Positions 1 to 64,000 of a stretch of DNA of 64,000 nt are shown here, piece by piece. Each line of letters starts with the position of its first letter. Position 1 is the first letter of the stretch. The notes under the pieces are model-generated. The model searched no databases. It was not told the origin of the DNA and worked only from the letters and a program-made list of their open reading frames with translations. The stretch lies in assembly GCA_963920705.1 (NCBI GenBank), contig OY987236.1, positions 11,642,190-11,706,189 on the forward strand. The letters run 5' to 3'. Source of the DNA: Odiellus spinosus. Its lineage: Eukaryota > Arthropoda > Arachnida > Opiliones > Phalangiidae. The translations under genes were made by a program, and so were the position numbers.

Positions 1-404
1 TTAAATAGGCCTAATCCACCAGCTAAATAAAAATTAAACAAATATTAAACTGAAAATGAATTTAAGACGTACCCGGAAAATAGGCTTAGCTGGATTCATG
101 TAGATCTTAAATTTTTTTCAACCAATAGAATGTTGTTCGAAGTATCATGGAGATCTCGCCTTAACGAAGGGGTCAGCGACCAATGAACAAAGTCCTGTCG
201 TTAAGGCGAAATCTCCATGAGACTTCCAATAACATTGGATCAAAATCAATGCGAAAAAATTCTACGAATCCAGCTAAGCCTATTTTGATGGTAAGTTTTA
301 AATTTATTTCTAGTTTAATTTTTTTACTGGTGGATTACGCCTATTTAAACGATAAGGAGAGCATAAAAAAATAAACTTGGTATTAGGTTACATTCTCCCT
401 TTCA
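1..404. mobile_element. Family A foldback MITE, copy 1, cut by window edge
   Basis: Right part of the commonest element in the window. The seen hallmarks are the TTAGGCTTAGCTGGATTCAT-type arm, its inverted partner near 265-300, and the right end CATTCTCCCT at 391-400 followed by TTCA, a decayed TTAA. The left terminus lies outside the window. The two arms are nearly self-complementary, so the element could fold into one long hairpin. No coding capacity is seen. Confidence 0.8.
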
Positions 405-581
405 TGTTAATACATCTCAAAGGAACTAGAAAAAAATGAACTTTAATATTATTGGGAAAGAAACGGTAGTTATTTTAAAAGGACTGAATTGGACTAAATT
501 CGGTTGCATGAGATTTAGGTCCTAAAGCGATATATAGAATATTATGCGTTTTTACCCTGAACTCAATTTAAACAGGAGGAT

Positions 582-963
582 TTGAAGGGAAAATGCAACC
601 TAACAACAAGTGATTTTCTTATCGATTTCTTATCGTTTAAATAGGTCTAGTCCACCAGTTTAGAAAATTACAAATAAATATTAAAACTAGAAGTATTGAA
701 AACTTGCTCAGAAAATAGGCTTAGCTGGATTCATGGAGATCCTGAATCACTTCGCCTTAAAGACGGGCCTTTGATCATTGGTAGCTGAAGAAATTCAACT
801 CTAAATGAATCCAGCTAAGCCTATTTTCCGGGTAAGTTTGAAATATATTTATAGTTTAATATTTGTTTTTATTTTATTTTTTCTACTGTTGGATTAGGCC
901 TATTTAAACGACAAGGAATCAATAAAAAAAATCACTTGTTGTTAGGTTGCATTCGCCCTTTGA
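582..963. mobile_element. Family A foldback MITE, copy 2
   Basis: It starts TTGA-AGGGAAAATGCAACC and ends GGTTGCATTCGCCCT-TTGA, so the 4-bp target duplication is TTGA on both sides where other copies have TTAA. Internal inverted arms carry the conserved TAGGCTTAGCTGGATTCATG segment. It is non-coding. A TTAA-type target is known for the piggyBac and Kolobok superfamilies; which one mobilised it cannot be decided from the ends alone. Confidence 0.85.
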
Positions 964-1228
964 GGTGAAATTTGGGGATCACGTTTCATGAACCCATAAA
1001 AGAAATAGAAGCTTTATATAATGCAATAGCTACATACCCACGTACAATGTTTTTTAAATTTTTCAATACCGAAGCAACCTACGCCTAATTTGACACGAAA
1101 ATTTCATTCTAGTGGTCGTCTTTTTCAATAACAACACAATACAAAGAAAGTCAAATGAAATCTTTGATCGCTGTATTCTTGACGACGCTCAGAATTTCAT
1201 TTATTTTCTATATACGCTACAGTAATGG

Positions 1229-1568
1229 CAGAAGCCGATGAAACCCTCCTTTGAAGTCTACTACACTAATGTTCCATATAGCGCTCCTCTCTGTATGGGC
1301 AAAATTTTCAATTTTACGAGATCGGAGGGGTCCTACTTCATACCCCCCTGTCTACGGAAAATTGGAAATTCTCTCTCTCCACAAACGACAACGTTTTTTT
1401 TTTACAAACTCCAAGGCTGATAGAGATATTCGCTCGACGAACTCCTGCTCCGAAAATATCTACCGTTAGGAGGCGTACGAATCGCGCTTTTTGAAACTAA
1501 CCCATACAGAGAGGGGTAGACAAGACCCGGGAGTAATAGACTTCAAAGGAGGGTTTCATCGGCTTCTG
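1229..1568. mobile_element. Family B MITE, copy 1, with 7-bp target duplication
   Basis: The terminal inverted repeats begin CAGAAGCCGATGAAACC and end in the complement. They are flanked by exact 7-bp direct repeats GTAATGG at 1222-1228 and 1569-1575. Inverted similarity extends roughly 60-70 bp inward, with CCCATACAGAGAGG on one side. The interior is non-coding. CA...TG ends with a 7-bp duplication best fit the P superfamily (7-8 bp), with hAT (8 bp) less likely. Confidence 0.85.
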
Positions 1569-1679
1569 GTAATGGCTAAATGGAATATAGGAGTTAAAAA
1601 TGAAACTCCAGTTTTGTTTATTCGAGAAGTTTCAAACAATTATTGGAAACGTATTAAGTAATTTATTTAATTGCAAAAA

Positions 1680-1905
1680 ATATGGAATAGCTTTTGAATT
1701 AATTTTTGGAATCACAATTCCAAAAAAAAAAAAAAAAAAAAAAAAAAAAACGTATTCCAGAATTTTTCAAACCATTATTAGACACGTTTAAACACCAAAA
1801 ACGTGTCTAAAAATTGTAAAACTAATTCTCAAAAACGATTTTTGGTTTGGTGATTCCGAAAATAAATGCAAAAGCTGTTCCATTTTAACTCCCAAGTTTC
1901 TCTTC
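1680..1905. repeat. Inverted pair of family P fragments around a poly(A) tract
   Basis: The left part (1680-1721) reads GGAATAGCTTTTGAATTAAT and the right part (1846-1905) is its inverted partner, reading on the minus strand GGAACAGCTTTTGCATTTAT. Between them lies a 29-bp poly(A) run (1722-1750). The same sequence recurs at 38.35, 46.03 and 48.1 kb. Confidence 0.5.
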
Positions 1906-2466
1906 AAAAAAGTGTTAATATATTCTGAACAAGACAGCTTTTTTTAAATCTTTTAGAAATATAAATAAACACATAATATAATGTTGCAATTTTTGTTCCC
2001 ATAACACTCGCCTATTAATATCTCTACATCACTGAAAAATTCACTAAAAAATGTTAAAAATAAATGTTTAAACCGCACGAGCTCTTGTGACATTGAGCAA
2101 ATAAAAAATAAATTGTGGAAGTTATTGAATAAATACGACGGGCTTTCTCGACACATTTCTTATACGCATTCTAAGCTTATATTTCATTCAGCCAAGAATC
2201 TTGGGTATATTTATATAATATATCTAAGATAATACAACAAAATATTTCCGGAATTCTATATATTTAATGTATCGTGGCTAGATATAAACTTTATACTAAC
2301 GGTTTCTTAAGAAAAACAACATATAGAGTGCATTCCCCTAGCTTTTCAAACTATTTCGCCTTTTTTTTTTTCGGCAGAGCTTAATAAAAGTATATGAGAA
2401 AAAAATCGAAAATGTTGCTTTTGGGAGTGACAAAACATTGCTTTTTCCCCCTTCACAACTTTTTTT

Positions 2467-2945
2467 AAAGTGAGACTGCCTCAATGTGGATTATATTTTT
2501 AGTTTTATCATACTATTAAAACGTCACATGCAAAATTTGATAGCTCTGGGTTGACGCGTTCTTAAGAAACTTAAAAATGAAAATGTCAAAAATATATTTT
2601 GATATTTTTTTTTTCCGAATTAACGATAATTTTCATACGAAAGGTAAGACTTTCTGGATTAAGTATTTTTACGAAAAATACCGCGCGAAAGCGACCTTAT
2701 CACTTGTACCAGAACGCGCGAGAATCAACTGTAGGCTCTACAATAGCGAAATCACGCGACTATAGTGATGACGTAGTATTGCGGGGAATATTTATTTTAA
2801 AAATTTCGAAAATGGCGATTATAAAATATGTATTTTTTACTGTCGCCTTAATTTTTTCTATGACATATGAATATATATTTTAAATCGTTTTTTAACTCAA
2901 TTTCAATTTAAAGCTCATAAAAAATTCGTGACGGACTCACTTTGA
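2467..2945 (+). mobile_element. Family D repeat, copy 1
   Basis: Near-complete copy bounded by GTGAGACTGCCTC on the left and the complementary GACGGACTCAC on the right. It has a characteristic GC-richer core with GACCGCGCGAAAGCGAC-like and AACGCGCGAGAATCAACTGT motifs and the CRE-like TGATGACGTAG. It is non-coding. Further copies or fragments are at 6.2, 16.1, 17.6, 45.3, 59.8, 60.4 and 62.3 kb. Confidence 0.65.
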
Positions 2946-3837
2946 GACAAATCTCAACTTCTCGTCGATGAAAAGAAAAAAATTCTCTTTTCAAAGTATA
3001 TATAGAGAGCTTAATGCTTTTATATTATTTTTCTTCCAAATTTGGGTGTGAAATTTTGTTGAATTTCGAGCTTGGACATCTCTGCAATATTTATTAGTTA
3101 AAGGTAAGTTTCGTATGTTTTTAAATAGCTTCCTCTACCATCAGGAGTAAGAGCTTTAAGTAGTCTCCTCAAAACGGAAGTTACTTTTTCAGCATACTTC
3201 TGTTCAAGAGGATGGGGAAAACGGAGGCGGATAAGATAAGAAAGAAAAAAGGGTTTTCTAATGAAAAAATAATTTAAAACTACATTCTCTTTGTCACATT
3301 CGCTTATTCAAGTTTTCAAAAATTAAGTAAGTTTCAACTTTTTCAAGTAATCATACGCGACTACTATTTTGCAACGCTGCAACGAATGCAATACCTACAT
3401 CCCACCCCTAAGTGAGGTGTAGCTAAAAAGCCACAGGGGTTTTAAGATTGCCATTTTGCTATTAAGGACATATGTTTAAGGAAAAAAAGATCTTTTGATA
3501 TCCTCCGGGGTACAGAGATGATTCCCTAGGACTGCCAGCCAGTACCACCTGTTATTTCCAAACCAAGGGTTGCAAAAAGAGAGACAGGAAATGTCCAGTT
3601 AAATCTCTTTTAATCAAATTTCAATATGTCTGGCACGATTCTTAGGGAACATAAACCTATTTCACAAAAATAATCTCGAAGCTAAAGTTTAAATAAAAAA
3701 AAAATAAGTTTGAGGTTGTTTATTATAAATGGGAGATTGGAAATTCTGACATTCGGAATTTATAATATAGTACCAGAAACTATATTAGAATTCACCCTTG
3801 GAAAGTGTAACACTTTACTAATTGTGTTACAGGTTTC
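2946..3837. other. Intergenic stretch, no recognised feature
   Basis: AT-rich sequence with in-frame stops on both strands. A less AT-rich piece around 3380-3620 reads like unique DNA but has no protein or RNA signature I recognise. Confidence 0.5.
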
Positions 3838-4262
3838 CTACAAAATTTTGGAAGATAATTTCCCTGACTTTTCCAGGTTTTCCCTGACCATTTCCAAATA
3901 ATTTCCCTGACCAATTTTAATATATATATATTTTTTTTCATGAACATATTCTTACGAGCGAACTGCTGGCAATTCCCACATTTTATTTGAAATAGTTTAT
4001 TAATCGGGGTCAGGATAGTTTACTCAGAATATGAGAATCAATTTGAATCTTTAGGCAAATATTTTCAGTTTATAATAATAACGTTACAATCATAAACAGT
4101 TCCTTGACACATACCAAAATATTTATTTTCTCTGACCATTTGAACTATTTTCAAATTCCCTGACTTTTCCCTGACCTTTTGGGCCACTTTCCAAATTCCC
4201 TGACTTTTTGGGCCAATTTCCAAATTCCCCGACTTTTCCAGGTTTTCCAGGTCGTGCACGAA
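3838..4262 (+). repeat. Family G repeat with TTCCCTGAC minisatellite, copy 1
   Basis: It begins TTTCCCTGACTTTTCCAGG, has an AT-rich middle containing ACCAAAATATTTA, and ends in a degenerate tandem array of TTTTGGGCCAATTTCCAAAT and TTCCCTGAC units. The 18.9-kb copy has the same order of parts, so this is a defined element, not just a satellite run. Confidence 0.7.
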
Positions 4263-4334
4263 CCATGTGTAAGTCTACTCGTCTACCACGATAACATCAA
4301 GACCAATAACGCCTTTACTACTTTAAATTGTACC

Positions 4335-4499
4335 ACAAGTAAATCATTCTTCAAGTTTCTAAGACGACATACAGCGGTTGACAATGAAGTGAGTCCGATT
4401 TTCTCACTCCATGGTTTCACCCGAAGTATTCCGAAATTTGTACAGAAAGACAGCCAAGCCTTATATTCTTTCTAGAGTAAATCAGACTCGAAATCGCGA
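4335..4499 (+). repeat. Direct repeat, upstream member
   Basis: About 165 bp, starting near AAGTAAATCATTCTTCAAG and ending AGTAAATCAGACTCGAAATC. It is matched in the same orientation at 5081-5243, about 750 bp downstream, with scattered substitutions and small indels. Neither copy reads as a conserved protein in any one frame, so it is treated as non-coding. The intervening sequence is not similar to other parts of the window. Confidence 0.7.
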
Positions 4500-5080
4500 C
4501 TTTTGATATTATAGTATTGTTTCGGCCCGCTCGGAGTAGGATTATAGCCCCAAGCGGAGGCGTAAAAAGTTAACCTTTCCAAGGGTGGATTCTACTAATA
4601 GTTCGGTATCTTCGAAATTTTTCCCATGAGCTATTGGGTTAACAGTTGAATCTCCTTCGTGTTGTCACGTCTGTAACGGACGTCCCTTCGAAGGCGACAC
4701 TTTAGGCAGGGGCCATTAGGTATATACAACAAACAAAATAATATTCAATTCAAAAATACATAAAAACTGGAAAAATATAAGCGTGAGCGGCCTTTTGAAT
4801 TGGCATTCAAGATCCAACTCCCGAGGAGATATAGTTTAAAACTCCAAACAAAATCCCCAAAAATGCAGCTGAAAGTCATAAGTATACAAGTAAAATAGTA
4901 CAGAAGAAAGAATTTTTGTTAGGGCCTGAGGTCCTAAAAGCAACGAAAATATGTTAAATGGGCAGAGGATAGCTAAAGAAATATGATACTGTAATTTACG
5001 AAAAGATACCGGAGAGGGTCGGGATTTAAAAGGGATACTGAAACCTTAAATACATGGTTGCTTTATTAACACCCTATAGC

Positions 5081-5243
5081 GCAAGTAAATCATCATTCAA
5101 GTTTGTAAGACGACATACTGCTGGTGACAATGAAGTCCGATTTTCGCAGTCCACGCTTTCACCCTAAGTATACCGAAATTTGTACAGAAAGGCGGCCATG
5201 CCTAGTATATTCTTTCCAGAGTAAATCAGACTCGAAATCGCGA
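5081..5243 (+). repeat. Direct repeat, downstream member
   Basis: Second copy of the 4335-4499 repeat. It shares AAGACGACATAC, CGAAATTTGTACAGAAAG and AGTAAATCAGACTCGAAATC. It could be a local duplication or the two ends of an unknown element; no target duplication was seen outside the pair. Confidence 0.7.
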
Positions 5244-6163
5244 TGGCCGGGCTAGAAGCTCCTTCATTTCGCAAGAGAGAGGGGAGAGTTGTTTTCCGTT
5301 GATACATTTTCACCCCCGTAAACGTCTAGAAAGTTCGGCGCAATATTGGCACCGCCTACTTAGTTCCAATCTCAACCGCTGGAGAGGGCAATTTCTAATT
5401 CAGTATCTCGACCCTTTAGCTCTGACGATAAAACTTTCAGAACCACATACCAATCATAATAAGCCTTGTTATAAAATTGAAGCATGATTTACCTGTGTCC
5501 ATAGTTATAACCAACCATTTAGTTAACCCCAATTATTTTGAAAATTATACTTCACAAACCTTGGCCAAATAAATAGGGGTTCGTAAAGTTGAGCAAGATA
5601 TGTTTAGTTGATTTCGGTTTGCAAAGATGATTGGATGAGCTTGAAAATCCAAGCAAAGGTGCAATGGGTTGGGCTTCTCTCTGAACACCGAAGCGAAGTG
5701 GTTGGAACACTTCTACAGGCGCTCATTAAAAATATTGATAAAGTGTGAGCCATTTAAAATTTTGCCATTAAATATAATAAATTAATCTGCTTTCAAGCGG
5801 TCTTTCAACTAATTATCCCGAAAGTTTACCTTTCATGTTTTCGCACATTCTACGTCATCAAGCGAAAAAATACATATTTATATATTTTTTGAGAAAAAAT
5901 CCAAAAAAATCATAAATAATGTATTCTTAATTTATATTTGACAAATTAGAAGAGATTTTATTTAAAAAACTTCCTTGGTTTTTTAAAATATTAAGATTTC
6001 GAAGAATTTAAACAAAACTTAATGATATCGTTAATTATTAAAGCTTTCTAGTTAATGACAACCCAATTCTAAAACCTTCTTTTAAAAAATATCAAAATTT
6101 ACAAAATTAAGGAAATTAATTAATTTCCTTTATTTTGGAAATCTTAATGATATCGTTAATTAT
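5244..6163. other. Intergenic stretch, no recognised feature
   Basis: The first 250 bp are less AT-rich and include a short open frame (5299-5487) with no recognisable protein signature. The rest is AT-rich, with a short inverted AATTAATT patch near 6110-6130. Confidence 0.4.
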
Positions 6164-6590
6164 TAAAGTGAGGCTGTAACGAATTTTTCGCAAACTCCAA
6201 ATGTAAATTAAGTAGCATTTTCGGAAAGATCGTTAAAAACGATTCAAAGTATATGTCCTAGAGAAAATTATCACAACAGTAAAAATACATTTTATAATCG
6301 CCCTTTCCCTCTTGAAAATAATTGCTAGTAATCATATGGTTGCGTGGCTATTGTAGATCCTACAGCTCCTTATGGCACGTGATAAGGTCGCTTTCGCGCG
6401 TTTTTTTTCGTAAAAGTACTACCTTTCGTATTAAGTTCCAGAAATAAACTACGTCATAAATCGGAAAAAATATTACCAATACATTTTTGACATTTTCATT
6501 TTGAAGATTCTTAAGAACGCTTCTTAATAGTACGATAAAACTAAAAATATAATCCATATATTTGAAGGAAATTACTTTAAAAAAATGAAA
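6164..6590 (-). mobile_element. Family D repeat, copy 2, inverted
   Basis: Inverted relative to copy 1. It starts GTGAGGCTGTAACGAATTTT and contains TTTCGCGCG, AAGTACT and CCTTTCGTA before fading near 6590. It keeps the GC-richer core. Confidence 0.6.
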
Positions 6591-6974
6591 TAACATCGTT
6601 AATTATTAAAGTTTTCTAGTTAATGGTTAATGGGATAATGGCTCGGATAATGGGAATGCCAGTTTAACTCTGTTTTTAGAAATTAAATCTGGACTTTCTT
6701 TCCACGTGCCTTTTTCTATATTGCGAAAATCATCAAAGCGAAATAAAAATCTTGTTCAAATAAAAAACAGTCTAAAAATAAAAGTAATATCGCCTTGGCG
6801 CAGAAAAAAAAAGTGGGAAATCCTTTAGCTTCTAATAAAAGTTGGAAATTCAAGAGGCCATCTCCAATTCGAAATTATAATATAACACTTATCGTGTTTG
6901 GAAAAAAAATATCGAGAAACAAGCTTAAGGGCGCAGAAATCCAATTGCCCAAGCCCGTAACAAGAGTCACACCT

Positions 6975-7275
6975 AAGCTGCGGTCACACTAGCATCATTT
7001 AATCGATTCGAAGAGGTAAAATCAAACTGATATTCATATCGCCAGGAATCAGTTTAAGCGTCTCGCGTTCACGCATTATCTTTATAAATAAATTTATTGT
7101 AGCTTCATCTATCGGTTGTTGAAACCGAATCGGTATGAAACTGGTTCCCGAAGTAGTTTCGAGAAATCCAATCAAATCGATTCGAGAAAAGATGGTTTCC
7201 CGTTCACATGACTCTAGCAACACGTTTTGAAACGGTTTAAATCGATTCCAAGGCCAAGTATGAACGCAGATAGAG
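6975..7275 (-). mobile_element. Family C MITE, copy 1
   Basis: Its ends are imperfect inverted repeats: AGCTGCGGTCACACTAGCA at the left and, on the other strand, TCTGCGTTCATACTTGGCC at the right. The interior is rich in AATCGATT and GAAACGGTTTAAATCG motifs. The family has seven copies in the window. It is non-coding, although short frames cross it. Confidence 0.75.
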
Positions 7276-8486
7276 TTCTAAAACTTAAACTAAATATTGT
7301 GGAAATTGGTGAATAACGCGATAATATACGGGTTTTCAGAGAATGATTTGTATTTGAATATCCTGTTATTTTAAATGTGAAATTACTCTTTCAAACGTTT
7401 CAATTAATGTGTCTTTAACGACGCTAAACACGAAATGGTTAATTATAATTTAAAACATTTCGAATTAAAAGTGAACAAATTACTAAAAGAGGTCAAAATT
7501 TAACGTTTAAATTGTCTACAAATCTACTTATTCGTATAAATATTTTCATTATTATTATCACGGAAATTATAATTTAAAAAGTTTAAAAATTAATATACTA
7601 AGATGACACGTGATTAGGTAAAAATAAAAACAATAAAAACTGATTTTATTTTAAAAACTGGCTGTGGCAATTGAATAACGAACCACGGTTTGAAACTGTC
7701 TCACAGTCAATTTTTAAAAACATGAAAACAGTCGTCAACGTATTTAACCCTTCTTTGGCTTTCGAAAGATAGCTACAATGTTTTCAGAAACTATAAATCG
7801 TGAAAAAGTTGGCCCTCCTCCTTTTTCTAAAAATTTAAATTTCTCTCTAAAAAAAAATAAAAAAGGGAATTTCAAATCCTCTTTCCGAGAAAACAGGTAG
7901 AATATTTTTCAGCGAAATTTTGAATAGGCGCTTCTATTTACCCATTTATTTATCCTTAAATAGATTAAAAAATAAGTTATTATAGACGTTAGTACAAGTT
8001 GCGTGTTTATCCTATCAAATTTATCGAGAAAAAATTCAAATTAAATATTCAAAGAGGATTGAACATCTCAATTTTATGAATGAACTCCCATCAGGATTTA
8101 GATATATATCAAAAAAAAGCTTGGTTATACAATAGCCTAGCTAGAAAGTGTTAAGTTACATACAAAGGGTACTGCACGGAAAAAAAATAAGTAAAATCTG
8201 GGAAGAAAGGATAGAGAAGAAAAGAATTTTTTTTTGGAGAAAAAAATAACATCAGAATGAGACCCTGACCTCAATCAGTATACAAAGAAGGCACGGGCTA
8301 TATTGTCACTAAGGGCTCGAGTTTCCAAAAAAAAATGCTTGAAGTCTGACATAGGAGGGTATATTTGAGGATAAAGATGAAACTTCGAAATTGTTTCAAG
8401 AAAATATATTTCGATTTCTTATCGAGGGTTTGTGCACTTCAGAATGATAGAGTTGAAATTCTTATACTCAATTGAAATCTTAGAAC
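7276..8486. other. Intergenic stretch, no recognised feature
   Basis: AT-rich sequence without an open frame of interest, a recognisable repeat or a clear inverted repeat. Confidence 0.5.
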
Positions 8487-9018
8487 TAGAGCTCGGAATT
8501 CGTATAATTTTTATTAATTGGATAAAATCTACTAAATTCTGTTGTATATTATCTGTTTGATTAAAAATAGTCAATTTTTCATTCGAGTTAACTCATTCGA
8601 AGATAAAGTAAAAAACATAATCCATATCCGTTTTTATCCGAAAATGGCCGTATCTTAGAATATTATCCGCGTTATACGTTCGGATAAAAAAAATTAAAAA
8701 TTTATTTTCGTGAAAAATAATGAATAAAAATATGATTTAAAATCTTAGTTTCGTAGTTTTATTTGTATCCTTCAAATTAAATGTCAATTTGAAATATTGT
8801 ACTTATATTTTAGACTAATTCTGGAAACGTGAATTTTCTTATCCATCTTTATACGTTTGAATACGATTAATTTGTTCGTAGATAAAGCGCCAAACGCTTA
8901 TCTTCTGGTAAACCTTATACATTTAACAATTTTTTAGTTACGAAACAATTTATCGGAAAATAAAATATCTAAAATATACGAATAACAGAAGATAATGGAT
9001 AAACGATTCCGAGCTCTA
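8487..9018 (+). mobile_element. Family E MITE, copy 1, TA-flanked
   Basis: Apparently full copy with termini TAGAGCTCGGAATTCG and CGATTCCGAGCTCTA. The flanking TA fits a TA target as in Tc1/mariner. Internally it carries palindrome-like pieces around TTATCCGAAAATGGC and ATACGTTCGGATAA. Other copies are at 13.6, 49.7, 50.7, 52.8 and 62.7 kb. Confidence 0.75.
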
Positions 9019-9367
9019 GATTGAACTAAAATATCCCTTCAATATGGAAAAAAGGTTTCTTTAAACACTCCAATTAACTTTAATCATAATATTAAAGATG
9101 AAGACAGAATTCTAAGGATTTTTACGAATATTATAATAATTTAACAAGCAATTTTTTCTACGCTAAAAGGAGTAGGCGTCCGCTGATTGGTTGGAACACT
9201 ATTGATTTCTAATTTAAAGGAACTCATTCCAAAAAAATAAAAACTATCCAAGAAAATAATATTCTTTCTTTTTTCTACTTTCACAAATCGATAAATAGCT
9301 CGAATTCAAGTAGACGCGTAACCAGACTCGATTCGGGTCTTGTCTAATCAGGATTGACACAGATTTT

Positions 9368-9435
9368 TCTTTACGAAATTCCCTGAAATTTTCAGGTTTT
9401 TCCTGACCATCTACCTCGTTTTCCCTGGCCAATTT
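9368..9435 (+). repeat. Family G fragment
   Basis: Short degenerate TTCCCTGA / TTTTCCCTGGCCAATTT units matching the minisatellite part of family G. Confidence 0.4.
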
Positions 9436-9754
9436 ACTGGTTTAAATCAGTAGCAATGTGAAATTTCAAGTGTAAAACAACTAATATAAATTAAAAAGAG
9501 TGATCTACCAATATTTAATAAAATTTTTTGAGCCTTTTAAAGTTGTTTGTTAGGGTAAACAAAGACCTAGATTTCTTGGAGATAAGGTTGCAATATGTTT
9601 AGCAAACCCACAATTATACGAAGGCCTTTTAAAACTGTCCTGTATTCAGTCTATTCAGTCTTATACCGTAAATCCAAATGTATCTCTAGGGGAATTAAAT
9701 TCTCAACTATATTACAAGAGTAATAGCGAATTCGTGTTTAAGGATGTTTTCTTG

Positions 9755-9796
<42 letters not shown>

Positions 9797-10533
9797 CGAT
9801 TTAGAATAGAAATTTAAACCTACTTTGCTTTTATAATTCTATATTAACAACTTAAAGGAACTTTTTATTTTTTAGACTTTTTTATTCTGTCTAATCCCAA
9901 CCCGACACTTTTTTTTTTTCGGGGTTAGCTCGGCCCCGGCTTAGACCTCGAGATTTTTATGGACCCTGTATACGAATACAACTCGGGTAAGCCGATTTCT
10001 TTGTAAAATTTTAATGAAGGTTTTAATAGAGTGTAAAACTAAAATAAAAATATAATCCTTCGAAAAATATAAAGCCTTGTAAAAAAAATGTTGATACAGC
10101 ATCATTATATTTTAACTTTGCCAAGGCGTAAAATTTCTACTCCTATTGTTTTATTATGTATGCCTTTACAGCGCATTTTTTCCGTGAAGGAGAGAAAGCC
10201 TTCTATATGTAAGAGCTGGAAACGCAAATTGATTATGAATGCGAGATTAATTTGAACCAGCTTAGCTATAGCATAGAATCGAAGCTTAATTACCAAGGAA
10301 AAGCATTAACAAGTAACAAAACAGGTTCTATATGGAATATTTTACCCTTTCCAAGATGGATTAGTGAGGTTTAATCCCTAAAATTTATGAATAAGTAGGT
10401 ATCAAAACCATATTGGGTACATGACCTTTCTTGACTATTATTTTGGCGGGGTTTTTTCAGTCTATATACAGTTGGATATTACAAGCACTACAATAGAGAT
10501 TCATTGTCCAAAAATGAATTTTTACCTTACTTA
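9436..10533. other. Intergenic stretch with a 34-bp poly(T) run
   Basis: AT-rich, with an uninterrupted poly(T) at 9760-9793. No gene, RNA or repeat family recognised. Confidence 0.5.
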
Positions 10534-11248
10534 TTAAAGGGAGAATACAACCTATCGAATACTTATCGTTTAAATAGGCCTAATCCAACAGTAAAATAAT
10601 ACTAGCAAATATTAAACTAGAAATAAATTTAAAACTTACCATCAAAATTGGCTTAGCTGGATTTATGGAGGTCATCTGAACTCCCCATATAACGACTAGC
10701 GACCAATGACATTGATCATAAGCCGATGAAACCCTCCTTTGAAGTCTACTACCCCAATGTTCCATATAGCGCTCCTCTCTGTATGGGTAATATTCCCAAT
10801 TTTACGAATTAGAAGGGGCCCTACTTCATCCCCCCTGTCTACGGAAAATTGGAAATTCTCTCTCTCCACAAACGACGACGTTTTTGGACGAACTCCAAGG
10901 CTTCTAGAGATATTCGCTCGACGAACTCCGCCTCCGAAAACATCTACCGTTAGGAGGCGTACTAATCGCGCCTTTTGAGAATAACCCATACAGAGAGTGG
11001 TAGACAAGACCAGGGAGTAATAGACTTCAAAGGAGGGTTTCATCGGCTTCTTCATTGATCGATGGCTCTTATATGGGGAATGCATTATATTCATGATCAA
11101 TGTCAAATCAGGATATCTCCATGAATCTGTTTTAAATTTATTTCTAGTTCAATATATGTATGTAGCTTTTGTTTACTGTTGGATTAGGTCTATTTAACCG
11201 ATAAGCAATAGATAAAAAAATACTTGTTAGGTTGCATTCTCCCTTTAA
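10534..11248. mobile_element. Family A foldback MITE, copy 3, split by family B
   Basis: TTAA-AGGGAGAATACAACC at the left, GGTTGCATTCTCCCT-TTAA at the right. The interior is interrupted by a complete family B element (10717-11052). Removing it restores a normal-length family A copy, so B inserted after A. Confidence 0.85.
10717..11052. mobile_element. Family B MITE, copy 2, nested in family A
   Basis: Termini CATAAGCCGATGAAACCC and the complement of AAGAAGCCGATGAAACCC, flanked by exact 7-bp duplications CATTGAT at 10710-10716 and 11053-11059. Same interior as the 1.2-kb copy. Confidence 0.85.
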
Positions 11249-13140
11249 TAAGTTGATTTAATCATATGAAAAAGGGTTTCAAAAGACTTGACCAAGTGCG
11301 AACGTAGCCCAACTCATTCGTAAGAAGACCTTCTGATCGAGCGACAGTGTTTCGAGTCTAATTTCCATTGGGGATGTATAATGTTGCTAGCGAATCAATG
11401 TCACGATCGAATAAATTCGAGTAAACCGAGTAATCGTGCAAGGCCGACAGGTCATAGCACATTGGGGAAATCATAATACATATACCTTTATAATCGTACA
11501 TACCCAAATAGAATTATACAGGATTCAATTGCCTAAAGACCCACGCTTACGCGACGAGCTCGAAATGACCTAGTTGCATCCTGTACACCGGAAATGGATT
11601 TTTCCATATACATTTATCACAAGCGAGGTTATATTCGCGTAAGCAATTAGAAAAGGTGTTGCCTTACGCCAAAAGTCTACCACTTTATTCCATAAAAGTA
11701 GATAATGCCCCGTAGCTTAATACTATCAGCAAAGGTTGAGGTAAATGTAAAGGCAGATTCTGATTCGAGACACTCTAGCGGCCGCAGTTGGCATAAATAG
11801 TGAAATCGGAAGCGCCACTCTTCCGTGAAATTCCGGAGTTGGGGGAGGGGAAGACAATATAGCCCAGCGCGGCCGCCTAAATTCCGTCCCTCTCTCCCGA
11901 CTCAAAATATAGAGAAGAGAGTCCAAATCACTCAAGCCCGACAGGGGTGGTGACTTATTTGGCTATTTTTTTAAGTGATGGGCTATGACGTAAATCTGGG
12001 TAGTATTAAGATACTGGGCGTTGTTTAGTTTTGTGAAATAAAGTGATAGACTTTTTCTTACGTCTATAATTTACAGACTGTATGAAGAAAACGACTAAAA
12101 AAGATAAAATAATTAAAGCTAATACAATTCAAATATATCAAAACCTCTAACTAATGCCAAACTTAAATAGGGTCTAAAGTGGTCGTAACGGTTCTGTAGA
12201 AAAGTAGACTACTTTTTCCTAACGAAGTTTAACATTGTGTATCAATTCGCTTCAGCTTTTCTCATTTTATTAACATCCCGTGTAACTTTATAACATCCCC
12301 GACCGACAAAATAAAAATCCATTTATCAACAATTCGCGTATCTCTTGAGATGATATTTCAAGTCGTAATTTAATGATTATGTAGTTAACCAAATTTAACT
12401 TAAAGGCCCCATTTGAGGGAATTCCCTCTAGGATCCATTAATTTGCACAGAACGGTGTGGGAAATATTTTTTAAAGTACTATTGCTATAAACCTTTATCC
12501 CCGCCAAAAATGGAATAGTGGATTACAACAACTCCAGCGGGCAATCTCCAGAGAGACGGAGAAAAATGGAAGAATAGAAGTTTATATATTGAAACTTTAC
12601 GATGAGAAAATTTGCATATTACTCTACCAGGAAGCTTATTATTCCGTACGAGATTTAAAAAGGTGAAGATAGAAATTCTGCATTTATATTTATATATAAC
12701 CTTACAACCAACCTTTATTTTACTAGAATATGTTCTCAGGTATTCGGGCTAAATTTTAAAATTTATATTTACATAATTGGCGCCAATTAAATCGAGCCAA
12801 TAAATGGCTCGTTTAAAATGCAAATTCCTCCGAGGTGAATTAATAAAATCATTTTCGAGAAACGGCCAATTAATTTCAAGTAGTATTATAAACTCATTCG
12901 AAAATTAGAAATTAAGGTTAAAGAGAGGATGAAGAAGATAATGATTTTTATCAATTCTACTATTTAAAAAATCGGGACTTGTTTGAGTATCAAATCATTT
13001 AGGATGTGTACCTCTGCCGTTTAAAAATAATTTCAGATTTTGGAATTAATTAAAAAGTACACCATCCGGCCAGACACAATTGAGTCACGCAAGTACCTTT
13101 ACCAAAAAATTGACAAGCGTTGTGGCAAACGCAATTTTAC
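11249..13140. other. Intergenic stretch with a CpG-richer patch
   Basis: Mostly unique AT-rich DNA. The patch at about 11750-11900 is clearly GC-richer and contains GCGGCCGC twice, with open frame on the minus strand but no recognisable protein. It could be a promoter-proximal island or a noncoding exon; no TATA or splice evidence decides it. One copy of the nine-member core M lies at 12205-12252. Confidence 0.3.
12205..12252 (+). repeat. Dispersed core M, copy 1
   Basis: Contains ACTACTTTTT then, after a short spacer, GTTTAACATTGTGTATCAAT. The same arrangement is found eight more times between 35.6 and 55.7 kb. Confidence 0.55.
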
Positions 13141-13186
13141 CTAAGTAATATTATAAGTATTACCTAAGCCTATAAGTAAATCCTTG

Positions 13187-13571
13187 TGGCGGCGGACGGT
13201 TCTTATTTGGGGGGGGGGGGACATTTTTCGTTAAAGAACTTGGAAACAAGTTGCTCAAGACCAATATACCTGATACCACGCTGAGTGAAGAGTATTATTG
13301 GAAATTAAAAACGTCACCTAGTTTATGAATTGAAGAATTATGCGCCTTTTTTTTCTTGCTAAAGTTCAGCCTGGTAAGGTATTGTAAGATAACTCCAAAC
13401 AGGTTGAGATTATAGACTAATTTTTCTTATAATTCATTGAATTCAATTATATTCTGAGATTAATCAGAGTATTGACTGAACAATTTGGGGAGGGACACTT
13501 ATATTGGTTGTCCCCACCTGGTTTAATTGAGGGGGGACAATGTCCCCCTGTCCCCACCCGTTCCGCCGCCA
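13187..13571. mobile_element. Element T, MITE nested in an E-related repeat
   Basis: Termini TGGCGGCGGACGG and CCGTTCCGCCGCCA form an inverted repeat. A G11 run follows the left end and ACAATGTCCCCCTGTCCCC precedes the right. It interrupts a sequence present uninterrupted at 49.70-49.76 kb (AAGTAAATCCTTTTGGGTG), which gives the empty site. The flanks look like an imperfect 8-bp duplication. Confidence 0.7.
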
Positions 13572-14121
13572 ATGCCTTTTAGTTGTGTGCAATTTGAAGA
13601 ATTTTCGAGATTGAAAGCTTTAAAATATACAAGTACCCTGGGTTGTTATTCTAGAAAATTATATTAATATATGTACTGAATTAAATTCAGACAGTATTTG
13701 TTTGTTTAAGAGTAGACTATTTAACAATTCAGTTAACTTATCTAAAGATAAAATAAAACAATACTCGTATCTCTTTTTATCCGAAAATGGCAACTTATCC
13801 TAGAATATTATTCGAGTTATACGTTCGGATAAGAAACTTTAAATCTATTTTCTTCAAAAATAATAAATAAAATTTAAACCTAAAAGTTTGGTTTTATCGT
13901 TTTATTTATTTTCTTTGAATTTTAATATTGTTAAACGTTTTAATTCGAGTAACACGTTAATAGATAAAGCTTCGAACGTTTATCTACGGAAAAACCCTAT
14001 TCATTTAACTTTTATCTGAATTTATCAATTGCATTTGTTTATTCACAAACCATAAATCCGAAAAAATATCTGAAGAAAATATGAATAACAGAAGATAATG
14101 GTTATCCGATTCCGAGCTCTA
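13572..14121 (+). mobile_element. Family E copy 2 (divergent, longer subtype)
   Basis: It ends CGATTCCGAGCTCTA and carries the family E interior (TTATCCGAAAATGGC, ATACGTTCGGATAAG). Its left flank, including 13141-13186 beyond element T, matches 49.70-50.01 kb, so both belong to an E-related unit longer than copy 1. Confidence 0.55.
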
Positions 14122-15519
14122 ATTTTGCGAGTTAAAATCAATAAGGCAGAAGAAATAGTTAAAATGGAAAGTTTTGGGGTCAACTGCGTAAAGGGTTTTG
14201 TCATAAAACGCAATTATTTGCTCTAAAAATAGATTTGAATATTTAAAAGGGTTTGAAAACAGTTTAAAAGTATAATGTTAACGAAGAATAAGAATAAAAT
14301 TCCTTTTTTTTTTCGAAGAAAAAAGAGATATCACGTCCTTGCCAAAGCAGATTCTTCTAATTCTCTCGCTGTAGGGAGACAGCAAAGAGCCAAGGGAGAA
14401 AGAAAGCTTGACGTCATGGAACCCACTTACTCTGGGAGCGCTTGTAAGGGCGAATAATGTAACTCCCTCACTAAGGGGGATGACACCGAGGTGAGAGATA
14501 AACCTTTGACGTGTCAATGTCTCCCTTGCTGATTCCCTATTTTCTATATGAACAAGATCTTACAGCGTAAACCTAATCTGTTTCTATATAGTATACAATT
14601 TGTAACTTCAACACGCACGCATGGACGGACCAAGATTATAATTATTATAATTTATTCATTGGAATGCGGATAATCATCTAATTTGCACGTGCCAAGTTTA
14701 TTACCATCCCAGCGTTGGTATTTACTATTAACATTTAGCGCCCTTAACGAAAATCGTGCGCCGTTAGGAGCGTTAGTGGAAACTAAGCTTTAATACCACA
14801 GATTATCTACAGACACGGATTCAATATACATTGGTAATGTCTTTCTCTCTCGTAAAGTCACCTGAGAATAAGTCTGCGTAAAAAAATTGTCAGCGTGAAT
14901 TATATGAGCGTTATCATATATTTGCGATAAGAGTGAAATAAAGCCCCAAAACTTTACTATTTTCAAGCACACGCTACTTTTCAACCCAGCAATCATCACG
15001 GTGATAATTTTAATGATAAAAAAGTCTTTGCTAAGTAGTTAAGAGTATTTCTACCCCATGAAAAAGTAATGGGACCTGGAACATAGGAAGATCAAAGTGG
15101 GTATAGCTTAAGTCAAAACAAAATTATCTCGATACTTTTCGAGATGTTAAATATACCAGGAAGAGGTAAAAGCTGGGGTCAAAGGGACACTAAGCCTTTT
15201 GCTAGTGGAATTAAATAAGAGTACTTCATTTCTAACTCTTTTCGAAAATTGGGAAGAGCCTAGATCAAAGGGTTACCTAACTCAAACCAAAACAAGTTCC
15301 ACGGTTAGCCAAGAAATTAAATATTACAAAAGTTAGGCTTGTTAACCTTGACTCTATATTAGTATTACGTGTTTCGAAAATTTATGCTGTCAACTTTTGA
15401 AAATTTTAATATTTTCAGTTAATTAACCAAATATTACAATTCCAGCGCCTTAAAAGTTACCAAAACAAACCCAATATCCAAAATATAAACTAAATTTAAA
15501 GAAATGATATCGAACTCAC
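14122..15519. other. Sequence downstream of the opsin exon, probably intron 1
   Basis: On the minus strand this follows the opsin exon 1 donor. No second opsin exon (TM3 end, ERY/DRY-like motif, TM4) could be picked out here or further down to base 1. Confidence 0.35.
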
Positions 15520-15928
15520 CAGTTAATGTCATCATAAATCCGTGTAATTGACATATAATTTCTCCGTATATCCATCGTTGGTATAACGCAGCAACGAAAC
15601 TGGTTAAACTTCCCAAGAGAGATATGCAAAAATCCGAGATACTGAGATTCATGACGATAACGTTCATGGGTGTCAAAAGTTGCTTATTTCGGCCCAAGAG
15701 AATGATGATGGTCAGATTATTGACCCCGCCAATCAACGCGATGGAGAAAAGTATCGCGGCGGTCAAGTGAAAACCCGTAGCGGACAATGTTTCCGGCGCT
15801 TGGGTCGCGTTTGACCCCGCTGACGTCACTGTTGACTCATCACTACCGTCGGGTTCTTCTTCCAACGAGGAATTACTCTCGTTTCGTAACATATTCAAAA
15901 AACTGAGTAAGTACGGACAATCCGTCAT
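15520..15928 (-). CDS. First coding exon of a ciliary-type opsin (pteropsin-like), partial gene
   Basis: G-protein-coupled light receptor of the plasma membrane. The exon encodes 136 residues plus one base. Residues 1-55 are extracellular, acidic and Ser/Thr-rich, with N-glycosylation sequons (NES, NSS, NAT). TM1 follows (ILFSIALIGGVNNLTIIILL, with the TM1 Asn), then TPMNVIVMNLSISDF (TM2 with its Asn and Asp), RWIYGEIICQLHGFMMTLTG (disulphide Cys and the opsin GF...G pattern). TPxNVIxxNL, RWIxG and C..xGF are typical of arthropod c-opsins. The donor GGTGAGTT falls right after the LTG, the position of intron 1 in vertebrate rhodopsin genes. A strong acceptor (TATTTTACAG) lies 49 bp upstream of the ATG, implying a 5' noncoding exon. 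The chromophore lysine would be in a later exon, not seen. Whether the gene is whole outside the window is unknown. Confidence 0.72.
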
Positions 15929-16117
15929 GATCGAGTTTAATTTTTACGATGATCCAATTATTTTATAAATGAACTCCTGTAAAATATTTAAATCAGTTAG
16001 GAAAATAATATGGGAATATTAATTATAAATTAAAAAGAGTTAATAATTTAGATTGAATACAAATAAGTTATGGCAAATTCCAACTAAGTTTGCACGCACA
16101 AATACAATTGTTAACAA

Positions 16118-16268
16118 TTTCGAAATTGGCGATTATAAAATATTTATTTTATGGTATATGTATATATATTTTGAATCATTTTTAACGATCTTTTCGAAAA
16201 TGATACTCAATTTCCATTTAGAGTTTATGAAAAAGCAGTGACAGCTTTACTTTAAGCTATTACTATTA
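16118..16268 (+). mobile_element. Family D fragment
   Basis: Matches the right third of family D (ATTTCGAAATTGGCGATTAT, then the terminal GTGACAGCTTTACTTT). It is directly followed by element S. Confidence 0.5.
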
Positions 16269-16286
16269 AAATTGGACATCTTAAAA

Positions 16287-16543
16287 GGGAGGGACGGAAA
16301 TGTGAATTATTTATTTTATTTTTTAACAATTGTCCTGTAACCCCTTTCACAAATTCCAACAAAGTTATTGGACATTTTAAAATTTATCAAATATTGCCAT
16401 AATTTATTGTACCTGAAAGTTCTTTTTGTTACTGGACAAATGTCTAGTGACCCCACTTCTAAAATGAAAAGATATGGAACATTTGAAATATTTATCGGAC
16501 AATGTCCACTGTCCAGTATTCTGCGCTTATTTCCGTCCCTCCC
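16287..16543. mobile_element. Element S, MITE with GGGAGGGACGGAAAT termini
   Basis: Perfect 15-bp inverted termini, GGGAGGGACGGAAAT at 16287 and ATTTCCGTCCCTCCC ending at 16543. The interior is AT-rich with repeated TTGGACATTTT / TGTCCACTGTCCAG pieces. Single copy in the window; target duplication not clear. Confidence 0.65.
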
Positions 16544-17584
16544 AAAGAGCCAAAATTAATTCTCGCGAACGTATTCAATCTAGAACATCCTAGCTTTCGT
16601 TTGAAACATCGCTTAACACATTCCAGAAACATTCTACGTCATCAAACGGAGAAAATTAAAGAAATTTTTAAAATTTTTGGGGAAAAACAATGTTTTCAAC
16701 TATACTATTTCGAATAAGTTTTTCCCGAGAGATTAAAAACTGATTAAAGATTATAATCTTACTACACAAAATTTTAAAAATTAGTATATGGAGTCTTGTT
16801 TAATTTTTTATTATTTTTCTTATCAGTATGACTCTGGGAGGATTTTCATAAAAAATGGTTTTTGGGGAAACTCTTTTCGCTTGTGGCTGTACTAACACGG
16901 CTTTTAGAGTTTCAGCTCGGATTTAATAATAAAAGAAAGTAAGGTAAAAATATATTCTTTTCCTGGAATTCAATCATTTTGGTATATATCGATACAATTT
17001 AAAATATTCAATACTGTAAACTTGGTCAATGATTCAAGACATTTTTGTAGCGTGCATTCCTTAAATAGTTTTTTCTAGAGCCGGAAATTTAATATTAGCA
17101 ACGATAAGTTTAAAATGTAAGGTACAACTTTCGGGACTATGTACTTCCAAGAAAGAAACCGCGCGAAAGCAAAAATTCATAGAAATACTTCTACGATAAA
17201 AATAACTTGTTTTCAGGATCTAGTGTCCCTTTGACATTTATATTTACTTAAACTTGTGAATAAATTCCATATAATTATAATAAATAATTACACGTAACAA
17301 TGGTTTGTAATTCAAACAGGAACTTGGATAATTAAAATTTAAAATACCGCAGGTAGTTAGAATTTCCACGAAATATTATTTGAACTAAATTATAAATTTC
17401 CAGGATGTAATATTTAAACGCTCTTTGGGGAAATTTTTAATAAATACGTTATTTTGCGAATTGAAAGCGAGTGCTATGTTAGTAAATTAATTATAAAGTT
17501 GGATTTTGAGTTCATAACTCAACAGATACCCTAATTATGCTTTGGTTAAAACTCTTATCAATTTTTTCGAATGCCTAATTGCCT

Positions 17585-18200
17585 ATGTATTATATATTTA
17601 TATTAAAACGTCATATTCAAAATGTAATACCTCTTGTTTGAGGCACTCTTAAGAAACCTCAAAGTTAAAATGCCATTATATAGGCAATTCTTTTTCAGAT
17701 ATGACTTGATTTATTTCAGGAACGTCATTAACGATAATTTTGATACGAAAGGAAGGACTTTCTGGAAGAAATTTAGGGGAAAATTTCGTACCCATTTCAT
17801 TTTTATCCGATTCCTTGCAATTAAATCGGCAAAGATATGAGTGCAAAAAGTTTGGCGAACGCAATTTTAAACATTGGGTAGTATTAGCTGAAACGGTCAG
17901 GGAAAAGCGTTGGAAAAGGTCAGGGAAAAGCCTGGAAAAGTCAGGGAATTTGAATCTGAAAAAAACTGTGGCCACCCTGACATTTATCATAGAAAAAATT
18001 ACCGTAACAGTAAAAATACGATTTTCAATTACCATTTTCGAAATTTTTAAAAATTCTCCGCAATACTAAGTCATCACTACCGTACTACGGTGACGTGGCT
18101 ATTGTAGAGCCAACAGCTGATTCTCACGCGTTCTGGCACGAGTGATAAGGTCACTTTCGCGCTGTCTTTTTCGTAATCGTACTTAATTGAATTATTTTCA
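17585..18200 (+). mobile_element. Family D copy with a family G segment inside
   Basis: Left part ACGTCATATTCAAAATG and AGGAAGGACTTTCTGGA; right part TCACGCGTTCTGGCACGAGTG and GGTCACTTTCGCGC. Inside, about 17880-17960, sits inverted GTCAGGGAAAAG / GGAAAAGTCAGGGAATTTG sequence of family G, so the G material entered or was captured here. Confidence 0.5.
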
Positions 18201-18884
18201 TTAACAAAGCTCAACTCAGACTCAAGAGTTCATAGGAGTTTGAACTTCATGTATTAATTATGAAAATTGAACTCAATAGAACTCAAATGTAGAGCAAATT
18301 CAAGAGTGTCTGTAACCTTTTTTTTTACATAATACAAAAAAACGTCATCTGCGGAAGAGGACTGGACCTCTAGCAACGCCTCCTGTATTAAAATATAAGA
18401 GAAGTTGTCTCTACGTCTAGGTTGCATTCCTACCGGCGAAAATATTAGATTACATCTCACTAGAAAGTAATCTCAATGGCGATAAAAAATTCTATAAATT
18501 TCTAAACGAATTATAAACATAGAAAAGCTTGATAAAGATCTCATGGGCAATTTAAAATGCTAAAAAGGGGAGGATCTCTTTGATTTATACTCAATTCATC
18601 ATGAGATTGAGAATTAATACTGAATGTGTTTACATATTCTCCATTGAAAAATAAACAACCTAACTTTCGGGGAAAATTCTTTTAAACATTTCATTATGAG
18701 ATGTTATTTCTACCAGAGATAATACAGACATTCGAGTTAAGAATCTAATTTTAGTTACTATTCAAGTTTTAAAAGAATTAGGTACATTTTGACTAATTTT
18801 TTGGATATTACATAACAATATTTTAACTGTGAGAGATTCTAATATCACCTAAATTAAATATATATATCCCAACAAATACAATAT

Positions 18885-19335
18885 TTTGGAAGTTAATTTA
18901 CCTGACTTTTCCAGGTATTCCCTCACAATTTCTAAATAATTTCCCTGACCAATTTTAACCTTTTTCGTTAATCTATTCTTATGAACGAGCTCTTGGTAAT
19001 TCTCACTTTTCATTTGAATTAGAGAAAATTTGAATATTTTCAGTTTAATATAATTTCGTTAATTGGTCAACCAATCATGACATATGTACCAAAATATTTA
19101 ATTTCTCAGACCATTTGGGCTCATTTTCAAATGCCATGACTTTTCCCTGACCTTTTGGGCCAATTTTCAAATTCCATGACTTTTCCCTGACCTTTTGGAC
19201 CAATTTCCAAATTCCATGACTTTTCCCTGACCTTTTGGGCCAATTTCGAAATTCCCTGACCTTTACGGCCAATTTCCAAATTCCCTGACTATTTTAGCCA
19301 ATTTCGAAAGTTCCTGACTTCTCCATGTCGTGTTA
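18885..19335 (+). repeat. Family G repeat with TTCCCTGAC minisatellite, copy 2
   Basis: Same order as 3838-4262: CCTGACTTTTCCAGGTATTC, AT-rich middle with ACCAAAATATTTAATTT, then about five degenerate units of roughly 45 bp built on TTTTGGGCCAATTTTCAAAT and CCATGACTTTTCCCTGACC. Confidence 0.7.
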
Positions 19336-19489
19336 AATTATACACATTTCCACCGATAAAAATAATTAAAACTGAATTAAAAATATTACTAACATTTAGA
19401 ATTAAATACTGACATTTAAAAACTAAATTTTAAACAATTTTATCCCAACAAAAAAGAAACAAAAACGTTTAGAATAAAAACCAACTTAC

Positions 19490-19900
19490 CAGTTAAATTT
19501 TAGATCCAAGTTTCATTTTCCATTACATTTCCATACGGTTTTTATTTCATTCGCCATAAAACTTTTACGTTTTTTTTCTTCTTCAATATTTCCTATTCGC
19601 GTCCGTTTTTAAGGATTGTAAATTTTTTGTTCCCGAGCAAAACGCGCAACCGCGTGTGTTTTTCACCTCAAAACTTGGAGCGTTTTAATGGAAAGCCGAA
19701 CAAGCAGGAGCTCCTGCTTGAAGCATCTCATCTCTATGGTGTCCCTTTTCAGTGTGAATGGATCGAGACAAGTCGAGAGAGAGAGAGGTGTGTAGGGATG
19801 AAAGGGGATAAAAGAAGATTCTACGAGAACGTGGAACAGTCATCGGCAGCTTCTAGATTCCAAACGTTCTTTTTTTCTGAGTTGCGTACTGACTAAAAAA
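19490..19900 (-). other. Candidate 5' noncoding exon of the opsin gene
   Basis: On the minus strand there is a consensus donor CTG|GTAAGTTGG at 19490. The sequence just upstream of it is less AT-rich (a 20-bp perfect palindrome centred near 19710, GCGCGT-rich pieces) than its surroundings. Since the opsin coding exon starts with an acceptor, an upstream exon is needed, and this is the nearest good donor I noticed. Other donors exist (for example near 23487), so the link is inference. Confidence 0.2.
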
Positions 19901-19960
19901 ATCCAGAGGGGATTTCTTCTTCTATCATTATATGAAAGTTCTTATGATACTTATACGCAC

Positions 19961-19990
19961 ACACATACATCCATACACACACACACACAC
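19961..19990. repeat. AC-rich microsatellite
   Basis: Imperfect then perfect (AC)n run. Confidence 0.8.
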
Positions 19991-20616
19991 CTTTTGGCGA
20001 TGTCTCTTCGCAGTATAATAAGTAGGGAAAGGGGTAGGTGAGACTTTAAGAATGGCGGGAAATTGTTGCTTGTCATTTCCCGCTAAAAAGGGATAGTGTC
20101 ATAGGACGTGTAGTGAATTTTGAGATTTTGAGTTTTTTTGTAATTTTAAAATTAAACACTTTAAAGTGATGCTATACTCTAAATCCGATCTTTAAAACCT
20201 TTTCTATCATATTTAGGAGATGTTTAAAAATAAGAGTTGATATTTTTCTTGGGTTTTCGATAACGTAGATTCAGAATATCGTAAAATCAAAAAAAGTGAT
20301 ATAGCAGTTTTCATTTACCCTTTAAGTTTCATTCTCTCTTTAAACTATACAGGAAAAGTGTGGGATTTTTCTTATTTTTTGTCCTCTGGCCTTCTTTTCG
20401 TCGCTTATTTTTTATTCTATGGACCTAAAAAATCTACGAAGTTCATTTTATAAAACACACGCATGATAGCAAATATTAATGCTACATTCACACTAAACAC
20501 ATTAAAATCAAAATCCTTTTTTCAAGCAAGTAATTAATTAAACTTTTGGACAATAGAAACATTTCCATTTCAAGCCATCTATATTTATTAACGTTGTTTT
20601 AATTGTACTCGTTAAA

Positions 20617-20763
20617 TACTCTCTTCAGACAAGGTTAGTTAGCCGGTTTAATCAGATTTAACATAGCCCAAGTTCTCAGTTCAATAAACTTCGCTTAAGT
20701 CGAATTAAAACCTCAGTTAAATCTAACTAAACCCGGTTAATTACACCTCGCTTGAAGAGGATA
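20617..20763. mobile_element. Family I MITE, copy 1
   Basis: Termini TACTCTCTTCAGAC and, on the other strand, TATCCTCTTCAAGCGAGG. The interior is a near palindrome around AGCCGGTTTAATCAGATTTA and its partner. TA-bounded; two more copies at 32.2 and 41.7 kb. Confidence 0.65.
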
Positions 20764-21071
20764 TTACGAAACGGAATGTCACTTAATTATAAATGAGGTT
20801 GATATTTTGTTTTTAATTTATGTGATTGTGTTGTGTGTGGATTTAATTTAGGTCATTAAATTGTTACTTAATATATAAAGCTACAAAAGTCCCTGGAGGT
20901 AATACTGAGAAAGTCTCTTTGATACCCACAAAGTGGTTTGTCAAAGGCAGGAGCCAATGGGACACACACAGGTACTTAATTCTAAATCCCTCACTTCTAA
21001 GATTAATGAATTGATTTTAGTTTGCGTGGGATTAAGCGTCTAGACTAAGAATGTTTAATGCATAAATGTCC

Positions 21072-21463
21072 TTAAAGGGAGTATGCAACCTAACAACTAG
21101 AGATTTCTATATCGATTCCTTATCGTTTAAATAGGCCTAATCCACCAGTAAAAAAAAAAAAAAAAAAAAAATACAAACAAATAATAAACTAGAAATAAAT
21201 TTAAAACTTACCCGGAAATTAGGCTTAGATGGATTCATGGAGCTCACCCGATCTCCCCATATAAGGGCCATCGATCAATGCCATTGGTCGCTAGTCCTTA
21301 TTAAGGGAGTGCAGGATATCTACATGAATCCAGCTAAGCCTATTTCGATGGTATATTTTAAATTTATTTCTATATTTGTTTGTAATTTTGTTACTGTTTT
21401 ATTAGGCCTATTTAAAAGATGAGGAATCCATTAAAAAACACTAAGGTTGCATTACCCCTTTAA
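21072..21463. mobile_element. Family A foldback MITE, copy 4
   Basis: TTAA-AGGGAGTATGCAACCTA at the left, TAAGGTTGCATTACCCCTTTAA at the right gives exact TTAA flanks. A poly(A) run sits near 21149-21170. Arms are self-complementary. Confidence 0.85.
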
Positions 21464-21511
21464 AGGTAGAATGCAAGCCGAAATCGAGTGATTCTCTGTT
21501 TAATTCGAATT

Positions 21512-21768
21512 ACAAGGCGTTGGAATCGATTTAAACCGTTTCAAAACAATTCGTGGGAGTCGTGTGAACGGGAAACCGACTTTTCTCGAATCGATTTGAT
21601 TCGATTTCTCGAAACTGCTTCGGGAACCAGTTTCGTACCGACTCGGTTTCAACAACCGATAGATGAAGCTACCATAAATCGATTTGTAAAGATAATTCCT
21701 GGCGATTTGAGTATCGGTTTGATTTTACCGTTTCAAATCGATTAAAAATGCTAGTGTGACCGTAGCTT
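21512..21768 (+). mobile_element. Family C MITE, copy 2
   Basis: Forward copy from near GGCGTTGGAATCGATTTAAA to GCTAGTGTGACCGTAGCTT; the extreme left end is lost. Confidence 0.7.
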
Positions 21769-22667
21769 AATTAAATTTCTTAAATCAATTCTCGTTGAGT
21801 TTAAAATATTATATAACACACCCCGAGGTGTGATCCTACGTTTTCATCTTGGGGTAGCTGTTTATTCTCCTAATTATCTTTAAAATTAAATTATTATGTC
21901 AATATAATAAATAATTTGCGTTGAAAGGAGCCATTAGACAAAAATAAAGCAAAATTCTAATACACTCTTGTTGTATTTGAAAGTTTCATTCAAAATTTTA
22001 AGACAACTATGGGAAGTTAGACATCTAATAATATTATTATTATTATTATTTTACTAAATTTTTTCTTAAGTTATTAAAAAACCAGGTGTATAAGTGACTG
22101 TCCTGAATTTTTTTTCAATATTGTAATATTATATATTAAAATAAATAATGCAACACAACTTTCTCAAAGTCGCAAAGCTTTCAAAGGTCAAGGTTCAATT
22201 TGACAAAGGTTAGAGAAACCAGATTACTTGGTATATAGATAATCAGATTTAAAAATGAATTGGGATGCAGATATATGTAGATTAAATTATATAAATAACC
22301 TGATTAATAATTACAAGATTATATTTCCTTGGTCAAGCACGAGTGCAACCGCTCTCGGACCGGTACCGATTCTAAAATACGTTATATTTTCTCACGCGTA
22401 AATTGAAATTAAGGAAATTAACGAAATACATTTAGTAAATGTATAAATTAAGCATAACGAGCTTTCTGTTCAAAATTGATGATACCTCGAGTTGACGTCA
22501 TCATTCATACATCTTAGCCTCTCCCTGGGAAAAACCCGATTTATAATAAATTTGCGCTCACCAGATGGTGACGTTTGTTTCACAATTTTGGGGCTGTTGT
22601 ACAGCCATATTCTGCTTTAGAAGTCAGTAGAGGGGATTATACTGAAGGTCATCTTCATGTCTCAACC
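21769..22667. other. Intergenic stretch, no gene seen
   Basis: AT-rich; an (ATT)n microsatellite at about 22028-22052. No repeat family match recognised. Confidence 0.5.
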
Positions 22668-22725
22668 CATGGCCAACTTAGATCAGTTCCTCCGTCAACG
22701 AAGGAGCTGTTCTAAGTTGGTCATG
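22668..22725. repeat. Short hairpin K, copy 1
   Basis: 58-bp inverted repeat: CATGGCCAACTTAGATCAG pairs with CTGTTCTAAGTTGGTCATG, and inside them TCCT pairs with AGGA around CCGTCAACGA. A second hairpin with the same sequence plan lies at 31967-32021. It could be a tiny foldback element or a miRNA-like precursor. Confidence 0.6.
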
Positions 22726-24729
22726 TTTAACCTGATCAGCTAATACAGTAATACGCGCAACATGTTTTCTGAAGTTAATTATTTAACAATAATTAGTTAA
22801 ACTCATTAAAAATGTAATATGAATGTTGTATTAATCTTATTGACTAGTTTTTACGGAAACAAATAATAAGCTAAAAGTTTTAAAATGTTTGACGATACCA
22901 AGAATTCAAATTCCTGCCGATGGTGAAAACAAAACTAGAATATTTGGCTCATACCGATTTACTTCAACCAACTAGTGACCTTAAAATAATTGTTTGGTAG
23001 AATTAATAACTACAGAAAAATTACTGTTATTTTAAAATAAGGCTTGGAATTGTACGAGATATTTGTTGACAATTATAAGACCAACTGTTCGATGCACTTG
23101 ATTTTGATTAATCATAACATGAATCTCTGCCAAAATATTTCCTCGCAAACATGCAGTTATTTATATCAGTTTCCCCAAGATATCTTTTGAAAAATTTTGG
23201 CATGTATCACAAAAAAAAATTAAAACTAAAGAACAGCGGAAAACTATTTAAATTTAGAATGTTTACCTTCCTATTTAAAAATATCCTTTTTTTTATCCCA
23301 TGGAAGCCAATATTTTGGCTACAAATGTGCGAGGATGGTACCAGAGGCTTAAGCTATATCCCAATATTCATAAGTCAATAAATATGTTCGTGGTACCACT
23401 TCGCAAAAGTTGACTTCCGAATCATTAGCAATAGTTCGACATTAAATGTCTCCCTGGAGATATGAAGTCGTTACAAAAGAAACTTACCATTAGTCGCTTG
23501 AAGAAAAATAAAGTACAATCATCCTTCGGAAATATAAGATGAGTTTCTCGAGTATCTCGATGGTCGTTGTTAACAGTTAATGATAAATTGGCGTGAGGGC
23601 TTCGAGTTTCAATTTGATGGAATAGTCAAGCTCCAGTTTCCAGTTCATTAATTCTATCGCGGAGAGTTAGTCATAAGTGAAAGTTTTTGGATATCTTTCT
23701 TCATAAGTTTCCAACTTAAATGATTTCTCTCGGTTCACTCGCGGCACGATAAAGGTTTGATTACTTTAGGCCTGGAAGAACTACTCGTTTAGAACCCAAT
23801 ATACCAAGGCCTAAGATGGCTGAAAAACGCGTGGCTTCATTTGCGGAAGATGCCATGTTTGATTTAGGGTCCAAGGCTTAGCTACTAACTCGATACTTAA
23901 TTTACTTTTCGATATATTTATCTCAAGATCCTTTAACCGCACTTGTATTTTATAAAATGGGTTTCAAATCCCTTTTTAGAAAGATATTAAAAACCTAAAA
24001 CTTACGGTTTACCTTTGTAACATACCATTTTTGATAAAAGAAAAATTGACACATCCGACCATTACCAGAAATTTTGCCAAGAATGGGCTGGCTGAAATTC
24101 TGGATTCCCGATTTCCGGGTAAAGTCTGGGTTGCCAGACACGAATTTTATACTTTTTTATAAATTTATTACGAATATCGCCCAAATTTGGCTAACATTTT
24201 TAGTGTTTTTTGCTGCTGTTTTCCATGTCTCAAATATTTTTGCAGCTACGTAGCAATAATAAGGAGTCATAGATTTTTTAGAATAATATATAAAATAGTA
24301 TGGTAAACTAGTAACATTAGTTTCCAGTTTTAATCGCTGCAAGTTTCAATAAAAATTCTGGGGAATTCGCCAAAATTGGGGACTGGTCCAAATAGGGAAC
24401 CTTGGAAACACCCCCTACAATTAATATTAGAGTAACGATCCCGCCTAAAAGGGGGAAAAAACCGCCAATGACCTTGACATATTGAGACGTTTTTAGAAAT
24501 ATTACACAAAATTGCGAAATTTGATCTACTTAAATACATAAAATTACATTGAATTTGAAAAGAATTTCAAAATTAAAACACACAAATTTAATAAATCTAT
24601 TTCAGAAACTTTGGTTTTTAATTTATTCTTCTAAAGCAGCAATAAATTAATGCAAACAATCCATCAATAAATTTCAAAAAATTAAAAATCACATTGCGGA
24701 CAAAGCTTTTTTTTTTTTACAGAAGAGTT
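22726..24729. other. Intergenic stretch 3' of the TrpRS gene
   Basis: AT-rich. Around 23330-23375 (GAGGATGGTACCAGAGGCTTA then CCCAATATTCAT) is a decayed piece of the right end of family H. On the minus strand the TrpRS 3' UTR runs into this stretch; an AATAAA (minus) lies near 24622-24627. Confidence 0.4.
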
Positions 24730-26421
24730 TTATTCTTTATTTCCACCATATTTTAGAGGTCGAGGTGTCATAAATAGCTTTGCAATTTCGTCCGTAACTG
24801 TTTTTCTTCTTTCTTGATGATCTAAAACGATCTTTTGAAGAATGGATATTAATTCTTTCTTTAAATATCCCGTCAGTAATTCACCGCTGGTGTAATCCTT
24901 AAAAATAAAAAATAAAAACCACCCAAGTTGTTAGGTTAACATAAAATTAGGCCCAATTGTATTCTTACCTTTCTTATTTCTTCCAATCGTTGGTCATCTT
25001 CGAGGAAAAACTTCAGATATTGATATGAAATATCAACATCACAGTTTCCCCCTTTTTCACGATGTTCTTCAACGGTAGCTCCGCCTCCCGAGAAAGCGTA
25101 CTTATTAATCTTGAATAAACAAAATAAAATTAATCTTATCGTAAACTAAAAACAAACAGAAATTTGAATTACTTTATTTTTAATTTGATTTGGTGTATCA
25201 GTTAGAAAAACGGAGCTATTAGGGTCACTAGCGCTCATTTTGGTTTGAGCACCTTGCAGAGCCGGAAAAAAGACCGAATGAATTAAGGCTGGTTTCTTGT
25301 AGCCTAATCTAGGTGCAACATCTCTCGTCATGCGGAAATAAGGATCTTGGTCGATAGCGCATGGAATAAGGCATGGAATGTCTTTTTTCCCGTTAAAAAT
25401 GAATGGGAAAGATGAACTGAAAGAAGGTGCTGCTTGAATTGCGGGAAAACTAATTTTTCCAATGCAATCGCTGTCTCCAAAACCAAAAATCCCTTTAACT
25501 TGATTGAAAGTTACACTACGTTGGACTCGTACCATATTTCGATAGAAATCAGGACACTGACTGATAAAAATACGTAAACTATTATTAAAAAACACTTTTA
25601 TGCGACTAAACACCAAACTTACCCAATAAAGTCAAAATCACAGAAAATAAAAGTCTTTTCTATGTCGAACCCGAGAGCGATAATGTCTTTAACATTTTCA
25701 AACGCCATTTTTCTAGCTTGTTCGATTGTCAGATCCTTCCATAAAAATTTTTCATCGTCTGTCAGTTGAATAACTAATGGAACGTCAAATATTTCTTGTA
25801 AAGCTCTGTAATATGACAAAATCTTTAATAAAGAAGTAATTACTAATTAAATTTGAATTTATTACTTGGTAAATATGAAGGGTATTAAATGACCCATATG
25901 TAATGCTTGAGAAGATGGTCCTCGACCCGTATATAAGTAAAATGGTTTCTTTTCTTCATGACGTTTTAAAATTTCAAACATATCCCTATAGATTGTTTTA
26001 TCAAGAGATAATTCAAGGATTTGTTTTATCTTTTTTGTAATAAATTTGTGGATTATAAAATTAATTTACCTATGAGAAAAGAATATGCCTCGTCTTAAGA
26101 AATGGTGGGCTGGTTTACCAGTGACAGCTTCGAACCTCTTAATCAAAATATCATCAATTTTGTAGCAACCAAATCTGACTAAAACCATTTTTGGATTAAT
26201 TACGATTATTGAAAGCAAATATCTCAAAAACCTTTACGATTATCTAAAAATAGTTTTACTCACTACTTACCAATTAATTTATCATAATCAATTCCAGTTG
26301 ATGAAGTACTAACAACATTCCACGGATCTACCGTATCTTCTAAATTCTCCTTATTTTCATCTTTATTCTCCTTATTTTCTTCCTTAACAGTGACTTCACT
26401 TAGAACTTCTCCATTTTCCAT
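24730..26421 (-). CDS. WARS1: Cytosolic tryptophanyl-tRNA synthetase, complete, seven exons
   Basis: Class I aminoacyl-tRNA synthetase that charges tRNA-Trp with tryptophan using ATP in the cytosol. Exons on the minus strand: 26421-26271, 26178-26070, 25985-25866, 25805-25623, 25560-25173, 25109-24969, 24897-24730; all introns are GT-AG and the frame closes to 419 codons plus stop. Residues 51-87 match RFG..KID and [13 protein letters not shown]; the HIGH-like motif is H116-M-G-H in [15 protein letters not shown]; the KMSKS motif is KMSAS at about 295-299 within [14 protein letters not shown]; the end is EFMTPR-like ([10 protein letters not shown]). The first 50 residues are acidic and Lys/Glu/Asn-rich ([14 protein letters not shown]) and there is no WHEP domain, unlike human WARS1. 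The ATG at 26421 is the only start that precedes the conserved [12 protein letters not shown]. It lies head to head with the RASSF8 gene. Confidence 0.95.
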
Positions 26422-27901
26422 TTTTAACTAAGAAATTAAAAGCACCCGCTTCTGTAAGAAAAGCATTAATAATTATTTAATGAACTCCAATTGCAAATAT
26501 GCAATAAATCTTAGATAAGATACATAATTTTTTAAACCATGCACAAATCCAAATGACGAAATCTCAAACCATGAAGCTAGTGCCAAGGCAATTTGCCAAG
26601 CTTTCAAAAAAAAACCCCACCAAGGCCTAAATTAAAAGTACACTGTATTGAATATTACCTTAATTTTGTGATTTTCCTTGAGAAAAATACGTCTTGAATG
26701 TAGTAATTTACTCAATAAATTAATAAATAATTATTTTACGTTAATAATTTAAGTTTGCGCCAAAAATTCTTACAAAGGCAAATCCGGTTACTGTCTGACT
26801 GCAGACGATTTCATCAGTTTTGTGATGACGTAGCCACGTGGATTTTTTTTTTTTTTTTAAAGGGACACAGTCAGAAAAAACATTTTTAGTGGTATTCTAA
26901 GAAAAGTATACAAAATTTGACGAAAACAGCTTCACTGCTTTCTCGCCATCGACGATTTTACATTTATTTATTTATTGGGAAAACCTGCGTTGGCTTTAAG
27001 TGATCGGGTAGTAAAAAAAAACAAAACCGTTGAATGAAGTTGTTCCTAAAAATAGAAAAAGCAAAACAAATTGTTTATTGTTATCGTGCTAAATAACGAA
27101 TTTTAAAAGTAATTATTAGGCATTTTAGTATATTTTCCAGGATAGTTTTCAGCCGCTGCCTTTTAAGCTCGAAACCTCCAATTTTTCCTTAATTTGTTGT
27201 CTGTCTTCCTTTAAAAAATATAATTACGCCTGACGTGAACACTTTCGCCATCTAGGATTGGCCACGAGTTATTAGTGTTCATCTCATTTGGAAGATACTA
27301 TTCATCCAATCAAATTTTCCGATTACAAGGCTATGTTTTGATCTTTTGATCAAGGATATGTTTTGAAACCAAGATGAAGCGTAACGAACTTAACAGGTGA
27401 GATACAACGTCGTAGTTTTGATTGCGTAACAACTCCTGAATTGACAATTATAGGAGTCCCCTTGTTATTTTTCCCCCTCTTCGCGTACGGGTACATCCCC
27501 GTAAATCCAGTTATCCATTTCGAAGAGCGTAATTTACCCGCCCGCCGGGTGCGCCAATGCTTTTTCCTTCAGGCTGAAAAGCTTGGTAAGACAGCGGTGA
27601 GGAGTCTGAGGACCATATTAATTTACGGCAAACCGGACATACGGATTCAAGTTCCGAATTTTTTCAAGGCCTGCAATTAATTCTCATTCCCACGAGTTAA
27701 ATTACGCTTACGTTTAAGCGCTGAAGGCTATGGCTAAACTGTGACGAAAACGCTGTCGTGTTTGTGACGATTCTCGGAGGAAAAAAGTTGAATAATGAGG
27801 ATCTATGAAGGTTGATATGAAAAAAATACGAGAAGGGATTCAAGGGACCGTTACGCCTAAGCCTTTTCCATCGAACGTGTAAGTTTTGGAAACATAATAA
27901 T
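26422..27901. promoter_or_regulatory. Shared 5' region of the TrpRS and RASSF8-like genes
   Basis: About 1.48 kb between divergent start codons, so both promoters and 5' UTRs must lie here or be spliced into it. At 26822-26841 is TGATGACGTAGCCACGTGG, with a CRE-like half and an E-box CACGTG; the same TGATGACGTAG occurs in family D and in the 42.3-kb element, so it may be repeat-derived. 27450-27660 is GC-richer. No TATA box at a clear position. Confidence 0.5.
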
Positions 27902-29976
27902 ATGGAACTCAAAGTTTGGGTTGAAGGCATACAAAGGGTAGTTTGCGGAGTTAGCGAAAGTACTACGTGCCAAGATGTAGTTTATGCTCTGGCCCACGCA
28001 ACTGGTCAAACCGGGAGATTTACATTGGTGGAAAGATGGAGGCACAACGAGCGCTTACTACCTCCGCAAGAATATCCCCTGAAAGTTCTTAACAAATGGG
28101 GCGAATACGCTAACGACGTCCAGTTCATACTACGACGGTCGCACAGTGATAAGAAGAAATCTTCGCAAGGAGGGAATAACGCCGTTACAAATGCGATACC
28201 CCCTGTTAATCCCAATATATCAAATAACAAAAGACACCACGAACTAAGATCATTTTCACCCACGTCTCCTACAAATACCCCTTCAGCTAGTAGTCATCAT
28301 AACAAGTTGGAAATAAAGAAGTCTCTTACGTTCAGTGGCAGTCATGGGGGTGGAAGTAGCGGAGAAAGCGGTCACTCTACTCCGAGTAACCTTCCTCCAA
28401 CGCTCTCGTCACCCAAATCAGAACCACTTCCACCAGGAAGCCACAAAAGCCGGTCTGATGTTCCAAAGGGAGTTGTAAAAGGCGTACAACAACAAAAATC
28501 TACTTCGGACCATCATCAACTTAGTCACGATTCGCCTACAAAATCAAAGAGTGAAAGACCAAAACAACCTCCATCTTACGACGAAGCAGTCTCCCGTTCA
28601 TCTCGTCAAGCGCAATCTAGTCAAATGCATCCTTCACCTCCCATTGTATCATCCCCCATCCCTCCTGTAACGAGCGTGGGTAGCGAAAAAGATTCCCCTA
28701 CTAGTAAACGTCGACACGTAGCTCAATCGAATCATCCCTCGCAATCCCCCAGTCGAAATCAACAAAATCGTACTGGAATGGGTGAAAGAGTTTCTCGAGA
28801 GCAAATAGGCAAACGAGAGAGTCCTGTGGCATCATTATCACCCGTTCGAACGCACGACCAACATAAACAGTGGAGTAATGTTTCCACTGAACCAGCTAAT
28901 AATTCGAGTAAAAACTCTAAATCGAGGAAAAATTTGGACGCTGCGTTTGATCAGGAAGATAATAAACAAGATCAAAAAGAAAATCAAAACATCGAAGAAA
29001 TTGGTCCGCAAGATCCCCAGTTTAGAGATTTAATTCGATTGGTTAACTTACAAAGAGAGAAACTAAATAGTCAGCATGCGGAATTGTCTCAATATGATTC
29101 GGGTTAGTTTTACAAATAATAAATTATTTGTTTATAATTTCAATGATAATTGATTTTCTTAAATCATCAGAAATTGTTTACTGGGAAAGTAAACTACAAG
29201 AACAAGAGGATCGTTTGGCCAGTGTTGAAGAAGAACTACATTTATTAGAAAAGAAGAATGCAGAATTAGAGGATGAATTACGACAATTGGAAGACCACCA
29301 ACCTCTATTCCTCGAAGCCATCGAAAGAGGAAGACAAGTATGAATCCTTATTTTCTAATCTTAAAACTATTTCTTAAACTAATTTTCTTTTTTAAATTTT
29401 TGTCTCAGGACGATAGATCATTACGATCAAAATTATCAGTCATCCGAGCCCAATTAGCGAATTGTGAAACCGAAGCTTTACAATGTCGTCAAAAAATGAG
29501 ACAGTTATTGGAAGAGTTAGCCGAAGAGCGTAGAAGAGGGGTAGCGGAAAGAGAAGAGCAAGAACAAGAAGCTAAAAGACAGTTACAAGACTTAAATGAA
29601 GAGTTAGTCAAACATACCGATGAGAGTGAAAAACAGGTTAGGCTTAAGATTCATTCGATTGTTTTATTTAGAAAGAAGATTTACGAGAAATTTTTAAAAT
29701 ATTTTCTAGAAAACTACTCTTGACAAACTGGAAGAAGAGTTAAAACAATTAGAGAATCAAATGAATGAGAAGAAAATGGACGTTGATAAAGTGACGGAAG
29801 AAATGCGAGAAGCCAACTTACAATCGCTCTCCATGACAATTTCCGAAGACATTAAATTAGTCGCCGAAGGAAACTTTGGCAATCGTTCAGGAAGTATGCG
29901 TAGAATTATGGGATCACCCCGACAACTTGAAAATGCCGTACCGACTAGTAAAAATCCTCACGGAGTTTGGGTTTAG
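27902..29976 (+). CDS. Rassf8: RASSF8-like N-terminal Ras-association protein, complete, four coding exons
   Basis: Member of the N-terminal RASSF group (RASSF7/8), scaffold proteins that in flies and mammals act at adherens junctions and bind ASPP. Exons 27902-29102, 29171-29337, 29409-29636 and 29710-29976 join in frame to 620 codons plus stop, all introns GT-AG. Residues 1-80 are the RA domain, nearly collinear with vertebrate RASSF8 ([20 protein letters not shown], then [19 protein letters not shown] and [17 protein letters not shown]). Residues 85-350 are low-complexity Ser/Pro/Lys/Gln-rich, with a PPxY motif (PPSYDEAV, about 223-230) that could bind WW domains, and many SP sites. From about 370 to 575 it is heptad-rich coiled coil ([18 protein letters not shown] onward, [20 protein letters not shown]). 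Residues 80-370 are longer than in vertebrates, similar to the roughly 600-residue fly protein. The gene is short-introned and compact apart from its 5' region. Confidence 0.93.
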
Positions 29977-30296
29977 TTGGAACAGATTTTAATTAGAGCG
30001 TAATTATAGGAACAGTTTCAAACTATGCCATAAAAATGATTAAGCATTATTATTTCTTTCGATGTTATATTACGCAAGTTGATATATAGAGTTTATGTGC
30101 CAGAATTATATCATGTTTAAAAAATAATGAAAAGAGAGCCATAAATATTGAGATGGTTCTGATTTGTATACATTAAATTAGTATTACTTATATTCAAAGT
30201 CAACAGTATTGTTATATTTACCTAGTACAATTACTTGGCTCATTTTTTTTTTTTTTTTGCGTTTTTACCTCAGTGTTGTAGAATATAGTTGCTTCA

Positions 30297-30302
30297 AATA
30301 AA
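30297..30302 (+). terminator. Polyadenylation signal of the RASSF8-like gene
   Basis: AATAAA about 320 bp after the stop codon, first canonical hexamer followed by a GT/T-rich stretch (TTTTGCG...TTGTC). Marks a likely mRNA 3' end. Confidence 0.5.
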
Positions 30303-30827
30303 ACATTTTGCGAAATTATTGTCTTATTTTTAAATAATTATTTCATCCCTCAATTTCATTAGGCTAGGGCCGCTACGACTAAATCACTCAAAAATTCAAT
30401 ATTTTCTCGATGTTTCCAGGTCAGCATATAGATGGCGATACTGCACACCCAACTAGAAAATTGCGGGCTTTTTAAACTTTTCAACTAAGGCTTATACGTA
30501 CTACATAATTCTAAAAAGGTTAAAATTAAACGCAATTTAGACACCGCAAGGTTTTAAAAATCCTGACATTACCATAAGTATAATAATTATTAAATAATAT
30601 TTAATTATAGTACTTTAATTGAAAATGTGCATAAAATATTGAAAATTCTTACTTCTTAGAATTGAATTCTTTTACTTTTATTTGAAAAATCATGTATTTT
30701 GAACAATAAAAATACGTTGACCGGAAAAAAGTTCCCGGTATGAGTCGTTGAACGCGGCCCAAGGTGCTTTCCTTAAGTATTTTTCTCTTAGGGATAACAC
30801 CTTAACAGACAACGATTTGGTCACCAC

Positions 30828-31128
30828 TTAAAGGGAGAATGCAACCTAACAAATTCTTTACTGATTCCTTATCGTTTAAATAGGCCTAATCAAACAGTAA
30901 AAAATTTATCAACTAATACTAAGAAAGAAATTTAAAACTTCGCATTCATTGATGGGTCAGCGACCAATGAGCAAAGCCGTGTCGTAAAGAGATCTACATG
31001 AGACTTCTAACAACATTCAATTGATTTTGTTTAATATTTCTTTGAATTTTTACTGTTGGATTAAGCCTATTTAAACGATAAGGAATCGATAAAAAAAAAT
31101 CACTTGTTAGGTTGCATTCTCCCTTTAG
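30828..31128. mobile_element. Family A foldback MITE, copy 5, shortened
   Basis: TTAA-AGGGAGAATGCAACC at the left and GGTTGCATTCTCCCT-TTAG at the right. About 300 bp because most of the inner arms are missing. Confidence 0.8.
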
Positions 31129-31966
31129 TTAATTTTGTATGGAGGTGGTATATTAGTTCAACATTAAAAAAACATTACCCTTAACTTCCGGTGATTGAGA
31201 ATAAAGTGGATTAGGCCTAAAATAAAAATGATATATTTAAAATATACAATACGCAGTTCCAATTTCTTAACCAAACCATACTTGAATCTGGTTGTAATTT
31301 AACGTAAAACAATAGCCGCTGTCACACGCACAAGAATTTGTTATCTACCTTGTGGCATGTGCAGCAACTGTTAGTTACGCCTGATATTTTTGGGATTTAA
31401 AATCAAAACCTACCCAACACGACTTTAAAACTTTTCTTTTTTTTTTTTTTTTTTTTTTTTTGAGAAGTGTAACAAGAAGCGAAAACATTTTCGCGATGAA
31501 ACGATACGCGACTCCCGACAGAGAATGCCGGGGAATTTTAATAAAGATGCAAACGAAGAGAGGCTGAAGAGAAGAAAGAAGAGAAGAGAAAAAAGAAACT
31601 CCGAGACCCACGTCATTCCCTCATGACTTCCGGGTTATTTTTATTCTTTATATGACGTGATGCTGCAACTTTGTTTTTTAAAATCAGATCCATTCAATGC
31701 GTACGAACGTCCTTAGAACGTCGGTAAAAGCAACTTAAGCGAAAAATAAGTTAAAACACGTTGTAAGGTAATAAATTAGGCGGACAGAAATGGCGTTAAA
31801 TGTTAAGCCTATAACGGGAGTTAATTTATTATTAAAGCAAGAGGGAAACTAACGGAAAATTTTGAACTTTATTTTCTATAGTCTATGGTTTATTTAAGCA
31901 GGGAAAATGTTATTCGTCAAATGTTTGTGTTTCCCGCGGAAATTGTTTTTGCTTTTTACCGCGAAA
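31129..31966. other. Intergenic stretch with a long poly(T)
   Basis: Poly(T) at 31437-31461 followed by a purine-rich run (GAAGAGAGGCTGAAGAGAAG). No gene recognised. Confidence 0.4.
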
Positions 31967-32021
31967 ACGGCCAACTTATATCACTCCTCCGTCGCAGGAG
32001 CGTGTGATATAAGTTGGCCGT
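31967..32021. repeat. Short hairpin K, copy 2
   Basis: Arms ACGGCCAACTTATATCAC and GTGATATAAGTTGGCCGT pair perfectly over 18 bp; the loop contains TCCT...AGGA around CCGTCGC. Same design as 22668-22725. Confidence 0.65.
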
Positions 32022-32194
32022 TGCAAAATAATAGAAAGTTTATTGATTTGCATTGTTTAAGTGTGAAACTTAGGATAAATTTTGCGTAAAACTGTAACGA
32101 CATGCGAATAGGAATTTTTTTAATTTAAACTCACAAGAACAGGTGAATTGAATTGGAATTACGAAATAGATTGAAAATCTAATCTAATAAATAA

Positions 32195-32345
32195 TACCCT
32201 TTTCAGAGGAGTAAATAGCTGTGGTTTAATCAGATTTAACCGAGGTTTACGTAGCCTTCTCAGTTCAATAACCCTCGGTTAATTGTGATTAAACCACGGT
32301 TAAATCTGATTAAACGGGCTAGTTACCCCTAGTCTAAAAAGGGTA
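32195..32345. mobile_element. Family I MITE, copy 2
   Basis: TACCCTTTTCAGA at the left, TCTAAAAAGGGTA at the right; interior GTGGTTTAATCAGATTTAAC and its inverted partner, so the element is a near palindrome of about 150 bp. Confidence 0.7.
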
Positions 32346-32869
32346 CTGAGTAATTCATTATCCCTTTAAAATCATCAATAGCGGTTTAGACGGATACAGT
32401 TTAGGGAAAAAGTGGAAAAGAAAACCCAAAATGTGGGCCTAAACTCCTAAACAAAATCAGTTCATACGTACATTAGGGTCAACACGATTCAAAACAAAGA
32501 CTGTCTGGCACGTTGTGACGCGTTCGCTCTACAAGAAAATAAGAGCATCTAAATGTGTTTATATTCTTTCTCTTTACTGCGAAAAAAGGCGGCGAGACTT
32601 TTGGCCGCATTTTCTCTTATCTTATAAAGGGGTACTGTAAAGACAGTACAATTTTGTTGTTATGATCAAGGCAGAGATGGATACTTTAAAGGGACTATCT
32701 GCGATTCTTAAAGCCCTTTAAAGTCGATTTCTTTACTCGCTTAGCAGATGACGTATAACAAACTGTACAGTCAAAGCAAAGATGTGTGCACAAAGGAAGA
32801 TGGTTTTAAAGGGACAAAGTTCAGAGCAGATAGGATCTTTAAAGGAGATGTTAATAATGCGTACATTGC

Positions 32870-32951
32870 CGAGGGGTCCGACACTCTTGAATTCGCTGTG
32901 CAAAGAGTTCAAAAATTTTGTACAACTGAGTTCGCGAGTGTCAGCCCCTCG
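32870..32951. mobile_element. Element X, copy 2, 82-bp hAT-like MITE
   Basis: Termini CGAGGGGTCCGACACTC and GAGTGTCAGCCCCTCG, flanked by 8-bp TACATTGC / TATATTCC (6 of 8 identical). The same family is at 57671-57806, where the 8-bp duplication is exact. Confidence 0.65.
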
Positions 32952-33438
32952 TATATTCCCACAAACCAATTTCAATCAAAATAGGTGTGTTATAACTCAC
33001 ACTTCATAGATGGATTGCTCAATTCGTAATTTCCAAAACGGTCCCTCATCGGCCAAAACTTCTTCGAAACTGAGTTAGGCTTAGCAAATTCAGTTCGGAT
33101 CTTTGATTTTTAATTACCGCAAAAACCTTCGGTGAATTTTGACGATGTTTTTACGCGTATTCAAAACAGTCCAAATCTTTTAAAAATAGCGTATTTTTAC
33201 AGTATGGTATCCCTTTCTGTATTTTGTAAGTAGTCAAGTTAACGAAGAAGCTAAGAGGAGTGGGTTTCGTCATTCTATTTCTCTCCATCCTAGCTTTAGC
33301 GACCAAAACAAACGAATTCCATCGCATCAGCTCACGTTTCGTCGTAGACTGTTTTCATCCGAGTGTTTCGTGTCATCATTTCGGGTGTCCGGAGTGTATT
33401 TAGAAAATTGTTTTTCCCTCCTGCTTGTCAAATCATAG

Positions 33439-33615
33439 CTTGGAACCAGGAGCTGGAACGGAATGGTACCATATAAAAATCACACATTTCCCTCTCGAGC
33501 ATAAACCACATATTTCTAAAGAAAAATATATATATGATAAACTTTTTGGAGAATTATGTGGAACGTTAGCTCTCGACCAACTTTCTATAGCTTTTAAATT
33601 TCGAGGAGGATGTTG
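33439..33615 (+). other. Candidate internal coding exon, unidentified
   Basis: Open frame bounded by a pyrimidine-tract acceptor (CCCTCCTGCTTG...CATAG) and a donor TTG|GTAACA. It reads LEPGAGTEWYHIKITHFP and later YDKLFGELCGTLALDQLSIA. I do not recognise the protein and no neighbouring exon was found, so this may be chance. Confidence 0.2.
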
Positions 33616-33663
33616 GTAACACGCTTGTTTTTGCCAAACATTCCATAAAAGGTTATCTACGCT

Positions 33664-34057
33664 TTAAAGGGAGAATTCAACCTAATAACATGTGATTTTT
33701 TTATCGATTCCTTATCGTTTAAATAGGCCTAATCCACCAATAAAAAGTTTACAAACCAAATATTAAACTAGAAATAAATTTAAAGTTACCCGGAAAATAG
33801 GCTTAGCGGGATTCATTTGCCTCCGTGTAAGGTCTAGCGACCAATGGGCAAAAACCCGTCGTTCACGTGAGATCTTCACGAGACTTACAATCGCGTTCGA
33901 TTGGTAGCTAAACCTTATACGCGAGGAAATCAGGATCTCCATGAATCCCGCTAAGCCTATTTTCCCGGTAAGTTTTAAATTTATTTCTAGTTAATAATAA
34001 TAGTTCGTAAATATTTTCACTCGTGGATTAGGCCTATTTAAACCATAAGGAATCGAT

Positions 34058-34088
<31 letters not shown>

Positions 34089-34117
34089 CTCGTTGCTATG
34101 TTGCATTCTCCTTTTAA
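33664..34117. mobile_element. Family A foldback MITE, copy 6
   Basis: TTAA-AGGGAGAATTCAACC at the left; right end TGTTGCATTCTCC with TTAA at 34114-34117. Contains a poly(A) run near 34060-34085. Confidence 0.85.
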
Positions 34118-35185
34118 AATATGATGCTTTATTTTAAAATGAAGAATGTGTTTCGGTATATGGTAAACATTTCAAGTTATTACAAATCTACCATGCAGTC
34201 ATTGCATAAACGCAGTATCTTAAGTTAATTATGAAAATTCCTTCAAGAGTAGGTTAAGAGCTAATGAAAACTTAGTTACACGAAATTTAAGTTATTTTTA
34301 ATTAAGATTAGACAAAAAATGAATTTTAAATCACTAACTGGTATATAAATTTAAAGTTCGCTGATTGGGTGATGGTTCTTATAATAATAGTGAATTAAAC
34401 GGACTTAAACGTAAATTTGTTGATAATTAATAATGTAGGTTAGATTTCCCTCAGAATTCATAGTTCTAATATAACAGAGCGTTAATTTTGAAAAGGGACA
34501 ATGAATAATTTAAAAACACGCCTTTTCTGAAAATTCAAATTTCTCTCGAAAAACAAGTTTCAACGGGAGTTTCAATTTTAATTTGCGGTTTAACGGTTAA
34601 ATATTATTCAGATTTTGTGTTTTTTTACGAATCTAATAAAGATATTAAAATAACATGTTTTGCATCTTAATTATCCCTTTAAAGATTAAAATTAAATGTA
34701 AATGGTAACGGAATTAAAAAAAAAAAAAAAAACAATTATAATTTAGAAAACTACGTGCTTTTCGCTTTGATTTAAAAAGACAAGTGAAAAAATTTAATCT
34801 AAGGAATCTAATTGAAATCATAAATTTGTGTACCGATATTAAATAAAGTTTATGAATAAAAAGCTAATAACTTACGCAAAGGTTGTGGTAAGATTCTTGA
34901 AGAATACGTTTTAATTTTCGTCTGTTTCACTTGATTGTCTCGTAATTCTATAAAATAAAATATGGTACAAAAGAAATTCGGATTATTTCTTTAATTATTA
35001 ATATTATTTACTATCGTTAGAAGAAAAACTGGTTTTTAAAGAGAACTTAAGCCTTGTTATCAAGCAATTTAACACGACGATGTTGATCTTATTGTAAAAT
35101 AAGAATCCTATATACATATTCATTCACAAGAATATTTTTTGTTCCGCTACGCACTTTGCAAATTTTTTTATTGCCATCATCCGCC
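34118..35185. other. Stretch downstream (minus strand) of a candidate promoter
   Basis: AT-rich. On the minus strand a small exon-like segment (about 34948-34876) lies between a TTTTATTTTATAG acceptor and a GTAAGTTATT donor and is open in one frame (LRDNQVKQTKIKTYSS...). Not recognised as any protein; possibly noncoding. Confidence 0.2.
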
Positions 35186-35220
35186 CACTGACACCTTTCG
35201 ACGCGTTCCCTTATATATAC
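35186..35220 (-). promoter_or_regulatory. Candidate TATA + initiator core promoter
   Basis: Minus strand: TATATATAAGGG at 35219-35208 and TCAGTG at 35191-35186, putting the TATA box about 28-30 bp before the initiator A (35189), the canonical arthropod spacing. A GCATGCGCA (NRF1-like) site lies just upstream, near 35238. No protein gene is seen downstream on that strand. Confidence 0.4.
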
Positions 35221-35370
35221 TCGGTTGTAGCTCCCACGCATGCGCACATTTATCCGTTTAATACTCTCTCTTCATTGTAATTTGAAGAAGAAAAAAACCT
35301 ATCGTTTTAAGTAGTTAAACATAAGTGTGAAATTTAATTTTTTTTTTTATCCTTTTCGCACTCTAGACGT

Positions 35371-35554
35371 AAGCCATGTTCACACTTGACACTTCAAAAC
35401 CATTTTTAACCCTTTGGGTTGGTCAAATGTTAAAATTTTGCGGTTAGCTGTAAGGGCTCTTTGTTAAAATATATAATTATTAGTTTAAAATGTTAATTTG
35501 AACATTCAAAACGGTTCGAAAATTGTTTTAAAGTCTCTAGTGTGAACGTAGCTT
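35371..35554. mobile_element. Element U, MITE related to family C by its ends
   Basis: Imperfect inverted termini AAGCCATGTTCACACTTGAC and, from the other side, AAGCTACGTTCACACTAGAG. These resemble family C ends (GCTACGGTCACACTAGCA), but the interior differs. Confidence 0.6.
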
Positions 35555-35718
35555 TTGTAAAAACTACTTTTATATCTATCAAGGTTTAACGTTGTGTATC
35601 AATACGATTAGGCTTTCGTTACATTGCAAACTAATATTAAATTACAAAATAAAAAACTTATCTTTTGTGGGAAAAATAATATTTAAATTTTACCTTTTGC
35701 TATTCTAAATATATTGAT

Positions 35719-36132
35719 TTAAAGGGAGAATGCAAACTAATAAGTGATTTTATTATCGATTCCCCACAATTAAAGTTTACAAAACCAAAATTAAACTTGA
35801 AATAAATTTAAAACTTACCCGGAAAATAGGCTTAGCGGGAATCATGGAGATCCTGAATTGCCTCGTGTAAGGTCTCTAGCGATCAATGAGCAAAGGCCGT
35901 CGTTCACGCGAAATCTAAACGAGACTTTACAATCGCATGCGATTGGTCGCTAAACCTTATACGCGAGGAAATCAGGATCTCCTTGAATCCCGCTAAGCCT
36001 ATTTCCCGGGTAAGTTTTAAATTTATTTCTAGTTTAATATTTGTTCGTAATTTTTTTCACTAGTGGATTAGGCCTATTTAAACAATAAGGAATCGATAAA
36101 AAAACAATTGTTAGGTTACATTCTCCCTTTAA
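35719..36132. mobile_element. Family A foldback MITE, copy 7
   Basis: Exact TTAA flanks around AGGGAGAATGCAAACTAA and TTAGGTTACATTCTCCCT. Full self-complementary arms. Confidence 0.85.
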
Positions 36133-36645
36133 GAAAAATCAAACACTATCTTGTGTAGTGTTACTTCTGAGCTACGAAACAGGGATTTTGCGTAAAGACT
36201 TGCTTAACAATGCATCAAATTTTGTTTGTCGTCAAAAAGACGTCAAGAGAATGACAGGCAAACGGAGACAAAAAAAGACTTGATAAATTTTGCAAGGTCT
36301 ATAGATCAATTGGAAGGTTTAGCACATACGAAACTACGTTTCCCTTTAATATTTAAAACTTTGCGCGTTTATTTATAGATAAAGGAGCGTATATCGCTTC
36401 AATCTTTAACTGATATTCAAATTATAACCTTTTTAAAGGATAAATATTGATAGAACAATAAGCGTTTTGATTTGTAGGGTATTCGGAAATATCTTACACC
36501 ATAATGTTTTTAACTGAAGTTCAAAGAACTACTTTCTTTATGAGGTTTAACATTGTGTATTACTCTAAGTTTTAGTTATATAAAGTGAGAGCATAGTTCT
36601 GAGAGTTTTCGATAAAACTAAAGTGGGAGGAGGTTATAATATAAT

Positions 36646-36983
36646 CAGAAGCCGATGAAACCTCCCTTTGAAGTCTATTACTCCCGGGTCTTGTCTACCC
36701 CTCTCTGTATGGGTTAGTTTCAAAAAGGGGCGATTCGTACGCCTCCTAACGGTAGATATTTTCGGAGCGGGAATCCGTCGAGCGAATATCTCTAGCAACC
36801 TTGGAGTTCGTCAAAAAAACGTCGTCGTTTGTGGAGAGAGAGAATTTCCAATTTACCATAGACAGGGGGGATGAAGTAGGACCCCTCGGATCTCGTAAAA
36901 TTGTGAATTTTACCCATACAGAGAGGAGCGCTATATGGAACATAAGAGTAGTAGACTTCAAAGGAGGGTTTCATCGGCTTCTG
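36646..36983. mobile_element. Family B MITE, copy 3, inverted
   Basis: CAGAAGCCGATGAAACC ... GGTTTCATCGGCTTCTG flanked by exact 7-bp duplications ATATAAT (36639-36645 and 36984-36990). Interior inverted relative to the other two copies. Confidence 0.85.
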
Positions 36984-37156
36984 ATATAATTTAAATCTGA
37001 ACAGAGCTTTTAAAATATTCAAAACTATATATATAAACTTAGTCGATTTCTATACTTATGAGTGGAAAACATGGAAGTCAACATACCCTTCTGAATCAGG
37101 TTGGTTCTATTTGTTATTGTAGAAAATTAAATTAAACCTTTAATTTAATTCCGTAT

Positions 37157-37250
37157 GAGAATTTTTCAGACCTTTTCAGACCGTTCCAGAATTTTCCAGA
37201 CCGTAGTAGACTTTTCTGAAAACTTCTAGAACATTTTGTGAAAACTTCCG
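37157..37250. repeat. Family Q repeat with heat-shock-element register, copy 1
   Basis: TTC/GAA pentamers in one 5-bp register: TTCCAGAATTTTCCAGA at 37184-37200 and, in the same phase, TTCTGAAAACTTCTAGAA at 37214-37231. The right flank ACATTGTAAATTAATAG is shared with the 54.6-kb copy. Confidence 0.6.
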
Positions 37251-37487
37251 TTCTGACATTGTAAATTAATAGTTGACTGATTTTTTGGCAAACTTTTCTT
37301 CAGATTCACAGGATATAATTTCTACTATTAGCTACATCTACTATTACCACGTACCGGAAATTTCAAAACTCTAATATCAATTTAGCTTCACATTTAAATA
37401 TTTATTTCAAATTCAAAGTCTGAAGGTCTAAATATTTAACTTCATTTTATTTATAAATCTTGTATACTCGTATTCGCGAGGAGTTCG

Positions 37488-37895
37488 CCAAGACTACTTT
37501 AACTCTACGAAGTTTAACATTATGTATCAATACGCCTTATCATTTACCATTAAATCAACCTTTCTTATAAATAAGTATATATGGAGAAAAATATAATTTG
37601 ATTCGAAATATTAATATTTTAAATATTCCAAAAAATAAACCCAAACTTTTATAAATATAAATATATAAAATTAAACTTAAAATGTGCAAGTTTAGTTTAT
37701 ACAACTAGCGAAAGCTGGAGCGGATTCATACATAATATTAAATCTCATAGTGTTTATAATAAAATAGTTGTCAATTTTCAACATCAATTGGAGAGACTTG
37801 TCTGTAAAAGACAACCTTGGTATTATAGTGGATATTAAAAGTTTACGACGACTACTTTTTGGTCTATGATGTTTAATATCGTGTATCAATGCGCC
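37488..37895. repeat. Cluster of three copies of core M
   Basis: Copies at 37488-37537 (plus), 37719-37757 (minus) and 37849-37895 (plus); two more precede at 35569-35610 and 36527-36570. Shared core GTTTAACATTRTGTATCAAT followed by ACGCC. Confidence 0.55.
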
Positions 37896-38351
37896 ACAGT
37901 TTTATCCTTAATGAAAATATATCTTAAACCTAAGTATATATAATCACGCATAAAATTATAAGTGGCAAAGTCGAATTAAACTTGGATAGAAAATTTAGCA
38001 TTATAAATATATCATTACAACCTTTGAATGAACGAAAATCCAATAGAAAACCGGTTTATTTAACGGTAATTAAGTCACTTTCAAATATGTTATGTGGTTA
38101 TAATATTAGATATTTAAAACAACTACATTAAAGGGGTACTGAAGACAGGAACTTGTTATTACGTTGTGGCGAAAAAAATCGTAAAATATATTATAGTTTT
38201 TTATCTAATTTTTATCACGAGTTTAGATTGATTAAAAACAATGCTATTAAACACGAAGGGTTAAACATTATATAATGGATAAAGCTAGTTAAATTGCAAA
38301 ATAATAGTGATTAAGAGTGTATGAACTTTCAGATAAAAGCTTATCTATTAA

Positions 38352-38440
38352 AGGGAACTTGGAGCTAAAGATTGAACAGCTTTTGAATTTATTTTCGTTA
38401 TCACCGTGTCATAAAACGTATTTGAGAATTTTCAAGCAAT
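38352..38440 (+). repeat. Family P repeat, plus-strand copy
   Basis: AACTTGGAGCTAAAGATTGA, AGCTTTTGAATTTATTTTCG and ACGTATTTGAGAATTTTC match 48.07-48.17 kb (minus strand) through about 90 bp. Confidence 0.55.
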
Positions 38441-38604
38441 ACACCACTTTGCTCTTCCACTGTGGGCATGCCTGCGCTCGAAACGCTTACTAGTGGCGAA
38501 AAAAAAAAACGTTCACTTGGTGAGGCGCGCGTAGTATCCCGCGTACTACCCCATGCAGGTTTTTTTCCCTGACATTTTCACCAAGTGAAAGTTCGCCCTA
38601 TGCG

Positions 38605-38924
38605 TCAAGAATCCATTCAGGTTCCATAAGAAAATATGGGAGGGCTGCGATTCAATAACCATCCTCCCAAACTTTGTAGCAAAAGTTCGTCTGCTTCGAA
38701 TCGATTTTTCAAGTAAATCGCTCCTGACATTATATTATTAACCCGCGCCACTAACGACCTTGACATAATATTTTGGGTAATAAAAATGGAGCCGACCGAA
38801 AAAAGATCTAAGCGTACAAATGTTGCGAAAATTGCAGACGAACTTTTGTTACAAAATTTGGGAGGATGGTAACAGGGGCTAAAACTATGCTCCCATATTC
38901 TTATGGAACCTGAATGGATTCTTG
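38605..38924. mobile_element. Family H MITE, copy 1
   Basis: Termini CAAGAATCCATTCAGGTTCC and the complement, with ATGGGAG further in on both sides. About 320 bp; the 47.26-kb copy is highly similar over the whole length, so the family moved fairly recently. Another inverted pair inside (AAAGTTCGTCTGC / GCAGACGAACTTT) makes it foldback-like. Confidence 0.75.
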
Positions 38925-39044
38925 CCGGCGTTTAATGCCTAAGAACTTGGCCATCAAAAAATAAAATCATTTAAAACTAACAAAAAGTTTAATTAAAAAT
39001 CAATTGGAAATTGAGTTTATTTCATCCAACCTTTAAAAGCAAAA

Positions 39045-39045
<1 letters not shown>

Positions 39046-39075
<30 letters not shown>
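39046..39075. repeat. Poly(A) run
   Basis: About 30 A in a row. No retroposon body recognised upstream. Confidence 0.7.
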
Positions 39076-39079
<4 letters not shown>

Positions 39080-39744
39080 AGCGATTCATCTATCGTAATA
39101 GCCATTTAAGGCGAGTAGATTATATAAACTTATCAGAATTAATCTAGATAAAATCAAGGGAGGACCTTTTAAACATTAATGGGGTATAAAAATAAATCAG
39201 GTGGCTCTCTAGAGCACGTGTTAGATATTGCACGCTTTAGCGAGTTTTATGCTCGTCAAACCGATTCAAGAGGGAGTACAAAAAGAGAGGGGCCAGATAA
39301 AGAATATTATAGGATAAAGACTGTCACGTGGGGGTTGTCTGTATCTTTCTGTATATACACCTACAAAAACTAAGCTGAAAAAGATAAATCTAATGACGTA
39401 GTTATCAATAGCAATGACGCGAGTTATGACGCAGTTTAATCAGATGGTAGACAAGTTTAGTTTTCGCGTAGTCACTGAATTGTAACAGCGATTGGATCAC
39501 AAGGGTTGAACTAGAAGTGATATGAGGAGCCAACGGGGAGAAAATATAGATCAGATTAATTTCAAAGAGAGTTATTTACCTTGGAAACTAAACTGTAATT
39601 ACTATACGTCAGTGATGTAAAGAAGAAATCATGGTATTAATTAAAGAAATGTCCCAAAATTGGATATTCTTTTGAAGAGGAAGGGATATTTTTATTACTG
39701 TATTGTTTTATCAAGGAAAACGGGCACTGAGTTTCATTCAGGTT

Positions 39745-40196
39745 TATAAATCAATTTCAACTTACTCAGAAAGTAGGCTTAGCACGGATGCATAGAGAGA
39801 TGATATCTCATAGTTAACGAGTCTCCGTCCACCGAGGAAAAGCGCGCGACTTTTAATTAAGCCTATTTTGAACCGTTTCACTGGAAAAAATTAGCGTGTG
39901 CTTTTCGCGTGAATCATTAAAGACGAGATATCAAGCTCTCCACGGACCCTTGTTAAGTTTACTTTCAGAGTTGGCGAATTTTAATCTCTAGAAATTGAAA
40001 AAAAATCGCTAGGCACTTTTACCAACAGCGTGAAACTAGTTCCCGAAGCGGTTTCGAGGAATCGAATCAAGACGGTTTCCCGTTCACACGACTCTAGCGA
40101 CACGTTTTGAAACGGTTTAAATCGATTCCAAGGCCTAGTATGTTAAGTAATCGATAAAAAAACCACTCGTGTCGTCGAACTGCATTCTCCCTTGAA
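39745..40196. mobile_element. Family A copy 8, decayed, holding a family C fragment
   Basis: Left arm piece CTCAGAAAGTAGGCTTAGCA and right end AATCGATAAAAAAACCACTC ... CTGCATTCTCCCTTGAA. Family C sequence (40028-40142) occupies the right arm. Confidence 0.45.
40028..40142 (-). mobile_element. Family C fragment, copy 3
   Basis: GTTCCCGAAGCGGTTTCGAG ... AACGGTTTAAATCGATTCCA and AGGCCTAGTATG, the right third of family C in reverse. Confidence 0.6.
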
Positions 40197-40994
40197 CTCG
40201 TGATGTGTTTTAAATATCCCCATACTTTAGACATAATAAATTGACAAATTGTGTGACGCAAGGTGCTTAAATGGTAATATAAAATAAGGGAAGAGTCCAG
40301 GGTGAGAAAAGGTTAACTTTTTAAGAATAAACGGAAGCGCGCTCTATCGGATTTGACAAAAAAGAATGAAGAAAAAAAGAAAGACAGAGCCAATCAACCA
40401 CGACGAAGAGGATTTTAAAACAAAGAGTTTGGCAAACTAGTAGAAAGATGCGGCGGATTTATTCTTAATGTTAATCTTAATATAGGAGATAAAGTAGTTT
40501 TTATAAACTTACATTGAAAAAGATTAATAAGAGGAAGAAGGAGAAGAAACTAAACATTGAGCTCTTTCTTCTTCAGCCGCATGCAGTTATAAAGTTTCTT
40601 CTTCAGGTTCCGATAGAGACAAAATTAGAGAACTAGCTCTGCACAGCAGCCATATACAGGGAGAATTAAAAAGATTACCCGGCAAGGTGGGGGTGGGGAC
40701 TACATAAATTGATCCAATAGGGGGTGATCTTCAATATCGAATGGGACTGCAATTTAAAAGAGAGGATGAAACACGAAAATTCTCTCATTTTCATATTTAA
40801 AATATTTTGTCTTATCTAAATAAGTTCTCTATGGTTAATTAAAATTAAAATCACAAAATCTCTCTAAAAAAAAATTCTTTTAAAATGACCCGAAAAATGT
40901 GAAATGCCGATTATCCCGCAAGTGTTATTGAAAATTATTTAGAAAGCTTTTCTAACAACGATATATAAAGAGTTCCCTGCAAAATTTTGCTTCT
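40197..40994. other. Intergenic stretch, no recognised feature
   Basis: Purine-rich patches (AAGAGGAAGAAGGAGAAGAA near 40530). No gene recognised. Confidence 0.4.
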
Positions 40995-41475
40995 CGACCA
41001 TTGGACAGAATTCCATTGGACAGAATCCCATTGGGCAGAATCCCATTCGATCCACAATCCCATTCAACCGATACGTTTTCGTAAACCAGAATCCCATTCG
41101 ACCGAATCCCATTCGACCGTCAATCCCATTCGACCGAATCCCATTCGACCGTCAATCCCATTCGACCGACGTTCACAATCAGAAGTCCATTAACACATTC
41201 TAACCTAACCTAACCTAACCTAACCTAACCTAACCTAACCTAACCTAACCATTATCGGCTTAAATTCATCGGGACGCCCTTTTTGGTTTCGGCCCAATCG
41301 GAAATTCGGTCTATGGGGGATTCGGTTCAGCGGGATTCGGTTCAGCGGGATTTCGGTTCAATGGGAATTCGGTGCATTGGGCTCGGTCGGCCAAGATTCG
41401 GTTGATTGGGACTATTTATTTTTTATTTCGGACCAATGGGAATTCGGTCCAATAGGATTCTATTCAATGGGTATA
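40995..41475. repeat. Locus L1: (CCTAA)n core flanked by inverted short-repeat arms
   Basis: Left arm 40995-41185: degenerate repeats of CCCATTCGACCGAAT. Core 41201-41250: ten perfect TAACC units, the arthropod telomere repeat. Right arm 41262-41475: repeats of GGGATTCGGTTCA / GGGAATTCGGTCCAAT, the inverted complement of the left arm motif. The same plan, with the core in the other orientation, is at 46557-47230. Confidence 0.75.
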
Positions 41476-41700
41476 TACCCAAAAGCTTGATGCCATTTCA
41501 ATTTGATTTTTTGGAAAAATGTTTAATTTATATAAAAAAACTTAAAATTTTAAAACCTATAACTTTCTCCAAAACTATTTAGGCATATTTTTTAAAATTT
41601 TCTGTCTTTTCTCAGACATGGATGACCTAGTTTTCAAATTGTTATGATTATTTCCCTTCTGCATGACGTAGTCTATTTTCATAAACTGACTCTTCCCTAA

Positions 41701-41824
41701 TACTCTTTTCAGACGAGGCGTAATTAGCAGATTTAATAAAATTTTATTGAGTTTACGTAGCCTTCTCAGTTCTATAAACATTTGTGATTAAACCGGGCTA
41801 ATTACGCCGCGTCTGAAGATGGTA
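41701..41824. mobile_element. Family I MITE, copy 3
   Basis: Termini TACTCTTTTCAGACGAGGCG and, from the other side, TACCATCTTCAGACGCGGCG; both continue into TAATTAGC. Interior shortened. Confidence 0.7.
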
Positions 41825-41852
41825 TAACATTCTGACCAAATATATAAAAAAT

Positions 41853-42060
41853 TAAGACTTTTTTCTGACCTTCTCACCCATATTTTCACACAAAGTTCAA
41901 CCTTTTCTGACCTTCTGACACAATTTTCAAACACCCTGACTTTTTTCTAGCCTTTTGAGCCAATTTCAACTCCCTTGATCTTCTGACCATATTTTCAAAA
42001 AACTCAGTTTTCTCCGTGATCTTCTGATCCTATTTTTAAAACCCTGACATATTGTAAACC
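41853..42060. repeat. Degenerate minisatellite related to family G
   Basis: Repeats of TTTTCTGACCTTCTGACCCA / CAATTTTCAAACACCCTGAC, period roughly 40 bp. Confidence 0.5.
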
Positions 42061-42159
42061 TATTTTCAAATTCAAATGGCATTCTAGGACAATTTTCCAA
42101 TTTTCTGCCGCTTCTCTAGAGGAGGAGGACACTAGAAACTTTTGAAATCTTCGCGATAC

Positions 42160-42413
42160 CATGGGCCAAGAAACGATAAATCCAGGACATGGCTCTTCCC
42201 CGTTTGAGGGAATAAAATTCTCGGTCGGCCAAGCAAACAGCCTTCGTACAGCGTGTGACATCATATGACGTCACTTTGCTCCCAAAACGCCACACCTTTG
42301 ACTGTACAAACTGGACCCCAAAAAACGCGTCATCACGGTACGGTGATGACGTAGCCTGTTTCTTTTAGTAGACGCTAGAGTCATGTCCTGGATTTATCGT
42401 TTCTTGGCCCATG
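42160..42413. mobile_element. P-like MITE with CATGGGCC termini
   Basis: Inverted termini of about 40 bp beginning CATGGGCCAAGAAACGATAA, with only single mismatches, flanked by GCGATAC / GCAATAC (7 bp, 6 identical). CATG ends with a 7-bp duplication are P-superfamily traits. The interior holds the palindrome GTCATCACGGTACGGTGATG. Confidence 0.7.
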
Positions 42414-42505
42414 GCAATACCAAAGCTATAAAATCAAATTTTACAAGAGTTGGAAATCAAAGCGCTGACAAGGCTGAACTAAGGACTACAACGAATTAAA
42501 TAAGT

Positions 42506-42690
42506 CGCTTTCATACTGGACCTCGGAATCGATTTAAACCGTTTCCCTAGAGTCGTGGGAACGGGAAAGTGTCTTTTCTCGAAACTGCTTCGGGAACCAG
42601 TTTCATACCGATTCGGTTTCAACAACCGATAGAAGAAGCTACGATAAATCGATTTATAAAGATAATGCGCGTGTGTGACCGTAGATATAG
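42506..42690 (+). mobile_element. Family C MITE, copy 4, internally deleted
   Basis: TTTCATACTGGACCTCGGAATCG at the left, GTGTGTGACCGTAG at the right, with the right-central part missing. Confidence 0.6.
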
Positions 42691-42702
42691 TGTAGGCCTA
42701 TA

Positions 42703-42955
42703 GTCCTGGTCGATTTCCAAAACCGGAAGTCTAGAGAACCTCGCGAAAATTTTGGCGGGGAAAACTTTTTGTCCCGTGATCGTCCGCCATCTTTTTGTAG
42801 TGTGAAAATAGCTACAGACTAACCAACGCCTCCTATACTTTATCATATAGGAAGTGTTGGACTAACAACTTGAATTTGGTTTGTGGGAAATAAAATTAGA
42901 AATAGTCTGGCGCGGCTACGAGACAAGGGCCCATTTCCGGCAAATCGACCAGGAC
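42703..42955. mobile_element. Element N, TA-flanked MITE
   Basis: GTCCTGGTCGATTTCC at the left and AAATCGACCAGGAC at the right, both bordered by TA. About 253 bp; single copy in the window, placed directly after a family C copy. Confidence 0.65.
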
Positions 42956-43574
42956 TATTCGGTTTCTCTGACCTTCTGATCCAATTTTTCACATAAAAAC
43001 CTGAAAAGTTTAAATTTATTTTCGAGCTCCCCTTTAATTTTCCAAGAGACGTGAGACCACTGATTGGAAAATACTCGCCTATTTAGTCGATAAGGGACAG
43101 GTCGACAGGGGACTACGCTAAAAGGGTTTTTTATTTGGCACGACCGGCCGGGCCACCCAACTTAAAAAGGACCCGATTCATTTCCTCAACGTTCTTTAAG
43201 ACTTAACAAACCAAATACTGGTGCGGGGGCGGGTGGTATAGACTAGGACGTTGTGACCGAATTTGTGGGGACCGTTTATTGTACTTTGTAGTCTGCCCAT
43301 GCTGGAGACCCAGACACGAAAAAAATCGATAGGACAATGATCCTAATATACCATATATGTTCAACGAAAATAGTAACTATAAAGAGAGTTGTAGGTCTAC
43401 ACTACAATTTTCTAAACTTAAAATTCAATTTTCATCTCCTTATTATGATAATAAGTAATATTAAAGGGATGGCGAAGTCGTTTTAAAATATTAAAAACAA
43501 GACTTGTTCGAGTATTAAAATATTAGGGAAAAATAACCGCGACACGCGTGAAAATAGTCAAGAACTATTCAAAG
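42956..43574. other. Intergenic stretch, GC-richer in part
   Basis: 43080-43330 is less AT-rich (GGCACGACCGGCCGGGCCAC, GTGCGGGGGCGGGTGG) but no exon, RNA or repeat is recognised. Confidence 0.4.
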
Positions 43575-43866
43575 AAGCTACGGTCACACTAGCATTTCTC
43601 AATCGATTTGAAACGGTATAATCAAAACGATATTCAATTCGTCAGGAATCGTTTTAAACGTCATGTGTTCACGCATTATCTTTATAAATCGATTTATTGT
43701 AGCGTCATCTATCGGTTGTTGAAACCGAATCGGTATGAAACTGGTTCCCGAAGCAGTTTCGAGAAATTGAATCAAATAGATTCGAGAAAAGACGGTTTCC
43801 CGTTCACACGACTCCCGCGAAACGCTTTAAATCGATTCCAAGGCCTAGTATGAACGCAGATAGAGT
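43575..43866 (-). mobile_element. Family C MITE, copy 5, best preserved
   Basis: AGCTACGGTCACACTAGCAT at the left; from the right, ATCTGCGTTCATACTAGGCC. Interior with AATCGATTTGAAACGG and AACCGAATCGGTATGAAAC. Confidence 0.75.
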
Positions 43867-44162
43867 GAATGCCATAGAGCGTATCGCGGGTATTTTAATA
43901 ATCCAAAGGTGTGGCGTCTTTTGATTGGATGCCAATATCTGAAAGGCTCCCGATTTTTTTGTACAATTCATAGACACTTCCTGAATGTTTTACTACGCAA
44001 GTTCGTATTATTTTTAAAATCAGAATAAATATAAAAACATACTTCGCTCTCCCTTTACGGCGAAAGTTAAGGATTATGTTAAAGAAGTACTAATTTTCAT
44101 GAACTAGGGGTTCGCCAAACGTGATGATTTAGTTATTTTAATTTTGTACAGTGGGATTTGAT

Positions 44163-44213
44163 TAAGACTACTTTTCATCCAACGATATATAACATAGTGT
44201 GTCAATCCGCCTT
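44163..44213 (+). repeat. Core M, divergent copy
   Basis: ACTACTTTTCATCC followed by ATAACATAGTGTGTCAATCC and GCC. Confidence 0.45.
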
Positions 44214-44725
44214 CATTGAACAGTAGTATAATTATCTCTGGCTCTTCCTTGCAGACATATGCCAAGATATAGTTAAAAATTAATAATAAATACATTTAAA
44301 AATAAACTCCCTGCAGATACAATTTAAAAATTGTTAAAATTCTATAATCCTATAGTCAGGCCTAGTAAAAACGTATGTATATTTTATTATTTAATAAAAT
44401 TTGCAGCTAGACAAGTCAGACCATGAAATTTCCTATCCCTTTTACACCTAACGGATGTCCAAATACCCCCTTGCTAAAGAGTAAAAGAAATATGGTACAA
44501 TTTATCCGGCACACACGCACACAATCAAGGTACGGGTTAGATTCTCATCTCCTATATCATTATGTCACGTGTATACCCCCCATTCTTTATATTAAGAGTG
44601 GTATTTCATAAAAGCTAACTACAAAGTCTCAAAAACAATTCCTTAATACCGACTCCTCAAAGGAAAAATGAGCTATGTGCCAAGTTTGACTTTTTTTCTG
44701 GAACTAGAAAGTGAGGTGAAAGAAT

Positions 44726-45106
44726 TAAAGGGAAAACCCAACCTAATAACAAGCGACTTTTTTCGATTGCTTTTCGTTTAAATATGTCTAATCCACCAGT
44801 AAAAAAAATAACGAACAAATATTAAACTAGAAATAAATTTAAAACTTACACGAAAAATAGGCTTAGCTGGATTCATAGAGATTCCCCATTTAAGAGCTAT
44901 CGATCAATGTCATTGGTCACTAGTCCTTATATGGGAAGTTCAGGATATCTCCATGACTCCAGCTAAGCCTATTTTCTGGGTAAGTTTTAAATTTATTTCT
45001 AGTTTAATATTTGTTTGTAATTTTTTTACTGGTGGAGTTGGCCTATTTAAACGATAAGAAATCGATAAAAAAAAGCACTTGTTGTTAGGTTGCGTTCTCC
45101 CTTTAA
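44726..45106. mobile_element. Family A foldback MITE, copy 9
   Basis: Exact TTAA flanks around AGGGAAAACCCAACC and GGTTGCGTTCTCCCT. Full arms. Confidence 0.85.
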
Positions 45107-45261
45107 AGGGGTACTAGACCGATTTATTTTTAATCTATTCTGAATTGTTAAAAGATGGGGAAAACTCTAGCAAAACTAACAAGGTTTTGTGGTAATTTAA
45201 AGCTACACTTGCTAAGCCTAAATCCGTTTAAAAGAAATTTTAGAATGTAAAGATGTTCTAC

Positions 45262-45420
45262 AAGATGTTAATGTTACTTTCGCGCAGTCTTTTTCGTAAA
45301 AGTACTTAATCCAGAAAGTCCTACCTTTCGTAATAATTAAAATTTTGAATATGACGTTTTAATAGTAAGATAACTAAAAAGGTAATTCAGTAGTGTTAGC
45401 CTCATTTTAAATAAATTACA
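45262..45420 (-). mobile_element. Family D fragment
   Basis: TTTCGCGCAGTCTTTTTCGT, AAGTACTTAATCCAGAAAGT, CCTACCTTTCGTA and the end motif TTAGCCTCATTTTA in inverted orientation. Confidence 0.5.
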
Positions 45421-45791
45421 TTTTCCACGATAACATTCGAATAGAAACATAAGCGTTTTTTACTCGGAGAACATTTTTCATTAAAAACATTCCTAGGAGA
45501 AAGGATATTTAGGAATGATCCCTATATTTCGCGTTAAAAAAAAGGGTTAGATGAGAAGATGGGGAGAAGGAATAGGGGGAGGCAAAGCGCAGAGGTATGA
45601 GGGCATAAAGACCAGGAGGAGGGTGAATGTCTAGTCTCTGTCTAGCCCCTTCTCTTTCGATCTATCTCTCTCTTTCTCTCTCCAAAATCGGTCCGATCCT
45701 CCGAAAGACGCTATGATCACAAGAAAGATGAGAGCAATAGGAATAAGGTATTTTATTGGATACGTGAAGTTGATAATAAAGCGAAAGGTCA

Positions 45792-45830
45792 GGCGGATTC
45801 ATACATAATGTTAAATCTGGTAGATTTAAA
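45792..45830 (-). repeat. Core M, minus-strand copy
   Basis: GGCGGATTCATACATAATGT TAAAT is the inverted form of the core. Confidence 0.5.
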
Positions 45831-46020
45831 AGAGTACGCGAGATTTCTTATACACCTATAGAGTTCGTGAAGAATTCATACATTCTAGATCTCCATATAT
45901 CACACCTGATCTTTATTGGTTTTTCGTGGGAGTTATTGAATTTATTATTATTCAATTTACATTTAAAATTTAATTTTGTATTATTATGGGAATTAAAAAT
46001 TATAGATTAATTTTTAAATG

Positions 46021-46050
46021 AGAACTTGGAGCTAACAATGGAACAGCTTC
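46021..46050 (+). repeat. Family P fragment
   Basis: AACTTGGAGCTAACAATGGA ACAGCTT, the left end of family P. Confidence 0.4.
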
Positions 46051-46063
46051 ATATTTGGCCTTT

Positions 46064-46326
46064 TTTTAATCGATTTAAACCGTTTCAAAACGTTTCACGC
46101 GAACGGGAAACCGTCTTTTATCGAATCGATACGATTTCTCGAAACTGCTTCGGGAACCAGTTTCATATCGATTCGGTTTCAACAACCGATAGATGAAGCT
46201 ACAATAAATCGATTTATAAAGATAACGCGTGAACAAGTGACGTTAAAAACGATTCCTATCGATTCGAATATCGGTTTGATTTCACCATTTCAAATCGATT
46301 AAGATATGCTAGTATGACTCTAGCTA
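46064..46326 (+). mobile_element. Family C MITE, copy 6
   Basis: Starts inside the left end (AATCGATTTAAACCGTTTC) and ends GCTAGTATGACTCTAGCT. Confidence 0.65.
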
Positions 46327-46556
46327 TATTGTTTTGGTGAATGTTAAAAATAAACCAAAAATTTATTTTCCCCCTCTCGAGACAAGATAAAACTTTTCAG
46401 AAGCAGACCCTAATTATTACGGGATTAAGTTCGTAGATAAAACATTTTTTTTTAATTAATAATGAGTGGTGTGCTGGGAATATAATCCCTAGCTTATAAC
46501 TTCTATGTCAAAATACTTTAAAAAAATATATTTTATATTTTAGTGTACGATTTGGT

Positions 46557-47230
46557 ATGTCCCCATTTCGCCCAAAATATTTCGCCCAAAATGATCTATT
46601 CCCATTTCGCCCAAGGCATTTTTTGCCCAAAATTATCTATTCCCATTTCGCCCAATCCTACTTTGCCCAATCGCTTTATCATTTGGCCCTAAATTATCTC
46701 TTCCCATTTTGCCCAAACTAAAAATTCCTTTTCTCAATTCGCCCAATCCCAATTTGCCCAATCGTTTTATCAGTTAGCCTAGAATTATCTATTCCCATTT
46801 CGCCCAACCCAAAAATTTCTCTTCCCTTTTCGCCTAAAACGATTAAAGCTTAAATCTTTTAAAATTTAAAGTCTTAGTAGGCCAAAAAAGTGACTTTTAT
46901 TTAATTTAGGTTAGGTTAGGTTAGGTTAGGTTAGGTTGGGGGGAAAAAAGTGGAAAAATGTGACTTGGGCAAAATCACAATTGGGCGAAACGAGATTGGG
47001 CGAGAAGACATTAGGCCAAATGGGAATTGGGCCAAATGGAAATTGGGCCAACGGGAATTGGGCGAAAAGAAATTGGGCGAAAAGAAATTGGGCCAAATGG
47101 GATTTGGGCGAAAAGAAATTGGGCGAAATGGGAATTGGGCGAAATGAAATTGTGCGAAAAGAAACTGGGCGAAATGGGAATTGGCGAAATGAAATTGGGC
47201 GAAAATAAATTGGGCGAAATGGGGGTAGAC
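46557..47230. repeat. Locus L2: (TTAGG)n core flanked by inverted short-repeat arms
   Basis: Left arm 46557-46850: degenerate CCCATTTCGCCCAA units, some with TTCGCCCAATCC. Core 46906-46935: six TTAGG units, then TTGGG. Right arm 46960-47225: GGGCGAAATGGGAATT / GGGCGAAAAGAAATT units, the inverted complement of the left arm. Long open frames across the right arm merely reflect the 15-18-bp units and are not genes. Confidence 0.8.
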
Positions 47231-47259
47231 CAAAGATTTAGATGATGATATCGTGATCA

Positions 47260-47573
47260 CAAGAATTCATTCAGGTTCCATACGAATATGGGAGGGCCGC
47301 GATTCAAAACCATCCTCCCAAACTTTGTAACAAAGTTCGTCCGCCTCGAATCGATTTTTCAAGTAAATCGCTCCTGGCATCTATTATTAATCCGCGCCAC
47401 TAACGACCTTGACATAATATTTTGGGTAATAAAAAAGGAGCCGACCGAAAAAAGATCTAAGCGTACAAATGTTGCGAAAATTGCAGACGAACTTTTGTTA
47501 CAAAATTTGGGAGGATGGTACCAGAGGCTAAAGCTATGCTCCCATATTCTTATGGAACCTGAATGGATTCTTG
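47260..47573. mobile_element. Family H MITE, copy 2
   Basis: CAAGAATTCATTCAGGTTCC ... GGAACCTGAATGGATTCTTG flanked by GTGATCA / GTGATAA (7 bp, 6 identical). Near-identical to 38605-38924 throughout. Confidence 0.75.
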
Positions 47574-47689
47574 GTGATAATCCTACTAAACTCCAGTCTA
47601 GGATCGACACGCGATGAAGGTCCATTAAAATTTAATAATTTTGAAGTTTCCGGCATCTTCTTTTTTTTTTTTTTTTTTTTCCTTCTTTC

Positions 47690-48075
47690 TTAAAGGGAGG
47701 ATGCAACCTAACAACAAGTGATTTTTTTATCGATTCCTTATTGTTTAAATAGGCCTAATCCACTATTTAAAAAAATTACAAACAAATATTAAACTAGAAA
47801 TAAATTTAATGCTTACCAGGAAAAATAGGCTTAGCGGGATTCATGGAAATCCTGACTTCCTCGCGTGTAAGGTCTAGCGACCAATCGAACGCGATTGTAA
47901 GTCTCGTGGAGATCTCGCGCGAACGACGGGCCTTGGCTCATTGGTTGCTAGACCTTACACGGAGGCAATTTAGGATCTCCATGAATTCAGCTAAGCCTAT
48001 TTTGACGGTGAGTTTTAAATTTATTTCTAGTTTAATATTTGTTTTGTAAACTTTTTACTGGTGTATTAGGTCTAA
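47690..48075. mobile_element. Family A foldback MITE, copy 10, right end lost
   Basis: TTAA-AGGGAGGATGCAACC at the left; the right arm stops at TGTATTAGGTCT, where family P sequence begins. Confidence 0.75.
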
Positions 48076-48170
48076 AAATTACGAAAAAATTCTCAAATAC
48101 GTATTTTGACACGGTGATTCCGAAAATAAATTCAAAATCTGTTCCATTTTTAGCTCCAAGTTTCAATTTA
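48066..48170 (-). repeat. Family P repeat, minus-strand copy
   Basis: Inverted match to 38352-38440, including the complement of GGAATCACCGTGTCAAAATA; it truncates family A copy 10. Confidence 0.55.
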
Positions 48171-48779
48171 AATATTTTCAAACGACAAATAAAATTGCAT
48201 TTCAACTCTATAGGAATATGCAATATACATATACTAGAATACAAATTATAGAATATTTTAAATTATAATTTATTATAAGAAACACTTATAGCCTTTTAGT
48301 TTAATTGATTAATTAATAGCAATTGGAAACAATTGTATTAAATCTTCTTCGATTCAGATCACGGATTTACTTATGTTTTATGGGTATAGGTGGGGGAGGA
48401 AATGACTAGTACCTGGTTTATCCCCAGTCTACTAAGTGTAAAAAAAAGGCCCCGCCCTGGGAAAACCACAAAAGTCACTATTCCATATACCCTTCTCAAA
48501 TAAAAACTGCAGAAATTGTTCAGTTCGCACGAAAAAAGTAAAAAAGGGGCATATAATACTGAACTGCAATACATTGAGGAAAGCAGTTAGAACACTTATA
48601 CAGGCGCAGATGAAATTTAAATAATAAGAATACATGTACTAAGTGTTAATATTAAATACATTAATTTAGGAATTAGATGTAGTTTAATTATAGCTTCAAA
48701 ATAAGACAAATCACGTCAAAATAGGTCAAAAAATAAGGAAGTTACAAATTATTTCTAAAAAATTATACGCACGCTCGAA

Positions 48780-49320
48780 ATAAGATATGCAATTACTCCG
48801 TATTTAGGCTTAGCGGAGTAAATTGAAATTATGGCCGCTGATTGGTTGGCGGTTCTCAATCTGGCCCTAATAAATTAAATGAACTAAAATTTAAGCTATT
48901 ACTCGGTGTTTAATGTTTAGCGGAGTTGTAAACCGAAAATAAGAACGCTGATTGGTTGGTTTGGTCGTTCTTTAAATTGGTGGAAATATAAATTGAAAAT
49001 ACAGCCGCTAATTTTGAGGCGAATTAACCACGATTAAATTTAGTTTAGGCTTAGCTGAGTTAGAAATTTAAAATACGGTCGTTGATTGCTTGGAAGTTCT
49101 TAATCTGGCTACAAATAGGGCTCGCAAAGATATTAAGATAAATTGAACTAAAATCAAAGCATGATACCTATACTCTAGGTTTAGGCTTAACGAAGATAGA
49201 AATTAAAAACACGGTCGCTGATTGGTTAGTTCTTAATTTGGACACGAATCGGGTTCTAAGATATTAAAATTAAGTAAACTAAAATCACTTAGCGGAGGTT
49301 AAAATAGAATATAAACATAC
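48780..49320 (+). repeat. Degenerate tandem array of roughly 110-bp units
   Basis: At least four or five units share GGCTTAGCGGAGTTAGAAAT, ACGGTCGCTGATTGGTTGG and GTTCTTAATCTGGC. The repeated ATTGGTTGG contains an inverted CCAAT box. Units diverge strongly, so it is old. Confidence 0.6.
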
Positions 49321-49339
49321 TAATTTCCGAAAAACGCGG

Positions 49340-49633
49340 ATGCGAAGGCAAAATAACTTAAATGAAAGTTATTACAGGGAAATGTGTCGACGTAATGCGA
49401 TAATACCACTGGGACCTAAATTAAGAACAATAAATTGGGCAATAAAAATTGTTTTTATTTTTACGCTCGTTTTGTTGGCTTTAAATCTCACTAATTCAAC
49501 CAAAGAACAAACGAAAAAAATGTATATAAATATAAAAAAAACTCTTTTGCAAATAAGCTTTTCGAAAATGGCACCGAAAAACCGAAGGAAACATTACTAT
49601 CCTCCTGTAAACCCTCGAACCAACCCAAACTAA
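49340..49633 (+). CDS. Possible small single-pass membrane protein, unidentified
   Basis: Open frame of 97 codons directly after the tandem array. It has a hydrophobic segment at residues 31-50 (INWAIKIVFIFTLVLLALNL) after a basic N-terminus, then a basic tail ending PPVNPRTNPN. I do not recognise it. Its start MRRQNNLNESYYRE resembles MRQNRGIEESYY at 59.36 kb, which is the only hint of a family. No promoter, splice site or poly(A) signal supports it, and AT-rich DNA readily gives such frames. Confidence 0.25.
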   Translation: MRRQNNLNESYYREMCRRNAIIPLGPKLRTINWAIKIVFIFTLVLLALNLTNSTKEQTKKMYINIKKTLLQISFSKMAPKNRRKHYYPPVNPRTNPN

Positions 49634-49699
49634 AACCATTTCAGTAAATTCCCAAAAGAATCAAGGAAGAATAAGAGATCTTTATCCCTTATTCCATCT

Positions 49700-50015
49700 T
49701 TCCTAAGTAATATTATAAGTATTACGTAAGCTATAAGTAAATCCTTTTGGGTGCGCAGTTAAATTTGGATTTGAAGAGTTTTCGAGATTTGTTTTTACCG
49801 TTTATTACTTTAGATAAAAATATTCTAAGTGTTATTCTAGAAAAGTATTTGAAAGTAGAGCTTCGAATTTGTATAACTTTTATTAATTGGATACATCTAC
49901 TGAATGTTACGCGTTTGGATAAAATAAACTATTTATCAATCAAGTTAAAATAAAAAATAATAATATACCACCTAATCTCTTTTTATCCGAAAATGGCAAC
50001 TTATCCTAATCATAA
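49700..50015 (+). mobile_element. Family E-related repeat, copy 3, truncated
   Basis: Matches 13141-13186 plus 13572-13810 (AAGTAATATTATAAGTATTA, TTATCCGAAAATGGCAACTT) without element T, so it is the empty-site version. Truncated after CTTATCCTAA. Confidence 0.6.
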
Positions 50016-50660
50016 GAATAAAACTCTACTGCGCATGACGCCAGCGTAATGTCGTCACCCTTTCCTATCTCGTTTCCAATCCTTTTACATAATGCAATAT
50101 ACCTCACAAAATTATAACTTTGAATATCTCTTCCGTAGGAACGTCTCTCATTGGCTAAATATTATTTTCCAGGACACGAGCGTCAAGAGCGTCGCATACT
50201 GATTTTGTTTTTCTCCAAGAATTTGAAGAAATCGACGCTTAACTTACAGAGAGTTAGTAATTAACTTCTGTTATGTTTTTTTATGGGGAGGGAGGTGAAC
50301 TTTTGCAACTACGACAATAGTTTCTATTTACTATATTATCGGAACAAAACCTTCCAAGGGGAACTTGTGTAGGATGGGCGAGAGACGTGGGGGGTGTACA
50401 TAAGGACAAAGGCGACACAAGGGGGTACTAACAAACGTAATGCCCACGCTGCTCGAAAAGGGGAACTAGACAAAAAATAAGGTAAAAACATCCAAAAAGA
50501 TCATCGCATGAGCGAACACCAGACTAAAAATTGCTATTCTACGTACCCACTACTGCCCTTTTTTGTCCCTCCCCTGACTGGCAACCATTGGCCGCCTTGG
50601 AATACAAAGGCTGTAACTTAATATAAGGTTGAAATCTCAATCCTTTGTAAGAAATATAAT
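50016..50660. other. Intergenic stretch, no recognised feature
   Basis: Less AT-rich than its surroundings but no gene or repeat family recognised. Confidence 0.4.
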
Positions 50661-51256
50661 TAGAGATCGGAATCGGATATCCATTATCTTCTGTTATTCG
50701 TATATTTTCGGATATTTTATTTTCGGATAAAATTGTTTTGTAACTAAAAAATGAAATTTGTATATTCATATAATTGTTAAATGTATAAGGTTTACCCGAA
50801 GATAAGCGTTTGGCACTTACTCTACGAACTAATTACTCGTATTCAAACGTATAATGATGGATAAGAAAATTCACGTTTCCAGAACTATTCAAAAATATAA
50901 GAAAAAGATTTCAAATTGACTTTTAACTTGAGGAGTATAAAACAACGAAACTAAGTATAATAATAAAAATAATAATCGTATACGAAACTAAGATTTTAAA
51001 TCATTTTTTTTTTTTTTTTCATTATTTTTCACGAAAATAAATTTTGAATTTTTTTATCCGAACGTATAACGCGGATAATATTCTAAGATAAGGCCATTTT
51101 TGGATAAAAAGGATATGGATTACGTTTTTTACTTTATCTTCGAATAGGTTAACTCGAATGAAAAATAGTCTATTTTTAATCAAACAGATAATATACAACA
51201 ACAGAATTTAGTAGATTTTATCCAATTAACAAAAATTATACGAATTCCGAGCTCTA
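50661..51256 (-). mobile_element. Family E MITE, copy 4, full length
   Basis: TAGAGATCGGAATCGG at the left, CGAATTCCGAGCTCTA at the right, flanked by TA. About 596 bp, longer than copy 1 because of a poly(T) stretch and small insertions. Confidence 0.75.
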
Positions 51257-51871
51257 AATATAATTTAGTTAATTTTCTATTTTTTTAAACACAAAATGTG
51301 ATAAAGAATAAAGATTTAATTGTATAAGAAACAAATATCTTGAGAATAGGTAAACTAAAATTGACAAATCTCGTAAAGAAACATTATTTCACAAAAGCAT
51401 AATTTGAAGATCTATCTTTATACGCGAAATTGGGTTTAATCAAGATGGATATATAGGACATCCCAAAATTGGTCTATTTCTCTCTATCCAATGGAAAATT
51501 AACGATATTGCATATATTATAAGGTTCCCTACATTCTATCTACTCGTGATGTTTATCCGCCAATAATTATATATAATTGATGTTGGGTGAAAGCAAACTC
51601 AAGGGGAATAACACCATAAATTCCCCGGATAATTTATCCAACGATTCTTCAAAAATAATTATCCCACGATATCATTTTAGAGACTTTAGATACAGAGCAA
51701 AGATATAAAAGGTAACATCAGAAAGAGATAATATAAAAAGTGTGACAGTGATATCTGATATTATAATAAGTCTGACAAACCTGCAATTCTGCTAAAAATA
51801 CGACATGTTTGCTTTTATTAAGTGTTTCTGATTTGCACAAAAAACGTAAACCATCTGATTTTGGCTTTGAT

Positions 51872-52400
51872 TTGAAGGGAGAACGCAGCTTAACAAGTGA
51901 TTTTTATCGATTCTTTATCGTTTTAATAGGCCTAATCCACCAGTAAAAACATTCACAAATATTAACACTACAAATTTAAAACTTAACAGGAAAATAGGCT
52001 TAGCTGCTTTCATGGAGATCCTGCATTCTGCGTATAAGAGCCATCGAGTCGGTAGTCCTTATATGGGGAGTTCAGGTGATCTCCATGAATCCAGCTAAGC
52101 CTATTTTACCAGGAGAACAGGCTTAGCTGGATTCATGGAGATCCTTAATCTCTTCGAAATGAAGGATCAGGGATCAATGAGCAAAAGGCCCGTCGTTAAG
52201 GCGTGATCTAAATTCGATTGGTCGCTGACCCTTATATACGAAGAAATTCAGGATATCCATGAATCCAGCTAAGCCTAACTTCCAGATAAGTTTTAAATTT
52301 ATTTGTAGTTTAATATTTGTTTGTAAAATTTTCGTACTAATGGATTAGATTTATTTAAACGATAAGAAATCGATATAATTAGGCTATATTCTCCCTTTAA
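51872..52400. mobile_element. Family A foldback MITE, copy 11, with doubled core
   Basis: TTGA-AGGGAGAACGCAGC at the left, CTATATTCTCCCT-TTAA at the right. The inner inverted core occurs twice in tandem (51990-52110 and 52112-52280), so the element contains four arm segments instead of two. Confidence 0.8.
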
Positions 52401-52837
52401 AGGATGTCGCAAAAGGAAAGAGAAAGACTAGAATTAATTGGCAAACGTTTTAAGCTAATTGCGTCTAAGGATGGTCGTACAAAAAGAGAATATTAAACCC
52501 CCCTTTAATGTAACATACACCTTACTAAATATTAAAAGCCTATATACGGTACACGAGAAAGCTGAGCTGCGTGAAACGTGGAACGAAAGTCAAAAACCAT
52601 ATCATTATCATACAGTTCAGTATAGAAGGATACCTATATATGGGGTAGGGAAACTTTTCACAGTTTTGTGCCTGTTTGAAGGTTTTTATTCGGTTTTCTT
52701 CGGTCTTCCACGACCATTTTCGTATTAGACGCTTCATTACGTACAATGTCAATTTAATACGTCCATCAGAAATTTCACGCACGAATAGAAACAGAACAAA
52801 AATAACGCGTGCTTAGTCTGTCGAAAATTCAAACAGA

Positions 52838-53258
52838 TTTTGAGGAATTCGTATAATTTTTATTAATTGGATAAAATCTACTAAATTCTGATGTATATTA
52901 TCAGTTTGATTAAAAATAGACTGTTTTTCATTCGAGTTAACTTATTCGAAGATAAAGTAAAAAACATAATCCATATCCGTTTTTATCCAAAAATGGCCTT
53001 ATCTTAGAATATTATCCGCGTTATACGTTCGGATAAAAAAAATTCAAAATTTATTTTCGTGAAAAATAATGAATAAAAAAGATGATTTAAAATCTTAGTT
53101 TCGTTGTTATATTTTTATTCTTCAAATTAAAAGTCAATTTGAAATATTATTTTTGTATTTTAGACTGATTCTGGAAATGTGAATTTTCTTATCCATCGTT
53201 ATACGTTTGAATACGAGTAATTTGTTCGTAGATAATGCGTCAAACGCTTATCTTCGGG
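52838..53258 (+). mobile_element. Family E copy 5, truncated at both ends
   Basis: GAATTCGTATAATTTTTATT to GCGTCAAACGCTTATCTTCG, then abruptly a family G fragment (TTTCCCTGACTATTCCATG). Confidence 0.65.
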
Positions 53259-54090
53259 TTTTCTTCCATTTCCCTGACTATTCCATGAATATTATTCACC
53301 AGTTTCCATAAATATAACCTCGCAAATTATATGCTAAGTGAAATTATTAATATTTGAGAGTGGCTTACTAATATTAGTCCGAAGAACACTTAAATTTCAG
53401 AGAGTGATTATAAAAGACAAAAAAAAAGGTTTTTCCATGCAGGCTCGAATTTATTTTTATCTAATTCGTTACGAAAGAGTGACCTCATATAGGTTAAAGC
53501 TATAAATTTAACGAGGTCAGGGGTCAATAAGGGTCAAATGACGATACTTCGTAGAGAGAGCATGCATGCCTTAAAACAGTAGCGTTAAAAAGGCGTATCA
53601 AAATGCAATTACGTAATTAAAGGAATATGTCCGACACATTTCTAATAAATCATAAAATAGCTATGAATTATCTATGACCAAACGAAGGTTCAATGCACGT
53701 AACTATTATTAAAGGGATAGTGACATGCTCTAGTTAATTTAGTCGAAAACACTTTCATTATGAAGGGAACGCTGAGATATATTAAAAATAAATAAATTAT
53801 AGGACCAGATCTGCCTTCACACGTTATTATAAAGGCATATGATATGGCAAATAAAAATTCATTTCGATGAGGTTATCATTTCCCGGGAATATTCAGAGCG
53901 AAGGAAAACTATCTCTCTTCTCTCCGCGCCCGCAGACACGAACCATCTGGAAGCAGGTCTGGATATTTTACTACGTTACAACTAAAGTTAATTGGCAAAA
54001 GGTAGGTGGAAATGTTTATTTAATAAATTGTTTTTGCGGCCATTAAGTGGCAGTCTCATTAATTTAATAACTAACACAAACCTGTGACAA
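53259..54090. other. Intergenic stretch
   Basis: Begins with a short family G fragment; otherwise AT-rich without recognised features. Confidence 0.4.
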
Positions 54091-54097
54091 ATCTAAG

Positions 54098-54592
54098 GAA
54101 TTTTCTAGAATTTTCCAGAATTTTCCCGATTTTTCGATATTTGTATAATTTTCCAGATTTTTACAGACCTTTCTAGAACTTTCAAGCACTTTCTAGATTT
54201 TTCTAGACCTCTCCAGACTTTTCTAAAATTTTCTAGACCTCTCCAAACTAATCTAAAATTTTCTAGACCTCTCCAGACTAATCTAAAATTTTCTAGACCT
54301 CTCCAGACTAATCTAAAATTTTCTAGACCTCTCCAGACTAATCTAAAATTTTCTAGACCTCTCCAGACTAATCTAAAATTTTCTAGACCTCTCCAGACTA
54401 ATCTAAAATTATCTAGACCTCTCCAGACTAATCTAAAATTTTCTAGACCTCTCCAGACTAATCTAAAATTTTCTAGACCTCTCCAGACTAATCTAAAATT
54501 TTCTAGACCTCTCCAGACTAATCTAAAATTTTCTAGACCTCTCCAGACTAATCTAAAATTTTCTAGACCTCTCCAGACTAATCTAAAAAAAA
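54098..54592. repeat. Family Q repeat, copy 2, expanded to a 30-bp minisatellite
   Basis: Starts with six perfect alternating GAA/TTC units in strict 5-bp steps (GAA at 54098, 54108, 54118; TTC at 54103, 54113, 54123). Degenerate units follow, then about 12 almost identical 30-bp units (54231-54590) built on TTTTCTAGACCTCTCCAGAC and TAATCTAAAA. 30 bp is six pentamers, so the expanded unit keeps the phase. The homogeneity suggests recent expansion. Confidence 0.85.
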
Positions 54593-54882
54593 GTTAAGGA
54601 CGTATACACGTTCGAATATTGTAAATTAATAGTGTTTGATGATAACATGGTCAACCAATTTTGTGTAAATGATTACCTAACTTCGCTTAAGATATTATCG
54701 ATAATTTAAAAATCGATATTTGGAATAAAATACCCCTTGTCTATCATTTGAAAGCATATCTACGCCTTAAAGGAGATAGCCTATAAAAATATTTCTTTAT
54801 CCAGGTTACTTTTCTATTATTGACTACCCAATTTCATACGGTAGCCCCAAGAACTAATTTAAAGAGCTAAGTTTTCTTCTGC

Positions 54883-55011
54883 CTGACATTCCCCCTGGGC
54901 TTCTCCTGTAATTTCGTCTTACCAACAAACACGTTTCAGGAGAGGATCTCCAAAAACATGTTCGTCAGTAAGTCCAAATTACAGAAGAAGGCCCGGGGGA
55001 AAGTATGACAG
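54883..55011. mobile_element. Element O, 129-bp foldback element
   Basis: CTGACATTCCCCCTGGGC and, from the right, CTGTCATACTTTCCCCCGGG pair imperfectly; further in, TCCTGTAATTT pairs with AAATTACAGAA. No coding capacity. Confidence 0.5.
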
Positions 55012-55072
55012 GGTGACAGACAGACAAGAAAACAAAGGACTGTAAGGGAGGAGTGAAGAGGAAAATCAAGAG

Positions 55073-55315
55073 CAAAGGCCAATCGTGCACACGAGATCTT
55101 CACGAGACTTACAATGGCATTCGATTGGTCGCTAACCTTGTACTGGAGGAAATCAGGATCTCCATGAATCCCGCTAAGCCTATTTTCCGGGTAAGTTTTA
55201 AATTTATTTCTAGTTTAATATTTGTTCGTAAATTTTTCACTAGTGGATTAGACCTATTTAAACCATAAGGAATCGATAAAAATTCACTTGTTGTTAGGTT
55301 GCATTCTCCCTTTAA
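55073..55315. mobile_element. Family A copy 12, left half missing
   Basis: Right arm only, ending GGTTGCATTCTCCCT-TTAA at 55315; retains GAATCCCGCTAAGCCTATTT and the GTAAGTTT...TTTCTAG segment. Confidence 0.75.
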
Positions 55316-55629
55316 GCAAAAATTAAGATTTAAATTGTCTTTCGAAACTAATTAGATTTAAAACAAAGGCTACCTTAACATCTGCAACTTTGAAACCGTT
55401 TTCAAAAACGTTTAGAATAATCAAATATTTAGACAAAGGAACTCTAAAATTCACCCATTCCATTTTGAGCTTTCATAAACGGTTAAAAACGCTTTTAAAT
55501 CAGTTCATCCTCCCTTTATCTTTATAAAAATTGTCCAAAAGTCTCCCATAAAACATTAAAATATAACCTGAACCTACCCAAACTTTTTATCAAATAAAAA
55601 ATATTCGTGTACGAGAGGAAATAAGAACT

Positions 55630-55673
55630 ATTTTCGTCCTATGAGGTTTAAAATTGTGTATCATTACGCCTTA
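55630..55673 (+). repeat. Core M, copy 9
   Basis: ACTATTTTCGTCCTATGAGG followed by TTTAAAATTGTGTATCATTA and CGCC. Confidence 0.5.
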
Positions 55674-56349
55674 GTTTTATTCATTTTGCTTACTTACATA
55701 CCGAGATTGAGCTTACATAACCCATAGAATTAAGTCTAGCCTCATTACGCCTCCAAAAAAATTCACAAAAACTTTTCGAAGGTATATAATTTAGTTCAAA
55801 AGATCGTTTTGCACCAAAGCGAAAGTTACGGTGCATAAATTCTCAATGTTAAAACGCGTAGGGGGGAAAATAGTTTCCTAAACTACTCAAGCGAGGAAAA
55901 ATTCTTCGCCAAACACCTTGCCTATTTGATAATTCACAACCCTTTCGACACCATGGGAGAGAGAAAAATCTATAAAAAAATTGGTATACACAGAGGAAAA
56001 ATAAAAATAAGTCTGGTAGACTACTACGCACAGAGAATAAGTAACAGGAGTGGAAAGCTGCACCAAGAACTTTTTTTTTAATTTACATAATTAACTTATT
56101 TTTAAAACAGGAAATATATAAAAAAATTCTGTGGTAAAGACATTAAATTATATCACAGCTACTTGCGATTATATTAAATGCAACTTAATATTCAAACAAA
56201 ACTTTTAAATTGTAAAAATATTGATTTGCAATTATATATTTCTATACTTGAATCTGATCTAATTTTACTTTATATTATTTTTGTATTAATTTTACATTAT
56301 ATTATTTTTGTATTAATTTTACATTATATTTTGACCTTTTTTTATATGT
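55674..56349. other. Intergenic stretch, no recognised feature
   Basis: AT-rich; no gene, RNA or repeat recognised. Confidence 0.4.
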
Positions 56350-56880
56350 CCCTAAATTACCGCTGTCTTTCTGGTAAATTTTGCAATTTTCCTAAATTAT
56401 CCCACACATTTTGGCCTATTTTTATATTTCATTCATCATCCCTAGACATAATTTGGCCCATTTTTCTATTTCCCAAAATTATCCAAGTCATTTTGGCCAA
56501 TTTTTCCATTTTCCTAAATTATCCCACACATTTTGGCTTATTTTTATATTTCATTCAAATATCCTAGTCATATTTTGGACTATTTCCCAAAATTATCCAA
56601 GTAAGTTTCGCCCATTTTAAATTTTTTCCAACTTGACCTAGGCATAGACATATTTTAGCCAATTTTTCTATTTCCATAAAATTATCCTAGTCAGTTTGGC
56701 CTATTTTTATATTTCCTTCAAATTATTCTAGTCAGTTTGGCCTATTTTTTCAATTTCTATCAATTATCCCAGACATTTGGCCTTTTTTTCTATTTCCCTA
56801 AATTATCCCAGACATTTTTAACCCTATTCATATCAATTCCCAAAATGATCCCAGACATTTCCACCTATTTTCCAAATTTA
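56350..56880. repeat. Degenerate minisatellite, about 40-45-bp period
   Basis: Roughly eleven units of ATTTTGGCCTATTTTTATAT and TTCCCTAAATTATCCCAGAC. The TTTTGGCCAATTTT core resembles the family G units. Open frames across it translate the repeat and are not genes. Confidence 0.7.
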
Positions 56881-57131
56881 CACTGGCATCTTATCAAAAT
56901 TCCTCAACATTTCCCCGAAAATCAATTCATCTTCATTTGAACTAAACAGGTTCCGTACTAACAATCCAACAACTTAATTATCTCGTGGTCAAACTATCGA
57001 AAGATAAAAGGAATTGTCTCTTTTAATATCTGTTTAATAGAGTTTAATTAAAACAAGCAGAGTTCCCTTCCTTCCACAACTTCTCAAAATTTTCCTCGGT
57101 GCAAGTATTACTGTAGTCCATCTTTAAGCCC

Positions 57132-57345
57132 ATGCAAACTCGCAAAGTCGGTGAGCTATTTCGTCGGTCGGTAGACGGCGGAAACACTTCACCGGCGGCT
57201 CAGTCGGGTCAGCGACCTGGCCCAGCCCGAGCCAGACAGAATCCTCTACCCCCTTTCCACCAATTCCCCTACATTTTTCCCCAATTTCTCTCTAGAGTCT
57301 TTCGCTTTACACGTCAACGGATGGAAAGACAGGGGTAAGAACGCA
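57132..57345 (+). other. CpG-richer segment with a donor, possible first exon
   Basis: Island-like (GGTCAGCGACCTGGCCCAGC) in AT-rich surroundings, open on the plus strand for 68 codons and followed by a donor-like GGGGTAAGAACG near 57333. The peptide is Arg/Pro/Gln-rich and unrecognised; a noncoding first exon is at least as likely. Confidence 0.2.
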
Positions 57346-57435
57346 ACCATGCCACAACGAGAGTGCGTTGAAATAAGTAATAAACATAAATACAAGCCTA
57401 TTTTAAAATTTTCTTTAAAATAAAATCAGACAGAC

Positions 57436-57948
57436 TTAAAGGGAGAATGCAACCTAATATAAGTGATTTTTTTATCGATTCCTTATTGTTTAAATAGGCC
57501 TAATCCAACAGTAAAAGGATTACGAAACAAATATTAAACTTGAAATAAATTTGAAACTTACCCGGAAAATAGGCTTAGCTGGATTCATGGAGATATCCTG
57601 AACTTCCCGGGAGCATAAGGACTAGCGACTAATGTCATTGGTTGCTACCCCTTAAAATGGAGAGTTCAGGCGAGGGGGCAGTGTACAAAATGTTTGAACT
57701 CTTTGCAATATCAAAGCAGAACTCAGAGTTCATAAGAGTTCGAACTCAATGCACTGTCAAAAATGAACTCAGGTGTACAGCGAATTTAAGAGTGCCATAC
57801 CCCTCGAGTTCAGGTGATCTCCATGAATCCAGCTAAGCCTATTTTCTGGTAAGGTTTAAATTTATTTCTAGTTTAATATTTGTTTGTAATTTTTTTTTAC
57901 TGTTGGATTAGGCCTATTTAAACGATTTAGGTTCCATTCTCCCTTTAA
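57436..57948. mobile_element. Family A foldback MITE, copy 13, holding element X
   Basis: Exact TTAA flanks around AGGGAGAATGCAACC and GGTTCCATTCTCCCT. The right half is interrupted by element X (57671-57806). Confidence 0.85.
57671..57806. mobile_element. Element X, copy 1, hAT-like MITE nested in family A
   Basis: 136 bp with CGAGGGGGCAGTG / AGTGCCATACCCCTCG ends and an exact 8-bp duplication AGTTCAGG (57663-57670 and 57807-57814). An 8-bp duplication is the hAT hallmark. Interior GAACTC-rich; related fragments occur near 18.2-18.3 and 58.7-58.8 kb. Confidence 0.75.
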
Positions 57949-58326
57949 ATAAAATTATAAAAACCATGTTTAGCTTTATTATAGTAAACAGGTCTGCGTT
58001 TTCTAGGGAAGTTAAGATATTCGGGCTTAAGATTGTTTTAAAACAGGGGGCCTGCACTATTGTAGAATTTCGGAGACAGGTCTGAAAAGGAAAGATGGGA
58101 GGGTCCGAAGGAGAGAGAGAGAGAGAGATTTTAGGACAAAAATTATGTCGCGTTTTCTGAGTGTGACAGCACAATAGGGGGAGGTTTAATATATATATAT
58201 TTTGAAAAAGGGCACCAGTACACTGCAACGTAGTGAAATTAAATATCCCCGTCTAAACTCCTTATCCTTTGATTTATTGGTTTTTGTTTTTCGGTTTAGG
58301 GTTTGTTATAAAGGGATACTTCAAAG

Positions 58327-58503
58327 TAGAGATCGGGGTTTGGACAAAATACTCCACAAATGTTAATCAGTTAATCATAAAAAAATAATCGGAAAATTAT
58401 TCGCGATTACATTGGATTTATCATAGACTTTCCTCGAAAAATTTTAAGTTATGAATAAAGATAAAATAATCAGAAAATGTTCTTGTCCAAACCCCGATCT
58501 CTA
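58327..58503. mobile_element. Family J MITE, copy 1, TA-flanked
   Basis: TAGAGATCGGGGTTTGGACA ... TGTCCAAACCCCGATCTCTA, 177 bp with TA at both ends. Ends resemble family E (TAGAGATCGGAATCGG), suggesting the same kind of transposase. Confidence 0.75.
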
Positions 58504-59356
58504 CTTCAAAGTTTCAAAAATTAATTCAATTTAAAGCTTTGAGCTTCGAGTAGAAACAAATCGGTCGGAATTTCATGGCTGATTCTTCAACTAAAGTTTT
58601 ACCTATATGAGATCAGCCAATCGTTAATTCGTCGACCAACCTTTTGTTATATACCGAACTTTAATAAACGCGTGTTTCGGACAAGGTGGATGTTACTCTA
58701 ATTCGTTGTACAACTGAGTTCACTGATTTCAGATTTCACAATACACTGAGTTCAAACTCTTGTAAACTCTGTGTTTAGCTTATGGTAGCTCGCAAAGAAT
58801 TCAAAAATTTTGTATACCCGAGCTCTATAGTTCTATAACCCGGTAAACCCTTCGGTTTCGGACACCACAAAGGGTTCCAATTTTCAATGTCAACTTCAAA
58901 AAAGTTCTTGCACGCGATACATACATTTCGTCATTGTAAAAACTAAAATACATGGGTGACGGTCGACTCTTTGAAGTATGTTCAACGAATTAGATTTAAT
59001 GTCAATAAATCTGAAGTAATATGTTCATTGTGTTGTATATATTTCACCCAAAAACATTCCTTCATTCGCTATAGAACAAAATAAAATGAATACTGAACTT
59101 AAAATACTTAATTCTACGTTTTTAATTCAATGAGATTATTTAGGGTGAAATTAGAAAACTTTAGATTGACGATAGCTAAGGAAATTAACAACTCTAGCTT
59201 CCTTATACATTGACTCTAAATGGATAAACGTTGTTGCGGAGACCAATGAACAAATCATCAGTACAATCAAAATCAAAGTCACGTCAAAATGAAAGAGGGT
59301 CCATTGTATTACAGCAGAAACCGTTTATACGAATTTTTTGAAGGGCCAAATTAGAG
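58504..59356. other. Intergenic stretch
   Basis: Contains a short element-X-like fragment (GAGTTCAAACTCTTGTAAAC, near 58750). Otherwise no recognised feature. Confidence 0.4.
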
Positions 59357-59483
59357 ATGAGGCAAAATAGGGGAATAGAAGAATCTTATTACTCTGGAAG
59401 ATCAAAAGTTAAAGGGCAACTCGTACGAAATATATCAAATTTTATTGCTCAACCACTCAAAGATTTTTTTTTAAGTAATCTTG
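59357..59483 (+). CDS. Possible first coding exon of an unidentified small protein
   Basis: ATG followed by 42 open codons (MRQNRGIEESYYSGRSK ... QPLKDFFLSNL) ending at a consensus donor TTG|GTAAGAT. A family C element begins 14 bp into the presumed intron. The start resembles that of the 49.3-kb frame (MRxQN...ESYY). No downstream exon found; function unknown. Confidence 0.25.
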
Positions 59484-59497
59484 GTAAGATTTCAACA

Positions 59498-59752
59498 GCC
59501 GCGTTCATACTAGGCCTTGGAATCGATTTAAACCGTTTCAAAACGTTTCGCTAGAGTCATGTGAACGGGAAACTGTCTTTTCTCGAATCGATTTGATTCG
59601 ATTTCTCGAAACTGCTTCGGGAACCAGTTTCATACCGATTCGGCTACAACAACCGATAAATGAAGCTACAATAAATCGATTTACAAAGATAATGCGTGAA
59701 CACGTGACGCTTAAAACGATTCCTGGCGATTTGAATATCGGTTTAATTTTAA
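59498..59752 (+). mobile_element. Family C MITE, copy 7
   Basis: GCGTTCATACTAGGCCTTGG at the left; fades after TATCGGTTTAATTTTA, right end lost. Confidence 0.7.
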
Positions 59753-59792
59753 AATCATTAGTGAAACCTACCAAAACAACCTCCGTAATTCA

Positions 59793-59860
59793 TTTAAAGC
59801 GAGGCTGTCACGAACTCGGAAAGATGGTTAAAAAACGATTCAAACTATTAAAAAAAATTG
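59793..59860 (-). mobile_element. Family D end fragment
   Basis: GCGAGGCTGTCACGAAC then CGGAAAGATGGTTAAAAAACG matches 6164-6250. Confidence 0.5.
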
Positions 59861-60204
59861 TTAAAAAACTTCAATACCCCTTTAAAAACTAAAATAACTA
59901 GAAAGGGGACAGACTTTTCCTTTGAATCACGAAGCATGCCTTATATAAATGTAGATATAGCCACTTTAACAAGTAACTCTCTCATCTCGTAATCGAATAA
60001 ACTTTGGAGGGGAGGTCTAATAGCTATATAGGGTCATTTAATTCAAAGATGGTTCTAAAAAGGGAAGCAATATATACAAGGATTGCGTAATTTAACACGG
60101 GTGGGGGAAAGAAACGCGACAGTTATGGGTCTACTATTTAAAAAATTATAATAAATACGTTAGATTTATTTGAAGGGGCTTGTTTCTGAGCTTATTTCAA
60201 ATTT

Positions 60205-60312
60205 CCCAGACTTTTTCCGGAATTTCAAGACTTTTCTAGAATTTTCCAGAACTTCCAAGAATTTTCTAGATCTCTCCAGACTTTTCTGGAACCTTCTAGA
60301 ACATTCTGGTAA
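60205..60312. repeat. Family Q repeat with heat-shock-element register, copy 3
   Basis: TTC or GAA at 60234, 60239, 60244, 60249, 60259, 60264, 60284, 60289, 60294, 60299 and 60304, all in one 5-bp phase over 75 bp. Includes TTCTGGAACCTTCTAGAACA followed by TTC, five perfect units. Confidence 0.75.
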
Positions 60313-60369
60313 CGCACGTACGGACATTGTGGTTGATTGGTGGTTATATTCGAATTGTTTAAAACAAAA

Positions 60370-60480
60370 ATTCCTCCGCAATACTACGTCATCATTGCTA
60401 GCGTGGAAATTATAGAGGCTACATGTGATTCTCGCGCGACTTAAGGTCGCTTTCGCGTGGTCTTTTTCGTGAGAGTACTT
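60370..60480 (-). mobile_element. Family D core fragment
   Basis: CCGCAATACTACGTCATCAT, GATTCTCGCGCGAC and GGTCGCTTTCGCGTGGTCTT. Confidence 0.55.
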
Positions 60481-61854
60481 ATTTATAATGTCTGACTAAT
60501 TTAGTTACGCAATTTCAGATTCCAATTCCAACTATAAACATTTAATTACATTTTATTTCTGAGGAATTAAAGGTACAGACCGGGATAAAAAAAAGTGTGT
60601 CTTAAATTATAGAGCGTGTATTAAAACGACTAATATCATATCGCAAAAAATTTAATAGTTAGTAGATATTAAGATATTTACGTTTATTATAAGCAAAAAG
60701 TGATCTCTAGTGAACGCCATTTTAGTTTTTTCATACCCTTTCGATGCCTGCTGAGGATCGGCTTCGCCGATTGGTTTATTTCTCACCTAAAGTCACTTGA
60801 CTCTAGCTGAAAATAGATGCGGGTATAAGCGCGCTCAATTTCTTTAGAGTCAAATAAGATATGCCGGGCCGAAACATAGGCTACTTCCGAAGGATCCCGC
60901 GCGCGAACACTAACCCGAAGGTCGGTCGGCCAGCTGAGCTTGTAGTAGTCAGTACTAGGTATTAACCGAGTCTTAAGTTGATTTGAAGAATTAGAAGGTG
61001 AGAACTAAACTGCATTCATTAATTACGCAATTAGTCATGTTTTCGTAGAAAGTTAGAAATCACAAAATTACGGGTCTTCTTACGAAGTTACGAACAGACG
61101 ATCCGACTGCAGCGACTCGAATGGCCTTCGTTTCGCGAATTTTAATTGGGTGACTTAAAGGCCAATCATTGAAGCGGATCCTTATTTTTAAAACTCGAAA
61201 TGCCGGGAAGCAAATATGGCGTTCTTCTAGGAACGTCAATTTCGGTTTTAAAATGATATTTATAAATTAACCAAGACTTAAATCACTATAATGTGTTTTG
61301 ATTTGTAGGTTTTTAAGCATGCTCTTTCCAATGGAAGTACTTTTAAAGTTGGGTTGCCTTTACCTTTAAGGTTTTAGAACTATTGGAGTGAATAATTAAA
61401 GTTAATATATAACATGCAGGCATCATTATTTGGATTTCATTATCCCTCGAAATTCTCAAAACCAATTAGGGTACAAAAATTCAAATTCCAATCTCTATAT
61501 ATGAAATTATTTGCAAAAACTCATATTAATGATACGGTATCAATTTTATTCGTTCATGAACCGAATAAATTAAAATTATTTGCTTGAAGGAAGCGTGAGT
61601 AGAATATATTGATCAATTAATTGGATTTTTTTCACTATTCCAAAGTTCAAAACTACCTTAAGTCTAATCCCCGAATATGCGTTTTACGTTTTCCCCAAAT
61701 TAACGATAAGTTTGTCAGTTGTTTGAAGTATTTAATTTTAATGGTGGAAACGATTAAAAATTAACTTTTCATTTTCCAAACCCTTACATTAAAATTAATC
61801 CTCTGGCTATTCTCAGGTATAAGCCAGACTTCGCCCAAAAACATCACATTTCAT
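60481..61854. other. Intergenic stretch with a GC-richer patch
   Basis: 60830-61000 is GC-richer (GCGCGCGAACACTAACCCGA), has an initiator-like AGTCAGTA near 60947 and a donor GAAG|GTGAGAAC near 60996. It might be a short TATA-less first exon. No coding sequence recognised in the rest. Confidence 0.25.
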
Positions 61855-62336
61855 TTAAAGGGAGAATGAAAGGCCGAAACAACCTATTTTTAATCGATTA
61901 AGAATGCTAAAATAATGAGAAAAACAATAATATTACTCACCAAAAATATTTCGTTATTTTATAATCAATTTCCAAAGTTCCCATGCTAAGCCTAGGCTGC
62001 CTAGCTCGGTGAACTAGGCGAGCACGACCTGTATTTTTTTTTTTTAATATTCGCGGCTGTTCTTGTCGCCAATCACGAGCGAGTACGCGTATTTATAAAA
62101 TACGCGTACTCGCTCGTGATTGGCGACTAGATCAGACGAAAATATTATACGGCTCGTGCTCGATTAGTTCGCCGAGCTAGGCAGCCAAGGCTTAGCATCT
62201 GCAAGTTTCGGAACTTTGGAAATTGATTATAAAATAACGAAATATTTTTCTTGAGTTATATTATTGTTTTTCTCATTATTTTAGCATTCTTAATCGATTA
62301 AAAATAGGTTGTTTTGGTCTTTCATTCTCCCTTTAA
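61855..62336. mobile_element. 482-bp near-perfect palindrome with TTAA flanks
   Basis: TTAA-AGGGAGAATGAAAGGCC at the left, the complement at the right, symmetry centre near 62095 (ACGCGTATTTATAAAATACG). Arms of about 240 bp differ at only scattered positions. The first ten bases equal family A's ends but the interior is unrelated (CGATTAAGAATGC, TCACGAGCGAGTACGCG). Confidence 0.85.
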
Positions 62337-62342
62337 TTTCAA

Positions 62343-62565
62343 AATCAAAATGTTTAAAATATCTAGGTCATTTTTTTCGACATATGACGTAGTTTATTTC
62401 TGGGACGTAATTAACGATAATTGTGATACGAAAGGTAGAAATTTCTGGATTAAGTACTTTTACGAAAAAGACCGCGCGAAACCGACTTCATCACTGTGCC
62501 AGAACGCGCGAGAATCAACTGTAGGCTCTGCAATAATCACGCAGACATAGTGATGACGTAATTTT
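62343..62565 (+). mobile_element. Family D fragment, copy with intact core
   Basis: AAGGTAGAAATTTCTGGATT, GACCGCGCGAAACCGAC, AACGCGCGAGAATCAACTGT and GTGATGACGTAAT. Confidence 0.6.
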
Positions 62566-62573
62566 TAATGACA

Positions 62574-62734
62574 TAGAGGTCGAGGTTTGGACAAGATAAT
62601 TAATCAGTTAATTATTAATAATAATAAGTTAAATATTCGCGATTACATTCGCTTTTATCATAGACTTCCCGCGGATAATTTCAAATTATGAATAAAGATC
62701 AAATAAACAGAAATTATCCAAACCCCGACCTCTA
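62574..62734. mobile_element. Family J MITE, copy 2, TA-flanked
   Basis: TAGAGGTCGAGGTTTGGACA ... ATCCAAACCCCGACCTCTA, 161 bp, TA at both ends; matches 58327-58503 throughout. Confidence 0.75.
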
Positions 62735-62740
62735 GAATTT

Positions 62741-63209
62741 GATTAAAAATGGACTATTTTCATTCGAATTAACTTATGCGAAGATAAAGTAAAAAACATA
62801 ATCCATATCCGTTTTTATCCAAAAATGGCCTTATCTTAGATTATCCGGGTTATATACGCTCGGATAAAAAAATTCTAATTTATTTTCGGGAAAAGTAACG
62901 AATAAAAAGATGATTTAAAATCTTAGTTTCGTTGTTTTATTTATATTCTTCAAATTAAAAGTAAATTTGAATATTTTTCTTATATTTTAGACTAATTCTG
63001 GAAACGTGAATTTTCTTATCCATCGTTATACGTTTGAATACGAGTAATTAGTTCGTAGATAAAGCGCCAAAGGCTTATCTTCGGGTAAACCTTACACATT
63101 TAACCAATTATACGAATATACAAATTTAATTTTTTAGTTACAATTTGTCTGAAAATATCTGAAAATATTCGAATAACAGAAGATAATGGATATCCGATTC
63201 CGAGCTCTA
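62741..63209 (+). mobile_element. Family E copy 6, left end missing
   Basis: Begins TGATTAAAAATGGAC directly after family J and ends CGATTCCGAGCTCTA at 63209. Confidence 0.7.
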
Positions 63210-63835
63210 ATGACAGGCAAATTTTAAGAAAAAAAAAAAAATAATAATAATAATAAAATAAACATATCGGAGTGCAATATCTCTTTACGGTCTAACATTC
63301 AAATACGTGCTTTAACCTATGGCATTTGCATAAAAATTTTAAAACATCTTTTCCCTCTTATTCAAAATACGAAATAATTAAAAAGTTCTTGGTATAGCCG
63401 AAATCTTTTTTTGAGGTTAAAGAAAGTACTAAAGAGGCATACGCTGATTCAATCGCAATCTTGGAATTTGATATAAATTACGTAACAAATACCCGTTTCC
63501 AATGGGAATTTCGTTTCCTTCCAAAGTAATAAATTATTTTACATATAACCTAGCTTTGTACGCTTCTATAAACTGATTCTAGCAATTAACGAGCGTTTAA
63601 CTTGGAAATAAGTAAATTCTAGAAGCAAAAACTTAAATCATCTTCCCGCAATAAGAGTTATATACCTTTAGGTATGCGTAAAACGCGCGAATTCGCGGGA
63701 AAAGGATCGAAGTCTGGGACTTATATCATTAAAAAGGAAGGGTGAAAATGTGTTTTTAATTAATATAATAATTAAATACAATTTCGTCACCCTTTTAGAC
63801 GAAAATGATTGGATGCAAGTTCTAATTCGGGGTAT
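63210..63835. other. Intergenic stretch, no recognised feature
   Basis: AT-rich with an (AAT)n patch near 63240. Confidence 0.4.
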
Positions 63836-63836
63836 T

Positions 63837-63870
63837 CATATAAGGGGGATATTACCGTTTCCACAGTGTC
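63837..63870 (+). promoter_or_regulatory. Candidate TATA + initiator promoter near the window end
   Basis: TATAAG at 63839-63844 and ACAGTG with the A near 63865, a spacing of about 26 bp. The following sequence is less AT-rich (CACCAGTACCTTTGCCAGTC). Any gene would lie mostly beyond the window. Confidence 0.3.
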
Positions 63871-64000
63871 ACCAGTACCTTTGCCAGTCAAGCATAACTT
63901 GGAACTGATCCGAACTCAACTTGATTCCCAAATATTCTGACAACATCGAGGGATATGACATTTGAAAAATGAGTATTTCCATTAGACAGATTATTCTCAA

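Follow-up and report, generated by a model that had tools for sequence, protein, structure and literature searches.

The window, by which we mean the whole 64-kb stretch of Odiellus spinosus DNA analysed here, contains near 54 kb a run of alternating GAA and TTC triplets beside a tandem array with a 30-bp unit, both of which lie in one short element (Table 1). The six triplets are all perfect and follow each other in 5-bp steps, with GAA at 54098, 54108 and 54118 and TTC at 54103, 54113 and 54123. They amount to about three copies of one 10-bp word and are not to be counted as six independent events.

Table 1. Positions of the repeat features and Helitron copies found in the window
Feature	Position	Strand	Details
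Six perfect alternating GAA/TTC triplets, HSE-type	54098..54125	.	5-bp steps; simulation and shuffles
In-phase HSE-like stretch, degenerate in part, lying between the six triplets and the 30-bp expansion	54146..54230	.	
30-bp tandem expansion, six pentamers per unit, mostly degenerate triplets	54170..54588	.	14.0 copies, 96% matches
Non-autonomous Helitron copy, 569 bp, holding all three features above	54071..54639	-	5' and 3' profiles; flanks A (5') and T (3') on its own strand
5' terminus of this copy, TCAAACACTATTAATTTACAATATTCG..., common to copies elsewhere in the genome	54590..54639	-	5' profile, match 54639-54593, E 5e-9
3' terminal region of this copy, eroded (TCACAGGTTTGTGTTAG vs family TCACGGGTTTTTGCTAG); inner part overlaps the six-triplet run	54071..54120	-	
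Second Helitron copy: HSE array (runs of four at 60234 and five at 60284) and inner 5' terminus	60200..60330	-	5' profile, match 60330-60312, E 1.6e-4, profile positions 18-36
Third Helitron copy, decayed: part of the 5' terminus and an HSE-like array	37159..37273	-	5' profile, match 37273-37255, E 5.9e-4, profile positions 7-25

The heat-shock-element array

Taking at least three contiguous inverted nGAAn units as a heat-shock element (HSE), we found six such units at 54098, five at 60284, four at 60234 and three at both 37184 and 54171. Counted as alternating runs, the window holds one of six, one of five, one of four and three of three. All three runs of at least four lie inside the 54-kb or the 60.2-kb array, and once the three arrays are masked, the longest run left in the window is one of three, occurring once. 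Windows simulated with Markov models of orders 1, 2, 3 and 5 (40 each) contained 0.025-0.075 runs of four per window and none longer. Among 1000 dinucleotide shuffles per array, none reached the longest run of the 54-kb array or that of the 60-kb array, and 7 reached that of the 37-kb array, a run of three. The exact 5-bp register that the initial annotation had pointed out is thereby confirmed, lying far above the simulated windows, and the shuffled arrays support it as well. By its sequence, the array is an HSE array.

The same annotation described the adjoining 30-bp unit as six pentamers, several of them degenerate, and we agree: in register, the pentamers carry TTC, GAC, CTC, GAC, ATC and AAA, which leaves one perfect triplet in six. 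The G of GAA (or the C of TTC) is retained in five of the six pentamers, and degenerate triplets that retain the G of GAA fit the tolerance of HSF. The 30-bp unit itself does not contain three contiguous inverted nGAAn units. It had further been claimed that the expansion kept the helical phase. This holds for the 5-bp register, which is retained, but not for the helix, since at 10.5 bp per turn 30 bp make about 2.9 turns and not a whole number. The array is open in one frame per strand (54105-54593 on the minus strand and 54109-54597 on the plus strand, 162 codons each), which is the simple outcome of a 30-bp unit without stops.

Helitron copies in the window

Pairwise alignment of the flanks alone gave weak results: on one side, random stretches equalled the scores in 14 (A-B), 364 (A-C) and 589 (B-C) of 3000 cases, and on the other side they scored as well in 264, 49 and 264 of 3000. 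For this reason we used a profile, built from the first 50 bases of the 5' end of 18 seeds. Its seed word was devised after an alignment that took in the window copies, while the profile itself contains no window sequence; in a few seeds (such as L133 and L166) the HSE part starts within the 50 bases used. The best three matches in the window each adjoin one of the three arrays and lie outside it (Table 1), and the fourth has an E value of 0.3. The arrays at 37.2 and 60.2 kb, previously annotated as related to the one at 54 kb, are by this flank its homologues.

The 60-kb and 37-kb copies are more decayed than the 54-kb copy. In the former, the outermost 5' end is lost or has diverged, and a 3' profile run on the window gave no significant 3' end for either of them. 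At the 54-kb copy, the 3' profile aligned to 54118-54078, with the envelope reaching 54071 (E 2.4e-3); we regard this as weaker evidence, since the alignment partly overlaps the HSE run. The 3' end of this copy reads CACAGGTTTGTGTTAG and is eroded, with 3 mismatches in 17. A search for the terminal 17-mer with at most three mismatches gave one match in the window, at 54070-54086, and 13 of 100 shuffles also gave one.

The window gave no Rfam match. A Pfam scan, whose positive control worked, covered 44-59 kb in the three plus frames and 47-62 kb in the three minus frames and detected no domain. The same frames showed no heat-shock gene beside the 54-kb copy. With neither a heat-shock gene nor a recognisable domain seen next to this copy in these frames, we do not claim a local regulatory role for it.

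The window also holds two short telomere-type arrays, (CTAAC)10 and (TTAGG)6, at 40998-41373 and 46562-47222. Both are flanked by minisatellites which are apparently reverse complements of each other (CCATTCGACCGAATC and GGGATTCGGTTCAGC; TTTCGCCCAAAAT and AATTGGGCGAAA), so that a similar layout occurs twice with different words.

Termini and insertion site of the family

The ends of the family read TCAAACACTATTAATTTAC and CACGGGTTTTTGCTAG. On the strand opposite to that of the flank strings TTACGGACGTACGCACGTACGGACATTGTAAATTAATAGTGTTTGA and CTAGCAAAAACCCGTGAAAAATCACGG given below, a flanking A is followed by TCAAACACTATTAATTTACAATGT ... CCCGTGATTTTTCACGGGTTTTTGCTAG and then by a flanking T. 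A canonical Helitron is defined in PMC13286980 by a 3' CTRR and a hairpin of 16-20 nt located 10-15 nt from the end. The family 3' end CCCGTGATTTTTCACGGGTTTTTGCTAG has both the CTRR and a hairpin, with a 6-bp stem and 10 nt to the end. This hairpin has a folding z of about -4.5 (two sequences); for a palindrome close to the 5' end, a z of 0.65 indicates no unusual stability.

The 5' TC of canonical Helitrons is found as well: 13 of 22 distinct 5' ends, the window copy included, start with TC and the other nine with GC, TT, AC, CC, TA, TG or GT, in a set whose seeds were chosen with a word starting with TC and up to six mismatches allowed. The 5' flanking base is A in 18 of 22, and GCTAG is followed by T in 55 of 61 cases (the 17-mer occurs 55 times with T and six times with any other last base). 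Three complete 3' ends encountered outside the 17-mer search are followed by T once and by A twice. These flanks point to insertion between A and T, the mode of a canonical Helitron, which makes no target duplication. We consider the Helitron identity of the family close to certain.

A MITE was considered and rejected, since the flanks are A and T and, by eye, the two ends do not form terminal inverted repeats. Helentrons and HINEs were rejected on the A and T flanks as against their TT preference. The DINE-1/HINE elements, which are non-autonomous Helentrons, resemble the family in their short length, their non-autonomous rolling-circle type and, in some cases, their internal tandem repeats, but they prefer TT and have T-rich boundaries and subterminal inverted repeats of at least 11 bp (PMC4067079). 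The O. spinosus family, by contrast, is bounded by TC...CTAG and flanked by A and T.

Distribution in the O. spinosus genome

The 17-mer CACGGGTTTTTGCTAGT, taken from the 3' terminus and free of HSEs, has 55 exact copies in 443 Mb, and its reversed control has none. An earlier set of ten loci, fetched by means of the 60-kb array's string or a close variant of it, is biased toward HSEs; the comparison of the two sides of the terminus was therefore made on copies chosen by the HSE-free 17-mer. Forty of the 55 were examined, namely the first 30 listed and ten of the other 25, hand-picked along later contigs with their sequence unseen. Within 700 bp, an in-phase run of at least three was present on the element side in 25 of 40 copies and on the other side in 2 of 40. 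For runs of at least four the counts were 16 vs 0, and for runs of at least five 6 vs 0. The later ten copies alone gave 7 vs 0, 4 vs 0 and 2 vs 0 for the three lengths.

At 24 distinct places the two ends could be matched up, giving lengths of 100-713. In the interiors of 24 elements, among them the window copy, a GAA-to-TTC distance of 5 bp occurs 96 times and each other distance from 3 to 14 at most nine times; from TTC to GAA, 5 bp occurs 99 times vs at most 11, all these counts being weighted by elements with long expansions. Close to the 5' end, a short HSE run of the form GAATGTTCTAGAAGGTTCC, with changes, is present again in L128, L138, L144, L146, L151, L171 and L173, copies that were not selected by this run and that differ in their expansions. 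Among the ten string-picked loci, one flank, best kept as ...TTACGGACGTACGCACGTACGGACATTGTAAATTAATAGTGTTTGA followed by T, is common to eight (not L105 and L106), and the other, CTAGCAAAAACCCGTGAAAAATCACGG..., is clearly retained in L106 and L112.

Fifteen of the 40 copies lack a run of at least three, and 11 of them form, as judged by eye, a sister subfamily with an unrelated interior (AAAGGTGCAATAGGTTGGGCTTCACCCTGAACACCGGAG...). Its members L125, L127, L129, L130, L131, L137, L140, L150, L170, L174 and L175 have the same ends and, before the 17-mer, a conserved interior without HSEs, and L126 resembles a shortened member. This subfamily shares the ends but lacks HSEs, so these are dispensable for mobility.

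Other carriers of the HSE pattern

The four-unit pattern occurs at 1674 places in the 443-Mb genome vs 69 for the reversed control, an excess that is partly due to high copy number. Together with the dominance of the 5-bp spacing from GAA to TTC, it bears out the genome-wide 5-bp periodicity that had been put forward as a check at the outset. The 50 places that were listed out of the 1674 are all on contig 1 and fall into 40 clusters, which we sorted by eye and by string, four members being placed by string alone. The Helitron family accounts for 12-14 clusters, a TATA-bearing high-identity repeat for 12, a GAAAATTCAAGAAACTTC-type family for 5, a terminal-inverted-repeat element for 2 and others for 7. 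The Helitron family is a large but not the only source of four-unit HSEs.

In L156, at about 1440-1660, inverted terminal repeats (GTTAACGAGCGAAGGACATTAGTGGTAA...) enclose an array of the TTCTAGAAAATTC type, which makes this another mobile element; a related element with one side kept is found in L123 at about 1300-1520. The high-identity dispersed repeat of L114-L122, L154 and L155 (and L167, by string only) has CTATATATACCC about 30-40 bp before GAAGCTTCTAGAACTTTC. This TATA-bearing repeat might be a heat-responsive retroelement promoter. In L114, fragments of integrase and RNase H are located about 0.9-1.6 kb away from it. The string GAAAATTCAAGAAACTTC, a four-unit HSE by pattern, is repeated in L159, L160, L168 and L169, with a near variant in L165, and in L159 it adjoins a tRNA-like sequence.

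HSF and the search for a transposase partner

A profile search of the genome found one HSF DNA-binding domain (E 2e-16, profile positions 23-100). It consists of a 37-residue and a 43-residue segment, and a short one-stop stretch between them was taken as an intron. The 13-residue helix of the DNA-binding domain is present, and we take the letters of the domain to be those of a normal HSF domain. For C. elegans, it has been described that the HSF-1 domain binds HSEs cooperatively, with up to five domains (PMC9148306).

The genome contains canonical Helitrons. For the Helitron Rep domain (PF14214) it gave 150 scored matches, some of which are fragments of one copy, and many of them sit in open frames of more than 1000 codons. 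Eight Rep loci of 3.5 kb each, a length too short for both ends, showed no match to either end profile of the family. The Rep loci L181 and L182 were extended by 2 kb more upstream and by a 2.2-kb piece downstream, and contain five hairpin-plus-CTRR candidates. One candidate per locus is nearly identical (GCCCGCCCGTAGGGCGGG...CAGCTAG followed by T) and lies about 3 kb beyond Rep. This putative terminus is the canonical Helitron end of another family, and its terminal sequence differs from that of the HSE family. The extension pieces of both loci contain no run of at least three; in L181, a single run of three stands about 0.8 kb ahead of Rep.

Three Rep matches, at G000:C107:1909802, 1920977 and 1932150, are spaced by 11,175 and 11,173 bp, as if whole Helitrons stood in tandem, and four others at C137:2851961-2901120 are 14.8-17.6 kb apart. 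The genome also holds an opsin-like gene and RASSF8.

Origin of the 30-bp expansion

Eleven secondary expansions (at least five copies and at least 82% matches) were found in the set. Their periods are 20 (L105, L135, L153), 21 (L109, L133), 30 (L110, L134 and the window) and 40 (L111, L141, L148); L105 is without demonstrated Helitron ends, and the array of L153 lies outside the element that brought this locus in. The amplified segment varies from copy to copy. Periods in multiples of ten are what slippage on a 10-bp template would give. We considered phase conservation as a sign of selection and rejected it, because such slippage explains it and two of the 11 expansions have the phase-breaking period 21.

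The window unit matches the family stretch TCTGGAGAGGTCTAGAAAAT, which is degenerate already in relatives such as L106 and L128. The 30-bp array most likely grew from these weak sites and not from the perfect run, so that the initial view of a minisatellite grown from the perfect run is probably wrong. The degenerate positions are unequal between the two halves of the 10-bp word, as neutral repeat decay would give, and this counts against the HSE model. Because decay differs in this way between the halves, we make no claim of selection from the retained G.

A further HSE-type 30-bp array, in L134, has about 50 copies with 82% matches over 1.5 kb and reaches the edge of the fetched stretch; the same locus also holds two Helitron 5' ends.

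Discussion

Overall, we think it probable that the finding is a dispersed non-autonomous Helitron whose interior is an HSE array that is bound by HSF under heat, with the 30-bp minisatellite as a later product of slippage. Under heat, HSF trimers would bind copies with at least three good pentamers, such as the six-triplet run at 54 kb and the 60-kb copy. Binding may open the chromatin and drive transcription in or beside the element. Copies opened or transcribed in this way could be better substrates for a Helitron transposase supplied elsewhere, from which the family would gain, while the host might gain scattered heat-responsive sites. The minisatellite would have arisen by later slippage in the window copy alone and would offer mainly weak sites. 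Use of the array by HSF appears likely where copies are intact, whereas in the 30-bp expansion it is doubtful.

The same Helitron could carry its HSE likeness without any function, if an ancestral near-palindromic 10-bp word, TTCTAGAANN, was spread by rolling-circle slippage and HSF binding is absent or without effect. Expansion periods of 20, 30 and 40 but also 21, as from a 10-bp template, a sister subfamily that is mobile without HSEs, a 30-bp unit that is mostly degenerate and the asymmetric decay of the half-sites would all agree with this. We nevertheless consider it rather unlikely, as the 10-bp word obeys the nGAAn trimer rule and the 5'-end run GAATGTTCTAGAAGGTTCC, with changes, is found again in copies picked by other criteria and having differing expansions. 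Moreover, other repeat types in this genome carry in-phase HSEs too, which is more than one accident explains.

That the array is a signal for the transposition machinery, recognised by Rep/helicase or serving as a replication slippage zone, and not a target of HSF, seems improbable to us: sister copies have the same ends without the array, and to our knowledge nothing but HSF reads alternating nGAAn at 5 bp. The array does fill the space between the ends in those HSE copies where both ends were found, and some of the related non-autonomous DINE-1/HINE elements have internal tandem repeats (PMC4067079). A plain intergenic minisatellite with coincidental Helitron ends, for which one could cite the diverged window arrays, the eroded 3' end at 54 kb (3 of 17 mismatched, a match that 13 of 100 shuffled windows also give) and the lack of a recognisable 3' end in the 60- and 37-kb copies, is contradicted by the 5' profile, the copy number, the flanking A and T and the difference between the element side and the other side of the end, and is hardly tenable.

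Among known systems, human satellite III is likewise a tandem repeat that is bound by HSF1 and transcribed under stress through HSF1. It is, however, a pericentromeric GGAAT-type satellite and not a transposon core, and it is without alternating 5-bp pentamers. The Helitrons of Caenorhabditis carry HSE clusters bound by HSF-1 (Garrigues et al. 2019, PMC6927752). The initial annotation had named them as a precedent, and they are more than an analogy, since the arrays described here sit inside Helitrons. Helitron1_CE, HelitronY1/Y1A/Y4_CE and Helitron2_CE are alike in having many overlapping, clustered HSEs within Helitrons (PMC6927752). HSF-1 binding and heat induction were shown there (PMC6927752), whereas the HSEs of O. 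spinosus are known from sequence. The two are set side by side by description and not by sequence, and the host here has a 443-Mb genome which, with its TTAGG-type arrays, opsin-like gene and RASSF8, fits an arthropod or another non-nematode animal.

In the available text of Garrigues et al. 2019, the enrichment is reported only for Caenorhabditis among the metazoa scanned, and the association is called not universal (PMC6927752). The literature matches listed, with most subscription journals outside their scope, contained no other case of Helitron-borne HSEs; a 2026 cnidarian preprint, in its available part, only cites the worm case. The wheat Xuan-Feng Helitrons are similar in their canonical TC...CTRR ends and their link to heat. 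The promoter of the full-length Feng8 is heat-responsive, but by a term count the main text of that paper mentions neither HSF nor HSE (PMC13286980).

The O. spinosus family looks like a second lineage of HSE-bearing Helitrons. It is possible, and we propose this only tentatively, that Helitrons recruited HSF at least twice, independently in Caenorhabditis and in this lineage, and that mobile DNA here converged on HSF as an activator. Such convergence would fit with the in-phase HSEs found in three kinds of repeat, namely the canonical Helitron, the L156/L123 element with its terminal inverted repeats and the TATA-bearing repeat of L114-L122. If true, four-unit HSEs numbering well above a thousand would have been spread over the genome by mobile DNA. 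With a second, apparently unrelated lineage, the repeated use of the heat-shock response by transposons becomes testable, and a natural control is available in the sister copies, whose ends are the same but which lack HSEs. Should HSF bind the copies, an animal genome would have received many heat-responsive sites from transposons.

The viral and prokaryotic collections searched yielded no relatives: two family-like patterns gave 0 and 1 stretches in IMG/VR, the one being L001, and a family-like pattern gave none in the GTDB genomes. The bare six-unit pattern occurs in 15 viral and 83 prokaryotic stretches, which may be chance.
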